DNA of 60,711 nt from Methanoculleus sp. UBA303. GTDB lineage: Archaea; Halobacteriota; Methanomicrobia; Methanomicrobiales; Methanoculleaceae. Position numbers and translations under genes: made by a program. Location of the stretch: NCBI GenBank assembly GCA_002501655.1, contig DANY01000009.1, positions 19,619 to 80,329 on the forward strand, written 5' to 3'. The notes under the pieces are model-generated. The model made no database searches, was not told where the DNA came from, and worked only from the letters and a program-made list of their open reading frames with translations. This document shows positions 1 through 60,711 of this stretch, piece by piece (within the stretch, counting starts at the first letter, position 1; each line of letters starts with the position of its first letter).

Positions 1-36
1 AGTACTAAATAAGTCCGATAATTGGGAATCGTTGCC

Positions 37-735
37 CTAGTCCGATACCTCGCGTCCAGCGCTCTGGATCGAACCCCAGGTCCGGTTTCGTTCGAGGATG
101 ACCCAGTAGCGCCGCAGTTCGGCTTCCGCCGCCCGGTGGTCGGGGTAATGGTCGCCGACGAGAAGCCAGAACCGCTTTGAGTGGTTCTGCTCGCGGAGGT
201 GGGCAGCCTCGTGGACGACGATGTACTCGCGCAGAGGGTCAGGGAGGGCTATGGTGCGCAGGTTGATGTTCAGGTTGCCGAGTGACGAGCAACTCCCCCA
301 TCTGGTCTTCTGCAGTCTCACCGCGATCTGTCCCTGCCTCCGGCCGGTAAGGTCCGTGTAGGCCTCCAGCCGGTCCAGGACCTCCTCCTTCAACACCCCG
401 GAGAGGCTTCTCCGGAGACCGGGGACGGATGGGCAGGCGACGGCCCCGCGAGCTTCGTCGACCACAAACCGCTCGCCCGGGACCAGGCGGTAGTACCGCC
501 CGTGCAGGAGGAGCCGGTCCTCCCTCCCGCGCCCTTCGGCGGCCAGCCGGTCAAATTCCCCGCGCCGCTCCTCGATCCAGGCCGCGTTGCGCTGCAGGAA
601 CCCCGTGACATCAAACGACGGGGGGGCGACCACCCGGAGGGTCCCATCCGGCCGCACCTGGAGGCGGGCAGACCGCACTGCCTTCCGGACGACGGTCGTG
701 CCCTCCGGGACGCTCCCTTCTCTTCCCTGGTTCAT
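37..735 (-). CDS. YgjP-type (DUF45) M48-like metal-dependent hydrolase
   Basis: A 232-residue cytoplasmic protein of the YgjP/DUF45 family, relatives of zinc metallopeptidases. The C-terminal half shows the two family signatures: a TRWGSCSS block near residue 146 and the zinc-binding HEAAH near residue 175, followed by a third histidine in NHSKRFW. The N-terminal 110 residues form the variable strand-rich part. Length is normal for the family and the ATG at 735 fits. In bacteria the gene often sits near restriction systems, but no such neighbour is visible here. Substrate is unknown. Family assignment is firm; biological role is not. Confidence 0.85.
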   Translation of the reverse strand: MNQGREGSVPEGTTVVRKAVRSARLQVRPDGTLRVVAPPSFDVTGFLQRNAAWIEERRGEFDRLAAEGRGREDRLLLHGRYYRLVPGERFVVDEARGAVACPSVPGLRRSLSGVLKEEVLDRLEAYTDLTGRRQGQIAVRLQKTRWGSCSSLGNLNINLRTIALPDPLREYIVVHEAAHLREQNHSKRFWLLVGDHYPDHRAAEAELRRYWVILERNRTWGSIQSAGREVSD

Positions 736-857
736 GGTACCAGTACTTGGACGGCTGCGAGAAATATCCCGCGATCCGGCACGCTCCTATATCTGATGAC
801 ACTAAAGAAGTAGGGTAGGGCCCCCGCTCACGGGAGAGCGGGTGCAAAAGGTGGCTC

Positions 858-1433
858 ATGAGCGAGAAAGAACTCAAGATCGGCGACATAGCGCACCTCA
901 CCGGGATCTCCGAACAGGACGTCCGGACTCTCGTCCAGACCTACAACAGCCTCTTTACCTATCGGACTATCGGCCCGGTCAGGCTTTTTCCGCAGAAGGC
1001 GGTCAGAGTTGTCCGGGGACTCGTAGAACTCTCTGGAAGGGGCCTCACGTCCGAAGAGATCGTCGGAGAGGTCCGCTCCGGCAGGAGATCGACTGCGCCG
1101 GAAGAACCAGCGGAGGAGATCGGCCAGACCGACGTCCCACTCCCGGCTGAGGTGGTGCTCGACATCCGGGTGATGCAGGAGACGCTGGCCAGGCAGGAGC
1201 GCCGGATCGCGCGCCTCGCCGGTGAGCTCGAGCGGGAACAGGAACTGAGGAGAGAGGAGACCGGACAACTTCAGCAGGCCCTCGACCGTCTGCAGGAACG
1301 GCTCGACGGGCAGCAGGAAGAACTTGCAGTCGTCGCGGAATGGGTGGCCTACTTTGATCAGCAGATGGACGAGGTCTCCCGCCCGGTGCTTGAACGGGTC
1401 CGGCGAACCTTCGGGAAGAAGAACGCTCCTTGA
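858..1433 (+). CDS. MerR-like helix-turn-helix protein with coiled coil
   Basis: A 191-residue protein. Residues 5-75 resemble a MerR-type winged helix (KIGDIAHLTGIS start, then a wing-like stretch with YRTIGPVRLFPQKAV). Residues 105-160 are rich in Glu, Gln, Arg and Leu with heptad spacing and should form a coiled coil, the usual dimer interface of such regulators. The tail (FDQQMDEVSRPVLERVRR) is helical and no metal-binding cysteines are seen, so a classic metal sensor is unlikely. The ATG at 858 follows an AAGGTGG ribosome site. It is transcribed away from the YgjP gene. Target genes are unknown; chromosome-partition-type MerR-like proteins are an alternative. Confidence 0.7.
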   Translation: MSEKELKIGDIAHLTGISEQDVRTLVQTYNSLFTYRTIGPVRLFPQKAVRVVRGLVELSGRGLTSEEIVGEVRSGRRSTAPEEPAEEIGQTDVPLPAEVVLDIRVMQETLARQERRIARLAGELEREQELRREETGQLQQALDRLQERLDGQQEELAVVAEWVAYFDQQMDEVSRPVLERVRRTFGKKNAP

Positions 1434-1597
1434 TCAGCCGGCCGGTCGCTCAGGCTGACAGGACAGCGGTTCCCACCCTCGTCGCCGGAAGTGGCTACGG
1501 TTGCAGCAGTCTCCCCGGGACCGGTCGGCTGCCGGGCGCATGGTTTCGGCCGTTCACCACGCCTATGTATTATTGGTAACAAAATATAGCACTCAAT

Positions 1598-1620
1598 AGT
1601 ATAAAATTAGCAAAATTTAT
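1598..1620 (+). promoter_or_regulatory. AT-rich promoter region with two TATA-like boxes
   Basis: GTATAAAATTAG and AATTTATATG lie just before the small membrane protein gene. Transcription would start about 25 bases downstream of either, after the ATG at 1621, which supports a later translation start. Confidence 0.45.
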
Positions 1621-1671
1621 ATGCGATCCCTGTTATGGGCATGCGAGGTGATCGAGATCTACCAGCAGAAG

Positions 1672-1935
1672 ATGGCCACAGTATTGACCGTTGCCATTCA
1701 GGTCCTTGTCATTGCCGGGTTTGTTGCCTGCATCGTCGTCGGACCCCAGGATCGGCCGTCTCCCATAGTTTCGCCGGATAACGAAACCCGGCATGTGGAT
1801 TACCGGCCAGAGAGTACCTCGCCGGCTGCATACCCCATCGTCGGCCACCAGTTTGAGGGCAGGCCGGTGAGCATCCTGCCGGGCATCGGGGAGATTGGCC
1901 GCCCCGGAGAGAACACCATCTCTTTTTCAGTGTAA
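1672..1935 (+). CDS. Small single-pass membrane protein, unknown function
   Basis: A short protein of 87 residues from the ATG at 1672. It starts with one hydrophobic segment (TVAIQVLVIAGFVACIVVG) and continues as a polar, Pro-rich tail that would lie outside the cell. An in-frame ATG at 1621 would add 17 residues, but TATA-like elements at about 1598-1608 and 1613-1620 would place the transcript start beyond it, so the later ATG is preferred. GAGGTGATC at 1645-1653 matches the anti-16S sequence but lies rather far upstream. No family recognised. Confidence 0.5.
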   Translation: MATVLTVAIQVLVIAGFVACIVVGPQDRPSPIVSPDNETRHVDYRPESTSPAAYPIVGHQFEGRPVSILPGIGEIGRPGENTISFSV

Positions 1936-1946
1936 GGTCGCTCCCC

Positions 1947-2378
1947 CTAGCCCATCATGATCTGTATAACTGTCGGATACCTGTTCATGGTGGCGTATAC
2001 AAGAGGTTTCGCTATCCAGAGCCTCCCGCCGTGCACCCTCCTGAGGGGGCTGATCTCCTGGAGGCGCTGGAGGGCCTGCACCGCAGCCTCATCCGTGAGG
2101 AAGAAACTGTCAGGGACCGAGGGGTCGAAGTAGAAGAGGATCGGAAGCCGAAGTCGCCTCTGCAGCTCCCCCGGGAGGGCCTGCTTCAGCCGGAGGAGGA
2201 CATCCCGGTCGAACTTGTGCTCGCTCCCGCCCTTCGTGACGGACGATGGATGTTCCTCCGAGAGGAGCCTGGAGAGGCGTTTGCGCTCTACAACGACGCC
2301 GTCGTTGATCCTGCCGATCTCAAGCCGCATCCACCGTAAGAGGGTCGACTCGTCGCTCACTGATGGTCGTTCGGGCAT
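1947..2378 (-). CDS. UPF0216 (DUF61) family protein
   Basis: A 143-residue archaeal conserved protein of the UPF0216/DUF61 family, seen in the block MRLEIGRINDGVVVERKRL near the start and the central FDRDVLLRLKQALP stretch. No enzyme motif stands out and the function is unknown. The reading frame stays open to 2492, but a TATA box at 2439-2446 and a GGAG ribosome site 8 bases before the ATG at 2378 make 2378 the better start. The gene is single and runs towards the small membrane protein gene. Confidence 0.8.
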   Translation of the reverse strand: MPERPSVSDESTLLRWMRLEIGRINDGVVVERKRLSRLLSEEHPSSVTKGGSEHKFDRDVLLRLKQALPGELQRRLRLPILFYFDPSVPDSFFLTDEAAVQALQRLQEISPLRRVHGGRLWIAKPLVYATMNRYPTVIQIMMG

Positions 2379-2438
2379 ATTACGCACTCCGGTGATGACC
2401 CGTTCCCGGCCGGGGTACCCATCCGTCATCGTCATACG

Positions 2439-2446
2439 GTATATAC
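2439..2446 (-). promoter_or_regulatory. TATA box of the UPF0216 gene
   Basis: GTATATAC lies about 60 bases before the chosen ATG on the minus strand, which leaves a leader of some 35 bases. Confidence 0.55.
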
Positions 2447-2580
2447 CTCTCTGGCCCCCGGGGGTCCTCCAGAACCCGGGAGGTCTTCCCAAACTGTCGG
2501 AATAACGACGTGATTTCGTTTGTCCGGGTCAAATACGGCTGATCTCCGGAATCCCATTCCTCCCGTCATCCGGGCGAAAG

Positions 2581-2588
2581 TATATGTA
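2581..2588 (+). promoter_or_regulatory. TATA box of the M28 peptidase gene
   Basis: TATATGTA inside an AT-rich stretch, about 40 bases before the ATG at 2627. Confidence 0.5.
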
Positions 2589-2626
2589 TTATCGCTCACA
2601 ATCCTGCGTCTTTGGTGTGATCCTTC

Positions 2627-3625
2627 ATGGAACGCGATATGGCGCACGACAGATACCCCCGACAGCATGCCCGTGCCCGGAAGGTGTTGCCCTGTGCCCT
2701 GCTGCTTGCCTGCCTGGCCCTCTTCCTCACAGTCGTTCCAGTAGGCCTCATCGGCGCACCCCTGGGACGTGGACAGCCTGACCCCGCTATCGTGGAGATT
2801 ATCGGGGAGATCAACGAATCCGAACTCTGGAACACGACGTACGACCTGCAGGCGTTCCCGACCCGGGAGTTCGGGTCGGAGGGTAACCGGGAAGCAGGGG
2901 AGTACCTTTACGCCAGGCTTGCTGATATCCCCGGGCTCGAGGTGGAGAAACAGGGGGGTGAACTCAACAACGTCATTGCCACGCTCCCCGGGAGCGGCAA
3001 CACCTCCGGCGAGGTTGTCATCGTGGGGGCACACTACGACAGCACGTCGTCGGACCCGGCTCGGGCGCCCGGGGCTACCGATAACGCGTGCGGGGTTGCG
3101 ATTGTCCTGGAACTCGCCCGGGTAATGAGCGGGCATTCGTTTGACCGGACGGTGCAGTTCGCGCTCTGGAACGCCGAAGAGGATGGTTCGTACGGCAGCG
3201 CCGACTATGCGGCGCGCGCCGCGGATACGGGGGTCCCGGTGGTGCTCTACCTCAACTACGACTCGGCCTGCTACGACCCGGAGAACCGCTCCGTCCTCGA
3301 TATCATGTCTGACGAGCGTTCTGCCGATATTGCGGCGCTCATGGCGGACCACAACACCCTCTACGCCACAAACTTCACCCTGACCCGGAACAACCATACC
3401 TGCGCCTCAGATTATATACCCTTCCGGGCACGGGGATTCCCGGCCGTGATGACGCACTCCGAGGACCACGGTCCGGCCCATACCCCGGACGACACCATCA
3501 ACCACGTATCGTTCGACTACGCAAAGAGGAATGCCCGGCTCGGCCTCTCGGTGCTCGCGAAGGTGGCCGGGCTCCGGGATGACGGAAAGGATGCCGCCAT
3601 CCCGAAGGCCCCGTCCGCTGTGTAA
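2627..3625 (+). CDS. Secreted M28 family zinc aminopeptidase
   Basis: A 332-residue exported zinc peptidase. Residues 18-45 form a signal peptide (basic start, then LPCALLLACLALFLTVVP). The mature part has the M28 metal ligands in order: GAHYDS (His, Asp) near residue 138, the bridging Asp in ATDNACG near 151, the catalytic Glu pair in NAEEDGS near 183, an Asp in LNYDSAC, and the last His in MTHSEDHGP. The set looks complete, so an active co-catalytic two-zinc aminopeptidase or dipeptidase is expected, acting outside the membrane on peptides. GTGATC before the ATG at 2627 may serve as ribosome site; ATG 2639 is an alternative. No linked genes. Confidence 0.88.
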   Translation: MERDMAHDRYPRQHARARKVLPCALLLACLALFLTVVPVGLIGAPLGRGQPDPAIVEIIGEINESELWNTTYDLQAFPTREFGSEGNREAGEYLYARLADIPGLEVEKQGGELNNVIATLPGSGNTSGEVVIVGAHYDSTSSDPARAPGATDNACGVAIVLELARVMSGHSFDRTVQFALWNAEEDGSYGSADYAARAADTGVPVVLYLNYDSACYDPENRSVLDIMSDERSADIAALMADHNTLYATNFTLTRNNHTCASDYIPFRARGFPAVMTHSEDHGPAHTPDDTINHVSFDYAKRNARLGLSVLAKVAGLRDDGKDAAIPKAPSAV

Positions 3626-3767
3626 CCGTTGTGCTGTATCCCGCCGGCACGCTCCGTGGATGGGCTCGCTCCCGCGTGGGGAACAGTACCCGGGGTCGGC
3701 AAGTTTGCTGCCGCCGCCCCTGTGCGGGCTCTGTAGATGGTGATTGGTTGACAAAAAGGAGTTTTAA

Positions 3768-3777
3768 CTATATTTTT
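3768..3777 (+). promoter_or_regulatory. TATA box of the methyltransferase gene
   Basis: ACTATATTTT about 30 bases before the ATG at 3805. Transcription should start almost at the ATG, giving a leaderless or very short leader mRNA. Confidence 0.5.
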
Positions 3778-3804
3778 ATTGACCCGCCCCACACTACACA
3801 ATGC

Positions 3805-4671
3805 ATGATCGGTTCAAGCGGGCATGACGGTATAGACTGGAACGAAGTCTGGCGCTCCCGGATGGAGACGAGTACCGCCCTGAAGCGGAACAGAGGGTGT
3901 TCGGACTTCTGGGACAATCGTGAACGGGCGAAAAAACGTGCAACCCCCTCTGCCGGGGACGACTGTGAACGGGTCCGCTGGGTCACCTCCTCTCTTCCGG
4001 TCACCCCGGGGTCCCGTGTCCTCGACATCGGGGCCGGCACGGGCGCGATCGCGATCCCCCTCGCCCTGCGGGCGGCGGCGGTCACCGCGGTCGAACCGGC
4101 GCAGGCGATGCGGGATGTGATGGAGCGGGCGGTCAGGGAAGCCGGGATTGACAATATTACCGTCGTGGGGAGGCACTGGGAGGAGACCGACCTGCAGCGC
4201 GACCTCGATGCGCCGTACGATATCGTCTTTGCGTCATTCTCTCTCGGTATGCCCAACCTGAAAGAAGCGATCGAGAGGATGAACGAAGTCTGCTCGGGGA
4301 CCGTTGCCGTCTTCCATTTCGCCGGGCTGCCCTACTGGGAGCAGATCATGCTCGAGATCTGGCCACGCCTTCACGGGGTGCCGTATTTCCCGGGGCCGAA
4401 GGCAGACGTCATCTTCAACCTCCTCTACCGTATGGGGATCTATCCGAATGTCTCGGTCTCCTCGGATGAGCACAGGCTCATTGTCCCTGATCTCGATGCC
4501 GGGGTGGACGCACTCAGGGGGAGACTCCTCGTCGGGACCCCGGAGCAGGAGGATATCCTCAGGGAGTATCTTGCCGCCCGCCTTGTCCGGGAAGACGGTG
4601 GGCTGGTGCTCAGGCACCGGGTGCACCGTGCCTGCATCAGGTGGGAACCGCACCGCTCGGGAGGCGTATGA
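3805..4671 (+). CDS. Class I SAM-dependent methyltransferase
   Basis: A 288-residue Rossmann-fold methyltransferase. Motif I is clear (VLDIGAGTGAIAIPLA), followed by an acidic end of strand 2 (AVEPAQAM) and a motif IV region (YDIVFASFSLGMPNL). The N-terminus holds DWNEVWR followed by a Lys/Arg-rich stretch, a start I associate with methyltransferases common in methanogens. The reading frame opens at 3631, but the TATA box at 3768-3777 rules that out; ATG 3805 is chosen. The acceptor is unknown: a small metabolite or corrinoid-related substrate is possible but not shown. Confidence 0.78.
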   Translation: MIGSSGHDGIDWNEVWRSRMETSTALKRNRGCSDFWDNRERAKKRATPSAGDDCERVRWVTSSLPVTPGSRVLDIGAGTGAIAIPLALRAAAVTAVEPAQAMRDVMERAVREAGIDNITVVGRHWEETDLQRDLDAPYDIVFASFSLGMPNLKEAIERMNEVCSGTVAVFHFAGLPYWEQIMLEIWPRLHGVPYFPGPKADVIFNLLYRMGIYPNVSVSSDEHRLIVPDLDAGVDALRGRLLVGTPEQEDILREYLAARLVREDGGLVLRHRVHRACIRWEPHRSGGV

Positions 4672-4985
4672 GCCACCTCAAAGATCACGCCCGGATACGT
4701 GCCGCCATACTATTCGCCTGAGCAACTCCCTGCGCAGGCGGGATGAGCGTCGCAGATTCAGGGCCCGCGGACAGGGAGTCCGGTTGCCGGTGTTATTCAT
4801 CGCGCAGGACGGAACAGATGCGTTCCGGAGGCTGCCCGTACCTTCCGGTCCGGCGATTGAAGCCTGCCATCGTTCCGGGTGAGGTCCGGGACTCCTCTCA
4901 AGCGCCGGAAAACCCGGGTCTTTGAGCATATTGGTGTGAAGAGGTGAGTACGCTTTTATATGGTCGAGACCAACGTTAAAAAAAT
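4672..4985. other. Intergenic region, no gene seen
   Basis: About 310 bases between the methyltransferase and the glutamine-synthetase-like gene. No credible reading frame; the right end holds the TATA box of the next gene. Confidence 0.5.
4955..4963 (+). promoter_or_regulatory. TATA box of the glutamine-synthetase-like gene
   Basis: TTTATATGG about 25-30 bases before ATG 4986, consistent with a leaderless or near-leaderless message. Confidence 0.55.
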
Positions 4986-6491
4986 ATGAAAGATTCTGAT
5001 ATCCTGATGAACCCAAACGATCTGGTCTGTTTTCTCAAGAAGGATCCGGCGGAGTTTACCCGGGAGGATATTATCAGGTTCTGCGAGGCGAATCGGATTG
5101 AGATGGTCAACTTCCGCTACGCCGCCGAAGATGGCAAGCTCAAGACCCTCAACTTCGTCATCTCCTCAAAGGAGCACCTCGACACCATCCTCTCGGATGG
5201 TGAACGCGTCGACGGCAGCAACCTCTTCTCGTTTATCGAGGCGGGGAGCAGCGACCTCTATGTGATCCCACGCTACCGGACGGCTTTCGTGAACCCATTT
5301 GCCGAGGTGCCGACGCTCGAGTTCCTCTGCTCGTTCTACGACAACGACGGCAAACCGCTCGCGAGCTCGCCTGAGTACGTGCTCCGCAAGGCAGACGAGG
5401 AGTTCACCCGCCGGACCGGCTGCACGTTCAAGACCCTTGGCGAGCTCGAGTACTACGTCATCAGCCCGCGAGATGATCTCTACCCCGGCCGCGACCAGAA
5501 GGGTTACCACTCGGCGGAACCCTTCGTCAAGTTTGCGGACCTGCGGGATGAGGCGATGCGTCTCGTCGCCCGGGCCGGCGGCAGGATCAAGTACGGCCAC
5601 TCGGAGGTCGGGTGCTTCTGCAACGGCGACACCTACTACGAGCAGCACGAGATTGAGTTCCTGCCGATGCCGGTCGAGCAGGCGGTCGAGCAGGTGATCA
5701 TCGCCAAGTGGATCCTGCGGATGCTCGGCAACCAGTACGGCGTCGAGATCAGTTTCGCCCCGAAGATCACCGTCGGCAAGGCCGGGAGCGGCATGCACTT
5801 CCATATGCTCGCCGAGAAGGACGGCCGGAACCTGATGGTCGAGGACGGCAGATTAAGCCCGATGGCCCGGAAGATGATCGCCGGCATCCTCGACGCCTCC
5901 GGCGCCCTGACCGCCTTCGGGAACAGCATCCCGACCTCCTATCTCCGTCTCGTCCCCCACCAGGAGGCGCCGACGACGATCTGCTGGGGCGACCGCAACC
6001 GCTCGGTCGTGGTCCGCGTGCCCCTCGGCTGGATCGGCGCCGACGGCATGACCCATGATGCCAATCCCTGTGAGGACCGCTGCCGGGAGGAACGGCCGTC
6101 GAAGCAGACGTTCGAGTACCGGGTCGCCGACGGTTCGGCCGACCCCTACCTGATTGTCGCCGGTCTTGTCGTGGCGTCGCTACACGGGATCGAGATGCCC
6201 GGTGCGCTTGACGCGGCTGAGCGGCTCTACGTCAGCGGAAACATCTTCCGGCCCGAGTTCAGGGAGCGTCTCGCAGAACTCAACCAGCTCCCTGCCTCCT
6301 GTGTCGAGTCGGCCGAGGCGCTCGAGGCGAAGCGGGAGATCTTCGAGGAGAACGGTATCTTCCCGGTGGGCATGATCGAGAGCCGGATCTCCACCCTGAA
6401 GGCCTTTAATGACCGGGGGTTAAGCGAGAGGCTCTACGGCAACAACGAAGCGATCCGGGAACTGGTCGAGCAGTACATCCACGTTGCGTGA
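4986..6491 (+). CDS. Glutamine synthetase family protein, divergent
   Basis: A 501-residue protein of the glutamine synthetase fold. It has an N-terminal beta-grasp-like part (to about residue 125) and a C-terminal catalytic barrel with the metal and nucleotide block GSGMHFHM near residue 264 and the arginine block NRSVVVRVP near 340. The usual RLVPG-EAP substrate loop reads RLVPHQEAP, and the stretch before it is NSIPTSY rather than the usual N-SYKR. True ammonia-assimilating GlnA keeps a Gly there. This points to a GlnA-like subgroup joining glutamate, or a related acid, to another amine; the substrate cannot be read from sequence. ATG 4986 lies just behind its promoter; ATG 5007 is an alternative. 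Confidence 0.75.
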   Translation: MKDSDILMNPNDLVCFLKKDPAEFTREDIIRFCEANRIEMVNFRYAAEDGKLKTLNFVISSKEHLDTILSDGERVDGSNLFSFIEAGSSDLYVIPRYRTAFVNPFAEVPTLEFLCSFYDNDGKPLASSPEYVLRKADEEFTRRTGCTFKTLGELEYYVISPRDDLYPGRDQKGYHSAEPFVKFADLRDEAMRLVARAGGRIKYGHSEVGCFCNGDTYYEQHEIEFLPMPVEQAVEQVIIAKWILRMLGNQYGVEISFAPKITVGKAGSGMHFHMLAEKDGRNLMVEDGRLSPMARKMIAGILDASGALTAFGNSIPTSYLRLVPHQEAPTTICWGDRNRSVVVRVPLGWIGADGMTHDANPCEDRCREERPSKQTFEYRVADGSADPYLIVAGLVVASLHGIEMPGALDAAERLYVSGNIFRPEFRERLAELNQLPASCVESAEALEAKREIFEENGIFPVGMIESRISTLKAFNDRGLSERLYGNNEAIRELVEQYIHVA

Positions 6492-6912
6492 GGGCCGGTC
6501 TTCTCGGCTCCCAGAATACTTTTTCAACGGCCGGCTTCGACTGTATGTTTCCCGGGTACCCGGCGCCGGGACGATCCTGTTATCGATAATACGCGACACG
6601 CTCCGGGACGAGCATGGTTCAGCAGGTGTTCAGGCTTATCCAGGCAGTGCACGAGCACCCTCGCAGAACGAGGAGCCCATCTGGCCCTCACCCTCTCCTG
6701 GTCCCGGCACCCCCGGGTTGGGTGGGTGTGCGGAGTTCCTCTCACCGGGAGGTGTGGCATGGGCAAGTTATTATTAGGAGGGCATCCAGAGGAGGTGGCT
6801 CCCCGGCGTGGGACAGAGCCCCCGGCAGGCGGAGGAGGCAGCCTCTCACTATCCGTGGAGGTCGTGCAGAACCGCGAGGGCCCGCGCACGTCCGGGTGAT
6901 GGAGGAATGCGT
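6492..6912. other. Intergenic region, no gene seen
   Basis: About 420 GC-rich bases. Short open frames exist on both strands but none has a family match, promoter and ribosome site together. A TTATTATTAGGAGG stretch at about 6766-6780 resembles a promoter-plus-ribosome-site remnant. Confidence 0.4.
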
Positions 6913-7227
6913 ATGAAAGGTGAAGCAGAAAAGAGGATGGCAGAAGAATCTGGACCGGTCACGTTTACGTGCTACCGTATTACCCCGGGAGAGAGGGAGG
7001 GTGCCCCCGAGGAGGGCATGAACACCTACAGTGTCGTGGTGTTGCTGCCCGACGGGGAGGTCAAACACCAGGTCGTCTGGGCCCGGGCTCCTGAGGATAT
7101 CGGTGACGCGATCCGGGTCCCACCCGGCTCAAGGGTGATCATGACCGAGATGAAGAGTGCTCTCGTCTGGGACAGCCAGGCGGTTCAGGCGGAAGAGGCG
7201 GCTGTGGAGGCCGCGCCGACCCCGTGA
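6913..7227 (+). CDS. Small hypothetical protein
   Basis: A 104-residue soluble protein with a Lys/Glu-rich start, a central strand-rich part (TYSVVVLLPDGEVKHQVVWARAPEDIG) and an Ala/Glu-rich tail. GGAGGA at 6901-6906 sits 6 bases before the ATG at 6913 and decides this start over earlier in-frame codons. No family recognised. Followed by ACTTTTTTGG, a plausible archaeal U-rich terminator. Confidence 0.55.
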   Translation: MKGEAEKRMAEESGPVTFTCYRITPGEREGAPEEGMNTYSVVVLLPDGEVKHQVVWARAPEDIGDAIRVPPGSRVIMTEMKSALVWDSQAVQAEEAAVEAAPTP

Positions 7228-7236
7228 CTTTTTTGG
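7228..7236 (+). terminator. U-rich stretch after the small hypothetical gene
   Basis: Six consecutive T directly after the TGA. Archaeal transcription often ends at such T runs without a hairpin. Confidence 0.35.
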
Positions 7237-7333
7237 CGAACGGTCGTTGGTTATCCGTCGGGGTCGGATGTTGTGGAGGGCGCGTCGCGGGCTGTCTCTG
7301 GACAACTCTGCAACAACGTGCCTAAATTGGATA

Positions 7334-7969
7334 TTATGTCTTTTTGATACCGAGTATCATGGAGGCCACTCCAAGCAAGGAGACTCCGATGATTGCGAGC
7401 GTGACGATGTTGAAGTTATCGGATATGATAGGCAGATTCCCGAAGAAATATCCTGCCAGGATGAAACTTAAGACCCACAATACTCCTCCGAACACATTAA
7501 ATATGATAAACCTGGAGTAGTCCATCCTTCCTGTTCCTGCCAGAAACGGTGCCAGGGTCCGGACAAATGGAATGAATCTGGCTATAACTATGGTCTTCCC
7601 ACCATATTCCTTGAAGTATGATTCTGTTCGTTCGATATGGTGTCGTTTTATGAGGGGGATGCCTCTTGAAAGAAACCGGGTGCCAAACGCCCTTCCAATT
7701 CCAAAATTCACTGTATCCCCCGCAATCGCTGCCAGAGCCAGTAGTGTGAGGGAGAGGAGGACGTTGAGGTCTCCGTGTGCGGAGGCCGCGCCTACGAGGA
7801 AGAGAAGCGAATCGCCCGGGAGGTAAGGGGCGATGACGACCCCCGTCTCGAGGAATATTATAAGGAAGAGAAAGAAGTACACGAATAACCCGTACTCCTC
7901 TATAATGAGAGGCAGGAAGGTATCGAAGTGTATGACAACATCGATAAGATATCCTATTTGCTCAAACAT
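7334..7969 (-). CDS. DedA family integral membrane protein
   Basis: A 211-residue polytopic membrane protein of the DedA/SNARE-associated family. The family core is visible: FLETGVVIAPYLPGDSLLF near residue 40, then GDTVNFGIGRAFG near 84, and the reentrant-loop arginines in ARFIPFVRTLAPFLAG near 131. Four to five hydrophobic segments are seen. DedA relatives act as lipid carrier flippases (undecaprenyl phosphate or phospholipid) and affect membrane homeostasis in bacteria; the archaeal substrate is unknown. Complete, full-length, single gene with a GAGAGAGTGA stretch before the ATG. Confidence 0.88.
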   Translation of the reverse strand: MFEQIGYLIDVVIHFDTFLPLIIEEYGLFVYFFLFLIIFLETGVVIAPYLPGDSLLFLVGAASAHGDLNVLLSLTLLALAAIAGDTVNFGIGRAFGTRFLSRGIPLIKRHHIERTESYFKEYGGKTIVIARFIPFVRTLAPFLAGTGRMDYSRFIIFNVFGGVLWVLSFILAGYFFGNLPIISDNFNIVTLAIIGVSLLGVASMILGIKKT

Positions 7970-8137
7970 TCACTCTCTCTTTACGCCCATACCCAAAATC
8001 TTTGCTGTGCCGATGTAACCTGGTTCTGATTGAGGCTATCCTGGAATCGCGGATGGGTATTGAGAATAGGTCTGCCCGGAGACCGGATGGCCCTTCAATC
8101 CCGCAGGTTAAATGATGGGCAGCCGTCCACTCAAACC

Positions 8138-8719
8138 ATGGATCGATCCCCCGACAGCCAGCCCGATGCGATACCGGCGGTCACTGATATAACAACGGCG
8201 TATGGTCAGGTCCGTCTCATATGGGTTCACCATGCATCGGGACCGAAGGTGCGGAGAATTATCCTTCCCGGCACCCCACGATCCGGTGCGGTGACGATCG
8301 AGGGCATGCCTTCCGTTCAAGAACCCCGCGAAAAAGGCATCCAGACGCTGATCGCCGGGATACGGTCATTTCTTGCGGGGGATGACGTGTTGTTCGACAT
8401 CGACCTGCTCGACCTGGACCGGTGCCCGTCCTTCCGGCGGCGCGTGCTCCTCGCCGAATACGGCATACCCCGGGGGTACGTCAGCACCTATGGGCGCATC
8501 GCCCGGTATCTCGAGAATCCCGGCGCTGCACGAGCGGTCGGCAATGCACTCGCCATGAATCCGTTTCCCCTCGTCATCCCCTGCCACCGCGCCCTGCGGT
8601 CGGACGGGCGGCTGGGTGGGTTTCAGGCCGGCCTGGACATGAAGCGGGGACTGCTTGAGATGGAGGGTGTCAGGTTTCGGGAGGATGGCCGGGTGTTCAT
8701 GGAACATATGTGGTACTGA
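8138..8719 (+). CDS. ogt: Methylated-DNA--protein-cysteine methyltransferase
   Basis: A suicide DNA-repair enzyme that takes the alkyl group from O6-alkylguanine onto its own cysteine. The active site PCHR is seen in PLVIPCHRALRSDG, with the family GGFQAGLDMKRGLLEMEG block behind it and the recognition-helix region RGYVSTYGRIA before it. From the ATG at 8138 the protein is 193 residues, near the family length; the frame is open from 8030 but the extra residues do not look conserved. No clear ribosome site, so the exact start is uncertain. Confidence 0.85.
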   Translation: MDRSPDSQPDAIPAVTDITTAYGQVRLIWVHHASGPKVRRIILPGTPRSGAVTIEGMPSVQEPREKGIQTLIAGIRSFLAGDDVLFDIDLLDLDRCPSFRRRVLLAEYGIPRGYVSTYGRIARYLENPGAARAVGNALAMNPFPLVIPCHRALRSDGRLGGFQAGLDMKRGLLEMEGVRFREDGRVFMEHMWY

Positions 8720-8841
8720 AGCCGCGACAGGTATTGCAGCATTTCGTGCGGTCTTTTGTGACAAACCTGATGCTCTCCTGCGCAGCCTGGTGCAGGGAGA
8801 GGTATATGTGGGATCGCGTCCACCCCGGGCGGGGTGATCAG

Positions 8842-9534
8842 ATGGTAAATGTTACCCAGCAGATGGCGAAAGATACGGAGTACAGTGCGGTCAACCTGAT
8901 GGCGGATGCCGGGGTGGACGCAGGGCGATGGAGCCGGATACCGGACGATGCGACGATCAAAAAGACAGTTGCAGCGATTGAGGCACGGAACATAAGGGTG
9001 ATCCTGATGGATTCGGCAGAGGAAGCGCTCCGGACGGTCGTTGACCTGCTGCCCGAAGGGGCCGAGATCATGAACGGTACCTCGACGACCCTGGTCGAGA
9101 TCGGGTTTGACCGGGTGCTCAAGGAGAACCGGAAGGGCTGGCGGGATTATCACGCGGTCGTCACGGCCGAGAACGATGAGAAGAAGCGCCACGCGCTCCG
9201 CCGCAAAAGCGTGGCCGCCGATTACTTCCTCTCCGGAGTCCAGGCGATCGCCGAGTCGGGCGAGGTGGTGGGGTGCGACAAGACCGGGAGCCGGATGGGG
9301 GCGTGGCCTCACGCAGCGGCCCACCTCATCCTCGTCTCCGGGGCGAACAAGATCGTGCCGACGCTCGACGAGGCGCTCCGGCGGTGCTGGGAGTACGCCC
9401 TGCCCCTTGAGAATCAGCGTGCCAGGCGCGTCTACGGCACCGGGAGTGCCATCGGCAAGTACGTTATCCTCAACGACGAGGTTGAGGATGGGAGGATAAC
9501 CCTGGTCCTGGTCCGGGAACAGCTCGGCTACTGA
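8842..9534 (+). CDS. LUD domain (LutC/DUF162-like) protein
   Basis: A 230-residue protein of the LUD (lactate-utilisation) superfamily. Typical family parts are GAEIMNGTSTTLVEIGF near residue 74, the AIAESGEVVGCDKTGSR region near 138, and VSGANKIVPTLDEALRR near 167. LutC acts with LutA/LutB in bacterial lactate oxidation, but no iron-sulfur partner genes are adjacent, so its role here is open. The ATG at 8842 follows GGGGTGATC, a strong ribosome site; longer in-frame starts overlap the upstream gene. Confidence 0.8.
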   Translation: MVNVTQQMAKDTEYSAVNLMADAGVDAGRWSRIPDDATIKKTVAAIEARNIRVILMDSAEEALRTVVDLLPEGAEIMNGTSTTLVEIGFDRVLKENRKGWRDYHAVVTAENDEKKRHALRRKSVAADYFLSGVQAIAESGEVVGCDKTGSRMGAWPHAAAHLILVSGANKIVPTLDEALRRCWEYALPLENQRARRVYGTGSAIGKYVILNDEVEDGRITLVLVREQLGY

Positions 9535-9591
9535 ACCGGACGGCGGGACTCAGCTCCGGAAAGCCCGGGTCCGGCCGGAGGCCCCCCTCCC

Positions 9592-11061
9592 TCATTCGAT
9601 ATGTTCGAAGTCGATGAAACCCCTGTATGGGTCTGTCGCCAGCAGGCGGACCCGTACCCTCTGGCCGACCCTGAGACCGTGCTCGCCCAGCACGATTCTT
9701 CCTTCGGCCGGCGGGGCGATCAGCCTGACATACGTCCCCTTCTCCGAGGCTCCGGTGACGAATGCCTCAAACGAGTCGCCTATCCTCTCCCGGAGCAGGA
9801 CTGCGGCCGCCGCCTTCCGGACGAAGCGTTCGACCTTCTGGGACGATTTCTCCCGGTCAGTCAGCCTGACGGCGAGGTCGTCAAGTTCAAAAGGCGTGTA
9901 GGGAGGATAGCGCTCCCCGTCAATGACTGATTTTATCAGCCGCTGGATGATGAGGTCAACGTAGCGCCGGTTCGGGGCAGTGCCATGGGTGTAGTCGGTG
10001 ACGGCGAGGGCGAAGTGGCCGACCGGGACGTCGCCCGGCTGGAACGCCACATACTCGCCCGCCCCCATCAGTTTCACCACGGTCAGGGAGAGGTCGGGGA
10101 AGCGGTCGGGGTCGGCCGCCTTCTGCCGGATGAGAAACGCGGTGAGCGCCTCCGCGTCAGGCTCGATGGGCAGAGTCTCGCCACGCTCCGCCGCCTCCCT
10201 CACGATCCCCTCCCAGTTCTTTGGTGTGCGGACGACCCGGTGGATCATGGCAAGGCCAGCGTCGTTCAGGAACGCTGTCACGCTGCCGTTCGCTGCAACC
10301 ATGAACTCCTCGATCAGGCATCGCGCGCGGTTCTGCTGCTGGATGACGAGGCCCAGGACCCGGCCGTCCGCCACGACGGGCTCGGCCTCGATCGTCTCGA
10401 GGGCAAGCGCTCCCCGCTCCGTCCGGCGCTTTTTGAGGAGCATGGCCGCCTCGTTCTGGAGAAGGATCTGCCTCTCCAGTCCCGGTGTCTCCCTGACCGT
10501 CCGGGGGATAGGGCCGGTCCCTTCCAGCCAGTCGCCGATCTCCTCGTAGACGAGTTTTGCCCGGTTCGTGACGATCGCCCGGTAGATCTCGCCGGGCCTC
10601 GTGCTCCCATCCGGGAGGACGGTGTATTCGATGACGACTGCCATCCGGTCTTGGCCTGGGAGGAGCGACGTGATGCCCGCCGAGAGGCGGTCGGGCAGCA
10701 TCGGGAAGGTCTCGACGCCGGTGTAGACCGATGTCCCGTTATGGCCGGCATGCCGATCCGTCTCCGATTCTTTCGGGACGTAGGCGTCGACGTCGGCGAT
10801 TGCAACCCTGACCCGGATCTCCCCGTTCGGCTCTTCTTCGCAGACTTCTATCTGATCGAGGTCCTTTGAATCGTGGTTATCGATCGACGACCAGAGGAGC
10901 GATCGGAGGTCGCGAGGGTCGCTGAGGGTATCCGGAAAGACGTTTGCGGTAAGAGCGCCGACTTCCCGGAGGACGGACGGCGGAAACCCGGGGATAAAGC
11001 CGTACTGATCCATCGCCGCCCATGCGATGGCGTTCAGGTCGACGTGGGGATGGTTCTGCAT
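9592..11061 (-). CDS. RNB domain ribonuclease (RNase II/R family)
   Basis: A 489-residue protein whose N-terminal half is an RNB catalytic domain: aspartates in IDNHDSKDLDQIE near residue 45 and in VAIADVDAYVPK near 75 fit the magnesium-binding cluster, and the arginine-containing C-terminal part HGTAPNRRYVDLIIQR is also seen. A short S1-like strand region closes the protein (KGTYVRLIAP, GQRVRVRLLATDP). It should be a processive 3'-to-5' exoribonuclease. The frame opens at 11193, but TATAATAT at 11084-11091 supports ATG 11061 with a very short leader. The cold-shock domains of bacterial RNase R are missing. Confidence 0.83.
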   Translation of the reverse strand: MQNHPHVDLNAIAWAAMDQYGFIPGFPPSVLREVGALTANVFPDTLSDPRDLRSLLWSSIDNHDSKDLDQIEVCEEEPNGEIRVRVAIADVDAYVPKESETDRHAGHNGTSVYTGVETFPMLPDRLSAGITSLLPGQDRMAVVIEYTVLPDGSTRPGEIYRAIVTNRAKLVYEEIGDWLEGTGPIPRTVRETPGLERQILLQNEAAMLLKKRRTERGALALETIEAEPVVADGRVLGLVIQQQNRARCLIEEFMVAANGSVTAFLNDAGLAMIHRVVRTPKNWEGIVREAAERGETLPIEPDAEALTAFLIRQKAADPDRFPDLSLTVVKLMGAGEYVAFQPGDVPVGHFALAVTDYTHGTAPNRRYVDLIIQRLIKSVIDGERYPPYTPFELDDLAVRLTDREKSSQKVERFVRKAAAAVLLRERIGDSFEAFVTGASEKGTYVRLIAPPAEGRIVLGEHGLRVGQRVRVRLLATDPYRGFIDFEHIE

Positions 11062-11083
11062 CTTGTGATGGTTCGTTTGCGGG

Positions 11084-11091
11084 TATAATAT
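11084..11091 (-). promoter_or_regulatory. TATA box of the RNB nuclease gene
   Basis: ATATTATA on the minus strand, about 25 bases before ATG 11061. Confidence 0.5.
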
Positions 11092-11207
11092 GGCTTGTGA
11101 ACGCTCCCGCGCCAACAGTCTGCCCGATGATCCCGGCCGTTCCTTTGGAAATATAGCGACCTCATGTATGTCTGTATTTATTCTCCGGTTCATATATCCG
11201 TCTATAG

Positions 11208-11215
11208 TTTATATT
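11208..11215 (+). promoter_or_regulatory. TATA box of the phosphate transporter gene
   Basis: TTTATATT in an AT-rich stretch about 50 bases before ATG 11265, in the region shared with the divergent RNB gene. Confidence 0.5.
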
Positions 11216-11264
11216 CAAAATTGCTATACTCGCCATGGAGTAACAGTATAGAACTGGTAATCCG

Positions 11265-12296
11265 ATGCTTGACTTTACCTTGATCCTCATCGTGGGCATT
11301 ATCATCATCGCGCTTTTCTTCGACTTCACAAACGGCTTTCACGATTCGGCAAACTCTATCTCGACTGTCGTCTCGACAAAGGTTCTCTCCCCGAGAGACG
11401 CCGTGATATTTGCCGCCTTTTTCAATTTTATCGCGGCCTTCGGGTTCGGTGTCGCAGTTGCGAGTACCATCAGTAAGATCATCAAACTCGATTTCATCGA
11501 CACATCGGTCATCCCCTTTGTCGTGCTCTGCGGCCTAATCGGGGCGATCGTCTGGAACGTCATAACGTGGTACTCCGGTCTCCCGACATCCTCATCGCAT
11601 GCGCTCATCGGTGGACTGATGGGTGGGGGCATAGCCGCGGCCGGGGTTGCGGCAATTAAAATCTCGACCGTCCAGACCATTGTCATCTTCATGGTTCTGT
11701 CGCCTATCGTCGGGTTTGTGATCAGCTTACTGTTTATGACCGTAGTGCTTCGCTTCTCCCGGGACACCGCACGACCGGTAGCCGAACGATACTTCAAGCG
11801 TCTCCAGCTCCTGTCAGCGGCGGCGTACAGTTTCAGCCACGGAACCAACGACGCACAGAAGACTATGGGAATCATTACTCCGCTCCTGTTTTCCATCGGC
11901 TACTTCGGGGCGGGCGTCGACCCGAACCATCTGCCGGTCCCGATCTGGGTGATCCTGATCGCACATGCGGCGATCGCGCTCGGCACACTCTTTGGGGGAT
12001 GGCGGATCGTGAAGACGATGGGCTACGGGATCACGAGGCTCCGGCCGATCCATGGGTTCACGGCGGAGACGGCGGGGGCCGCAACGATTATCGGTGCTTC
12101 CGCTGTGGGGATTCCTGTAAGCACGACGCATATCATATCTTCTTCCATCATGGGCGTCGGTGTTACCAAAGGGGTGAAATTTGTGAAATGGGGCGTTGCG
12201 CGCCGGATAGTCACGGCGTGGATCCTCACGATACCGCTCAGCGCATTGATCGGGTTTCTGGCATTCTCGGCACTTCACCTGGCGCGATTGGTCTGA
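11265..12296 (+). CDS. pit: PiT family inorganic phosphate transporter
   Basis: A 343-residue integral membrane protein of the PiT/Pho4 family, importing phosphate with a cation. The two duplicated family signatures are present: FTNGFHDSANSISTVVSTKV near residue 27 and SFSHGTNDAQKTMGIITPL near 192, each followed by GLPTSSSHALIG- or GIPVSTTHIISS-type repeats. About ten hydrophobic segments are seen. No PhoU-like gene (DUF47) lies beside it, which is often the case in archaea. Start ATG 11265 is 50 bases behind a TATA box. Confidence 0.92.
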   Translation: MLDFTLILIVGIIIIALFFDFTNGFHDSANSISTVVSTKVLSPRDAVIFAAFFNFIAAFGFGVAVASTISKIIKLDFIDTSVIPFVVLCGLIGAIVWNVITWYSGLPTSSSHALIGGLMGGGIAAAGVAAIKISTVQTIVIFMVLSPIVGFVISLLFMTVVLRFSRDTARPVAERYFKRLQLLSAAAYSFSHGTNDAQKTMGIITPLLFSIGYFGAGVDPNHLPVPIWVILIAHAAIALGTLFGGWRIVKTMGYGITRLRPIHGFTAETAGAATIIGASAVGIPVSTTHIISSSIMGVGVTKGVKFVKWGVARRIVTAWILTIPLSALIGFLAFSALHLARLV

Positions 12297-12560
12297 AGTC
12301 GCGAAGACGATTGTCAGGCACGGCTGACTGAGACCATCGGCATCTCCCGGCTGATCGGGCGGGCCGCGGATCCCCCTCTCACAGCCTGCTGCAGGCGGTC
12401 CGGTTCCACCCGTCGGGGCGGCAGGGAAGTACCGGTTCGGCTGGTCCGGTAGAGGTCACGCCCCCAGAGCACCACCAGCGCTGCCGGCAGTTCAAGGTTT
12501 GTTCTGGGGCGTCGTCATGCCGCTGGAATCTGGAAAAATGGGGCCGAACCTCCCCGGCAA

Positions 12561-13925
12561 TCAGTTTTTAAAACTGTGGATCGGCGCGGGAATCCGCCCG
12601 CCGCGGTTTATGAAGTCAGCGCAGCCGAATCTATTCACCTGCTGGACCGGTGCATGGCCTAACAGCCCGCCGAACTCGACGGTGTCGCCGACATCCTTTC
12701 CTATCACCGGGATCAGCCGAACGGCGGTCGTCTTCTGGTTGATCATCCCGATTGCGGCCTCATCTGCGATGATACCGGATATGGTCGAGGCGGGTGTGTC
12801 GCCCGGAATTGCGATCATATCGAGGCCGACTGAGCAGACGCAGGTCATCGCCTCGAGCTTTTCGAGCGTGAGGGCGCCGCGGTTCACCGCATCGATCATC
12901 CCCTGGTCCTCGCTGACCGGGATGAATGCACCCGAAAGTCCGCCGACAGAGGAACTCGCCATGATCCCTCCCTTCTTCACCTGGTCATTTAAGAGAGCAA
13001 GAGCGGCCGTCGTCCCTGGTGCACCGACCGACTCGAGCCCCATCTCCTCGAGGATCCCGGCGACACTGTCCCCGATGGACGGCGTGGGGGCGAGAGAGAG
13101 GTCCACGATCCCGAACGGGATCCCAAGTCTCTCCGATGCCTCCTGGGCGACGAGCTGCCCTGCGCGGGTGACCTTGAAGGCCGTCCTCTTGACCGTCTCG
13201 CAGAGAACCTCGAAGTTCTTCCCCCGGACACCCTCGAGTGCATGCTTGATGACTCCCGGGCCGCTTACGCCCACGTTAATAATTGCATCAGCCTCGGAGA
13301 CACCGTGAAAAGCCCCGGCCATGAACGGGTTGTCGTCAGGGGCGTTGCAGAGGACGACCAGCTTCGCACAGCCAAGAGAGTTATTCTCCTTCGTCGCCTC
13401 GGCTGTCTCCCGTACAATCTCTCCCATCAGTTTTACGGCATCCATGTTGATCCCGGTCTTCGTCGAGCCGATGTTTACCGAGCTGCAGACCCTCTCAGTC
13501 GAGGCGAGAGCCGCCGGGATTGAGCGGATGAGCGCTTCTTCGTTCGAGGTCATTCCCTTCGAGACGATCGCCGAGTATCCCCCGAGGAAGTTGACCCCCG
13601 TATCCCTTGCGGCCCGATCAAGCGTCTTTGCAACCGTTACAAAATCCTCCGGGGACCTGCAGGCCCGCCCGCCGACAAGTGCGATGGGGGTTACTGATAT
13701 CCTCTTGTTTACAATCGGGATCCCGTACTCGAGTTCAATCTCTCTCCCGGTCGAGACGAGATCCTTTGCCAGCCGGGTGATTTTGTCGTATATATTCCTG
13801 TTTAAGGCATCGAGATCGGAGTCGCAGCAGTCAAGGAGGCTGATGCCGAGCGTGATGGTTCTCACGTCGAGCTTCTCCTGCTCGATCATCTTGTTCGTCT
13901 CGTTTACCTCGAAGATAGTGATCAT
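12561..13925 (-). CDS. UPF0210 (DUF711, PFL-like) family protein
   Basis: A 454-residue cytosolic protein of the UPF0210 family, distantly related in fold to pyruvate formate-lyase. Family blocks seen: [15 protein letters not shown] near residue 20, [10 protein letters not shown] near 75, [15 protein letters not shown] near 110, and a Gly-rich [20 protein letters not shown] near 325. Start ATG 13925 has a GAGGGG ribosome site. It lies 8 bases behind the ACT-domain gene and surely shares its mRNA; this pairing is conserved in bacteria and archaea, with the ACT protein the likely ligand-sensing partner. The reaction is unknown. Confidence 0.88.
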
Positions 13926-13933
13926 AATACCCC

Positions 13934-14206
13934 TCAGATACGGTGCATTTTCGTAAAAATGTCCTCCCGCTGGCACCGGACTTTAACGCCGATATCATCG
14001 CCGAGGTCTTCAAGTTCGATCACCATTTCGGCATACGGTTTTGTTGATCCGCTGGTATCGACGATCATCATCATATTGAAGTACCCCTGCACGATCGTCT
14101 GCGAGATATCCTCAACATTGACCTGGTTTTCGGCAAGATACGTGCAGATCTTCGCGATGATCCCCACTGCATCCTTTCCGACGACGGTGATGATTGTCTT
14201 GCTCAT
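13934..14206 (-). CDS. ACT domain protein (UPF0237)
   Basis: A 90-residue single ACT domain, starting with [18 protein letters not shown], the loop that binds small ligands (often amino acids), and followed by the helix [15 protein letters not shown] 14206 has GGAGAG 8 bases upstream; the longer frame to 14257 has no such site. First gene of a two-gene operon with the UPF0210 protein, which it probably regulates or partners. Which ligand it binds is unknown. Confidence 0.85.
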
Positions 14207-14543
14207 GCTCTCTCCTGTCCTTGTGCTGGTTATTGATTGAATGTGCCGGTGATTCAAGGTTTGCCGGGGAGCATCGTCGCAAGATCGTTCACCCGCAGAG
14301 CCCTGACCGCGGAGCGGTGTTATCCGGCTTCTTCCGGTGCCCGCCGGGCCCGCCCGAAGACGATCGCGAGAAGGAGGAAGACGGCCCGGGCCGCCGTTCT
14401 TCTGAACAGGCGATGGTGCCGGGTGAAGCGTTCATGCACCATAATTCAATCCCTCTGCGGCTGTAGCTGTGGGGGATCGGGTGCCCTGTAGGAGGGCCTG
14501 CCTGTTCTGCGGAGCGGCGCTCGTACGTGAGGGCGGGTCCGTG

Positions 14544-14565
14544 TAAGTCAACTCGCGTTGACTTA
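14544..14565. promoter_or_regulatory. Palindrome 1, GTCAAC-N4-GTTGAC operator-like site
   Basis: A perfect inverted repeat with 9-base arms (TAAGTCAAC and GTTGACTTA) around TCGC. Its core recurs exactly 40 bases further on. Two dyads on nearly the same helix face before a start codon suggest binding by a dimeric regulator. Confidence 0.6.
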
Positions 14566-14582
14566 GAAGAGGGGTGTCGGTG

Positions 14583-14606
14583 CTATGTCAACATAGGTTG
14601 ACGTAG
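14583..14606. promoter_or_regulatory. Palindrome 2, GTCAAC-N4-GTTGAC operator-like site
   Basis: Inverted repeat with 10-base arms (CTATGTCAAC and GTTGACGTAG, one mismatch) around ATAG. It shares only the core with palindrome 1, so the core is what is kept. It ends 9 bases before the first possible start of the next gene, in a position to block transcription or translation. Confidence 0.6.
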
Positions 14607-14614
14607 CCTTCCCT

Positions 14615-15145
14615 GTGGTATCTCAAAATACTGGAGGCTCATACCACCTGCTTGTGAAGAAGTACAGCAGAGAGGACCAGATGACGATGGCAACCTGGGC
14701 TGCGGACTGCGCCGAGCGGGTGCTCCCGCTCTTTGAAGAGGCCTATCCCGGGGATGACCGGCCGCGCAAGGCCATCGAAGCGTGCCGGACGTGGGTCCGG
14801 ACGGGCGTGTTCAGGATGGCCGAGATCCGCGGGGCTTCGCTTGGGGCTCATGCCGCTGCCCGCGATGCGAAAGAGAACGACGCGGCCTGTTTTGCTGCCC
14901 GTGCCGCGGGTCAGGCGGTAGCGACCGCGCACGTTCCCCAGCATGCCTATGGGGCGGCCTACTATGCGCTTAAAGCCGTCGCGGCTGCGGACCCGGCCGG
15001 TGCTGCGGCTAAGGCTGCCGCGGAGCGGGAGTGGCAGGCGGGAAGGCTTGCCGAGGGGCTGAGAGAGGAGATCATGGGCAGGATTGCCGTTCAGGTACGC
15101 AGGGGCGGGGTCTCTATCAAACTGTGGAAGGGCGAGGGGTTTTGA
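14615..15145 (+). CDS. Putative immunity protein-like (Imm5-like), Ala-rich helical
   Basis: An Ala-rich, helical protein of up to 176 residues. It carries WAADCAERVLPLFEEAYP near residue 28, RPRKAIEA near 50 and an AHVPQHAYGAAYYALKA block near 110, a pattern I recognise from proteins annotated as putative immunity proteins (Imm5-like). Such proteins are thought to protect against a toxin, but no toxin gene is adjacent. Start is unclear: GTG 14615, GTG 14654 and ATG 14681 are all in frame, and GGAGG at 14633-14637 fits none of them well. Two palindromes precede it, and a broken second copy of its middle lies at 16511-16703. Confidence 0.6.
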   Translation: MVSQNTGGSYHLLVKKYSREDQMTMATWAADCAERVLPLFEEAYPGDDRPRKAIEACRTWVRTGVFRMAEIRGASLGAHAAARDAKENDAACFAARAAGQAVATAHVPQHAYGAAYYALKAVAAADPAGAAAKAAAEREWQAGRLAEGLREEIMGRIAVQVRRGGVSIKLWKGEGF

Positions 15146-15196
15146 TGAGGGTGGTGAGCCGTGGGTCTCGCGTGTGCCCTGCCTGCGGCCTCCCCT

Positions 15197-16393
15197 TCAC
15201 ATATGGTACGGGTCCGGCTCCCCGATGGAGCGGTACATCGCCGTGCGGAGTGCGCCTTCCCTTGGGTCCTGCAGATGAACCCCCATCTGGTTTGGGATGT
15301 ATGCGTAGCCGATCCCGGCGTGCGGGTCGGCAAAACCAAAGGAGCCCCCGGAACCGGGGGCTCCAAAGGAGGTCGGATGGCCAAAGGGGTTCTCAGGGTC
15401 CGGCTTCATAAAGCCGAGCGAGAACCGGATCTCCACCTTCATGCACTCGTCACGAAACCCGTGGACCGGCGGGACCGCAGGTGCCATCAGGCACCGGAGC
15501 GTCTCCTCACGTAGTCCGAGTTCTCTTCCCCCGGTTGCGAAGACACTGTAGGCCCGAGCCATGGCCCGGGCTGTTCCGACACCTCCCCCTGCGGGCACCT
15601 CCAGGTTCCGGGCGTAAATGTGTTCTCTATCCCCCTCCGGCAGCTCCGACCCCAGCAGGCACCTGCGGAAGCGTGAGCGCGGGTTCATCGCGGAGAGCAC
15701 GAGCGGGAGAGGCATCGTGAAGAGCATCGCCGCCATGTTGCGTGGCCGTTCAAGCGGTGCCAGCCGGGAGTTCGGGATCTCTTCCGGCAGCCGGATGTAG
15801 AAGTCGAGTTCCAGCGGATCGGCGATCTCCTCCTGGAAGAACTGTCCCAGACTTCGGTGTTCCGGATCGACCCGACGGAGCAGTTCGCTCTCGTAGAACC
15901 CGAGGGTGATGCCGTGGTAAGCCTGGCGCGTTCCCGGCTCCCAGGCCGGTTTCTGCCGCGCGAGTACGACCGCCAGCCTGTCGAGGTCCGCGACGAGGCT
16001 CCTGTCCAGCCGCTCGTCCAGGGCGAAGAGCCCGGCCTGATGCGAAAGCAGCTGCCGAATCGTGATCTCCCTCTTGCCCTGTCGGGCAAACTCCGGCCAG
16101 TACGCGCTCACACGCTCGTCGTAGCTAAAGAGGCCCCGCGAATGAGCGAGCGCCATAGCGAGGCCGGCCATGCCCTTCGTTGTGGAGAAGACCAGGGCCA
16201 TCGTGTCTTTCTCCCACGGTTCGCCCATCGCCCTGTTCCGGATGCCGCCCCAGAGGTCGACAACTTTTTCCCCGCGATAGTATACGCAACAGGCTGCTCC
16301 AAGCTCCCCGCGGCGCCGGAAATTCTCTATAAACGTCTCCCGCACCGCCTCAAACCCCGGCCTGACAAACCCTCCTACGGCGTTATCATCCAT
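15197..16393 (-). CDS. Serine hydrolase, beta-lactamase/EstB family
   Basis: A 398-residue serine hydrolase of the class C beta-lactamase-like family. The catalytic SxxK is seen as STTK in ALVFSTTKGMAGLAMAL near residue 85, and the Tyr of the YxG-type second motif as YHG near 160; a Gly-rich third motif (FGAPGSGGSFGFADP) lies near 367. No signal peptide, so it is probably a cytoplasmic esterase or peptidase rather than an antibiotic resistance enzyme. ATG 16393 follows GGAGG with a 5-base gap; GTG 16405 is an alternative. It lies between the intact immunity-like gene and its remnant, on the opposite strand. Confidence 0.83.
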   Translation of the reverse strand: MDDNAVGGFVRPGFEAVRETFIENFRRRGELGAACCVYYRGEKVVDLWGGIRNRAMGEPWEKDTMALVFSTTKGMAGLAMALAHSRGLFSYDERVSAYWPEFARQGKREITIRQLLSHQAGLFALDERLDRSLVADLDRLAVVLARQKPAWEPGTRQAYHGITLGFYESELLRRVDPEHRSLGQFFQEEIADPLELDFYIRLPEEIPNSRLAPLERPRNMAAMLFTMPLPLVLSAMNPRSRFRRCLLGSELPEGDREHIYARNLEVPAGGGVGTARAMARAYSVFATGGRELGLREETLRCLMAPAVPPVHGFRDECMKVEIRFSLGFMKPDPENPFGHPTSFGAPGSGGSFGFADPHAGIGYAYIPNQMGVHLQDPREGALRTAMYRSIGEPDPYHM

Positions 16394-16510
16394 TCGAGCC
16401 TCCACACCCTCCTCTCCTCCCGTTGCTAAATTGGTTCTGCAATTCCTCCATCGGAGATCAGGTCTCTGTAACTTCCTCCTCTGCTTGTTGTTAGGACTTG
16501 TTCTTCAGAA

Positions 16511-16703
16511 TGACCGAGACCCGCGGGGGCTTCGCTTGGGGCTCATGCCGCTGCCCGCGATGCGAAGGAACATGACGCGCCCTGCTTTGCTCTGCCCGCA
16601 CCGCGGGCTTGGCGGTGGCGACCGCACACGTCCCCCAGCACGCCTACGGGGCGGCCTACTATGTGCTCAAAGCCGTCGTGGCGGCGGACCCGGCCGGTGC
16701 TGA
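16511..16703 (+). pseudogene. Remnant copy of the immunity-like gene
   Basis: This stretch closely matches the middle of the gene at 14615-15145 (its bases about 14815-15005): the segments coding for GASLGAHAAARDA and QHAYGAAYY are recognisable. Extra and missing bases break the frame (for example GCGGGGGC against GCGGGGC), and both ends of the gene are missing. It is a decayed duplicate, not expressed as a whole protein. Confidence 0.75.
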
Positions 16704-16757
16704 TCGCGGCAACCACCCCCTAGACCAACCCTCGTCTCCTGCCTTCGCCCCGTCTCT

Positions 16758-17227
16758 TCACCCCACCTCCCGCAGATCCCTCCGCACCTGCCGCCGCATG
16801 TACCACTCCATCACTACGCCCAGGGCATGGTAGACCAGGTTGACCGGCACATCCACAAAGTAGCGCCTCCCCTTCCCGGCCCAGTAGGCGTGTTCCGCGG
16901 GAGCTGATTCGCCCAGTTTATCGCAGGGCGACCTCCCGATATGGAGCGCCATTACGTCGAACAATCCCGGCTTTGCCCGCGCTTCCCTCTGGAGTGCGGC
17001 AAGAAAGGCCTCTGCCACCGCCTGCAACTCCCGTTCGTTCTCCCGCACCCGGTGGGCAGGGAGAGGGCCCATGGTCACGTTGGAGGTGACCCCCACCCGG
17101 GCGGCAACCTCCGGTTCACCGCTGCCTCCTCCTGGAGAATCTCGCGGATCCGCTCGGCTGCGCGGTAGGTGTTTGCCTTCCGGGCGCTGCCCATGATGAC
17201 CAGGACCTTTATGGGCCGATCTTCCAT
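16758..17227 (-). pseudogene. Broken flavodoxin-like NAD(P)H:FMN oxidoreductase gene
   Basis: The start codes in one frame for a typical flavoprotein N-terminus (KVLVIMGSARKANTY, the FMN phosphate loop, from ATG 17227). The rest is in another frame and codes for a C-terminal part of the same family (EVAARVGV, PAHRVRENEREL and an Arg-rich tail to 16758). The central part, which in this family holds the flavin ring loop and often cysteines, is missing at about 17118. So the gene has lost an internal segment and its frame. Confidence 0.7.
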
Positions 17228-17290
17228 GTAACAATAAAGTATATATCTCATACATAGGTTTTCTCCCCTGGCGCTGACAGGCATGTGCGG

Positions 17291-17671
17291 CTACAGGGGG
17301 AAAAAGGAGCAGAAAATATGTGGAATGCAAAACGAGGTGCCCGAAAATGGTCCCAGTATTCTGGCGCGTTTGAATCCGTCCGGGTCAACGTACCCCGACA
17401 TGGTCAGTCCGGCTCCATCAGAAAACCCGGTGACCAGATGGACGAAGAGTTCCGGTGCGGTGCTCATCGCGACGTGCTGTTGCCTGGGTATGCCAATGAT
17501 CCTGCTGTTCGGTAACGCCGCATGCACCGCCTCTGTACTGGCCCTGAGATGTTCCGGGCTGTTCTCGCCCTGCAGGAGCATGATGGGAGCATTCAGGTTC
17601 TCAAAGCGCGAGGGCTCCAGAACGTAATCCTCGTCCGCGAACTCCCGCGGAATGGTGTGCGCCGCTGCCAT
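17291..17671 (-). pseudogene. C-terminal fragment of an alpha/beta hydrolase
   Basis: Residues 20-83 match the end of an alpha/beta hydrolase: APIMLLQGENSPEHLR, a helix ending in ALPNSR, and the catalytic-histidine segment RQQHVAMSTAPELF. The nucleophile elbow and the rest of the fold are missing, since the frame starts at 17671 and no match is seen further upstream. The tail after residue 85 is not hydrolase-like. Best read as a gene remnant, though a short ORF could still be translated. Confidence 0.6.
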
Positions 17672-17805
17672 CGGGGCTGCTCAGGCGGGCTCCTTTCACA
17701 GCATAGCGATAAAGATAATTGATTGCCTGGGGGGGTAGTTGGGCCGCCAAGGCAAAAAGTTTTTCTTGTCAGGCTGATATTCCAACCGCAGAGGGGGGAA
17801 CGTAT

Positions 17806-17886
17806 TTGAGACATTATATTCTGTTCGCATTCATAGTGGCCCTGTTAGTGGGACACGGCCTTGCACAGGATGCGGAGGCGGGGTGA
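17806..17886 (+). CDS. 26-residue signal-peptide-like ORF
   Basis: A TTG-started frame behind GAGGGGGG that codes for a basic start, a hydrophobic core (YILFAFIVALLVGHGLAQ) and a short acidic tail. It looks like a signal peptide or a tiny membrane peptide. Its TGA is one base before the ATG of the next small ORF. It may be a truncated relic of a secreted protein or a leader peptide of the HEAT-CHAT operon. Confidence 0.3.
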   Translation: MRHYILFAFIVALLVGHGLAQDAEAG

Positions 17887-17887
17887 C

Positions 17888-18022
17888 ATGGAGACATTTC
17901 GCCAGGCGTTACAACAGAACGGATTCATATGGAGGATCTACCTTGAAGAGACGACAAAAACCGGGCCGTCCTACCCGGAGGCCGTGCACGATTGGGCTAT
18001 AACGTTCGGCCCGGAGAGTTAA
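17888..18022 (+). CDS. 44-residue ORF upstream of the HEAT-CHAT gene
   Basis: A short frame starting with METFRQALQQNGFIWRIYLE and ending 40 bases before the HEAT-CHAT gene. The arrangement TGACATG with the upstream 26-residue ORF suggests translational coupling. No family recognised. It could be a real small component, or the remains of a longer gene. Confidence 0.3.
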   Translation: METFRQALQQNGFIWRIYLEETTKTGPSYPEAVHDWAITFGPES

Positions 18023-18062
18023 AGGAGCCAGGATATTGAGGCCGATCCCCTGGAGGTAGTGT

Positions 18063-21000
18063 ATGAAGAGGGGAAAAAGCACCGCAATGGATCAGTATGT
18101 CCATGACCTGCAGCATGCTCCAGACTGGAGGGACCGAGAAGCCGCAGCAGCTTTCTTGGGAAAACTTAAGGACGATGAGTCCTTGCATGCTTTAATCGCT
18201 GCGTTATGTGGTGATTCTGATTCAGATGTCCGGATTTCTGCTGCCCGGGCGTTAGCGGAACGAGGAGACCCGCAGGCGACCGAGTCGTTTATTTCTGCGT
18301 TTAATAACGCTCTTGAATGTGGTGATGTTGCGGATGCAGAATTTAAAGAATATGCACAGACCCTGGGAAGACTCAAGGATAAACGAGCTATTTCTACTCT
18401 GATCATCGGTCTATCTAGCGAGAGGCCGGAGGCCCGGGAAATAGTTCGGGATATCCTGCTCAAAGAGGTTGGCACAGATGCCGTATCATCGCTTATTGAC
18501 GCGCTGGATAACCCGGATTTCCGGATTCTCATGGGGGCGGCCTCCATCCTATCGAGAATGGGTTACAGGGTTACCCCGCCGCTCCTGAAGGCTCTTGTTT
18601 CTCCTCATCCCTCCGTCAGGATGGGTGCCGCCATGGCGCTCGGTGATCTCAAAGCGGAAGAAGCGGTTCAGTCGCTGGTGGCAGCTCTCAAGGACGAGGA
18701 TCTCCAGGTCGTACAGGAAGCGGCAAAGGCACTGGGTCAGATCGGGCTGCCAAGTGTCGCCCTGCTGGTCGAAGGTTTGGCTGATCCCGACTTTCATGTC
18801 CGCCTTGAGGCCACGAGAACGCTCGGTCTCATCGATTTTGAAGAGGCATTTAAGGATGCGGACTGGAGTAGAACTATAACTGCTGCGATTGATGGCTTGC
18901 TGCCGGTAACGACGGATCAGGATCTGGATATACGAAAAGAGGCACTCCTGTCACTGGGGACCTTGGGGGGGATATTATCCAGGGATGGTATTTCTCATCG
19001 TGATCACTCCCTTGCCCTGGATGTTCTGGACGCCTTAACCGGGACGCTTTCGGATGAGGACGTCCGGGTAAGGGCATGGGCTGCAAAGGCACTTGGGCTC
19101 TATGGGACTGACGAGTGTGTTGCACCTTTGCGTGAATTGCTCCAGGGGCAGGATGTGCTGGTGAAGGAAGCGGCAGCAGATGCGCTCATGATGATCCCCA
19201 AACAGGAGGCTGTTGATACTATTATTGGTGGACTGGAGGATCCTGAGCCGGAAGTGCGGCGCGTTGTCGCCTCCTCCCTTGGACGCTCTTTGCGTAAGTC
19301 TCTCGAACAACCTCCAAGAAAATTACCGGCTCGGAGTCAACCTGTAAAAGCACTCAACTATATGAGAGTCCCGGGATCCGTTTCTACAATCACCTCAACT
19401 CTTGCGAAACGTGCGGATGATCCCAATGAACACGTGCGAAGGGAAGTACGTTTAGGTCTCGCAATGTTTGAGCGTGCTCTCCCTGGGGATCGAGGCCCGG
19501 TCAGGATGCACTGTGCTCCCGCTCCGGCACCTGCTGTGTTGCTCCCCTCATCCCAACCGGATCATACGGAAGAGAAAGAATCGCCGGTCGATACGGTCAT
19601 CGAGACCGCTGTGACCGGCCCGACTGAACCCCGATATGCGGATGTTGCATTCTTTGATGATGATCAGGTACGTCAGATCGCGACAGGAGAACCGTTAGTG
19701 CGATCCGAATGGTATCGCTTGCAGGTAACTGTCAAAACCAAACCTGCCGGTGTGCCGCCAACGGTTGGTGAACGTCGGCCTATCGAGGAGCCAAAGCGTG
19801 ACCGCCCGGTGACGATAATGGTCGTAGCAGAGGGGGATGATTTCGATATCGAGGAGAATGTACAGACATTCATACTTCCTCCCTCCGGGGATATTGCTGA
19901 TCCCGCCTGGTTCCGGGTACAACCAAAAAAAGAGACAACGGACTCGAAAGATTTGGCAAAGATCTCCTTGCGCCTGTTATGCGATTTCTTCTATCTTGAG
20001 AAGATTACCATACAGGCTGAGGTCATCGAAAAGAGAGATGAACCCCCTACTTCCAAGCTAGGTCTCGATAAAACGATTTCAATACAGTACGATCAGTTCG
20101 AACAGGAACCGCCGGATATGGCCGATATCCTTCCCCGGGACATGACTATCATCATTAAAAAAGTGGCCGATAAATATTTGCTGAGATTTTTATTTTACAA
20201 TAACATAAAACAGAAAATTGAGTTTTCAGCACCTCTTCGCCTTGATGAAGCGGCTCTGGAAAATGAGCTTATCATGGTGAGAACCCTCTGGTCCGAGATT
20301 GTAATGGATAAGACGTTCCTTCAGGAACTTACGTGCGATGAAGACGATTTCCGGAAGCACATCCGCAAATTGGCAGAGGAGGGAAGCAGGTTATGGAGTA
20401 TGCTGTTCAGATATGATACTAACAGCGCTCTCTTTTACATAGGCAACTGGTTGGAAGAACATCCCTTGCCCAGAGACAGCACCATCCAGATTATACCTGA
20501 TGACAAAGATTCAGCAGACTTCGTCTTTCCATGGGCACTGCTTTATGACCGAAAGGTGGAGGACGACAGAGATCCCGATCCAATGGACTTCTGGGGTCTC
20601 CGCTACTGTATAGAGCAGCGCGTGATCGATAAGCCCTCTACAGGTGACAATCCGGTCTATCTTGAGAAACTCAGACTCTGTTTTATGCTTTGGGACCAGT
20701 TCCCAAACAGCAAAGAGCATATACAGTTGTTCCATGATCTTTCTGATACAACCGGCCGTATCGAAGAAACATTACCTATCACTGACGCCAATGTATGCAT
20801 CAGACAGTTGAAATCCGATTGGGACATTCTCTACTTCTTTACACATGGTCATACAAAACCCCGAAAAACAATTGTCGGTTTGGAGGATTACCTCCAATTG
20901 TTCATCAGTAAGTATAAAAGTTACGCGAAGACCGATCCTCGAAAGAGGATTTTTGAGGATTTATACTGGGCGCTCACATCCGGGCAATATGAAAAGGATA

Positions 21001-21431
21001 GATCCTGGATAGAGCTCGCCTGCGGCAAGCTTTATCTCGACAAATTATATGCCGATAAGGATTGGACACTGAAAAAAACCCGGCCGATCGTCTTCCTGAA
21101 CATGTGTGAATCGGCTCAGGTTGTCCCTACCCTGAAAGAAAGCTTCATTCATGTATTTCTTAACAGGGGGGCATCGTGCGTGATTGGAACGGAATGCCCC
21201 ATGGCTGCTGTATTCGCCTGTCCGTTTGCAAAACAGTTCTTTAAAGATCTATTAGGGGGTGACAGTGTCGGGAAGGCTGTTTTAGGGGCGTCTCGCTACT
21301 TCATGGAGAGGAAAAATCCCCTTGGCCTTGCGTATACTGTTTATGGTTCGGTCATGCATTCCTTCAAGCCTCTACCGATACAACGGCCGGCAGAAACAGG
21401 TTCTGCGGATCAGCCTTCAGGCAATGGTTGA
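18063..21431 (+). CDS. HEAT-repeat protein with C-terminal CHAT protease domain
   Basis: A 1122-residue protein in three parts. Residues about 10-470 are some ten HEAT (PBS-lyase-type) repeats, such as VRMGAAMALGDL and VRAWAAKALGLYG, forming a curved helical scaffold for protein or nucleic acid binding. Residues 510-675 are strand-rich, like a beta-sandwich, after a Pro-rich linker. Residues about 680-1105 match the CHAT domain, a caspase-like cysteine protease: catalytic His928 in YFFTHGH and Cys1015 in FLNMCESAQ, with the family GASCVIGT segment behind. The dyad is intact. GGAGG lies before ATG 18063. The gene is AT-richer than its neighbours, suggesting transfer. CHAT proteases are often triggered by partner domains in bacterial immunity; the trigger here is unknown. 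Confidence 0.85.
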   Translation: MKRGKSTAMDQYVHDLQHAPDWRDREAAAAFLGKLKDDESLHALIAALCGDSDSDVRISAARALAERGDPQATESFISAFNNALECGDVADAEFKEYAQTLGRLKDKRAISTLIIGLSSERPEAREIVRDILLKEVGTDAVSSLIDALDNPDFRILMGAASILSRMGYRVTPPLLKALVSPHPSVRMGAAMALGDLKAEEAVQSLVAALKDEDLQVVQEAAKALGQIGLPSVALLVEGLADPDFHVRLEATRTLGLIDFEEAFKDADWSRTITAAIDGLLPVTTDQDLDIRKEALLSLGTLGGILSRDGISHRDHSLALDVLDALTGTLSDEDVRVRAWAAKALGLYGTDECVAPLRELLQGQDVLVKEAAADALMMIPKQEAVDTIIGGLEDPEPEVRRVVASSLGRSLRKSLEQPPRKLPARSQPVKALNYMRVPGSVSTITSTLAKRADDPNEHVRREVRLGLAMFERALPGDRGPVRMHCAPAPAPAVLLPSSQPDHTEEKESPVDTVIETAVTGPTEPRYADVAFFDDDQVRQIATGEPLVRSEWYRLQVTVKTKPAGVPPTVGERRPIEEPKRDRPVTIMVVAEGDDFDIEENVQTFILPPSGDIADPAWFRVQPKKETTDSKDLAKISLRLLCDFFYLEKITIQAEVIEKRDEPPTSKLGLDKTISIQYDQFEQEPPDMADILPRDMTIIIKKVADKYLLRFLFYNNIKQKIEFSAPLRLDEAALENELIMVRTLWSEIVMDKTFLQELTCDEDDFRKHIRKLAEEGSRLWSMLFRYDTNSALFYIGNWLEEHPLPRDSTIQIIPDDKDSADFVFPWALLYDRKVEDDRDPDPMDFWGLRYCIEQRVIDKPSTGDNPVYLEKLRLCFMLWDQFPNSKEHIQLFHDLSDTTGRIEETLPITDANVCIRQLKSDWDILYFFTHGHTKPRKTIVGLEDYLQLFISKYKSYAKTDPRKRIFEDLYWALTSGQYEKDRSWIELACGKLYLDKLYADKDWTLKKTRPIVFLNMCESAQVVPTLKESFIHVFLNRGASCVIGTECPMAAVFACPFAKQFFKDLLGGDSVGKAVLGASRYFMERKNPLGLAYTVYGSVMHSFKPLPIQRPAETGSADQPSGNG

Positions 21432-21470
21432 GATATGTGAATGAAAGCCTTGAGTTGTGGGAGTAACCTT

Positions 21471-21938
21471 ATGAAAAATTTAGAGGAAGCGGCTAAACCG
21501 GCGGTTGAACAACTTCTTCGTAAAGATGAAGATCAGTTGTATAAAGAGCTCGGAATGCGTACAAAGGCGCTCGCTCAGGATCCATACCTGATGACAGGAT
21601 CATTTGATCTTGAAGTTACATACGATATGGCAGTAATGGGACCAATGGATGAAATTCGCCAGTTCGGTCAACGGTTGTTCGATAGATGGACTGTGGAGGC
21701 ACATAAACTCCTCTGCGGAACGGAAGCGGAAGATGAGGAGGATCGCAAAAAACTCGGAAACGAGTTAGGTATTAGTGACATAGCAGTCGGAGCGCTACTG
21801 GCCGGAGTTCTGGTTTCACACCTGGGTATAGCGGCGGCCTTGGCAGCAGTTGTTGCTGCTATCATTGTCAAGCGGTTCTTCCGTCCTACGTACGAAGAGT
21901 TTTGTAAAGCGTGGACGAAAAATCTGCCAGAGGAGTGA
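21471..21938 (+). CDS. Small membrane-anchored partner of the HEAT-CHAT protein
   Basis: A 155-residue protein. It has a charged helical N-terminal half (MKNLEEAAKPAVEQLLRKDE, then LGMRTKALAQDPYL), a central acidic stretch (EAEDEEDRKKL) and, near residues 102-135, a long hydrophobic segment (ISDIAVGALLAGVLVSHLG followed by IAAALAAVVAAIIV) that could make one hairpin or one to two membrane passes, then a basic tail. ATG 21471 has GGGAG 7 bases upstream. It lies 39 bases behind the protease gene with the same AT-rich composition, so co-transcription is likely. It could be anchor, inhibitor or substrate of the protease; no known family recognised. Confidence 0.65.
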   Translation: MKNLEEAAKPAVEQLLRKDEDQLYKELGMRTKALAQDPYLMTGSFDLEVTYDMAVMGPMDEIRQFGQRLFDRWTVEAHKLLCGTEAEDEEDRKKLGNELGISDIAVGALLAGVLVSHLGIAAALAAVVAAIIVKRFFRPTYEEFCKAWTKNLPEE

Positions 21939-22001
21939 CTTCATCTCGGATTGTTTGACTATTGACAGACCACCGAGCGACAAAGTCCACACCTTTTTTG
22001 G

Positions 22002-22295
22002 ATGCTTCCTGGGCGCCTGGCAATCCTGACGGATGGGGATGCACAGACTTTCAACGATCAATGTGATGCTCGTTGTAAAGGCAGGATCCCGGAAGAGGGC
22101 GGACAGGTGGCGGAGATGCTGCTGGCGCACGAGATTGATGTGATCCTTGTGCGTCATTCGCTCTCGGGGAGAGCGGCCGGCTACGCGCTTGAGGCAGCGG
22201 GGGTTGAGATGAGGATGACCTCCGCGGCAACGCTTGCGGAAGTGATCGGGCATGTGGTCGGCCGTCACGGCATCAAAGTGAGAGTCACCCGGTGA
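22002..22295 (+). CDS. NifX/NifB-like ligand-binding domain fragment
   Basis: A 97-residue frame. From residue 31 on (EEGGQVAEMLLAHEIDVILV, then AAGYALEAAGVEMRMT and TLAEVIGHV) it resembles the C-terminal half of small dinitrogenase iron-molybdenum cofactor-binding domains, where a Rossmann-like unit is followed by a GI/GVE turn. The first 30 residues do not fit that fold and no ribosome site is obvious, so it may be the tail of a larger gene cut near 22000. The resemblance is weak, and other Rossmann-type domains are possible. Confidence 0.4.
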   Translation: MLPGRLAILTDGDAQTFNDQCDARCKGRIPEEGGQVAEMLLAHEIDVILVRHSLSGRAAGYALEAAGVEMRMTSAATLAEVIGHVVGRHGIKVRVTR

Positions 22296-22497
22296 GTCCG
22301 TGTAGATCCGGTGATACGTCAGCCGGGTGAGATTGGGGGAGGATGATTTCGTCATGGTTTCCCTCGATGCGATCTGCAGTTTGGGACGACCTTCCCGATA
22401 GGACCACAGGCCAACTATGGATGAATAAATATTGCGGCAGACCTCCAGCCATATCGGGCCCGACCGATGAGGCGACCCGCTCCCTTAGGTTACTCTG

Positions 22498-23836
22498 TCA
22501 TCGTCCTATCGCCAGGTTGATTATGAGCGCCGCACCGGTCAGGGCCATGACCCGCACAATCACCCATCCGAGAACGTTGCTCGCTCTTGAGTTGACGAAC
22601 CGGCCCATGATATCCTCCCTGTTCGCACTTCTGGTGACCAGCGCCATCAGTGGCGGCGCGGACAGGCCGTTCAGCGCTGCTGCATAGTAGAGTGCTGTGA
22701 TCGGGCTGATCCCGAGCAGGTCGAGGGACATGCCGACCAGTGCGGATAGGGCGATCACCACGTAGAACCCCGGAGCCCGGCCGGGTTTCTTGCCGAGCCC
22801 CTCTCTCAGCCCGGCTGTCTCGGCTACGGCATAAGCCGACGCACCGGCCAGCACCGGGACTGCGAGGAGACCCGTGCCGATGATACCGGCTGCGAAGAGC
22901 AGGTAGGAGAAGGTCACCGGCCAGCGGCCGCAGGGCCTCAGCTGCCTGTGATGCGGTCTGGATGGTGGTGATCCCGCTGGCATGCAGGGTGGCGGCTGTG
23001 GTGACGATGATGAAGAACATGATAATCTGGGAGAAGAACATCCCTATGACCGTGTCCCGGTTCATCTTAACGATACCCCGCCTCGTCACGCAAGGTCTCC
23101 TGGCGCCCATGTCGGGGATCCGGCCGTCGGCAACCTCTTCTTCGACTTCCTCGGACGCCTGCCAGAAGAACAGGTACGGGGAGATCGTCGTGCCCAGGAT
23201 TGCGACGATGTTGAGCAGGAAGGCAGCCGAGATCTCGATGTGCGGGATCAGCGTGGCGTAAAGAACCTCATCCCAGTCCAGCCGGACAACGAAGGCAGCG
23301 AGAACGTACGTGAAGAGGGTCAGCGCCAGGTACTTGAGGATTCTTGAGTAAATTTTGTAGGGGACGAGGACCTCGAGGGCGATGGTGGACCCCGTGATGA
23401 GAACCAGCCAGAAGAGGAACGGCAACCCCAGGAGCATCTGCGCCGAGGAGGCCATTGCTCCGAGATCCGCGCCGATGTTGATCGTGTTCACGACCACGAG
23501 CGATGAGACCGTTACATACAGCACCGGCTTAGGATAGTTATCGAGGATAACGCCGGCCAGCCCTTTCCCTGTCACCATGCCGATCCGGCCGCACATCTGC
23601 TGGATGACGATCATGAACGGAGAGGTGAACCAGACGAGCCAGAGCTGGCTGTACCCAAAGATTGCGCCTGTCTGCGCGTAGGTCGCGACACCGGAGGGAT
23701 CGTCATCGGCCGCACCGGTGATAAAGCCGGGACCGACTTTTCCGAGCAGCTTTTTCAGGTCTTTCAGGAGCACTGCGCTCCTGTTTCCCCGATATTGCTG
23801 CGCCGGCGGCGATGCGGGTTGCGGCGATTGCGCCAT
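22498..23836 (-). pseudogene. mntH: NRAMP-family divalent metal transporter, frameshifted
   Basis: Codes for a Mn/Fe transporter of the NRAMP family. The N-terminal two thirds are clear from ATG 23836: GPGFITGAADDDPSGVATYAQTG (the DPSG metal-site signature), about eight membrane helices and YLFFWQASEEVEEE. Near base 22912 one extra base shifts the frame: the first frame runs out into nonsense, while the second continues the transporter (FSYLLFAAGIIGTGLLAVP to LIINLAIGR, ending 22498). Either a genuine broken gene or a sequencing error in a GG run; everything else looks intact. Confidence 0.8.
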
Positions 23837-24054
23837 GGTTTCCTGTGATGATCACTGACTATGGGAGATGATATGAGCAATCACCTGGGGTTCTTTGCAT
23901 ATATGTTGTTATGTCGATGGTTCCTCCGTGCTTCGTCCAGAACAAGTGATCCCCGCGATATCGTGGGATCAAGGAAACTTCTATATGCCTATGGTTATAC
24001 ACAGGCTCGCTCGGGAACACTCACTCATCTGTTGAAGTGTTTGGGGAGGTTGTT

Positions 24055-24342
24055 ATGTTCGTCAATATCGTGGAGTTTCCGCCGATCAAGAATGGGAAGG
24101 ATGCTGAATTTAGGGAGTGGTTTAAGGAGTCCAATGCGGCTTTTATGAAGCATGACGGGTTTATTTCACGAAGACTCCTGATCTCGGATAAGGGATCGTA
24201 CGCGGCGATCGTCGAGCACCGGAGTAAGGACACGTTCATGAAGATGCATACGAGCAAGGAGCATGAGATTCTGCGTGCGAAAGGCGACCTCCTGATGGAC
24301 GGAAATCCGAAACCACATTTCTACGACGTTGTCGACCTGTAA
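24055..24342 (+). CDS. Antibiotic biosynthesis monooxygenase (ABM)-like small protein
   Basis: A 95-residue protein with the ferredoxin-like dimeric alpha-beta-barrel pattern of ABM domains: strand MFVNIVEFPPIK, a helix AEFREWFKESNAAF, the turn HDGFISRRLLIS, a strand SYAAIVEHRS and the final HTSKEHE-containing helix. Such proteins are small monooxygenases, heme-degrading enzymes or simply dimeric binding modules. ATG 24055 has GGGAGG 5 bases upstream. A TATA-like CTTCTATATG at about 23975-23984 precedes it. Substrate unknown. Confidence 0.7.
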   Translation: MFVNIVEFPPIKNGKDAEFREWFKESNAAFMKHDGFISRRLLISDKGSYAAIVEHRSKDTFMKMHTSKEHEILRAKGDLLMDGNPKPHFYDVVDL

Positions 24343-24578
24343 CTTGCATGAAATGACGTCTGCGGAAGTTTAACGACGCGGTACTAAATGTGAGGGTTGT
24401 AGAAACCGTAGATGCTTATTTCCCCGAATAACAGTGTGAGGGGAGGGGACTTGAGCCTCTTTGAGACAAGATTGTAACTACAGGATAATCAGTCATTAGA
24501 GATCTTGTTTTCCTGCGTGGCTTGTGATTATATGCTCCTGCTGGTTATGGTCTCTCCCATCGCCGCGTATGGGCCGAT

Positions 24579-24758
24579 GTGGCGTTCAGGTATGAAAAGC
24601 ACGTCTATGCTGATCCCACAGAAGAACACTTGAAATACATCCTTAATCCCGCACATATCAACGGCGCCTGTGAGGATGAGCAGATCGTCTACGTAGTCAG
24701 GTGTACCGTTGACCTCAGACCCGGCAAACGGCCTGAACTAAACGTTCTACGCGGTTGA
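24579..24758 (+). CDS. Short ORF or gene fragment, unknown
   Basis: A frame of 59 residues from GTG 24579, open back to about 24530, with protein-like composition (FRYEKHVYADPTEEHLKY, then a strand-rich QIVYVVRCTVDLRPG and a TGA). No ATG or ribosome site precedes it, so it is more likely a C-terminal remnant of a lost gene. It is the only coding-like piece in the 24343-24803 gap. Confidence 0.3.
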   Translation: MAFRYEKHVYADPTEEHLKYILNPAHINGACEDEQIVYVVRCTVDLRPGKRPELNVLRG

Positions 24759-24803
24759 ACCCTCGTGTATTACTCTTATCTATGTGTGGGTTAATTGAGA
24801 TTC

Positions 24804-25217
24804 ATGGCGCAAGAGGAGCTCCCGAGGGATCAAGGGACTGATACTGCAAATGATGAGGTGGGGAATATCGATGTAGAAGAAGATCTTGATGAATTGTCGA
24901 TGACCAGAGTTTTGTACGAGGATTATGGGAACGAAGTGATTAAATTTTCAGAGTTGTTTGACTACTATTGTAGGACCGAAGAGGATCCCAAAGAAGGGGA
25001 GTATTTTGCCCTTTGTAATCTCTGTATTCATTTGTCTCCGCTTTTTTCAAATGAAGATATCCCATGGTTCATAGGAGGAGGGACTGACTATTTTGAAGCA
25101 TGCAAAACGCTGGGGATCCCCCCCGATTCACCGAAACCCTTTCAGAAGCATTATCGTGTCATAGTCGACGACTATGATCTGGATGAAGATATGTTAATCC
25201 TTTACCTGCTTCGATAA
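24804..25217 (+). CDS. Acidic orphan protein, unknown function
   Basis: A 137-residue, strongly acidic protein (many Asp and Glu, ending in VDDYDLDEDMLILYLLR) with an aromatic, Cys-containing middle (FDYYCRTEEDPKEGEYFALCNLC). It is AT-richer than the flanking chromosome. ATG 24804 is chosen; TTG 24795 is possible. No family recognised. Its acidity, small size and place in an accessory stretch are what one sees in antitoxins and anti-defence or immunity proteins, but that is only an impression. Confidence 0.5.
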   Translation: MAQEELPRDQGTDTANDEVGNIDVEEDLDELSMTRVLYEDYGNEVIKFSELFDYYCRTEEDPKEGEYFALCNLCIHLSPLFSNEDIPWFIGGGTDYFEACKTLGIPPDSPKPFQKHYRVIVDDYDLDEDMLILYLLR

Positions 25218-25391
25218 TTTTTAGGTAGGGCCTGCCTCTCCATCATGGATGGCATCCAGGATCTCGAATTTCTGGTATGTCGAAGCGTCATGACCGTAGA
25301 TGAGGGATGATCACCCGGACAACCTTCATCTTCCTCGGAATCCCACAGAGATATCAACGAACCCTCTGTCCCTCGGGTTCCGGGAAGCAGT

Positions 25392-25892
25392 ATGCATCAC
25401 CACAAAAACATCATCCTCATCGGCATGCCCGGTGCAGGGAAGAGCACCGTGGGCGTCATCCTGGCAAAATCCCTCGGGATGCAGTTCATCGATACGGATA
25501 TCCTGATCCAGGAGCGGACCGGGAGGATGCTCCAGGAGATCCTTGACAAGGACGGGCCTGATGTGTTCAAGTGGATCGAAGAAGAGACGATCCTCTCGCT
25601 TCATCCCTGCCGTGCAGTGATTGCGACGGGCGGCAGCGTGGTGTGCAGCGGGGCTGCGATGGCACACCTGAAGTCGGCAGGGGCGGTCGTATACCTGGAG
25701 ATCGCGTACGAGGAGATGAAAAAGCGGCTCAAGAACATCACGACCCGGGGGATTGTCCTCCTTCCGGGCCAGAGCCTCCGGGGGATGTACGACGAGCGTG
25801 CGCCGCTCTACGAGAAGTATGCCGATCTCACCATCGCGTGTTCGGGTGAGGGTCTTGAGTCTGTGGTCGGGGACGTGATCGAAGCGCTGTGA
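25392..25892 (+). CDS. aroK: Shikimate kinase (AroK-type)
   Basis: A 166-residue P-loop kinase of the bacterial AroK family, which phosphorylates shikimate for chorismate and aromatic amino acids. Walker A is GMPGAGKST near residue 11, the shikimate-binding DTD follows in FIDTDILIQERTG near 34, and the GG of the substrate pocket is in VIATGGSVVC near 76; the lid region holds RGMYDERAPLYEKYAD. All are in register with the family. Many archaea instead use a GHMP-type shikimate kinase, so this enzyme may come from bacteria or serve another alcohol kinase role. Confidence 0.83.
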   Translation: MHHHKNIILIGMPGAGKSTVGVILAKSLGMQFIDTDILIQERTGRMLQEILDKDGPDVFKWIEEETILSLHPCRAVIATGGSVVCSGAAMAHLKSAGAVVYLEIAYEEMKKRLKNITTRGIVLLPGQSLRGMYDERAPLYEKYADLTIACSGEGLESVVGDVIEAL

Positions 25893-25990
25893 AGAGTCCG
25901 GATGGCGCCCGGATTCCGGTCAGTTTGTGTACGACGTCAGAACAGGAATTGGCCGAGATTGTCTCGTTTCAACGCAAAAGCCGTTAAGGA

Positions 25991-26064
25991 TGGGCTCGTC
26001 GTGATTCGAACACGAGATCTTCGCCGTGTGAAGGCGACGTCATAACCAGCTAGACCACGAGCCC
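25991..26064 (-). tRNA. tRNA-Val (anticodon CAC)
   Basis: Cloverleaf read on the minus strand: acceptor GGGCTCG pairs with CGAGCCC, anticodon stem TCGCC with GGCGA around loop TTCACAC (anticodon CAC), T stem TCGTG with CACGA around TTCGAAT. The CCA end is not encoded. It lies two bases behind tRNA-Gly, surely in one transcript. Confidence 0.95.
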
Positions 26065-26066
26065 CA

Positions 26067-26137
26067 TGCATCGACCGGGAATTGAACCCGGGCTATTGGC
26101 TTGGAAGGCCAAAGTCATACCACTAGACCATCGATGC
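26067..26137 (-). tRNA. tRNA-Gly (anticodon TCC)
   Basis: Minus-strand cloverleaf: acceptor GCATCGA with TCGATGC, anticodon stem TTGGC with GCCAA around loop CTTCCAA (anticodon TCC), T arm CCCGGGTTCAATTCCCGG. First of a tandem tRNA pair. A TATA-like ATGTATAGACG lies about 10-20 bases upstream. No CCA encoded. Confidence 0.95.
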
Positions 26138-26299
26138 GTACTGGTACGTCTATACATTTCTGGCGCTATGAGTTATTAAGATATCCCTGACCACGGGGCC
26201 CCCGCCCACCGCCGCGGAACCCGGCGCCTGCTCCCTGCAGCCCCCCGGCCGGTCTGACGGTAGTCCGCCCGGCAGCCTGCGGCACGCCGGGCGGTTGGT

Positions 26300-27697
26300 T
26301 CACCTGGCCACCCTGGGTGCTGCAGGCGTGAGCGGGGGCGTCCCGTTCGCCGCGGTGCCGGCGGACCGGTTGCCCGCCTCCTCCGATACCGTCAGGACGA
26401 ACGCCCCCCGGTCCTCAAGGGGCGAGACGACGACGACCACCTCCCCGTCCCGGTTGACGACCTTCTCCATCCAGAAGCCCCGGTCGTTCGTGTACGAAAC
26501 CTGGGCCGGGTCGCGTGTTTCTACCTCGTAGTAGGCGGCGGACCAGGGCAGGAGTTCCTTCCGGGGGAACGAGTGCGATAACCCGGTCTCTGTGCTGAGG
26601 TTGACCCACCCGGCCCTCTGCGGGTGTCGGGTGAGGTTGATCCCGGCATACCCAAATGGTGGATCAGCCCCGTCTGCATCGAGGTAATTGGCGACCACCC
26701 AGCGTTTGAAGACGTCCTCAAACGACTCTGCAAACCCGTACCCCGCAAGCGTCGTGGTGACCCCCTGCATCCCAGGGAGCTCGTTTGCCACGAGGTTCTT
26801 CAGGAACACCTCGTGGCCGGGATACCCCGAACGATCTCCGTAGTTCTCCGCAAGGTAGAGGATCCAGAGAAAGCTTGCCCCGTAGTGCGCTCCGGTTGTC
26901 TTGTCATCCGAACTGTCCCACTGGTTATCAGTCACCATGAGGGAGGTGCCGGGGAGACGGGTGAAGAATTGGACGATTTTCTGGTTCTGGGTGCCGAAGC
27001 AGAGGAGTTCCGCATACCCGCTGCATCCTTCATTGATCCACTTCCTCTCGTGGGCGTCGTGGGAGTGATGGACGAGGTGCTGGTACTCGTGAGCGAGTGT
27101 TGACTTCTTCTCGGTCCCCCGCTGGTCGATATCCAGGAAGACGACGTCTATCTTGTTTTTAGCGTTTCCATCAAAATATCCTAATGTGGTAGCACTCGTA
27201 CTGTTGTAAAGGCTGTCGTCACGGATGTCGAGCAGCACGATGTACACCCTGGGGTCCCTGTCGACGCCCGTCTCGTTGCCGAACGTCGCCGTAACCATGG
27301 GATATATGATATGATCGAAGGCGTTCATGAGATCCGTAGCCTCCCTCTGTGCAGGAGGCCAGCCTTCCTCGACAAAAACGTAGCAGTGCTCTCCGATCGC
27401 TACACACGTTGCGTTGATGGTGTAGTCCTCGTCCGTCGCAAAATTGGTGCAGATGAACATCTTCCGGTCGCCGGGCGTATGGTTATGCGCCACTCGCATT
27501 TCCCCACGACTCTCGTTCACCACATACGGGGACGGATCATCTTGGTCCCCCCCGTGGACCGCACGGGTGAGGGGAACTCCGTCAGGCCATACAGTATCGT
27601 CCGGATCAGGCGCCTGTTTGCTCCCGGATACGGTTCCAGCCAGACAGAGTACCAGAATACAGGTTATGACTATCGTCCATCTCCTGACGCCGCTCAT
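26300..27697 (-). CDS. Secreted M30-like zinc metalloprotease
   Basis: A 465-residue exported protein. Residues 6-26 form a signal peptide (WTIVITCILVLCLAGTVSG). The zinc motif is HEYQH in STLAHEYQHLVHH near residue 205, with the third-ligand candidate Glu in WINEGCSGYAE about 20 residues further, the spacing of hyicolysin-type (M30) peptidases. The C-terminal part is strand-rich and may bind substrate. Several NxS/T sites could be N-glycosylated by AglB. The start codon at 27697 has a GGTGGTGAT stretch upstream. No neighbour points to a special substrate. Confidence 0.78.
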   Translation of the reverse strand: MSGVRRWTIVITCILVLCLAGTVSGSKQAPDPDDTVWPDGVPLTRAVHGGDQDDPSPYVVNESRGEMRVAHNHTPGDRKMFICTNFATDEDYTINATCVAIGEHCYVFVEEGWPPAQREATDLMNAFDHIIYPMVTATFGNETGVDRDPRVYIVLLDIRDDSLYNSTSATTLGYFDGNAKNKIDVVFLDIDQRGTEKKSTLAHEYQHLVHHSHDAHERKWINEGCSGYAELLCFGTQNQKIVQFFTRLPGTSLMVTDNQWDSSDDKTTGAHYGASFLWILYLAENYGDRSGYPGHEVFLKNLVANELPGMQGVTTTLAGYGFAESFEDVFKRWVVANYLDADGADPPFGYAGINLTRHPQRAGWVNLSTETGLSHSFPRKELLPWSAAYYEVETRDPAQVSYTNDRGFWMEKVVNRDGEVVVVVSPLEDRGAFVLTVSEEAGNRSAGTAANGTPPLTPAAPRVAR

Positions 27698-28094
27698 CCC
27701 GCATCACCACCCTCAGCCGTTCTACCCATCGTACCGCTCAAAAAGATACGGATCTCCCTCTCCTCCAGCATACCGTTGCGGGGCCCGGGTCCGCCTACCC
27801 CTGCCCGGCCCGGTACGCCATCTTCCTCCTGCCGCCCCGCGGCGGGGATTTCCGGGAAGGCTGGCGGCGGGTTGCCGAACCCTCCCGAAAAATCCCGGGA
27901 AGGCTTCCGGCTCAGGCGCCCTCCCGGGCTGGAAGACCTGTCATACCCCATCGCCGGCAGAGCCCTCTGCTCACGGAGCGCCTCCAGAGGCCCCCGCTCC
28001 TAGCTACCACCGGATGCAAAGAGGTGAGGGTGGCAGCCGTGTGCCGTCCCCGGACAGGCGCGGGCCGCCGCAACCGATGATGCCGGGGTCACCA
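27698..28094. other. Intergenic region, no supported gene
   Basis: About 400 very GC-rich bases between two secreted-protein genes. An 85-residue minus-strand frame overlaps the metalloprotease start by four bases, but it is low-complexity and was not accepted. Confidence 0.4.
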
Positions 28095-29405
28095 CTACCC
28101 CGCCGTGGGCATGGTCGGCATCGGTGTCACCACCGCTGGTGCGGTCGGCCCTGAAGTCTCCACTGTGGGGGTCGTCGGCGGCAGTACCACCCCCGTGGGC
28201 ATGGTCGGCTCCGGAGTCACCACCGCTGGTGTGGTCGGCGCCGGCCCCTCTACTGGCAGGCCAAGGACCTTATCGATGATATGGACGACGCCGTTACTGG
28301 CACTGATGTCCGGGACGATGATCATGGCGTTGTTGACGTTGAGAACGCTGCCGTTCGCGGAGACCGTCAGGTTCTCCCCGGCAAGGGTGCTGAGCGTCGT
28401 TGTATTCCCGCCCTGCGTCATGTTCAGGAGATCTGCGGTCGTATAACTACCGTTGACCACGTGGGCGGAGAGAACCCGCGTCCGCTCGTTTTGATCGACG
28501 AAGATCCTGGAGAAGGCTTCGCGCGACAGATTGCAAAACGCATCGTTGCCCGGCGCAAAGACCGTATACGGCCCGCCGCTCTGTAGCGTGGTCACCAGAT
28601 CTGTTGCGTTGAGCACGACCGCAAAGAATGACAGGTTATCGTTCGCGGCGATCACATCGATGAGACTCTTCCCCTCAACGGGTCCTGGTGTGGTCGGCCC
28701 CACTACTACCGGTCCCGGTGTGGTCGGACCTACTACTACCGGTCCTGGTGCGGTCGGTCCTACTACTACCGGTCCTGGTGTGGTCGGTCCCGGAGTCACG
28801 TTGGCTTTGCCGTGCGTGACCTTGATCGACAGCCCTGCAACGGCCCGGTCCCAGAAATGTTCCTGCTGGGAGTCGAAATCCGTGAGATCGCAGTAGATGA
28901 GCCAGATGGTTTCACCATTGGATACGGAGTACTTCCACATATCCCCGCTTGCGATGATGTAGGTTCCATTGTCATAGAACGCATACCAGTGCCGGTTTTC
29001 CTGGTCACCATAGTCGTTGATGTTTTCGATCATCAACATGTTTCTGGTCTTGTAAAGGTATGTCGAGTAATTCAACGCCCCTGCCCTCGCTACTGCATCC
29101 AGTGCACCGATCGGCGTATCTCTCTTCGCCTGAATGGGGCTATCGAGGTTGACGGGCTGGATTGTAAAAGCCTCAGCCGGATCGATGGTGATGTCATACC
29201 TCCCTATGACCTCCATGCTCTCTGGAAGTTCACCTACGAGGTCATCCCCCTGCGCGAACACTACTGTCGCGGGGCTCACCTTCCGGGCATCGCCCAAAGA
29301 AAGGAGCTGCGACAGATCCTCCGCCACCGGGGTCGCGAGGACGGGACCGGCCAGGGTGAGGATGCACATAACGGCAAGGATACTCCAGACTCTTCTTAAA
29401 GTCAT
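28095..29405 (-). CDS. Secreted DUF4430-like and fasciclin (FAS1) domain protein
   Basis: A 436-residue surface protein. A signal peptide (WSILAVMCILTLAGPVLA) is followed by a domain with a DUF4430/transcobalamin-C-like pattern (YSTYLYKTRNML, then RHWYAFYDNGTYI) at about residues 90-200. Next come four 10-residue TPGPVVVGP-type repeats, a FAS1 adhesion domain (SLIDVIAANDNLSFF, YTVFAPGNDAF, VVHIIDKVLG) at about 240-375, and a Thr/Pro-rich tail that could be a spacer to the S-layer or carry glycans. No transmembrane anchor or sorting signal is seen at the end. ATG 29405 has AGGTGAT upstream. Role: cell-surface adhesion, inferred. Confidence 0.8.
   Translation of the reverse strand: MTLRRVWSILAVMCILTLAGPVLATPVAEDLSQLLSLGDARKVSPATVVFAQGDDLVGELPESMEVIGRYDITIDPAEAFTIQPVNLDSPIQAKRDTPIGALDAVARAGALNYSTYLYKTRNMLMIENINDYGDQENRHWYAFYDNGTYIIASGDMWKYSVSNGETIWLIYCDLTDFDSQQEHFWDRAVAGLSIKVTHGKANVTPGPTTPGPVVVGPTAPGPVVVGPTTPGPVVVGPTTPGPVEGKSLIDVIAANDNLSFFAVVLNATDLVTTLQSGGPYTVFAPGNDAFCNLSREAFSRIFVDQNERTRVLSAHVVNGSYTTADLLNMTQGGNTTTLSTLAGENLTVSANGSVLNVNNAMIIVPDISASNGVVHIIDKVLGLPVEGPAPTTPAVVTPEPTMPTGVVLPPTTPTVETSGPTAPAVVTPMPTMPTAG
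28681..28800 (-). repeat. Four tandem 30-base repeats inside the FAS1 protein gene
   Basis: Four near-identical in-frame units coding for ten residues each, TPGPVVVGPT. They form a stiff Pro-rich linker between the two folded domains; the copy number may vary between strains. Confidence 0.85.
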
Positions 29406-29879
29406 TTTAATCACCTGTTTCTGCCGGACCCGGGTGCTCATGACTGGGGCCGGGTCGTGATGAGGACAACGGTGGGAACGGGTTTTATCTCCCGGGCAGC
29501 ACCGACGTGGCACGCAAGGCCGCTTCGCCGGATCTCCGGGGGTGTTCGGGGTCATGCCGTGACTGACAGAGCGGGCACCTCTTGGTAAAAAGATGATATA
29601 TATTTATCTTAAAATAAAATTATGGAGTCCATCAATGCGGCAATCGACTGTTAAATCCCCTGGATTCCGGTATGCGGCTCTCTCCCGGCAGCACGGCGTG
29701 AGGGTGAGCACCACTACAAGGAGGGTCGCCGGTACGGGCGGAGATGAACAGGACGGGGCGGGTACCGGTAAAGGTGGCGCCACCCGGAGGTATGGGAACG
29801 AAAACCCCACAGTTTCTCTGCAACGGGAGTTGGTCTCAAAAAAAGATGGGTTTTCTACGGTTCCGGGGGCCGTTATAGT
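29406..29879. other. Intergenic region with an AT-rich promoter-like patch
   Basis: About 470 bases between the FAS1 protein and HtpX. GATATATATTTATCTTAAAAT at about 29595-29615 looks like a promoter, but no convincing gene follows on either strand; a plus-strand frame of 148 residues here overlaps htpX and is judged a shadow. Confidence 0.4.
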
Positions 29880-30758
29880 TCACGGCGCCCCGGCCGCCAG
29901 GTCCTCAAGGGCGGCCACACGCTTCTCGAGCGACGGGTGCGTGGAGAAGAGCTCCATCAGGGTGTTCCCGGAGAGCGCCGGTATGATGAAGAAGGCGTTT
30001 GCGCCCTCCACTTCCCGTTTCTTCTCAGCGGGGATGTAATCCATCCGCCCGCTGATCTTCTGGAGCGCCGATATCAGCGCCTGGGGGTTGTTTGTCAGGG
30101 CAGCGCTGCCCCGATCCGCAGCAAACTCCCGGTAGCGGGAGAGAGCACGGGTGAGCAGGGTGCTCACCAGCCAGACGACGATCGAGACGACGTAGACCAG
30201 GATCAGCGCGCCCATGTTGTTGTTGTCGCGGTTGCCGAAGAGCCCCATGAAGATCCAGTTCCGCATGATCAGGAAGGCGAGCATCGATATGAAACTCGCC
30301 ATCGTCAGGGTCAGCATATCCCGGTTCTTCACATGCGACATCTCATGGGCGAGCACCGCCTCAAGCTCAGCAGGGGTGAGCATCCGCATGATCGAGTCGG
30401 TCACCGCCACGACGGCATGGCTCGGGCCTCTCCCGGTCGCAAACGCGTTCGGCACCGGCGAGGGCATGACCCCGATCTTCGGCTTCGGGAGGTCTGCAGC
30501 GGTGGCAAGACGCTCGATCATCCGGTGCAGTTCCGGGTACTCGTCCTCTTCGACGATCCGGGTGCCGGTGCTCCAGAGCACCAGTTTATCGGAGAAGAAA
30601 TACTGGAGGAACGCCATCCCGGCAGCCACCAGCAGGAGGAACTCAAAGGGGAATCCGAGGGCGTAGAGGACGCCCAGAAAGATCAGGTAGACTATGAGGA
30701 GCAGGAACGACGTTAAAAGCATCCTCATCGTGAGACCGAAGTCGCGCGTCCACTTCAT
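29880..30758 (-). CDS. htpX: HtpX family membrane zinc metalloprotease
   Basis: A 292-residue M48B protease in the membrane, which degrades damaged membrane proteins. Two N-terminal hydrophobic segments (near residues 11-50) are followed by the zinc motif HEMSHVKNRD near residue 139, two further membrane segments (residues about 155-200) and the third ligand Glu in REFAADRGSAAL near 212. The C-terminal SGNTLMELFSTHPSLEKRVAAL block is typical for the family. Complete and of normal length. Single gene. Confidence 0.92.
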   Translation of the reverse strand: MKWTRDFGLTMRMLLTSFLLLIVYLIFLGVLYALGFPFEFLLLVAAGMAFLQYFFSDKLVLWSTGTRIVEEDEYPELHRMIERLATAADLPKPKIGVMPSPVPNAFATGRGPSHAVVAVTDSIMRMLTPAELEAVLAHEMSHVKNRDMLTLTMASFISMLAFLIMRNWIFMGLFGNRDNNNMGALILVYVVSIVVWLVSTLLTRALSRYREFAADRGSAALTNNPQALISALQKISGRMDYIPAEKKREVEGANAFFIIPALSGNTLMELFSTHPSLEKRVAALEDLAAGAP

Positions 30759-30897
30759 GACAGAGATCTATTGGACTGGATGCTATTAAGATATATGCCG
30801 GACTCTCTCCGGGCGCTCACATCTGAACCGGTCTCCGGCGTATCCGGCACCACGCGCCAGTGCTCTTATCTCGTTGAGGCGATATAATATTGATTGG

Positions 30898-31662
30898 ATG
30901 ACACTCAACGAAGTGACCATCAGCAGGGCTATCCTCGAGGAGCAGCACAGGACATTCATCGATTACCTCGATATGGACGCCGCCGTCATCGGCGGCGGGC
31001 CGTCGGGGCTCGCCTGTGCAGCGCTCCTCGGCGAGAGGGGTGCTCGGTGCGCACTCATCGAGAAGAAACTCAGTGTCGGCGGCGGCATGTGGGGCGGCGG
31101 GATGATGTTTCCCCGGATCGTCGTCCAGGAAGAAGCACGGCGGCTCCTCGACCGGTTCGGGATCGCCTACCGGGAGTTCGAGCCGGGCTACTACGTCGCA
31201 AAATCGGTTGAAGCGGTCTCCAAACTCACCGCGGCAGCCTGCGATGCCGGTGTCGAGTTCTTCAACCTCACCACCGTCGAGGACGTCATGGTCAGGGGCG
31301 ACGGCAGGGTCGGCGGTCTCGTCATCAACTGGACGCCGGTCGATATGGCCGGGCTGCACGTCGACCCGCTCACCGTGGCCTGCACCTGCACCGTCGACGC
31401 GACCGGCCACGACGCCATGGTCGCCCGCATGATCGAGCGGAAAGGCGGCAGACTTCAGGTCAGGGGCGAGAGTTTCATGTGGGCCGAACGTGCCGAGTCA
31501 CAGATCCTCGATCACACAAAAGAAGTCTTCCCTGGCCTCTTCGTCACCGGGATGGCGGCAAACGCCGTTGCCGGGGAGTGCCGTATGGGACCGATCTTTG
31601 GCGGGATGCTCCTCTCCGGGGAGCGGGCCGCTGAACTGGTCGCAGAGAGGCTGGGCCGTTGA
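30898..31662 (+). CDS. thi4: Thi4-family thiazole synthase
   Basis: A 254-residue FAD/NAD-binding enzyme making the thiazole of thiamin. The dinucleotide fold is seen as AVIGGGPSGLACA near residue 28, followed by the Thi4 signature SVGGGMWGGGMMFP near 59 and the ATGHDA block near 170. Yeast Thi4 donates its own active-site cysteine sulfur; here the segment behind ATGHDA holds no cysteine, in line with archaeal enzymes that use free sulfide repeatedly. ATG 30898 fits the family start (TLNEVTISRAI). Whether the TATAATAT just upstream is its promoter is doubtful, as it is too close. Confidence 0.9.
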   Translation: MTLNEVTISRAILEEQHRTFIDYLDMDAAVIGGGPSGLACAALLGERGARCALIEKKLSVGGGMWGGGMMFPRIVVQEEARRLLDRFGIAYREFEPGYYVAKSVEAVSKLTAAACDAGVEFFNLTTVEDVMVRGDGRVGGLVINWTPVDMAGLHVDPLTVACTCTVDATGHDAMVARMIERKGGRLQVRGESFMWAERAESQILDHTKEVFPGLFVTGMAANAVAGECRMGPIFGGMLLSGERAAELVAERLGR

Positions 31663-31705
31663 CACTTCAGAACTATTTTTACCGCCCGGGCAGTTACCAA
31701 TAGGT

Positions 31706-32356
31706 ATGGAAGAGATCGATCCGGAGTCCCTGGCCGATGTCGCATACGGGATCTTTGAGACCTTCCTCAACCGCGAACTCCGTGCCCGGGGTCCGCACCT
31801 GTTTGAACTTGTCGAGCAGGGAACCGATTTTGAAGTCGATCTCCGCGAGACCTTCGGGCGGTTCCGGGAGGATTACCCCGTGCTCGCCGAGGCGCTCCTC
31901 CGGCGGTTCGGGGATATCAACGCGATCTACGGGCTTATCAGGACTGGCGAGGGCGTCCTGCCCTCGAGGACGACGCAGATGTACTGGATCGTCCAGGATG
32001 CTCCGGGGCCTCTCGCGCGAGGCCTCGATGATGAGCGGGTAGGAAAATGGCTCATCTTCGTCCCCGTGGGCGAGGTGGATGCAGCGTGGAAGAAGGTCCG
32101 GGACGAGACGGCGAGAGGAATGCTCGGGATATCCGCAAAAGTCAGCACCGCGAGGCCGAACCCGGACTCACGCGACGAGCGGGCGGTCATCTACGTCTAC
32201 ACCCGGGACTGGGCTGACGAGGCGGACGTGATGCGGGTCCGCGAACGGCTTCGCGACATCGGTTTTGTGGAGCGGATCGGCTACAAGCGTAACATCGAGA
32301 CCTATCGGGGCGAGTACAGCGAAGAGGGCAGACGGGTCACCTATTACAGTGCCTGA
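31706..32356 (+). CDS. DUF1917, putative phosphothreonine lyase-like domain protein
   Basis: A 216-residue soluble protein matching the DUF1917 family. Seen: VGKWLIFVPVGEVDAAWKKV near residue 112, GISAKVSTARPNP near 140, AVIYVYTRDWADEADVMRVR near 157 and the C-terminal YKRNIETYRGEY. In some databases this domain is called putative phosphothreonine lyase-like; no function is proven. It starts 43 bases behind thi4 and probably shares its transcript. Earlier in-frame codons overlap thi4. Confidence 0.72.
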   Translation: MEEIDPESLADVAYGIFETFLNRELRARGPHLFELVEQGTDFEVDLRETFGRFREDYPVLAEALLRRFGDINAIYGLIRTGEGVLPSRTTQMYWIVQDAPGPLARGLDDERVGKWLIFVPVGEVDAAWKKVRDETARGMLGISAKVSTARPNPDSRDERAVIYVYTRDWADEADVMRVRERLRDIGFVERIGYKRNIETYRGEYSEEGRRVTYYSA

Positions 32357-32484
32357 AGGACGGGCTGCTCCCGCTCCCTGCTCTACCCCACAACACCTGA
32401 AAAAGAGTATACCGGCTCCCGGCCCCGTTTGTGACCGGGGGCCGCACCCGGGTGGATGTATAACGCGCGAGCGCTGCAACGGCG

Positions 32485-32631
32485 TTACGCCTTCCGTTCC
32501 TTGGACTTGGGCCGGAGTTCATCCGAGCCGCACTTGCGGCAGCGGGTTGCACGGATTGCGTTCCGGGCGTTGCACTTCATACAGACCTTTACATTGAGCA
32601 GACGTGCTTCAGCTTCGGGAAATCTTGCCAT
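32485..32631 (-). CDS. rpl40e: Ribosomal protein L40e
   Basis: A 48-residue zinc-finger protein of the large ribosomal subunit. Four cysteines in [19 protein letters not shown] make the CxxC-CxxC finger, and the tail is Lys/Arg-rich. ATG 32631 is the proper start; the frame runs on to 32718 over the end of the next gene. Last gene of the long minus-strand information-processing cluster. Confidence 0.93.
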
Positions 32632-32690
32632 GTTGAAAACACCACTTGTCAGATGCATACTATTCGTTCTTGCTACTATTAACAGTTCTG

Positions 32691-33239
32691 TCACGCGGTG
32701 CGCTCCTGCTCGATCCATGCACGGAACGCCTCGAGTGCCCGTGCCCGGTGCGATATCCGGCTCTTCTCGACGAGCGGTATCTCGGCGAGCGTCCGCCCTT
32801 CGTATGCGAAGATCGGGTCGTAGCCGAACCCATCAGTCCCCCGGGGGGCGACGATCGTCCCCGGCAGGACTCCCCTGAAGATCCGGATACCGTCTTCTCG
32901 GGCGAACGCGATCGCTGTCTCGAAGTGGGCGTCCCGGTTCTCCACGCCCTCCATGAGTTTCAGAACCCCAGCGTTCCCGATGGTGTCCTGGACGTAGGCC
33001 GCGTATGGCCCCGGAAACCCCCGGAGCGCGTCGATGAAGAAGGCTGTGTCGTCGACGATCAGCGGGCGAGATAGCGTCTGATAGGCGAACTCCGCCTTTC
33101 CTCGTGCTATCTCCCCGACGTTGGCGTGGCGGAACTCCGGGCACGCGAGCGGAACATGCTCGACCTCAAGCACCCCTGCGAAGTATGCAGCCACCTCCCG
33201 CGCCTTGTTGGCGTTGCTCGTCACCACCGCGAGCCTCAC
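32691..33239 (-). CDS. rdgB: XTP/dITP pyrophosphatase (RdgB/HAM1)
   Basis: A 182-residue house-cleaning enzyme that hydrolyses non-canonical purine triphosphates (XTP, dITP) to monophosphates, protecting DNA and RNA. The start [12 protein letters not shown] holds the phosphate-binding motif; [11 protein letters not shown] near residue 62 has the catalytic Asp; [11 protein letters not shown] near 135 and [10 protein letters not shown] near 160 bind the base. All are intact. It overlaps the 3' end of the Kae1-Bud32 gene by four bases, so translation is coupled. Confidence 0.93.
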
Positions 33240-34819
33240 AGGTAGCGCCCCCGCAGTTCTACCTCATGCTCGCGGGAGAGGACCTCTCCTGCCCCGGGGA
33301 ACGCGCCCGCATACCCCTCGATGAAAGCCTCCTTCAACTCCTCGAAGTTCTCCGTGGTGCTCTCGAGCGTCTGGAAGAAGACGTGGAGGTCGACTCCCCG
33401 GCTCTCGATCTCCGATGACGTGGACGCAAGTCCGAAGTCGATCAGGACACACTGGCCGTCGCGGATGATCATGTTGCTCGTCGTCAGGTCGCCGTGGACG
33501 ATCCCCGCCCCATGCAGCCTCCCAACCGCCTCGCCCGCGAGGCCGATCGTCTCCGGTGTGGTGACGTATTTCAGCACCTCACCTCTGGCCCTCTCCATGA
33601 CGATTGTATCAGCGGTAATATCCCTGATCACCGGGGTGGGGACCCCCGCCCGCCGGGCCGCCGCGATCAGGCGGGCCTCAGCCCGGGTCCGCTCCGTGAT
33701 CAGTCGCCGGTCGAGGACCGGATCCCGGTAACGCTTGCTCGTCCGGCGCTTGACCACATCGTCCTCGCGGATCTCCACGACCGCCTCCGCACCCCGGGCG
33801 ACACCTCCATCGTCGCGCCCGGCAGCAAAGATCTCGCCGGGCTCGGCCCGCCAGGTAACCTCCACCTCGTCCGCCCGGTAGCCCGGCCGGATCTGCGACT
33901 CCTCGATGGGGAGCGTGATGTTGTGCTCCAACATGATCTTTCCCGTATAGGCGATCATCGCACCGTTGTCGCCGAGGTACGTCCGCTCCGGGACGGCGAA
34001 CGACGCTCCCCGGTCCTCGCACATCATCCGGAGCATCTCCTGCAGCCGCGCATTTGCGCCGACCCCACCGACGAGCAGGACCTCATCCTTGCCGGCATGC
34101 GCGAGCGCCCGCTCCGTCACCTCGACACACATGGCAAACGCGGTCTCCTGCAGGCTAAAGCAGACATCCTCGAGCGCCGCCGTGCTCTCCTGGGCGGCGC
34201 TGACGAGCCCGGAGAAGGCGAGGTCCATCCCCTTCACCGTGTATGGGAACTCGATGTAGTTCCCCTGCCGCGCAAGTCTCTCGATGATCGGGCCGCCCGG
34301 ATGCGGGAGATCGTGGCTCCGGGCGAACTTGTCGAGTGCGTTCCCGAGCCCGATGTCCAGTGTCTCACCGAAGATCCGGTAGCGGCCGTTTAAGTAGCCG
34401 AGCACCTGCGTGTTGGCGCCGCTCGCGTAGAGGACGATCGGGTCGTGAAATCCAGTTGCCCACCTCCCGATCTCAACGTGCGCCACGCAGTGGTTGACAC
34501 CGACGAGCGGCACGCCAAGGGCAATCGAGAGGGCTCGTGCAGCGGTCGCCACCGTCCGAAGGGAGGGACCGAGGCCGGGTCCCTGGGAGAAGGCGACTGC
34601 CCGGATCCGTTCCGGTTCAGTGAGCACCCGGGATATGACTTCCTTCATCACCGAGGCGTGGTGCTGCGCGGCCTCTCGCGGGTGGATTCCTCCCTTTGGC
34701 GGGACGTAGGGCGACGAGTGGAGGGCGACCAGGTCTTCCCCGAAGAGGGCGGCACTGAGGTTCCACGCTGTTCCCTCAAGTCCCAGCACCAGCCCGTCCT
34801 CAGGTATCATATTCGGCAT
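33236..34819 (-). CDS. kae1-bud32: Kae1-Bud32 fusion, t6A tRNA modification (KEOPS)
   Basis: A 527-residue fusion. Residues 1-325 are Kae1 (TsaD/Qri7 fold), which puts threonylcarbamoyl on A37 of ANN-reading tRNAs: the iron ligands HHASV near residue 52 and HCVAHVE near 109, and GGVGANARL near 251, are present. Residues about 350-527 are Bud32, a small RIO-type kinase: MERARGE hinge, catalytic VHGDLTTSN and metal-binding IDFGLA. The fusion is common in Euryarchaeota. It works with Cgi121 and Pcc1, not in this window. Start 34819 (ATG 34810 also possible). Coupled to rdgB downstream. Confidence 0.94.
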   Translation of the reverse strand: MPNMIPEDGLVLGLEGTAWNLSAALFGEDLVALHSSPYVPPKGGIHPREAAQHHASVMKEVISRVLTEPERIRAVAFSQGPGLGPSLRTVATAARALSIALGVPLVGVNHCVAHVEIGRWATGFHDPIVLYASGANTQVLGYLNGRYRIFGETLDIGLGNALDKFARSHDLPHPGGPIIERLARQGNYIEFPYTVKGMDLAFSGLVSAAQESTAALEDVCFSLQETAFAMCVEVTERALAHAGKDEVLLVGGVGANARLQEMLRMMCEDRGASFAVPERTYLGDNGAMIAYTGKIMLEHNITLPIEESQIRPGYRADEVEVTWRAEPGEIFAAGRDDGGVARGAEAVVEIREDDVVKRRTSKRYRDPVLDRRLITERTRAEARLIAAARRAGVPTPVIRDITADTIVMERARGEVLKYVTTPETIGLAGEAVGRLHGAGIVHGDLTTSNMIIRDGQCVLIDFGLASTSSEIESRGVDLHVFFQTLESTTENFEELKEAFIEGYAGAFPGAGEVLSREHEVELRGRYL

Positions 34820-34928
34820 GAAACAGATGTCGCTCCGTTGTGTTGTGAAAAAGGCCGGCCGCGGCCGGGGCCTGCAGACGGGAGCAGGTGAACTGCGGCC
34901 GTGATCGTATTTGGTATCTGGGTGAGGA

Positions 34929-35108
34929 TTACTTCCGGAACTCGGTGTAGCCGCACTTGCCGCAGGCCGCCCGGTCCTTGTGCTCGGCCATCAGCACGCC
35001 GGGGCCGCACCGGGGACAGTGCCGCTTCTGCAGGACTACCTTGTCGCCCTTGACCTCGTAGCACTCGTGTCTCTTGACCTTGGTTGATTCCTGCTTCTTG
35101 GCTGCCAT
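34929..35108 (-). CDS. rps27ae: 30S ribosomal protein S27ae
   Basis: A 59-residue protein of the small ribosomal subunit with a C4 zinc finger (HCPRCGPGVLM then AACGKCGYTEF) after a Lys-rich start. ATG 35108 lies two bases behind the S24e stop, so both are co-translated. In eukaryotes the same domain is fused to ubiquitin. Confidence 0.93.
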   Translation of the reverse strand: MAAKKQESTKVKRHECYEVKGDKVVLQKRHCPRCGPGVLMAEHKDRAACGKCGYTEFRK

Positions 35109-35110
35109 TC

Positions 35111-35404
35111 TTACGCCTCGCTCTCGGCCTTCGGCTCGCCGCGCTTGAGGAGATACTCCCGTTCGGTCGACTTTTTGCTCTCCTCGTCGTCGTAGATCCG
35201 GGCACGGCCGGCGACTTCCATCTTTCCGAACCGGGTCCGCTCAAGGTCCAGTACAACGAGATTCTCATTCTTATTCAGCATCGCGGCGAGCTTCTCCTGA
35301 ATGCTCTTCCGCGAGGGTGTCGGGCCGTCAAAGGTGAGCGTAAACGCAAGCTCCCTCCGGTTCAACACCTCGTTCCTCACGTCACGGGTAATTTCGAAGT
35401 CCAT
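35111..35404 (-). CDS. rps24e: 30S ribosomal protein S24e
   Basis: A 97-residue ribosomal protein. The family start (DFEITRDVRNEVLNRRELAF) and the PTPSRKSIQEKLA helix are clear, with a charged C-terminal tail. ATG 35404 lies about 30 bases behind a strong TATA box, so S24e and S27ae have their own promoter inside the cluster. Confidence 0.94.
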   Translation of the reverse strand: MDFEITRDVRNEVLNRRELAFTLTFDGPTPSRKSIQEKLAAMLNKNENLVVLDLERTRFGKMEVAGRARIYDDEESKKSTEREYLLKRGEPKAESEA

Positions 35405-35430
35405 CGATATCCCTAAAATATTGTTGGCGG

Positions 35431-35441
35431 ATTTATTTATA
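35431..35441 (-). promoter_or_regulatory. TATA box of the S24e-S27ae transcript
   Basis: TATAAATAAAT on the minus strand, about 30 bases before ATG 35404, in a 76-base gap. Confidence 0.65.
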
Positions 35442-35480
35442 CTCTGGGATGGAGCGCTGGCGCGGGTTTCGCCTCACTCC

Positions 35481-35969
35481 TCACTCACGCACAAAAACTC
35501 TCAGCATAGACGCGGCCTCTCGCTTCGCCGACGCATCAACGAGCCGGAGGACAGCTCCTTCTCCCGGCTGCCCATAGAGTATGGCAGCACCGTGTGGCGC
35601 GGCGAGGACGAGCGGGATGACCGCAAGATCCTCCTCGCCGTCGACGAAGATCACTCCCGGGGGGTCCCGGACCATCTCGTCGATTGCATCCACGAGTTCG
35701 TCGGTGATCGTGCCGGGGGCGTTCTTCGCTGTTACCCTTCTCTCCTGGAGCAGGGGCGAATGGGTGCAGGGTAAGCGCATCGTGTAGCCGTCGATGATGG
35801 CGATATCCGGGACGATCCCCGCATCCAGGAGATTGTGGGTCACCACATCGCCGACGGTGTAGACCGCACGGCCTTCGAGTTGGGGAAGGAGTTCCCTGAT
35901 GTCCCTGTAGAGGGTGCCGAACGGTTTTTTGAAGAGATCCCGATGCGCTTCGGGAAGCCTGAGCATCAA
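35481..35969 (-). CDS. dpck: GTP-dependent dephospho-CoA kinase
   Basis: A 162-residue archaeal enzyme (former DUF359) for the last step of coenzyme A synthesis, using GTP. Seen: [10 protein letters not shown] near residue 14, [12 protein letters not shown] near 37, [10 protein letters not shown] near 58 and [15 protein letters not shown] near 110; the acidic DGEEDL part is the family signature. It overlaps the spt4 stop codon by four bases. Unrelated in fold to bacterial CoaE. Confidence 0.9.
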
Positions 35970-36166
35970 CGGACCTTCAGCGCATATCGGCCGGGCAGGG
36001 TGATATTCATCTTCTTCGCGATATCCGAATGCTCGGGATCGATGATCACCACATATCCTGCCCAGTCTTCGCTCAGGTTAGTCGTGCCGCAGATCACGCA
36101 GGCCTCTCCTTCGACGACCCGGTGACACTCGCGGCAGACCTTGACCAGCTTCTTGCGCACGACCAT
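35966..36166 (-). CDS. spt4: Transcription elongation factor Spt4 (RpoE'')
   Basis: A 66-residue zinc-ribbon factor that binds Spt5 on RNA polymerase to raise processivity. The four cysteines [17 protein letters not shown] and the [17 protein letters not shown] block are typical. It overlaps rpoE' by one base and the CoA kinase by four, in an operon conserved in Euryarchaeota. Confidence 0.94.
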
Positions 36167-36735
36167 TATGCAGCTCCTTTCTGTTTCTCCTGTTCAAGTT
36201 CCTCTTCCAGCCAGACCGTGGTCCCGAGGCCCGACTGCCGCATGGTGAGGCCGATCTTGCTCTCCCGGGGCTCGCGCTCATTCAGCGAGAGCGCAACAAC
36301 CCGGGCTCGGATGCCGTCGCCGACAGCAATATACCGTTTCGAGTCCTGGCAGATCAGCCTGCCGTTCTTCTCGTCGTAGTTGATATATTCATCCGATATC
36401 TGGCTCACGTGGAGCATGGCGTCGATGGGCCCGAGGCTGACGAACGCGCCGAAACTCGTCGTCTCCACCACCTCCCCCTCGATCACTTCCTGGAGTGCCA
36501 GGCGAAGCACCGCCGCCTCGAACCTGACATCGTAGTAGACGGCACCGTCCCCGGGGATCAGCTCCCCCTCACCGACATTGAGGATCTTCGTAACCGCAAT
36601 GAATATGCCGATCTCCTTTGCGATGCTGCCTTCCAGCTGTTCCTGCAATACATTGAGAATAACCTTCTCCAGGTCTTCCCCAAGGCGGTGGGGCGGAACC
36701 CGCACCTTGTCCTCCAGCGTCATCTTGTAATACAT
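36166..36735 (-). CDS. rpoE1: RNA polymerase subunit RpoE' (Rpb7-like)
   Basis: A 189-residue stalk subunit of archaeal RNA polymerase. N-terminal RNP-like domain (MYYKMTLEDKVRVPPHRLGED), then an S1 domain from residue 83 (EVVETTSFGAFVSLGPIDAML). It pairs with RpoF to guide the transcript and to help open the promoter. It sits in the conserved order PIN - rpoE' - spt4, 7 bases behind the PIN gene. Confidence 0.94.
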   Translation of the reverse strand: MYYKMTLEDKVRVPPHRLGEDLEKVILNVLQEQLEGSIAKEIGIFIAVTKILNVGEGELIPGDGAVYYDVRFEAAVLRLALQEVIEGEVVETTSFGAFVSLGPIDAMLHVSQISDEYINYDEKNGRLICQDSKRYIAVGDGIRARVVALSLNEREPRESKIGLTMRQSGLGTTVWLEEELEQEKQKGAA

Positions 36736-36742
36736 GGTTTCA

Positions 36743-37123
36743 CTATCCCCTCATCAGCTCCAATGTTCTCTGTCTTCGCATCGAAACGACGTCAATTTCC
36801 TCACGAAGGAGAGCGTTCCGGAGTTCTCGATCGTTCGTCACCACAGTGCACCTTTCCCGCCGGGCGTACTCGATCACCCGGTCGTCCACGCGATCGGCGG
36901 CACTTCCGCTCGGCACGATCGTCGAGCGCAGGGCCAGCGCGAGGCCCACACGGGCGGCAGCTGCATCGCGGCCGCGGCCCCGGGTGAGCCCGCGTAACTC
37001 ACCGACCACCTCTTCCAGCGTGACCGGCTCGAAGTCCCCAAAGAGATTCATAAGCTCGTCGTACAGGTCAATCCCGAACTGGGCCGGCATTAAGAGGGCG
37101 TTCGTGTCGAGGAGTACCTTCAC
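36743..37123 (-). CDS. PIN domain protein (Fcf1/Utp24-like)
   Basis: A 126-residue PIN-domain nuclease-like protein: [12 protein letters not shown] at the start with the first Asp, EEVVGEL in the middle with the acidic helix, and [10 protein letters not shown] plus VVTNDREL with the last two Asp. The archaeal genes placed between aIF2 gamma and rpoE' are of this type and are thought to act in pre-rRNA processing, like Fcf1. The start is GTG 37123, sharing a GTGA overlap with the aIF2 gamma stop, rather than the ATG at 37156. Confidence 0.88.
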
Positions 37124-38379
37124 TCGACCAGAATACCCATGCCGATCAGCCGCCATCGCCCGCCGACCTGCCTGCTGATAGCGATCCGTGCGCCGACCTC
37201 CGCACAGACCGCACGCTTCAGCTGGACCTCCACCTGGTTCTTCTTCGCGTTCGTGATCACGCCGACGGTGACGGCGGTGCCGACCGAGAGCATCAGCGGC
37301 TCCTTATGTTTGAGCGGCTCAATGATCTGCTCGCTGTCTGCACCAACCACCCGGTCCATGAGCGTGACGTCGAACTTCAGCCGATCCCAGACGGGTGGGA
37401 GTCTCCCCACGAGTCCGGCCACCTGCCCGGCGAGGGCGTCACTCTTTGTCAGTGCCGGATCGAGTTTCGTCGCGACGCCGAGGAGACCTCCGGGCGCCGC
37501 CTCGGTCACCCTGGTTTTACCGGCGTTGATGGAGGTGATCTTCGTCTCGACCGGCTCCCACTTCATCCGGTTCTCCACCTGCACCTGCCGGCCGGGCCGG
37601 ATCTCGATGTCGTCACCCTCATGCAGGACACCGCGAATGAGCGAGCCGCCGATGACGCCGCCTTTCACGTCCCGCCAGCTGCAGCCGGGTTTGTTGATGT
37701 CAAACGACCGTGCGACGAGCAGCACCGGGTCGATCTCCGGGTTGCGGGCAGGCTCCGGTATGACCGCGTCGAGAGTCTGGATCAGGGCGCCGATATTGAC
37801 TCCCTTCTGCGCGGAGACCGGAATGATCGGTGCGTTCTCGGCAATGGTGCCTTTGATGAACCGTTTGATCTGCTTATAGTGCTCAAGCGCCTCGGCCTGG
37901 GTGACCACGTCGATCTTGTTCTGGACGATGACGATCTTTCTGATGCCGATCAGCTCGAGTGCCATCAGGTGCTCCTTGGTCTGAGGCTGCGGGCATGCCT
38001 CGTTTGCAGCGATAACGAGCATTGCGCCGTCCATCAGCGCGGAACCAGAGAGCATCGTTGCCATCAGCGTCTCGTGGCCGGGGGCATCAACGAACGAGAC
38101 CGTCCGGAACGGAACCGCCTTTCCTCCGCATTTTGGGCATTCGGGTTGGGGAGAATAGGCCTGTGCTCCCTCGCACCTCTCGCACTTGTAAAATGTTGTA
38201 TCCGCGTAGCCGAGCCGGATGGAGATGCCGCGCTTGATCTCCTCGCTGTGCCTGTCAGTCCAGGTACCGGTCAGCGCGCTGACCAGGGTGGTCTTGCCGT
38301 GATCGACATGACCCACGAGCCCAATATTGACGCCGGGAATGAATGCATCTCGCAAAAGTTTTCGAACCTCCTTATCCAA
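37120..38379 (-). CDS. eif2g: Translation initiation factor aIF2 subunit gamma
   Basis: A GTPase of 419 residues that carries Met-tRNAi to the ribosome. G1 is [13 protein letters not shown] near residue 20, G3 DAPGHE near 97, G4 QNKID near 152; a zinc knuckle [21 protein letters not shown] lies near 65. Domains II and III are complete. The TTG at 38379 is taken as start because a TATA box at 38396-38404 allows a leaderless message there; a second TTG further in, with GGAGG upstream, is an alternative that would give about 411 residues. First gene of the cluster. Confidence 0.93.
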
Positions 38380-38395
38380 TATAGAGTGACACTAC

Positions 38396-38404
38396 TTATA
38401 CATA
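38396..38404 (-). promoter_or_regulatory. TATA-like box of aIF2 gamma
   Basis: TATGTATAA on the minus strand, close before the gene. It would drive the aIF2 gamma - PIN - rpoE' - spt4 - dpck transcript. Confidence 0.45.
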
Positions 38405-38437
38405 ATCAGTAGTGATTACTTTTCTGCTCCCTGTCGT

Positions 38438-38475
38438 AGTAGCATAGCGCATCCGGGTTACCTCCGTATGCTACT
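38438..38475. promoter_or_regulatory. Inverted repeat AGTAGCATA-N20-TATGCTACT
   Basis: Perfect 9-base arms (38438-38446 and 38467-38475) with a 20-base spacer, between aIF2 gamma and nikR. Each arm holds the GTATG/CATAC-like half site known for NikR operators in bacteria. Good candidate for the operator of the nikR gene that follows. Confidence 0.55.
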
Positions 38476-38485
38476 GCTCGTGTGG

Positions 38486-38498
38486 CATACGAAGTATG
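38486..38498. promoter_or_regulatory. Second CATAC-N3-GTATG inverted repeat
   Basis: CATAC GAA GTATG, with GTATGA as its right half, directly downstream of the long inverted repeat and before the TATA box of nikR. Probably part of the same operator region. Confidence 0.5.
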
Positions 38499-38524
38499 AA
38501 AATGCATCATGATGTTAGCGAGAA

Positions 38525-38530
38525 TTTATA
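38525..38530 (+). promoter_or_regulatory. TATA box of nikR
   Basis: TTTATA within GAATTTATACC, about 35 bases before ATG 38565. It speaks against the earlier in-frame ATGs. Confidence 0.5.
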
Positions 38531-38564
38531 CCCCATGAATAGAGATATGGGAGCTGATCATAGT

Positions 38565-38987
38565 ATGTCAGGTGATACCGAACTTTCACGTATCGGGATC
38601 TCTTTACCCAAGAACCTTCTCGATAAATTCGACGAGATCCTGAGCCTCCGGGGGTACTCCTCCCGTTCCGAAGGGATACGGGATTCGATACGGAGTTACA
38701 TCACCCACTATCAGTGGATATCCGATGTAAAAGGAGAGCGTCAGGGCGTCATTACCATGGTCTATGAGCATGACCAGCGTGGGCTGCTTCAGACGCTCAC
38801 CGAGATCCAGCACCAGTATGCTCATATCATCCAGGCATCCCTCCACTCGCACGTGACCCATAACAAGTGCCTTGAGGTGATCCTGATCCGCGGGGATGGT
38901 GCGGTGCTGAAGGATATTACGGAACGGCTGATGGCACAGAAAGGTGTCGAGGCGGTGAAACTTACCACCATACCGATCGAGGGTTAA
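38565..38987 (+). CDS. nikR: Nickel-responsive regulator NikR
   Basis: A 140-residue ribbon-helix-helix repressor. N-terminal DNA-binding part ELSRIGISLPKNLLDKFDEI and the helix YSSRSEGIRDSIR; C-terminal ACT-like metal domain with the nickel ligands in ASLHSHVTHNKCLEVILIRG (the His-x-His and the Cys). It binds nickel as a tetramer and then shuts off nickel uptake genes, which fits a methanogen with nickel in F430 and hydrogenases. ATG 38565 gives the usual family length. Palindromes upstream suggest that it controls itself. No nickel transporter lies nearby. Confidence 0.92.
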   Translation: MSGDTELSRIGISLPKNLLDKFDEILSLRGYSSRSEGIRDSIRSYITHYQWISDVKGERQGVITMVYEHDQRGLLQTLTEIQHQYAHIIQASLHSHVTHNKCLEVILIRGDGAVLKDITERLMAQKGVEAVKLTTIPIEG

Positions 38988-39021
38988 CTTCGGTATGAAG
39001 GGGGTGGAGCGAGGGGATAGT

Positions 39022-39312
39022 TCACCCGCCGCCTTCACAGCTCTGATCGGTCGCTTTCTCCCACACCCCTTCCAGCTGCTCTTTAAGTTCTTTGTGTTCT
39101 TTGAGGTAGTCCTCCAGGGAGCGCTCCTCTCTCTCCACGTGCTCGGTCGTGCGGTCGGCGCCGACGAGTTCGTCCACCCGGTAGTAGAGTCCGGTGCTGT
39201 CGAGTTCGGCGTACTTCCATCCGTCGATCTCCTCGACCCGCAGGACCTTTCCGGTCGTGCCGGTGCGGGGATATCGGACGACTGCGCCCACGACCACGTC
39301 ATCCGTGCTCAT
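39022..39312 (-). CDS. DUF2098 family protein
   Basis: A 96-residue archaeal protein of the DUF2098 family: DDVVVGAVVRYPRTGTTGKVLRV is a small strand-rich barrel, then DSTGLYYRVDELV, and a charged coiled-coil tail (EHVEREERSLEDYLKEHKEL). Mostly found in methanogens; function unknown. ATG 39312 is chosen; the frame runs on over the YcaO gene in reverse. It shares a short AT-rich promoter region with the divergent ycaO gene. Confidence 0.8.
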   Translation of the reverse strand: MSTDDVVVGAVVRYPRTGTTGKVLRVEEIDGWKYAELDSTGLYYRVDELVGADRTTEHVEREERSLEDYLKEHKELKEQLEGVWEKATDQSCEGGG

Positions 39313-39366
39313 ACGTGGTAGGTACATCTGCAATACTATTAAGGTATCACCTCCAAGGGATCTTGA

Positions 39367-40542
39367 ATGGCAATCACGATTCACCCGGTAGAGAAACTGT
39401 ATTTTGACGGAACGCACCGCTCCCGTTCTCCCGAGGAGACCCGTGCCGCCGTAGAGCCGTTGATGGCGGAGATCGGTGTTGTGGAGATTATCGACGTGAC
39501 CCCTCTCGACCGTCTCGGGATCCCCGTCTTCTCGGCGGTTCGGCCGGGAGCGGCCCGGGGGGCGGTTCGCGTCCATGCTGGAAAGGGAAAGGAACCCGTC
39601 CATGCCCGGGTCTCGGCGATGATGGAGGCGCTCGAGCGTTACTGCGCTGAGTACCGGGGCGACCGGATGGAGTATGCCACCTACGAGGAGATCGGCCCGG
39701 GGCGGGCGGTGCACCCCGAAGACCTGATCCTCCCGCGAAGACTTGAGCAGGGGGAGAAAGTCCACTGGACGGCGGCGTGGGATATTCTGAACGATGAGGA
39801 GGTCTACGTCCCGAGTAACGCCGTCTTCCACCCGTATGACTCGCTCGGCATGACCATACCCCTCTTCCGGAGTGACTCGAACGGGCTCGCATCAGGAAAC
39901 GTCATCGAGGAGGCGATCCTGCACGCCCTCTTCGAGGTGATCGAGCGGGATGCGCTCAGCCTCGCCGACCAGAAGCGCGACCTCGGGCGCCGCCTCACAA
40001 TCGGGAGCGACTGCGCCGCCCGGCAGGTCCTCGACCGGTTTGAGGAGAACGGTATCGATATCCACCTCTGGCTGCTCTCCGGGAAGACCGGCATCCCCAC
40101 CGTCGCTGCCGCTGCGGACGACACCGTCACGAAGGACCCGGCGATGATCGTCATCGGATCGGGGACGCACACCTCCCCCGAGATCGCGGCGCTCCGTGCC
40201 CTGACCGAGGTCGCCCAGAGCCGCGGGAGTTACCTCCAGGGCGGCCGCACCGATCCCCGGCGGGAACTGGTCATCAGGAAGGCGGGATACGACCGGCTGA
40301 AGCGGATCAACCGGATGTGGTTTGCCGACGGAGAAACCGTCGATATCGGGGATGTTCCCGACGCGAGCACCCCGCGGTTCGACCTCGACATACGTCGGGT
40401 GCTCGATGAGGTCAGTCCTTATACGGACCGGGTCTGCGTCTGCGACCTCTCAAGGACCCCGGTGCCGGTGGTGCGGGTCATCCTCCCCGGGTTTGAGGTC
40501 TCCTACATGGATCCGGACCGGCGGCAGGCCACGCAGGGGTGA
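39367..40542 (+). CDS. ycaO: YcaO protein, McrA glycine thioamidation (methanogenesis marker 1)
   Basis: A 391-residue ATP-dependent YcaO enzyme that backbone-activates a glycine of methyl-coenzyme M reductase McrA to form thioglycine, together with TfuA or a sulfur donor. Seen: the start with IDVTPLDRLGIPVF near residue 40, KGKEPVHARVSAMMEALERYCAEY near 75 with the ATP/Mg glutamates, and ALFEVIERDALSL near 187. Length and motifs fit methanogenesis marker protein 1. No tfuA beside it in this window. It is the clearest sign that this genome is a methanogen. Confidence 0.93.
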   Translation: MAITIHPVEKLYFDGTHRSRSPEETRAAVEPLMAEIGVVEIIDVTPLDRLGIPVFSAVRPGAARGAVRVHAGKGKEPVHARVSAMMEALERYCAEYRGDRMEYATYEEIGPGRAVHPEDLILPRRLEQGEKVHWTAAWDILNDEEVYVPSNAVFHPYDSLGMTIPLFRSDSNGLASGNVIEEAILHALFEVIERDALSLADQKRDLGRRLTIGSDCAARQVLDRFEENGIDIHLWLLSGKTGIPTVAAAADDTVTKDPAMIVIGSGTHTSPEIAALRALTEVAQSRGSYLQGGRTDPRRELVIRKAGYDRLKRINRMWFADGETVDIGDVPDASTPRFDLDIRRVLDEVSPYTDRVCVCDLSRTPVPVVRVILPGFEVSYMDPDRRQATQG

Positions 40543-40621
40543 TATGGGCGGGGCCGGGAAGGCCTCCCCTCCGCGCCTTGCACCTGCGGTGCTCATGCTC
40601 CTGCCCTTCGGCCAGTCGCGC

Positions 40622-41590
40622 TCAGCAGAACCGGACCTTCTTTAAGATGTCGACAACCCTCTTCGTGGTTCGGTGCAGGGGGTTCTCTGCAGGCAAAGAC
40701 CGCTTCCCCGAGAGGGCACCAAATATCGCGGCGATCGCCTTCCCGTGCGACGGGCCGTAACCCCCCTCGAGGGTCAGGGCGAGAGGGAGGTCCGTGCCGT
40801 CGATCAGCATACCGGTGAGCACGCCGTAGTCCTCGGGCTCAAGGTTCATCTGCCCGTGCGCGTCGTCGGAGAGGGCGTCCTGTCCGGCCGAGACGATCAG
40901 GACGTCGGGTCGGAACCGGGCGAGCGCCGGGACGAAGACCTCGCGAAAGACGTAGCAGTAATCGGCGATGGTGGACCCCGCCGCAAGCGGGGCGTTGAGA
41001 GTGTAGCCCCGGCCAGCACCGGTGCCGATCTCATCCACCCACCCGGTCTTCGGGAAACTGTCGGCCTCGTGCACCGAGCAGAAGAGCACCCGATCGCTCC
41101 CGTAAAAAGCCGTCTGCGTGCCGTTGCCGTGGTGCAGGTCCCAGTCGAGGATCGCCACCCGGTCAACCGACAGAAGTGCTTTCGCCGCCGCGATGGCGGC
41201 ATTATTAAAGATGCAGAACCCCATCGCCCGGTCGGGCTCAGCATGGTGGCCCGGAGGGCGGACCAGGGCAAACAGGTGCTCGCCGTCGAGTGTGCGCTCC
41301 ACCGCTGCAGAGGTTGATCCGGCTGCATAGGACGCCGCCTCGAACGAGTGGCAGGTGACGTAGGTATTCGGATCTAAAAAACAGGTTCCTCGTGCTATCT
41401 CCTGCACCCACCGGATGTACTGGGGACGGTGGACCCGCTCCAGGTCTCTCTCGGTAGCCCGAACCGGGGCATGCCACCTTATGTTATCGGGGACCCCGGA
41501 GAGGGCCCCCCGTAACCGGGAGCCCGACTCGGGGTGAGCCTCCATATCGTGCCTGGTAAAGATGTCACCGTAGATGACTGAAGACCGCAT
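40622..41590 (-). CDS. Histone deacetylase family (acetylpolyamine amidohydrolase-like)
   Basis: A 322-residue zinc deacetylase. Active site: VRPPGHHAEPDRAMGFC with the two His near residue 113, DWDLHHGNGTQTAFY with zinc-binding Asp and His near 148, and SAGQDALSDD with the second Asp near 235. The protein is complete. Archaeal members may deacetylate Alba-like or histone proteins, or acetylpolyamines; not decided here. It follows AglB by 7 bases on the same strand, and its 5' third exists a second time as a pseudogene at 44400-44737. Confidence 0.9.
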   Translation of the reverse strand: MRSSVIYGDIFTRHDMEAHPESGSRLRGALSGVPDNIRWHAPVRATERDLERVHRPQYIRWVQEIARGTCFLDPNTYVTCHSFEAASYAAGSTSAAVERTLDGEHLFALVRPPGHHAEPDRAMGFCIFNNAAIAAAKALLSVDRVAILDWDLHHGNGTQTAFYGSDRVLFCSVHEADSFPKTGWVDEIGTGAGRGYTLNAPLAAGSTIADYCYVFREVFVPALARFRPDVLIVSAGQDALSDDAHGQMNLEPEDYGVLTGMLIDGTDLPLALTLEGGYGPSHGKAIAAIFGALSGKRSLPAENPLHRTTKRVVDILKKVRFC

Positions 41591-41596
41591 TCTCGT

Positions 41597-44239
41597 TCAG
41601 TTGATTGTGCGTCCCTGCAGGATATCCCCATCGGTTACGTCGAACGTCCGGTCGGTACCTGCGATCCGGTATGGTCCCGTCGTCTTCACTTCGCCCGACC
41701 ATCCGGACGTCGCATACGGGACAGTGAATGTACCGTTCACGCTCTCCTGCCGGTAGATGAACGCCCGGCCGGTGTTCGTCGTGACCGGCACCTCGATGAT
41801 CCCGTCGCCCTTGATGCGGGCCCCCGGGACGTACTCGAATATCTTGACGGATTTTAGGTCAGGCCCACTCAAGCCGACATTGAAGATGTTCTTGGGTGTC
41901 TCATGGACGAGCCGGTAGTGCTGGAGCGCCGGCACCCGCTCGACCGGATGGAGGAGCGAGTCTCCCCGGTACTGGTAGTACATGTTCAGGAGCGTCGCGT
42001 GAGACCCGGCCGGCGCGCTCTTGTTGTAGGCCTCCACCGCCGCCGCGGCGGCCGTGGCGTTCATCTGCTCGGTGCGCGTGATGACCGGGAGGGAGGTGTT
42101 CGCCGTGCCCGCGTCACGGTACTCGGCGTAGATCACCTGCGACGCCGGGTCGGTCATGGACCCGTCGAAGTTATGGAGACGGGAGACCATCGTCAGGTAG
42201 TACTGCTGGTTGTAGAACGGTACCGCCTGGTAACTCGTCGAGCCCACGCTCACGGGCATAAAGAATTCCGGCTCAAACCGGGCTCTCCCAACATCCGGAT
42301 CGGCCCACGTCGCCGGCGCGTGGAATTTACTGGTGTCGAGTTCGATGTCGGTGACGACGTAGCGGGTGCCGATGTTGTCGAGGATCCGGTTTGCCTTCTC
42401 CTCGGAGGTCGAGACGAAGTAGGTCGCGGAGCCGTTCGGCCCGGCAACCCCGTGCTGGAAGGGGTTGTTGTTCGGGATCCGCTTTGAGACAAAGGTAATC
42501 CAGTGGCCGTAGTCCCACCAGGACATGACGCCGTAGGACCCCTCAGGGTAGGTGAAGGTGTCCTTGTCGTAGATGGCGTGGAAGTCGACCCCGGGGTCGG
42601 GCGTATTCGTGCCCATCCACTCGAGGGCCTCCATCCACTGCGAGTCGATGCCGCTGTACTTCGCACCGGCGGCATAGGCGAGGTTGGTCTGGAGTGAGGT
42701 TCCGGCGAAGATGAGCGTGACGACGACGACCGCAGCGAAGGCTCCTACCTTGATGTAGTCCGGCTGGTCTCTCGACGAGACTTTCGGTTTCCGGGTATCC
42801 GGGGCTCTTGCCCCCTTCTTTCCCTTCCGTGGCGGCTCTTCCCGCTTCCCGCCGTCTCCGGGGCCGGAGGATGCCCCGCCGCTTCCCGCCCGGAAGAGGC
42901 GCGCGACGTCCTTCCAGGTCGCGTCGAGGACCGCCCCGGCAAAGACCGCGGCGAGCAGGGCGATGTTTGCAGCAAGATAGTATTCGTAGCGGACATGTGC
43001 GGCGGTCGATGCCAGGATGACTCCCGTCCAGATAAGGACGAAGATGTGGGCCGGGTTCACCCTATCACGGTTCTGCCAGAGCAGGGCGGCAACCCCGCCG
43101 GCTGCGAGCACGAGGCCCCAGTGGAACGTTCGCCAGGCATCGTTGTACGACCAGGCCCGTGCCTCCTGGACGGTCGTGGTGACCGGCGCCTCGCCGAAGA
43201 AGGCGAAGAGGCTCGATATCAGGAGGTTGTAGATGTCCGGCAGGGCGACAAAGAGCACCGCGACGGCGACGGCAGCGAGGCCTGCAAGGGCGGCGGGGAA
43301 GTAATACTTTGGGCGCCCTTTCAGGTAGACCGAGAGCCCGTAGAGCGCGAGCGTCCCGGCGATGAGGCCGGCGTAAGCGATGACGTGCCCGACGGTGTAG
43401 CGGGAGAGGTCAAGGCCGGGGTGCGGGAAACCGATCGCTGTTATCCCGACGATCACGACGCCGAAGGTGACGGCGTTTACGAGGACCAGATAGTCGCTCG
43501 ACCGGTCCTGGAAGAAGTCCAGGAGAAACTGGACCAGGGTGAACCCCGCCACGATGAGCGCGAGGAGGATCATCGTCGGCATGTTGAAGAAACCGAGGAG
43601 GTAGGCGACGCCGGCCGCGGCCGCCGTTATCACCGGCATCTTCAGGGTCTCAAGGTTCTTCCGCGAGAGCGGGCTGTCGCGTGTCGTGAGCAGCGCCGTG
43701 ACGTAGGCGAGGACGAAGATCGTCGAGAAGAGGGTCTCTGCGATGTGGTGGTCGACGAAGGCGAAGAGGGAGCGGTGGGCGAAGCTCCCGGAGATGACCG
43801 CGATGAGGCCTGCCGCGATGAGGCCGGTCTTCCAGTCCGTGATCTTTCTCGCGAGCAGGTAGGTGACCGGCACCATCGCCGCGCCCATCAGCGGCGGGAC
43901 CCAGGATGCCACCACCATGATCTCGGGGCGCGTCGTTGCGCCGACAAGGACACAGAGCGCCGATATGATCTGGACGAAGAGCGGTCCCCAGTAGATGACG
44001 TCGCCGGTCGGGTAGAGCGTCATGGCGTCGAACCAGGCGTAACCGGGGAAGTTCGCGACGGTCTGCTCGACCTGGCGGACACTATACCAGGGGTCGTTGC
44101 CGAGGAGGTTGACCCCATCGGGGGTCACCATATCAGACGCCGGAATATACCCCCGCGTCCAGAGCGGGAGCAGGGTGAACAGAACGATAATGCCAATGAT
44201 AATATACGGTCGATACTTATCGAGATCCACGTGAGCCAT
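41597..44239 (-). CDS. aglB1: Oligosaccharyltransferase AglB, paralogue 1
   Basis: An 880-residue membrane enzyme (STT3 family) that moves the lipid-linked glycan onto Asn in NxS/T. N-terminal 13 or so membrane helices with GNDPWYSVRQVEQ holding an acidic metal motif, then a soluble domain with the catalytic-peptide-binding WWDYG (GVMSWWDYGHWITF) near residue 568. Start ATG 44239 has GGAGG before it. It is a close copy of the next AglB gene, through tandem duplication. Both keep WWDYG, so both could be active. Followed by the HDAC gene. Confidence 0.93.
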   Translation of the reverse strand: MAHVDLDKYRPYIIIGIIVLFTLLPLWTRGYIPASDMVTPDGVNLLGNDPWYSVRQVEQTVANFPGYAWFDAMTLYPTGDVIYWGPLFVQIISALCVLVGATTRPEIMVVASWVPPLMGAAMVPVTYLLARKITDWKTGLIAAGLIAVISGSFAHRSLFAFVDHHIAETLFSTIFVLAYVTALLTTRDSPLSRKNLETLKMPVITAAAAGVAYLLGFFNMPTMILLALIVAGFTLVQFLLDFFQDRSSDYLVLVNAVTFGVVIVGITAIGFPHPGLDLSRYTVGHVIAYAGLIAGTLALYGLSVYLKGRPKYYFPAALAGLAAVAVAVLFVALPDIYNLLISSLFAFFGEAPVTTTVQEARAWSYNDAWRTFHWGLVLAAGGVAALLWQNRDRVNPAHIFVLIWTGVILASTAAHVRYEYYLAANIALLAAVFAGAVLDATWKDVARLFRAGSGGASSGPGDGGKREEPPRKGKKGARAPDTRKPKVSSRDQPDYIKVGAFAAVVVVTLIFAGTSLQTNLAYAAGAKYSGIDSQWMEALEWMGTNTPDPGVDFHAIYDKDTFTYPEGSYGVMSWWDYGHWITFVSKRIPNNNPFQHGVAGPNGSATYFVSTSEEKANRILDNIGTRYVVTDIELDTSKFHAPATWADPDVGRARFEPEFFMPVSVGSTSYQAVPFYNQQYYLTMVSRLHNFDGSMTDPASQVIYAEYRDAGTANTSLPVITRTEQMNATAAAAAVEAYNKSAPAGSHATLLNMYYQYRGDSLLHPVERVPALQHYRLVHETPKNIFNVGLSGPDLKSVKIFEYVPGARIKGDGIIEVPVTTNTGRAFIYRQESVNGTFTVPYATSGWSGEVKTTGPYRIAGTDRTFDVTDGDILQGRTIN

Positions 44240-44331
44240 CGGACCCTCCTTGCTACGTTTCTGTTTCCCCTGAACCATTAATAACATTGGCGTATCCGCG
44301 GTGCTGGAAAACAGGGTGAGTCTCGGGATTT

Positions 44332-44400
44332 TCACGTCAGTCGTGCAAAGACCTTCTCAAACGCTTCCGCCTTCTTCTTCCAGCTGTGCTCCTCTATGCC
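44332..44400 (-). pseudogene. C-terminal remnant of the family-4 glycosyltransferase
   Basis: Codes for the last 22 residues or so of the intact glycosyltransferase at 47480-48625 (GIEEHSWKKKAEAFEKVF-RLT). Joined directly to the HDAC fragment, it marks the joint of the tandem duplication. Confidence 0.8.
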
Positions 44401-44737
44401 GGCGGGCAGACCAGAGCGAAGAGGCGCTCGCCGTCGAGTGTGCGCTCCACCGCGGCGTAGGTCGACCCGGCGGCGTAGGATGCCACGTCGAAAGAGTGGC
44501 AGGTGACGTAGGTGTTTGTGTCTAAAAAACAGGTTCCCGTTGCCATCTGTTGCACCACCGGATGTAGCGGGGATCGTGGACCTGCTCCCGGTCATCTTCG
44601 GTGGCCAGGACCGGGGCACGCCATCGCACGTTGTCGGGAACTCCCGAGAGGGCTACACGCAACCGGGAGCCCGACTCGGGGTGGGCCTCCATGTCGTGCC
44701 TGGTGAAGATGTCACCGTAAATGACCGAAGAGCGCAT
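44400..44737 (-). pseudogene. N-terminal HDAC fragment, frameshifted
   Basis: Matches the first 110 codons of the intact HDAC gene: SSVIYGDIFTRHDMEAHPES from ATG 44737, then, after a one-base frameshift near 44565, CFLDTNTYVTCHSF and VERTLDGERLFALV. It stops at the joint with the glycosyltransferase tail. The zinc site is missing, so the product cannot work. Confidence 0.85.
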
Positions 44738-44743
44738 CCTCGT

Positions 44744-47398
44744 TCAGTTGATGGTGCGTCCCTGCAGGATATCCTCTTCGGTGACCTCGAACGTCTGGCT
44801 GGTGTCTACGATCCGGTAGGGTCCCGCCGTCCTGACCCCGTCCGACCCTCCGGTCGCGTACGGGACGATGAACGTGCCGTTCACGCTCTCCTGCCGGTAG
44901 GTGAACGTCCGGCCGGTGTTCGTGACGACCGGCACCTCGATGATGCCGCTACCCCTGATCGCGGCGCCCGGGACGTACTCGAAGATCTTGACGTATTTCA
45001 GGTCGGGCCCGCTCGTGCCGGTGGTGCCGTAGACGTTCTGGGGGCTCTCGTGGACGAGCCGGTAGTGCTGGAGCGCCGGCACCCGTTCGAGCGGCTGGAG
45101 GATCGAGTCGCCCCGGTACTGGTAGTACATGTTCAGGAGCGTGGCATGAGAGCCCGCTGGCGCGTTCCTGTTGTATGCCTCCACTGCGGTGGCACCCGCG
45201 GTGGCGTTCATCTGTTCTGTCCGTGTGATGACGGGGAGCGAGGCGTTCGCCGTGCCCGCGTCGCGATACTCGGCGTAGATCACCTGCGACGTCGGGTCAG
45301 CCATGGACCCGTCGAAGTTGTGGAGGCGGGAGACCATCGTCAGGTAGTATTCCTGGCTGTAGAACGGCACCGCCTGGTAGCTCGTCGCGGCCGTACTCGT
45401 GGGGACGAAGAACTGCGGTTCGAAGGGACTCCTGCCCACGTCCGGATCTGCCCAGGTCGCCGGGGCGTGGAACTTCCCGGTATCGAGCTGGATATCGGTG
45501 ACGACGTAGCGGGTGCCGATGTTGTCGAGGATCTTGTTCGCGGTCTCTTCGTCGGTCGCGACGAAGTACTGGGCCGATCCGTTCGGGCCGGCAACCCCGT
45601 GCTGGAAGGGGTTGTTGTTCGGGATTCGTTTTGCGATGAGGGTGATCCAGTGGCCGTAGTCCCACCAGGACATGACGCCGTAGGAGTCCTCAGGGTAGGT
45701 GAAGGTGTTCTGGTCGAGGATGGCGGTGTAGTCGACACCGGGGTTGGGGGTGTTTGCACCCATCCACTCGAGCGCTTCCATCCACTGCGAGTCGACGCCG
45801 CCGTACCTGGCGTTGTTCGCCAGGGCAATGTTCGCCTGGAGGGAACCCCCCGCGAAGAGGAGCGTCACGACGACGACCGCGATGAACGCCCCTGCTTTCA
45901 GGTAGTCCGGCTGGTCTTTGGAGGAAGCCTTCGGCTTTCTGGCCTCCGGGGCTTTCCCTCCCTTCTTCCCCTTTCGTGGCGGCTCTTCCCGCTTCTCCGC
46001 GGCTGCCGGGCTTGCATGAGCGGCTGACGTTGCCGTTCCCGCGAAGCGCGTGACGTCTTTCCACCCTATGTTCAGGACTGCGCCTGCAAAGACGGCGGAG
46101 AGCAGGGCGACGTTGACAGCAAAGTAATACTCGTACCGGACGTGCGCCATCGTCGAGGCGAGGATGATCGCCGTCCAGACGAGGACGAAGACGTGGGCGG
46201 GGTTCACCTTCTCGCGGCTCCACCAGAGCAGGAAGGCGATCCCGCCCGCCATAAGGAGGAGGCCCCAGTTGAACGCTGCCCAGGCCATATCGAACGACCA
46301 GGCCCGTGCCTCCAGGACGGTTGTGGTGACCGGCTGCTCGCCGAAGAACGCGAAGAGGCTTGCGATCAGGAGGTTGTAGACGTCAGGCAGGGCGACAGAG
46401 AGCGCCGCCACGACGACGACCGCGATGCCGGCGAGCGCTGCCGGGAAGTAGTACTTCGGGCGCCCGCGGAGGTAGGTAGCAAGACCGTAGAGCGCGAGCG
46501 TGCCTGCGATGAGGGCGGCGCAGGCGATGACGTGCCCGACGGTGTAGCGTGAGAGGTCGAGGCCGGGGTGCGGGAAGCCGAACGCTGCCGTCCCGATGAT
46601 CGCGACACCGAAGGTGATAGTGTTTACGAGGACCAGGTAGTCGCTTGACCGGTCCTGGAAGAAGTCCAGGACGAACTGGATCAGGGTGAACGCCGTCACG
46701 ATGAGCGCGAAGAGGATCATCGTCGGCATGTTGAAGTATCCGAGGAGGTACCCGACGCCCGCGAGCGCCGAGGCGAGCACCGGGGCCTTCAGGCCCTCAA
46801 CCGTGAGGGTTCCGCGATCCTTGAGGGAGAACGGGTGGTCGCGGGTGACGAGCAGTGCCGCAACGTAGGCGAGGACGAAGATCGTCGAGAAGAGCGTCTC
46901 CGCGATATGGTGGTCGACGAACCCGAAGAGGGAACGGAAGGCGTAGTTCCCGCTGATGACCGCGATGAGGCCTGCCGCGATGATCCCCGTCTTCCAGTCC
47001 GCGATCTTCTTTCCGAGCAGGTAGGTGACCGGCACCATCGCCGCGCCCATCAGCGGCGGGACCCACGACGCCACCACCATGATCTCCGGCCGCGTCGCTG
47101 CGCCGGTAAGGACGCAGAGCGCCGATATGATCTCGATGAAGAGCGGCCCCCAGTAGATGACGTCCCCGGTCGGGTAGAGCGTCATCGCGTCGAACCAGGC
47201 GTAGCCGGGGAAGTTCGCGACGGTCTGTTCGACCTGGCGGATGTTGTACCAGGCGTCGTTTTCCAGGAGATTGACGCCGTCGGCGGTCACCAGACCATCC
47301 GAAGGGATACCTCGCGTCCAGAACGCGAGCAGGGTGAACAGGACGATAAAACCTATGATTATATACGGTCGGTATTTTCCGAGATCCACGTGAGCCAT
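44744..47398 (-). CDS. aglB2: Oligosaccharyltransferase AglB, paralogue 2
   Basis: An 884-residue STT3/AglB protein with the same make-up as paralogue 1: ENDAWYNIRQVEQ near residue 50, many membrane helices, and WWDYG near 572 in SYGVMSWWDYGHWITL. ATG 47398 follows GGAGG. It lies directly behind the glycosyltransferase gene and so probably is the original copy in the glycan operon. Several segments differ from paralogue 1 (for example the stretch near residues 450-500 and the loop before the C-terminus), so acceptor preference may differ. Confidence 0.93.
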   Translation of the reverse strand: MAHVDLGKYRPYIIIGFIVLFTLLAFWTRGIPSDGLVTADGVNLLENDAWYNIRQVEQTVANFPGYAWFDAMTLYPTGDVIYWGPLFIEIISALCVLTGAATRPEIMVVASWVPPLMGAAMVPVTYLLGKKIADWKTGIIAAGLIAVISGNYAFRSLFGFVDHHIAETLFSTIFVLAYVAALLVTRDHPFSLKDRGTLTVEGLKAPVLASALAGVGYLLGYFNMPTMILFALIVTAFTLIQFVLDFFQDRSSDYLVLVNTITFGVAIIGTAAFGFPHPGLDLSRYTVGHVIACAALIAGTLALYGLATYLRGRPKYYFPAALAGIAVVVVAALSVALPDVYNLLIASLFAFFGEQPVTTTVLEARAWSFDMAWAAFNWGLLLMAGGIAFLLWWSREKVNPAHVFVLVWTAIILASTMAHVRYEYYFAVNVALLSAVFAGAVLNIGWKDVTRFAGTATSAAHASPAAAEKREEPPRKGKKGGKAPEARKPKASSKDQPDYLKAGAFIAVVVVTLLFAGGSLQANIALANNARYGGVDSQWMEALEWMGANTPNPGVDYTAILDQNTFTYPEDSYGVMSWWDYGHWITLIAKRIPNNNPFQHGVAGPNGSAQYFVATDEETANKILDNIGTRYVVTDIQLDTGKFHAPATWADPDVGRSPFEPQFFVPTSTAATSYQAVPFYSQEYYLTMVSRLHNFDGSMADPTSQVIYAEYRDAGTANASLPVITRTEQMNATAGATAVEAYNRNAPAGSHATLLNMYYQYRGDSILQPLERVPALQHYRLVHESPQNVYGTTGTSGPDLKYVKIFEYVPGAAIRGSGIIEVPVVTNTGRTFTYRQESVNGTFIVPYATGGSDGVRTAGPYRIVDTSQTFEVTEEDILQGRTIN

Positions 47399-47479
47399 TG
47401 GACCCTCCTTGTTACGAATCAGTTTCCCTTCGAGCCATTAATAACCTTGGCGTATCCGGGAGAGCAGAAAAAGAAGCAC

Positions 47480-48625
47480 CTACCGGGCTTTTCCTGTTAA
47501 CCGTGTAAAGACCTTCTCAAACGCCTCCGCTTTCTTCTTCCAGCTGTGCTCCTCGATCCCGGCCGGGCAGCGTCCCGGGTTCTCGGCCAGTTCGTCAACC
47601 TTCTCGATGAACTCCTCTCTCTCCCGGTAGACGGCGATGCTCCCGCCGCCCATCCGGAGCATATCGGGAATGGGGGTGGAGAGGATCGGTTTCCCGCATG
47701 CCGAGTACTCGAAGTACTTGTTCGGCAGGGCGATATCGACCCATTGGGGGGGCGAGAGCGGGATGAGGCAGATGTCCATCGGCGCGATGTAGCCGGGAAG
47801 GTCATGGTACTCGACGGCGCCGGTGAAGTGCACCCGCCCGGCGACCCCGAGGTCTGCCGCAAGGGCACGCAGTTCGTCCAGGTAGCCAGTGAAGAGCGAA
47901 CCGCCGACGATCAGAAGTTCTGCGTTCTCGTGCTTCTGGAGGATTTCGGGGAACGCACGGACCACCTCGTCGAGGGCGTACCACCGCTCGACGGCGCCCG
48001 CGAACCCGAGAACGAACGCATCGGGGGCAATTCCAAGGGCCTCCCGCATTACTCTGCCATCCATTGGACGGAAGAGGTCGGTGTTGACGCCGTTCGTGAT
48101 CAACTCCGCCTCATAGCCGTATCTCTTCAGTTTCGCAACGAGCCCGGGCGAGACCGTTGTGATGACATCGCTGTGGTCGAGGTTGTACCGGGTTACGGCG
48201 AGGACGCCTTCCCGGAGCACCCACTGCATGGCGGGGTTCTTGTAGTAGGCGGCGGCGGAGTCGGGGAACCAGTCCTTCAGGTCGAAGACGACCGGCACGC
48301 CGAACTTCTTCGCCGCACGGATCATCGCCGTTCCTGCGAGGACGTGGGCGCCGACAACGACATCGATGTCGTAGTCCCGGATGATATCACGGATGACCCG
48401 GTAGTGGCAGGGTGCGTTTAAGGTGTAGTGGAGGAAGGGGCTTGCCACGGGAAATTGTGTCGCTTCGTGGACGTGGAGGCGTGTCTCCCGCTCCTTCCCC
48501 CTGCTGACGTGGAAATGGGGGACGTGGACCTCGTGCCGTGTTGCCAGTTCCTCGAATATGTTGTGGTGCCGGGACGGGATCGGGTGGTGGATGTAGTCCT
48601 GGGTGGAGACGAGCAGAATTCTCAT
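47480..48625 (-). CDS. Glycosyltransferase family 4
   Basis: A 381-residue GT-B enzyme that adds a sugar from a nucleotide donor to the growing lipid-linked glycan. N-terminal half holds HVLAGTAMIRAAKKFGVPVVFDLKDW; the donor-binding half holds VLGFAGAVERWYALDE, LLIVGGSLFTGY, and PLSPPQWVDIALPNKYFEYSACGKP with the conserved acidic residue of the family. Its place between the sugar-synthesis genes and aglB supports a role in N-glycan assembly. Its last codons are repeated at 44332-44400. Confidence 0.88.
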   Translation of the reverse strand: MRILLVSTQDYIHHPIPSRHHNIFEELATRHEVHVPHFHVSRGKERETRLHVHEATQFPVASPFLHYTLNAPCHYRVIRDIIRDYDIDVVVGAHVLAGTAMIRAAKKFGVPVVFDLKDWFPDSAAAYYKNPAMQWVLREGVLAVTRYNLDHSDVITTVSPGLVAKLKRYGYEAELITNGVNTDLFRPMDGRVMREALGIAPDAFVLGFAGAVERWYALDEVVRAFPEILQKHENAELLIVGGSLFTGYLDELRALAADLGVAGRVHFTGAVEYHDLPGYIAPMDICLIPLSPPQWVDIALPNKYFEYSACGKPILSTPIPDMLRMGGGSIAVYREREEFIEKVDELAENPGRCPAGIEEHSWKKKAEAFEKVFTRLTGKAR

Positions 48626-48635
48626 GGGTATCCAG

Positions 48636-49733
48636 TTATGCTTCCTGCAGTTCCCGGACCGCGTCGCAGATGTACGCCAGTTCTTCGTCCGTCACCGACG
48701 GGTGGACGGGCAGGCTCACGACCGAGGCCGCGAGGTCATCCGATACCGGGCAGGAGGTGCTGTTGTTTCCAGCCAGGTATACCGGCTGCCGGTTGACGGG
48801 GATGGGGTAGTGGACGGCGGTCCCGATCCCCTGCTCGGAAAGAGCTTCCATGAACGCATCCCTCGACAGAGGGTAGCCGGCGGGGAGCCTCACCACGTAC
48901 TGGTGGTAGACGTGCCGGACGCCCGGTGCCACGTAGGGCGTGATAAGCCCTGTTCCCGCGAGGTGGCGGTCGAGGTATCGAGCGTTGTGGATCCGGCGCT
49001 CGTTGAACCCCCGGAGCCGGTCGAGCTGCACAAGGCCGATGGCGGCGGCGATGTTCGTCATCCGGTAGTTGTAGCCGACGGCCGAGTGAAAGTACTTCTT
49101 GCTCTGCCCGTGGTTGATGAAGAGCCTGACCCGCTCTGCAAGGGCGTCGTCGTCGGTCGTGACCATACCGCCTTCCCCGGTGGTCATGTTCTTCGTCGGG
49201 TAGAACGAGAAGCAGGCGAGGTCGGCAAGGCTCCCTGCCCGTTTTCCCTGGTACTCCGCACCGTGCGCCTGGGCCGCATCCTCGATGAGGACGAGCCTGC
49301 GGTCGTCGCAGAGATCGCGGACGGCACCGACGTCGAACGGCTGCCCGAAGAGGTGGACCCCGATGACCGCCCGGGTATCCGGCCTGATGAGATCCGCGAC
49401 CGACTCCGGGTCGATGTTGAACGTCCGTGGATCAACGTCCGCGAAGAGCGGGGTTGCCCCGCACATCGAGACGCTTGATGCCGTCGCAAAGAACGTGAAC
49501 GCCGGGACGATCACCGAGTCCCCGGGCCCGACGCCGGCGGCAAGGAGGGCCGCGTGGAGCGCCGCCGTCCCGGAGTTGACGCCGATTGCATGCCGGGCAC
49601 CACAGTATTCCGCAAACCGCGACTCGAACTCCGTGACGTCCGATCCCTGGGCGAGCATCCCCGACCGCATCACGCGGGCGACGGCTTCTATCTCCTCCTC
49701 CCCGACGAGCGGCCGGGCGACGGGGATCTTCAT
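48636..49733 (-). CDS. DegT/DnrJ/EryC1/StrS sugar aminotransferase
   Basis: A 365-residue PLP enzyme that aminates a keto-sugar nucleotide. The pyridoxal lysine is in [17 protein letters not shown] near residue 185; [12 protein letters not shown] near 152 holds the Asp and Gln contacting the cofactor. It overlaps the acetyltransferase by four bases, as with WbpE and WbpD, where amine formation is followed by acetylation to give a diacetamido sugar. A matching dehydrogenase is not in the window, so the product sugar is not certain. Confidence 0.9.
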
Positions 49734-50329
49734 CGGCCTCGCCTCGCCTCTGGGGGGAGCGGCCGGAACCGTGCCGGTGTACCCACCGCGAGTGCCCCCG
49801 GCGGGACGTCCTTTGTCACCACCGCGCCGGCGGCGACGAACGCCCCTTCACCGACGGTGACGCCGGGGAGGATCGTTGCGTTCGCACCGACGACGGCGCC
49901 GTCCCCGATCACCGGGCCCCGGAGGGATTCATGGGGCCCCGGCGGATAGCGGTCGTTCGTCAGCACGGCGTTCGGGCCGACGAAGACCCGGTTGCCGATC
50001 CGGGCGCCGGTGGGGATGTAGACCAGGCTCTGGAGGCGGACATCGTCGCCGATTGTGCAGTCGCCCTCGATCACCGCCGCCGTCCCGATCGCGACACGGT
50101 CGCCGATGGTTGTCTTCTCGCGGATCAGAACGTTATGGCCGGTCTGGAAGGCCTCGCCGATCGTCACGTCGCAGTAGATGATGGTGCCCGACCGGAGGAT
50201 AGCGTTCCTCCCGATGGTGGCGCCCGGGTATCCTTCCTCGCCGATCCGGTCGCGGGAGGGAAACCCGAGAGTCACCGGTTCAAATATCACCGCCCCCTCA
50301 CCGAGGGCGTTGTGTCCATATTCAATCAT
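49730..50329 (-). CDS. Hexapeptide-repeat sugar N-acetyltransferase (WbpD-like)
   Basis: A 199-residue left-handed beta-helix acyltransferase. Hexapeptide repeats run through the whole protein (for example [59 protein letters not shown]). It would take the amine made by the DegT enzyme and acetylate it with acetyl-CoA. Coupled by four-base overlaps to both neighbours (GlmS upstream, DegT downstream). Confidence 0.85.
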
Positions 50330-52065
50330 TCAACGGTCACGCTCTTTGCCAGGTTCCGGGGTTTGTCGACGTCCCGCTGCAGGGCGCATGCGGTGTGGTA
50401 GGCGAGCAGCTGGAGGGCGACCGATGCGGTCAGCACCTGCACCAGAAGGTGTGTGTTCGGGATGGGGATGAAGATATCCACAATCTCAGCGAGCTCCTTA
50501 TCGCCTTCCACACCGAGCCCGATGACCGGTGCCTTTCGGGCCTTCATCTCCTTGATATTCGAGGCCATCACGCTGTAGGTCGGGCCGGGGGTGCATATGG
50601 CGACTACCGGCGTCTCAGGGGTGAGCAGGGCGAACGGCCCGTGTTTTAGTTCGCCCGCCGCATACCCCTCGGCGTGGACGTAGCTGATCTCCTTCATCTT
50701 CAAGGCGCCCTCCATCGAGACCGGGTAAAATGCCCCTCTCCCCACGAAAAAGACGTGTTCGGCCTTAGAACAGAGGGTGACCGCCTCCTTGATCTCGCGG
50801 AGGAGGACCTCACTGATGGCTAGGTGCGCGTGTGAGAGGATGTCGTCGAACGCCCCATCACAGCGGGCATTGAGGATCTGCATCAGCGCCGCGAGCTGTG
50901 CCGTGTAGGACTTGGTTGCGGCGACGCCGATCTCGGGGCCGGCCCGCATGATCAGGGTCTCATCCGCGACCCGGGTGACGGTGCTCCCCATCACGTTGGT
51001 GATGGCAAGCGTGGGGCAGTTGCGGGCTTTTGCCATCTTTAAGGCGGCGATCGTATCGGCAGTCTCCCCTGATTGCGAGACAGCGATCACGAGGCCGTGG
51101 AGGGGTGGGGTGAAATACTTGAACTCCGACCCCATCTCGACCCGAACCGGGACATTACAGAGGGCTTCGGCCAGGTACTTGAAGATCAGGGCGGTGTGGT
51201 AGGACGTCCCGCACGCGACCAGGGTGATCTCGCCGGCCTCCGTGACCATCTGCCGCACATGGTCGTCGATGCCTGCCCGGATGGTCTCGTAGAAAGACTG
51301 GGGCTGTTCGAAGATCTCCTTGAGCATGTAGTGGGCAAACCCGCCCTTCCGGGTATCCTCGACGCACCAGCTGATCAACTCGACCGGGCGCTCCACCTTC
51401 CGGCCGCCGTGGAAGATATTGAGGTGATCGGACGTTATATCAGCCACGTCACCGTCCTCGAGGTAGATCACACGCTCGGTGTACTCAAGGAGCGGCGTCA
51501 TATCCGAGGCGGCAAAGATCTCGGCGTCGCCGACCCCGAGGACGAGCGGGCTCGCGTTCCGGGCGGCAACGATCCTCTGCGTATCCTCTGCAATTGCGAG
51601 GATGGCATACGAGCCTTCGAGGAGGGGGAGGGTTGCGTTGACCGCCGCGAGGAGGTCTCCGTCATAGTGCTCCTCGATGAGGTGGACGATCACCTCGGTA
51701 TCGGTCTCGGACCGGAAGGTGTGGCCACGCGCCTGCAACTGCCGCTTCAGTTCGCTGTAGTTCTCGATGACACCGTTGTGCACCACGGCGATTTTCTCCG
51801 TGCAGTCGGTATGCGGGTGGGCGTTGATGTCGCTTGGTTCGCCATGGGTGGCCCACCGGGTATGCCCGATACCGGTGCATCCATGGAGACCGACCACTCC
51901 AGCCTCGCCGTCCGATATACGGCCCATTTTTTTGTAAACCTCGAGCGCACTCCCGACCGTCGCGATGCCGAACGAGTCATAGCCCCGATACTCAAGCCGC
52001 TTCAACCCCTGGATCAGGACCGGCGTTGCGTCCCGTCTTCCGATGTAGCCGACTATCCCGCACAT
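50326..52065 (-). CDS. glmS: Glutamine--fructose-6-phosphate aminotransferase
   Basis: A 579-residue two-domain enzyme making glucosamine-6-phosphate from fructose-6-phosphate and glutamine. The N-terminal glutaminase starts with the catalytic [10 protein letters not shown] (Cys2); a linker leads to two SIS domains with [12 protein letters not shown] near residue 288, [10 protein letters not shown] near 335 and the C-terminal LAKSVTVE. Complete. First committed step of UDP-GlcNAc synthesis, here with GlmM and nucleotidyltransferases in one operon. Confidence 0.95.
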
Positions 52066-53217
52066 CTACATCACCCGGGTGCCGTCCTCGATGAGCCCGA
52101 CCACTGTCTTCCCCTCTTCAATGGTAACACTGTTACCTGCTATGCAGTTTTTAAATGTTGTGAAGGGTGCTGCACGGACCCCGTCGCCGAGGACTGCGCC
52201 GAATTCCTCCTTATGGACCCGGTCTCCGACCTCGATGAAACTTGCGAACGGGTAGGTGGTAGTATGGTCGGCGAGGATGCACCCCTGGCCGAAGACCGCC
52301 GAGACGATCCTTGAATGGGATCCTATCTTGACATCGCTCATGATGAGCGAGTCGGCAACGTAGGTGAACGGCTCAAGCACCACCCGGTTGCCGATGCTCG
52401 CATCGGGCATGATCACGCAGTTCGGGCCGATGTTGCAGTTGCTCCCGATGGTGACGGGGCCGTAGATCACGGTGTTCGGGCCGATGGTCGTCCCGGTGCC
52501 GATATGTACGGTACCCCGGCGGATGACGGATGCATCGACCGTCCCGCCGATCTCGGGAGTGATCCCCTTGAGCATCCGGCTGTTCAGTTTCAGGAGATCC
52601 CAGGGATAGATGGCATCCTGCCAGTCGTCTGCCGGGATCGCCCGTATCCGCTGGCCCGACGCGATCATGGCGGAGATGGCGTCGGGGATCTCGTTCGTCC
52701 GGAGGTAGGAGAAGACGTCGGGTGTGAATGAGTAGACCCCGGTCGATACCGTGAACGTCGGGGCATCTTCGGGCTTCTCGATGATTTCGCGGACGAAGCC
52801 GTTCCTGATCACCACGACCCCGAAGTTCGAGGGGTTCGGGTGCTCGGCCACGAGCATGGCATTTCGCTCCCTCTTGATCCGGGCGATCGATTCAGCGTTG
52901 ATGTAGTTGTCACCGGGGAGAACGAGGAAGTCGTCCGTGATCTCCGACTCGGCCGCCCGGAGGGCGTCGGCGGTCCCGAGCTGCCGCTCCTGCACGACGA
53001 CCTGGATCGGGGCTTCAAGCCGGTTGAGGTGCCGGATGACGTCTTCTTTACGGTAGCCGACCACCACAACGATATCGCGGATCCCGTTCTCCAGCAGAGC
53101 GTCGATGACGTACTCGATGATCGGCCGGTTTGCGACCGGGAGCATGGCTTTGGGCTTGCTCCGGGTGAGCGGCCGGAGGCGGCTCCCTTCTCCCGCTGCT
53201 AAAATGATTGCCTGCAT
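52066..53217 (-). CDS. Sugar-1-phosphate nucleotidyltransferase/acetyltransferase, paralogue 1
   Basis: A 383-residue two-domain protein: nucleotidyltransferase with IILAAGEGSRLRPLTRSKPKAMLP at the start and a central DNYINAE metal site, then a hexapeptide beta-helix (GTGTTIGPNTVIYGPVTIG). Archaeal enzymes of this build (MJ1101 type) make UDP-GlcNAc from glucosamine-1-phosphate by acetylation and uridylation. AGGTGAT sits just before two consecutive ATG (53220 and 53217). Lies immediately before glmS. Confidence 0.87.
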   Translation of the reverse strand: MQAIILAAGEGSRLRPLTRSKPKAMLPVANRPIIEYVIDALLENGIRDIVVVVGYRKEDVIRHLNRLEAPIQVVVQERQLGTADALRAAESEITDDFLVLPGDNYINAESIARIKRERNAMLVAEHPNPSNFGVVVIRNGFVREIIEKPEDAPTFTVSTGVYSFTPDVFSYLRTNEIPDAISAMIASGQRIRAIPADDWQDAIYPWDLLKLNSRMLKGITPEIGGTVDASVIRRGTVHIGTGTTIGPNTVIYGPVTIGSNCNIGPNCVIMPDASIGNRVVLEPFTYVADSLIMSDVKIGSHSRIVSAVFGQGCILADHTTTYPFASFIEVGDRVHKEEFGAVLGDGVRAAPFTTFKNCIAGNSVTIEEGKTVVGLIEDGTRVM

Positions 53218-53221
53218 CATA

Positions 53222-54430
53222 TCACCTGATGACTGATCCTTCCTCGATGCATCCCTCAACGAGGGAGTGGGGGGCAATCTTAGCGTTGCTGCCGACGAGG
53301 CTCCCGACGTTGACCGAGCAGTTGATGCCGAAAAGGACGTTATCGCCGATGATGGCGCCGAACTTCCTCCTGCCGGTAGTCCTCCCGCAGACCTTCACCG
53401 CACCGTTGTCGTGCCTGAGGTTCGCGACCTTGGTGCCGGCCCCGAAGTTGCACCCGCTCCCGACGATACTGTCGCCCACGTAGTTGAAGTGTGGGATCCT
53501 GGTGGACGACATGATGATGGAGTTCTTGATCTCGGTCGCATGCCCGATATGGCAGTCATCACCGATGGCGGTAGAGCCCCGGATATAGGCGTGGGGGCCG
53601 ATGACGCAGTTCTCGCCGATGACACAGGGGCCCTCGATGTAGGTGCCGGCCCGGATGACGGTTCCTTTGCCTATGCTGATCGTATCGGGGAGGGTGCACC
53701 CGTCTTCGACGGTGCCGCACCGTTCGTGGTGCAGCGAGGAGAGGAGCGCCTCGTTTGCGTCAAGGAGATCCCACGGCTGTCCGACGTCGAGCCAGTAGTC
53801 CAGCGGGTACGCATTGAGCGTTCCTTCCCTGATGTAGGACTCGAGGGCGTCGGTCAGCTCGAACTCACCCCGGCCTGATATCTTGATCCCCGCAAGGAGG
53901 TTGAATATGTCCGGGTTGAAGAGATAAGCTCCCGCGTTGATCAGGTTGCTCTTCGGGTGTTCCGACTTCTCCTCAAGACCGGTGATACGGCTATCCTCCA
54001 CGGTCACCACGCCGTAGTCCTGTGGGTGGTCTGTCTCGTGTATTCCCATACAGGGGGCGCTCATCCGGCAGAGTTCCTCGATGTCGTTCCTCTTGAGGAC
54101 CATATCGCCGTTGAGGAGGAGAAATTGCCCGTTGACCATTCCTGCCGTCGCCCGGAGAGCGTCGGCGGTCCCGAGCTGGTGCCGCTGGGTGACGTAGGTG
54201 ATATTCACGCCAAGAGTGCTGCCGTCCCTGAAGTGGTTCCGGATCTCACGCTCAAAGTAACCGACGACGAAGATGAAGTCGGTGATTCCTGCGTCCCGGG
54301 CCGCGAGGACCAGGTGTTCCATCATCGGGCGGTTGGCGATGGGAAGCATAACCTTCGGACGCCGGGCGGTCAGGGGGCGCATCCGTTTCCCCTCTCCTGC
54401 TGCTAACACGACACACTGCATACTATTCAC
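53222..54430 (-). CDS. Sugar-1-phosphate nucleotidyltransferase/acetyltransferase, paralogue 2
   Basis: A 402-residue paralogue of the preceding enzyme, with VVLAAGEGKRMRPLTARRPKVMLP, the metal site NGDMVLK, and the beta-helix IGKGTVIRAGTYIEGPCVIGEN in the C-terminal half. The two proteins differ throughout, so this is an old duplication. One may be the UDP-GlcNAc enzyme and the other use another sugar. Spaced two bases from glmM. The start at 54430 could also be ATG 54421. Confidence 0.87.
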   Translation of the reverse strand: MNSMQCVVLAAGEGKRMRPLTARRPKVMLPIANRPMMEHLVLAARDAGITDFIFVVGYFEREIRNHFRDGSTLGVNITYVTQRHQLGTADALRATAGMVNGQFLLLNGDMVLKRNDIEELCRMSAPCMGIHETDHPQDYGVVTVEDSRITGLEEKSEHPKSNLINAGAYLFNPDIFNLLAGIKISGRGEFELTDALESYIREGTLNAYPLDYWLDVGQPWDLLDANEALLSSLHHERCGTVEDGCTLPDTISIGKGTVIRAGTYIEGPCVIGENCVIGPHAYIRGSTAIGDDCHIGHATEIKNSIIMSSTRIPHFNYVGDSIVGSGCNFGAGTKVANLRHDNGAVKVCGRTTGRRKFGAIIGDNVLFGINCSVNVGSLVGSNAKIAPHSLVEGCIEEGSVIR

Positions 54431-54432
54431 TC

Positions 54433-55695
54433 CTACTCTGCTCCCGAAACACGTTTCGCTCTCTCAAGGGCTGTATGCCCTGCATCGAGCATTCTTTTTG
54501 CTTTTGCGGGCGTCTTTCCCTCGGCCGTGATCCGGACCTTCGGTTCGGTGCCGCTCGCCCGGATCAGGTACCAGCCGTCGTCGTCACTGTATCGGACGCC
54601 ATGCGTAGGCTCATCAGCTCCCATCGCCGCCATGATCCCCCCCGGAACAGCGACGCGGTACGACTCCCGGAGGAGGGTATACCGGGGCATCCGGTCCAGT
54701 TCTTCGGCGATCGACCACTCCGACGCAATCTCGCAGAGCAGGGCCGCGGCATAGACCCCGTCAGGGCAGTAGGAGTGCTCGGGGAAGATCCAGCTCCCCG
54801 ACGCCTCTCCGCCGAAATCTCCCCACGAGAGGAGTTCCTCGGAGACGAAGCTGTCGCCGACCGGCGTGCGGCGGACCTCCGCGACCTCTTCGATCGCCAT
54901 GGAGGCGTCGACGGTGGTGACCACGCGCTTCCGGTCAAGGTACTTCGCGAAGAGCATAAGAAGATGGTCTCCGTCGATGTAGCGGCCCCGCTCATCGAAC
55001 GCCATCATCCGGTCGGCGTCGCCGTCGTGAATCACCGCACACGCAGCCTCTCGCCTCCGGACGATCTCGCCGATATAGGGGAGATTTGCCTCCAGCGGCT
55101 CCGAAGGGCGGGCGAACCGGCCCGAGACGTTGCAGTTCAGCCCGATGACGGTCGCCCCTGCCCCTGCAAGGAGATCGGGGGTGATGACGCTTCCCGCACC
55201 GTTGCCACAGTCCAGCACGGCCGTGACCGGGCGGGAGAGGCTGAGCTGGTCAAGGATCGCCTCCCGGTGGGCATCCACCGCATCGACGGGGGCGACGTGC
55301 CCCTGCTCGTCCCAGTCCTCCCAGTGCGACCCCTCGAGCGCACCCTCAATTGCCGCCTGCTGCCGGCGGGTGAACGACGACCCGTCGGGGTTGAGCAGTT
55401 TTACCCCGTTGTAGGATTCGGGGTTATGCGAGGCGGTGATCATGCATCCTGCGTCCACGCATCCCGTCGCGTGCGCGACCGTCGGTGTGGGCGCGATGCC
55501 GCAGGTGTAGACGGTCGCACCGGCCGAGAGCATACCGGCGATGACACAATGTTCCAGCAGTTTGCTGGTTGTGCGGGTATCCCTGCCCACGACGATGCCT
55601 TGCGCGCCGTCTGCGGCGGCTGCTCCGATACGGAGCGCCAGATCGACGAGGCCGGGGCCGAACTCCTGCCGGATCCCGGAAGAGCCGAATAGCAT
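54433..55695 (-). CDS. glmM: Phosphoglucosamine mutase
   Basis: A 420-residue phosphohexomutase that turns glucosamine-6-phosphate into the 1-phosphate. The phosphoserine loop is TASHNPESYNG near residue 86; the metal loop is DGDADRMM near 218; the sugar-binding FGGEASGSWIF near 270; the phosphate-binding RASGTEPKVRI near 374. Complete. GGAGT stands directly before ATG 55695, with TATA-like GACTATACAG upstream, so the whole sugar operon probably begins here. Confidence 0.9.
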   Translation of the reverse strand: MLFGSSGIRQEFGPGLVDLALRIGAAAADGAQGIVVGRDTRTTSKLLEHCVIAGMLSAGATVYTCGIAPTPTVAHATGCVDAGCMITASHNPESYNGVKLLNPDGSSFTRRQQAAIEGALEGSHWEDWDEQGHVAPVDAVDAHREAILDQLSLSRPVTAVLDCGNGAGSVITPDLLAGAGATVIGLNCNVSGRFARPSEPLEANLPYIGEIVRRREAACAVIHDGDADRMMAFDERGRYIDGDHLLMLFAKYLDRKRVVTTVDASMAIEEVAEVRRTPVGDSFVSEELLSWGDFGGEASGSWIFPEHSYCPDGVYAAALLCEIASEWSIAEELDRMPRYTLLRESYRVAVPGGIMAAMGADEPTHGVRYSDDDGWYLIRASGTEPKVRITAEGKTPAKAKRMLDAGHTALERAKRVSGAE

Positions 55696-55717
55696 ACTCC
55701 TGTATAGTCCTTTCTTT

Positions 55718-55730
55718 CCTAAAAAAAGGT
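55718..55730 (-). terminator. T-rich stretch upstream of glmM and behind the DUF gene
   Basis: A run of seven A on the plus strand (T-run on the minus strand) lies directly behind the stop of the 55733-56338 gene, a likely terminator for that transcript. Confidence 0.35.
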
Positions 55731-55732
55731 AT

Positions 55733-56338
55733 TCATCGCCCGTAGGGGCACCAGTGCTCGAGATTGATGAGGCCGCTGACCCCGGCGGTCGACGGTCCGA
55801 GAAAGATTATCCGTTTCTTCCCCCGGCAGTCGTCGATGCAGGCGACTCCGGCGTCTGTCGTCATGCCGTCGCCGGCGACCAGAAGGAGGTCGGCCTCATC
55901 TGGCGAATCGACTACCTGGCCTTTGAAGGCCCGCTCGAGCACCGGCATCGGGCCGACAAGGTAGACGCGCTTCCCGGCGACCTCGCGGGAGAGTTCCGCA
56001 AGGCAGGGGGCATAGCATTCGGGAGTGCAGGGATGGAGTTTCCGTGTCAGACAGAGGAACGCTGAGATGGCGTTGATGATCACGCTCGCCGCCCCCCGCT
56101 GTTTCTGGTCTTTGAGTGGCGCACCGAACATAAAGGAGATCCGGGTGTTGGCCCGGATCGGCTCGCTGGTGATGAACTGCCCGCTCTGCCCTCCAAAATG
56201 CCCCTCCATGCAGACTCCTTTTGGATACTGGCAGACCTCTGCGTCGTAGTTCACCCTGAGCGCAACGACACCGTCCTCGCATCCGCTGTCCGTGAGTGCC
56301 TTCTCCAGTTTCCCGATCGCATCGTGCAGAAAACTCAT
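55733..56338 (-). CDS. Conserved methanogen protein with Cys cluster, unknown function
   Basis: A 201-residue protein, probably cytoplasmic. N-terminal half holds LRVNYDAEVCQYPKG and the Gly-rich GHFGGQSGQF; a cysteine group CTPECYAPC near residue 105 could bind a metal; the C-terminal half is Rossmann-like (KRVYLVGPMPVLERAF, LLVAGDGMTTDAG, IIFLGPSTAG) and ends in LEHWCPYGR. The second half is vaguely like DUF364-type chelation proteins. It overlaps the cyclase gene by four bases. No function can be given. Confidence 0.6.
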   Translation of the reverse strand: MSFLHDAIGKLEKALTDSGCEDGVVALRVNYDAEVCQYPKGVCMEGHFGGQSGQFITSEPIRANTRISFMFGAPLKDQKQRGAASVIINAISAFLCLTRKLHPCTPECYAPCLAELSREVAGKRVYLVGPMPVLERAFKGQVVDSPDEADLLLVAGDGMTTDAGVACIDDCRGKKRIIFLGPSTAGVSGLINLEHWCPYGR

Positions 56339-56955
56339 GGCTCTTCCTCCATAGACTGTTTGCAGAGGATCGCCCGCACTGGCGATCCGTCTGCGCCGGC
56401 AAGGCGCAACGGCAATGCTACCATAACATAGTCTCCTTCCGGCACGGCTGCGAGGTCGAGCAGTTCGAGGACGACCATTCCGCTCCCGAGCAGCCTGCGG
56501 TGGACTGAACCGTCGCCGCTAAATGCCTCGATCGATGGAGCGTCGGTCCCGAGGCAGGTGATGCCGGCGTCTGCGATGAGGTGTGCCGCTTCAAGAGAGA
56601 GCGCCGGGTACCCGGGCTCGAACCGTTGCCGCTCCGAGAACCAGGTCTTCAGAAGGAGCGTCCGGGTGCCTGCAAGGCGGCCGGCGAGGCGGCCAGGACC
56701 GATGACCTCTTCCGCATCGCTGCAGTCCAGCACTCGCGCCAGCCCCATAAGCACACCTGGCGGGATCTGGTCGACAGTCCGGCCGCCTTCCAGGTAGTGC
56801 GACGGGGCGTCGATGTGCGTTCCGGAATGGCTTCCGATGGTCATCTCGGTCACACGGTACTGTCCGTTATCTATCTCGCGGAACCGGGGTGGGACATCCC
56901 CGGGGTAGAGGATGGTATCCTCGGAGAGGTCCCTGGTGATGTCGTAGACCTTCAC
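56335..56955 (-). CDS. Cyclase family / kynurenine formamidase-like hydrolase
   Basis: A 206-residue metal-dependent hydrolase of the cyclase/formamidase fold. The metal motif is HSGTHIDAPSH near residue 42, with the Asp and third His of the site; GTDAPSIEA near 137 and a Glu region further on fit. Substrate unknown; related enzymes open formamide or isatin rings. GTG 56955 is chosen, as it makes a GTGA overlap with the pcm stop. Coupled to the Cys-containing protein behind it. Confidence 0.83.
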   Translation of the reverse strand: MKVYDITRDLSEDTILYPGDVPPRFREIDNGQYRVTEMTIGSHSGTHIDAPSHYLEGGRTVDQIPPGVLMGLARVLDCSDAEEVIGPGRLAGRLAGTRTLLLKTWFSERQRFEPGYPALSLEAAHLIADAGITCLGTDAPSIEAFSGDGSVHRRLLGSGMVVLELLDLAAVPEGDYVMVALPLRLAGADGSPVRAILCKQSMEEEP

Positions 56956-57617
56956 GGGGAACCTTCTCCTCGCCACCCAAACTGCCCGATCAGCGGTACG
57001 AAGCAGACGCCGCCGAGCGGGATCTTCTCCACCTGGCCTTCGTGTTTGACGAGTTTGATGAGGTCCTGGCAGTCCCGCGGCCCGATGGGAGCAACCAGCC
57101 GCCCGCCTTCAGCGAGCTGGTCGATCAGGGGTTCCGGGACAGTGGGCGATGCCGCCGTGACGATGATAGCATCGTACGGCGCCCCCGGCGGATAGCCTTC
57201 CGTGCCGTCGCCGACGATCACCCGGACGCCGGCGACCCCGGCCCGGGCGAGGTTCTTTTGTGCCCGATCGGCGAGGTCTTCCAGGCGTTCGACGGATATG
57301 ACCGTGCCGGCAAGTTCGGCGAGGAGTGCGGCCTGGTAGCCGCTGCCGGTCCCGACTTCGAGCACCCGGTCCTGCGGCGCGAGATCGAGTTGTTCGGTCA
57401 TGACGGCGACGATGTAGGGCTGGGAGATGGTCTGCCCTTCCCCGATGGGGAGCGGCCGGTCCTCGTAGGCGGCACGCTCATAGCCCTTCGGCACGAAGAG
57501 GTGGCGCGGGATCTTCCGCATCGCGGCAAGCACCCTGGGGTTCCTGACCCCCCGGGCCAGGATCTGGAACTCCACCATCTCCTCGCGTTCTTCCTGGCAT
57601 GGGTCGGTCTCCGCCAT
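56952..57617 (-). CDS. pcm: Protein-L-isoaspartate O-methyltransferase
   Basis: A 221-residue SAM enzyme that repairs age-damaged isoaspartyl residues. The family start ISQPYIVAVMTEQL and motif I VLEVGTGSGYQAALLAEL near residue 85 are clear, with the acidic ERLEDLA after it and YDAIIVTAASPTVPEPL near 150. Complete. It heads a three-gene unit with the cyclase and the Cys-containing protein, linked by four-base overlaps. Confidence 0.94.
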   Translation of the reverse strand: MAETDPCQEEREEMVEFQILARGVRNPRVLAAMRKIPRHLFVPKGYERAAYEDRPLPIGEGQTISQPYIVAVMTEQLDLAPQDRVLEVGTGSGYQAALLAELAGTVISVERLEDLADRAQKNLARAGVAGVRVIVGDGTEGYPPGAPYDAIIVTAASPTVPEPLIDQLAEGGRLVAPIGPRDCQDLIKLVKHEGQVEKIPLGGVCFVPLIGQFGWRGEGSP

Positions 57618-57633
57618 ATCCTCTTCTCACGAA

Positions 57634-58725
57634 TCAGAACCCGGATTCTGCTTTATCGATCGCGGTATCGATCTGCTTCTGCAGAACTGCAGGCAGACCG
57701 CTGATCTTGACATCCAGGAACCCGCGTATAATGGTTGCGGTGGCCTCCTCCTCCGAGAGGCCTCTCGCCATGAGGTACTCGATCTCGTGGCGGGCGATCT
57801 TACCGACCGCGGCCTCGTGGGAGAGTTCGGTGCCGGTCAGTGTTCCTTCGATCTCGGGGATGGCGTGGATGATGCCGTCTTTTAAGATCAGGCCTTTGCA
57901 CTCGATATGGCCCCGCGTGTTATCCTTCTCGCCGAGGATGTGCCCCCGGGATATGATGGTGCCGCCGGTGGTGATCGCCCGGGTGATCAGTTCGGCGCTC
58001 GTATTCTCGGCGCCGAGGATGGCGCGGGAGCCGAGGTCGAGGAGTGACCCCGGCGTCGCGACGACGATGCTCGAGAACCGGGCCACGGCGTTCTTCCCGA
58101 CAAGGCGCGCCGTTGGGTACATGTTGACCTGGTGGACCGGCTGCATGCAGACGTAGTTCGAGAGGAAGGTGCCGTCCTCCTCGATGATGGTGGCGCTCCG
58201 CGGGAAGACGCTGATCCCCGGGTTCCAGTTGTGGATCATCGTGGACGTGACCTTGGCGCCCTTGCCGACGTAGATCTCGGTCACCCCGATATGCGCTCCG
58301 TGCTCCTTCTGCCAGGAACTCGCGCAACCGGAGATGATGTGGATCTCGGACCCCTCTCTCGCGATGAAGATGTTATGCACATGCTGCACCGGCTCCTCGC
58401 GGAGGAAGAGGCAGGCCTGGAGAGGCATTTCGACCTTCGCACCCGGATGAGCGATGACAACGAGGCCCTGCGGGTCTTCCTGCTTTGCCAGGTACTGCGT
58501 ATACTTATCCTTATCCTTCGGGACAGCGTTCCAGTAGTAGTCCTTCACCCAGTCATACTTCTCGAGGGCGGCCTTGATGGGGAGCATCTCGACTCCCTCG
58601 GCCCCACAGGTGGTCTGGACCACGTTCTGGTCAATCTGGAAGAAACTCCCGCACCGGTTCTGCATCCCTACTTCAAGGCCGGTCAGAGCGAGGCGTTCCC
58701 GGTCCTTCTCCGAGAGGTGCTCCAT
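57634..58725 (-). CDS. sufB: SufB/SufD family Fe-S cluster assembly protein
   Basis: A 363-residue scaffold protein for iron-sulfur clusters. The beta-helix core is seen in the middle (GAKVTSTMIHNWNPG, FPRSATIIEEDGTFLSN), with the C-terminal block HEAAVGKIARHEIEYLMARGLSEEEA. The product lies between SufB and SufD in length and stands alone with SufC, as in many archaea that run a minimal SufBC system. ATG 58725 is 5 bases behind the sufC stop; the longer frame overlaps sufC. Confidence 0.9.
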   Translation of the reverse strand: MEHLSEKDRERLALTGLEVGMQNRCGSFFQIDQNVVQTTCGAEGVEMLPIKAALEKYDWVKDYYWNAVPKDKDKYTQYLAKQEDPQGLVVIAHPGAKVEMPLQACLFLREEPVQHVHNIFIAREGSEIHIISGCASSWQKEHGAHIGVTEIYVGKGAKVTSTMIHNWNPGISVFPRSATIIEEDGTFLSNYVCMQPVHQVNMYPTARLVGKNAVARFSSIVVATPGSLLDLGSRAILGAENTSAELITRAITTGGTIISRGHILGEKDNTRGHIECKGLILKDGIIHAIPEIEGTLTGTELSHEAAVGKIARHEIEYLMARGLSEEEATATIIRGFLDVKISGLPAVLQKQIDTAIDKAESGF

Positions 58726-58730
58726 GTCAG

Positions 58731-59462
58731 TTATATCTGTTTGCAACGCAGACACTCCCCGTATCCTTTTTCCTTGACCACGCGCAGAATCTCGCGGGGG
58801 TTTCCGTGACACCGTATCTGGCCGTCGATCAGCACGTGCCCCTGGTCGGCCTCGAGGTAATCGAGTATGTAGCCGGTATGGGTGATGATAAGGCCGCTTC
58901 GCTGTCGGTTGATGATATGGATATCTTTCTCGAGCAGGCCTGCGATCTCCTTGCCCATGAGGCTCATATTCTCGAGGTCGACACCGCTCTCCGGTTCATC
59001 CAGCATGACGAAGTCGGGCTGCTGGACCTTCAGTTGCAGGACTTCGCTTCGTTTCATCTCGCCGCCGGAGAACCCGACGTTGACGTCCCGGGTGAGGAAG
59101 GGCTCCATGTTGACCGATTGTGCCAGCGCCTCGATCGCGCCTTCTCCCATATGGGATGTGGCGGCAAGCAGTTTCCCGAGTTTCAGCCCGGATATCGCTG
59201 GGGGGTGCTGAAACATCATGCCTATCCCGAGGTGGGCCCGCTCGTGGATCGGCATGTGGGTGATATCCTTCCCTTTAAACACAATTGACCCGGACGTGAT
59301 CGTATAGCCGCCGAACCCCATGATGGCTTTGAGCAGGGTGCTCTTTCCCGAGCCGTTCGGACCCATCAGGATATGGGTCTCCCCCTCCCCGATGTGGAGG
59401 TTGATGTCGTGGAGCTTCTCGGTGCCATCCACGTTCACGTGCAAATCACTAATATCCAGCAT
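58731..59462 (-). CDS. sufC: Fe-S cluster assembly ATPase SufC
   Basis: A 243-residue ABC-type ATPase powering SufB. Walker A is MGPNGSGKST near residue 34, signature NVGFSGGEMKRSE near 130, Walker B FVMLDEPESGVD near 150, and the H-loop THTGY near 196. Complete. Promoter-like ATACATTAACA and ATGTATAT elements lie upstream near 59475-59505. First gene of the sufCB operon. Confidence 0.94.
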   Translation of the reverse strand: MLDISDLHVNVDGTEKLHDINLHIGEGETHILMGPNGSGKSTLLKAIMGFGGYTITSGSIVFKGKDITHMPIHERAHLGIGMMFQHPPAISGLKLGKLLAATSHMGEGAIEALAQSVNMEPFLTRDVNVGFSGGEMKRSEVLQLKVQQPDFVMLDEPESGVDLENMSLMGKEIAGLLEKDIHIINRQRSGLIITHTGYILDYLEADQGHVLIDGQIRCHGNPREILRVVKEKGYGECLRCKQI

Positions 59463-59866
59463 ACGGCACTTCGTTTCATGTATATGCCGGGTAATACATT
59501 AACACTTGCCAACGGAACAGTTGCCGTTTCAGCCGATAGGAAGGTAAAACTCGCCGGTACGTAGGACTATTGTAAAACGGATTTCTGTATCCGGCCTCCC
59601 TGAACAAAGGGGGTCGATTTCGGCCTGAAATCCAACTCTTCACTTTCACCCCGCACGCGGCTTACGGTTAAATAGCGGTCCCTCCCCGTTCTCTATATGG
59701 AAAGGATCGCATTCACCACGTTTGCCTGCCTTGTCGAGCGGGCCGCCCGGCACCCGGTTATCGTCAGGCGGAACCAGATGCGCAAAGTGGCGTATACCAG
59801 CACCGTTGCTCCGGCGAACCGCACTTCTCCGTGATGGAGGGCAAGACAGATTTAACTTGCGGGGGT
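59463..59866. other. Intergenic region, little content
   Basis: About 400 bases. A 45-residue plus-strand frame from ATG 59697 (MERIAFTTFACLVERAARHP) follows CTCTATATGG, but lacks a ribosome site and a match; it is not counted as a gene. The right end runs into the hairpin of the transposable element. Confidence 0.35.
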
Positions 59867-59928
59867 GAAGGGGGCGGAGCGGGAAGTCCCCACCCTTTAG
59901 GGTGGGGACGGCCGCTCCGCCGCCCTTC
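59867..59928. mobile_element. Long hairpin at the edge of an IS605-type element
   Basis: Two nested stems: GAAGGG-GGCGGAGCGG pairs with CCGCTCCGCC-G-CCCTTC, and inside it GTCCCCACCC-TTTA-GGGTGGGGAC is a perfect 10-base hairpin. Such hairpins stand at IS200/IS605 ends or form structured RNA with tnpB. A truncated tnpB follows at once, which supports this reading. No tnpA is seen. Confidence 0.6.
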
Positions 59929-60006
59929 TTCATTACGATAGGTATATCATTTTGGGTATTATAGTATAATTCAAGCGTAGATGATCGTTTCCTACAAGTA
60001 TCGGGC

Positions 60007-60711
60007 GTGTACTCCAAAGTTCTCCAGATGGTGAACTCTACGCTCTGGAGTAACATTCGTGCTCTCTCCCAGACGAAGAAGAAGGGGCGGAAGATCGGTA
60101 AACTCCGGTTCAAAGGTGCATCCCGGTACCGGACGCTCAACTACAACCAATCTGGATTCAAGATCGACAGAGAACACAGCGCCATCACCTTCTCAAAGAT
60201 CGGAACAATACCGTTCACGATGCACCGGCCCTATGTCGGGACGGTGAAGGGTGTCCAGATCACCCGTTCCGGGGACAACTGGTACGTGATCATCCAGGCA
60301 GAACAGAAGATTTCCGAACCAACGAGAGAAGGCCGTTCAGTTGGGATTGATGTCGGTCTGAACGCATTTGCGGCCGATAGTGATGGCGGGGTAATCGAAA
60401 ACCCCCGATTCTTTGAACAATCGCGGAATACGATCAAGAAATTGCAGCAAAGTGTTGCCCGGAAGAAGCGGTTCTGAAAGAACTGGATGAAAGCAAAGGA
60501 TAACCTGGAGAAGGCATATGACCATATCACGAACCAGAAGAAAGATTTCCTCCACAAACTCTCCCGGTGGTATGTGGATGCCTATGCGACGATCTGTGTC
60601 GAAGACCTGAACATCAAGTATCTCAAAGAGAACGGTAAATCCACCGGGCTCCGCAGAAGCATCCACGACGCATCGTGGGGACGATTCTTATCATCTCGAA
60701 CGGGCAAGGAG
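60007..60711 (+). pseudogene. tnpB: TnpB (IS605 OrfB), truncated and interrupted
   Basis: Codes for the RNA-guided nuclease TnpB. The RuvC-I part is seen as VGIDVGLNAFAADSDG near residue 115, and RuvC-II as ICVEDLNIKYL near 200. The N-terminal region (usual start MK-YK-R-YPT) is missing: the frame opens only at 59965 behind a TAG. At 60474-60476 a TGA interrupts the frame, between KKRF and KNWMKAK, where the family normally has Ser or Gly. The gene leaves the window before its zinc ribbon. Inactive as it stands. Confidence 0.8.

Follow-up and report, generated by a model that had tools for sequence, protein, structure and literature searches.

The window analyzed here, the whole 60,711-nucleotide stretch from Methanoculleus sp. 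UBA303, carries on its forward strand a gene pair encoding a 1122-aa HEAT-CHAT protein and a small hydrophobic partner. The front end of the first protein is swappable on a constant CHAT module, as seen in its homologues. The explanation that we favor, tentatively and as something short of probable, is that the pair forms an infection-triggered cell-death (abortive-defense) module, in which the swappable part would act as the sensor, the CHAT protease would cut the hairpin partner, and the resulting membrane damage might confer a benefit against viruses.

The HEAT-CHAT gene (18063..21431, as all features of the pair on the forward strand) begins with an ATG that has GGAGG 6 nt to its 5′ side. 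The HEAT-repeat front end spans residues ~1 to 480 (18063..19502; Pfam HEAT_2, E 9.4e-59, eight stretches) and is the putative sensor and the portion exchanged among relatives, as judged from the front ends of at least 225 homologues. It is followed by a strand-rich Ig/macroglobulin-like domain (residues 522 to 660; 19626..20042), a region without the dyad whose aligned ranges fall in the first half of protease cores of the separase/Csx29 type (residues 679 to 864; 20097..20654), and, at what is probably the domain division, the dyad-bearing CHAT protease domain (residues 865 to 1106; 20655..21380). The match to CHAT (PF12770) is a narrow pass (E 2.4e-5; 24.4 bits, where the cut-off is 24). 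Both residues of the dyad lie in conserved motifs and align to the CHAT dyad: His928 (codon 20844..20846; module position 409) in THGH and Cys1015 (codon 21105..21107; module position 496) in NMCESA. In an alignment of 226 modules (225 listed homologues plus the window), Cys fills its column in all 223 ungapped rows, and His does so in 218 of 224. The predicted model of the CHAT core has the caspase-hemoglobinase fold, and separase and the anti-sigma factor DdvA are among the proteins that resemble it; on the module, the aligned ranges of gingipain rows start at residue 160 and that of the SAVED-CHAT row at 346. The layout read by the initial annotation, with HEAT repeats in front, a strand-rich middle and a C-terminal CHAT domain with His928 and Cys1015, is thus confirmed by ORF, Pfam and model. 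By domain, fold and aligned His-Cys dyad, the protein is a CHAT, or caspase-like, protease with predicted proteolytic activity. The genome of the window also contains further HEAT-repeat frames of up to 1464 aa (loci L005 to L009 on contigs C19, C36 and C52), which match the HEAT part only.

The partner gene can start at ATG 21471 (21471..21938; 155 aa, 39 nt past the protease stop), as originally annotated, or at ATG 21441 (165 aa, 9 nt past the stop), and most relatives are ~155 aa long. The scan listed no terminator-like site between the two genes, and they are therefore likely to be cotranscribed. The partner is modeled as all-helical (AlphaFold, mean pLDDT 89.7). Its hydrophobic segment, earlier described as a single long one, is indeed present but is modeled as a hairpin of two helices (residues 103 to 118 and 122 to 136; 21777..21878). 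Conservation spans all 155 residues, with Gly57, Gly66, Cys82 and Cys145 invariant outside the hairpin, and includes a mostly nonhelical stretch at residues 37 to 58 (21579..21644) that contains Met56 (54/61 rows) and Gly57 (61/61 rows). Structure comparison found no solved relative of the partner, and gasdermin has no row among the structure matches listed for it, although absence from that list excludes nothing. The PADLOC model PDC-M35B matches the partner (E 4.1e-9), in the C-terminal half only, and matches five of the seven small proteins scanned but neither that of L018 nor that of L021.

Loci were sought in named genomes with the requirement of one of two short conserved peptides, which gave 37. 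At 10 of these (L010 to L018 and L021) the module match is unbroken, as in the window, whereas at the remainder it breaks near positions 420 to 466. The hosts of these window-type loci are Methanoperedens, Herpetosiphonaceae, a Chloroflexi metagenome-assembled genome (MAG), a Gemmatimonadetes MAG, Rhodopseudomonas and Tistlia, and the nine loci long enough for a tree cluster with the window in a single branch (support 99). The small-gene domain starts 8 to 532 nt after the protease at eight of the 10 and is fused to it at L011; L013 stops at a contig edge, and the single small gene of its genome is on a different contig, 726 nt short of the end. The small gene is absent at the other 27 loci. 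Whole-genome searches covered 25 of the 37 genomes: all 10 window-type genomes proved to have a single small gene, and the remaining 15 lacked it. The two genes thus occur together in both archaea and bacteria. As the CHAT core, too, has the predicted fold and both dyad residues are conserved, neither of the outcomes that the initial annotation named as refuting it was observed. An orphan small gene without protease in genome G144 (L055:7732-8193, minus strand), 438 nt away from a PGF-CTERM-bearing VIT-VWA gene, speaks against strict pairing and counts against the cell-death explanation.

At 22 of the 27 other loci an unrelated protein family lies downstream (−3 to ~920 nt); its members are mostly ~550 aa (two are shorter ORFs) and have hydrophobic segments but no similarity to the small partner. 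Five loci (L041 to L045) have neither the small gene nor this neighbor. A Rhodococcus plasmid carries an LRR-CHAT gene followed by a 106-aa hydrophobic protein, again without similarity to the partner. The module is therefore often found beside a membrane-type protein, from at least three families. The second CHAT branch (L019, L020, L022 to L040 and L046) is mostly cyanobacterial; its ~550-aa neighbor (e.g., L020:6283-7929) gave no Pfam match in the two members scanned.

Two further proteins, P0154 and P0159, are partner-protease fusions like L011, which brings the natural fusions to three. Judged from these sequences, they fit a partner that is target or anchor better than one that is a separate inhibitor. 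A role as inhibitor or antitoxin toward the protease, as tight gene coupling and fixed pairing might suggest, is thus very improbable, since besides being fused to the protease the partner has a hydrophobic hairpin that would be unexpected in a soluble inhibitor; the G144 orphan is neutral in this respect. The partner could instead be a membrane anchor or local sensor, with the protease cutting another host or viral protein, or cleaving itself to release the front end. Fusion would then hold the protease at the membrane, the unrelated membrane-type neighbors of the other branches would share location and not sequence, and self-cleavage has a precedent in the scheme proposed for EACC1 systems (PMC7159879). 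Conservation of all 155 residues, including the four invariant ones off the hairpin, exceeds the needs of an anchor, and we consider this role unlikely, if less so than inhibition.

The module homologues comprise at least 225 distinct proteins from two database searches (110 from the first and 115 new ones from the second, for which the best 120 of 135 matches were used). According to precomputed Pfam matches, HEAT is the commonest recognized front end among the matches listed, which also include GroEL (11, one a fragment), EF-Tu (three), HU (one), subtilase-type (two), PF26784 (four) and PF13620 (seven) front ends. Astacin, LRR, TPR, TIR, SEFIR and EAD7 front ends occur too among the matches listed, and many proteins have no recognized domain there; some of these family names are labels that we presume to fit the Pfam entries. 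Exchange is seen directly in pairs of close modules. The modules of P0078 (TIR) and P0072 are 90% identical, and similarity between their front ends is confined to the 66 residues that adjoin the module. Module identity is 79% between P0124 (subtilase) and P0115 and 72% between P0089 (EAD7) and P0081, each pair with no significant front-end similarity. The reverse case is P0066 of M. bourgensis, in which the HEAT part is 88.0% identical to that of the window but the Ig part only 43.7% and the CHAT part 53.0%, with the break in identity at residues ~500 to 560. A FastTree phylogeny of 142 modules required nine label changes where eight is the minimum possible, and so adds little; in it, the small-gene-bearing L015 clusters with GroEL versions (support 100, but with a caution about long branches).

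The front end is thus swappable on a constant CHAT module, the GroEL, EF-Tu and HU versions being known here from proteins alone. That HEAT is one of many such front ends was not foreseen by the initial annotation. The GroEL front of P0152 matches solved GroELs over residues 2 to 535 and exceeds the NCBIfam GroEL cut-off (789 versus 582 bits), so it may be functional. The EF-Tu front of P0144 falls below its NCBIfam cut-off (407 versus 522 bits), aligns well only from EF-Tu residue 71 and reads DWPDR in place of DCPGH, so it is probably no working GTPase; this reading uses the EF-Tu switch regions as we presume them to lie. The EF-Tu part of P0144 has a relative (42% identity) encoded on a viral contig (L067).

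Both genes are rare. In the phylum of the window, the small gene occurs in three of 392 genomes and the CHAT module in five, three of them weak partial matches, and two genomes have both; within the genus Methanoculleus, the module was found in one of 35 genomes. The small gene occurs in seven of 251 genomes of the Herpetosiphon phylum (one weak) and in one of 249 of the phylum of the Gemmatimonadetes MAG. The class of Tistlia has it in one of 337 genomes and the module in one of 279, side by side in the same genome.

A segment of ~4.4 kb around the pair (17711..22095) matches nothing at the corresponding position of six sister genomes (blastn, E 1e-5) and is thus strain specific, lying between gene remnants. 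Thirteen Methanoculleus genomes were drawn, of which seven were measurable, with both flanking genes on one contig, two had the site split across contigs or at a contig end, and the rest lacked one gene; in the seven, the distance from DUF711 to shikimate kinase ranges from 2.8 to 11.4 kb and is longest in the window. The AT richness claimed for the pair is evident (50.0% GC versus 60.3% for the window), with only four of 1137 same-size windows as low (taken at 50-nt steps and including those that overlap the pair). Broken flanking genes had also been claimed, and these are apparent as a split Nramp gene, an Imm5-like fragment and the two nearest neighbors of the pair, whose counterparts in sister genomes are longer ORFs that they match in part. 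The Nramp transporter gene (minus strand) is broken over two overlapping frames (22490-23836 and 22498-22983; profile positions 1 to 253 and 253 to 357). An Imm5-like immunity gene (14615-15145, plus strand; E 6.7e-41), with relatives at the same site in five of the six sister genomes, and a partial second copy (16502-16833, plus strand; E 2e-5, just under the cut-off) lie upstream of the pair.

Among the part of the window's genes scanned, none matched a known defense system, a point against the cell-death explanation. In another genome (G100), the pair has neighbors with matches to HKD+Snf2, NERD+UvrD and UvrD-PDDEXK models. A role in defense or conflict, as part of the defense or signaling function first put forward, is supported by the patchiness, the strain-variable site, the G100 neighborhood, the EAD7, TIR and LRR front ends and the PDC-M35B matches, and is short of demonstrated; the initial interpretation as a whole is thus supported in part. 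Regulated proteolysis in ordinary stress or envelope signaling might also explain the pair, given that CHAT-fold proteins with other roles (separase and DdvA) resemble the model and that HEAT repeats are common in the genome of the window. The patchy presence, the strain-variable site, the swapped front ends, including EAD7 and TIR, and the defense-type neighborhood in G100 all argue against this, and we regard it as rather improbable.

Of the known systems compared, the closest kind is EACC1, in which a small membrane protein and a caspase-type protease, the latter constant, form a two-gene system with up to 50 alternative domains, including EF-Tu (Kaur et al. 2020, PMC7159879). In EACC1, however, the membrane gene is 5′ of the caspase, the caspase is N-terminal and the variable part C-terminal, and the membrane domain is described as one transmembrane helix with alpha+beta extensions, whereas in the window the small gene is 3′, the variable part is N-terminal and CHAT C-terminal, and the partner is modeled as all-helical with a hairpin. 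Filing of the pair as EACC1 was rejected because gene order, polarity and modeled partner structure differ. No EACC1 match was found among the Pfam matches of 61 partner members, which would be informative only if Pfam includes an EACC1 model. Csx29 (TPR-CHAT) of the type III-E Craspase has an RNA-guided driver and a soluble substrate, Csx30, unlike the hairpin-bearing partner (PMC10028731). PDC-M35, a PADLOC phage-defense candidate (PMC12988326), is alike in the M35B match of the partner but differs in that this match is limited to the C-terminal half and no M35A was found. M35A is absent from the 12 families matched by 33 CHAT proteins (E 0.001) and from the matches of the window protein; the partial or absent M35B matches and this lack of M35A among the 33 count against the cell-death explanation. 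In the Canu caspase-nuclease loci (PMC12799240), proteolysis by a caspase-family protease that has an Ig-like fold activates the effector encoded downstream, and conserved glycines occur at the proposed cut places. Canu differs in having a nuclease as effector and a C-terminal Ig-like fold; in the window, Ig precedes CHAT and the partner has a hydrophobic hairpin. Bacterial gasdermins (PMC13236601) are alike in that a neighboring protease probably activates them to damage membranes; the 155-aa partner, modeled as all-helical and with no solved relative found, differs from them. A membrane-associated caspase with exchangeable domains is a known principle. Within the searches made, what appears to be new is the module and its partner family, together with the fusions, the presence in archaea and the GroEL baits.

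Under the favored cell-death explanation, the front end, here HEAT repeats, would be a sensor or bait for infection, and contact with the bait would free or realign the protease, perhaps allosterically as in Csx29, in which activation by target RNA moves the catalytic residues to new positions (PMC10028731). The activated protease would then cut the co-encoded 155-aa protein, with the best guess for the cut near Met56-Gly57 in the conserved stretch at residues 37 to 58, by analogy with Csx30, in which the cut falls in a loop at residues 427 to 429. Residues 37 to 58, however, form no disordered loop in the model, being ordered (block pLDDT 83 to 91) with short helices at 38 to 41 and 53 to 56, and the model marks no cut site. 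The freed hairpin would insert into the cell membrane and damage it, and the cell would die; the hairpin helices, at 15 to 16 residues, are short for a membrane span, which counts against this step.

A broader and more speculative possibility, which we consider less likely than not, is an inflammasome-like prokaryotic platform with integrated decoys, in which GroEL, EF-Tu and HU baits, as interchangeable copies of host proteins hijacked by viruses, or generic HEAT, LRR and TPR sensor repeats would be mounted on a constant CHAT module, and touching of the bait would cause the protease to fire on the hairpin protein and kill the cell. The proposed baits are likened to the integrated decoys of plant NLR immune receptors. 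If this is true, prokaryotes would place decoy receptors on one protease chassis, as plant NLRs do, and every front end would point to a host process attacked by viruses. The partner family would then represent a new class of protease-armed membrane effector in archaea and bacteria.
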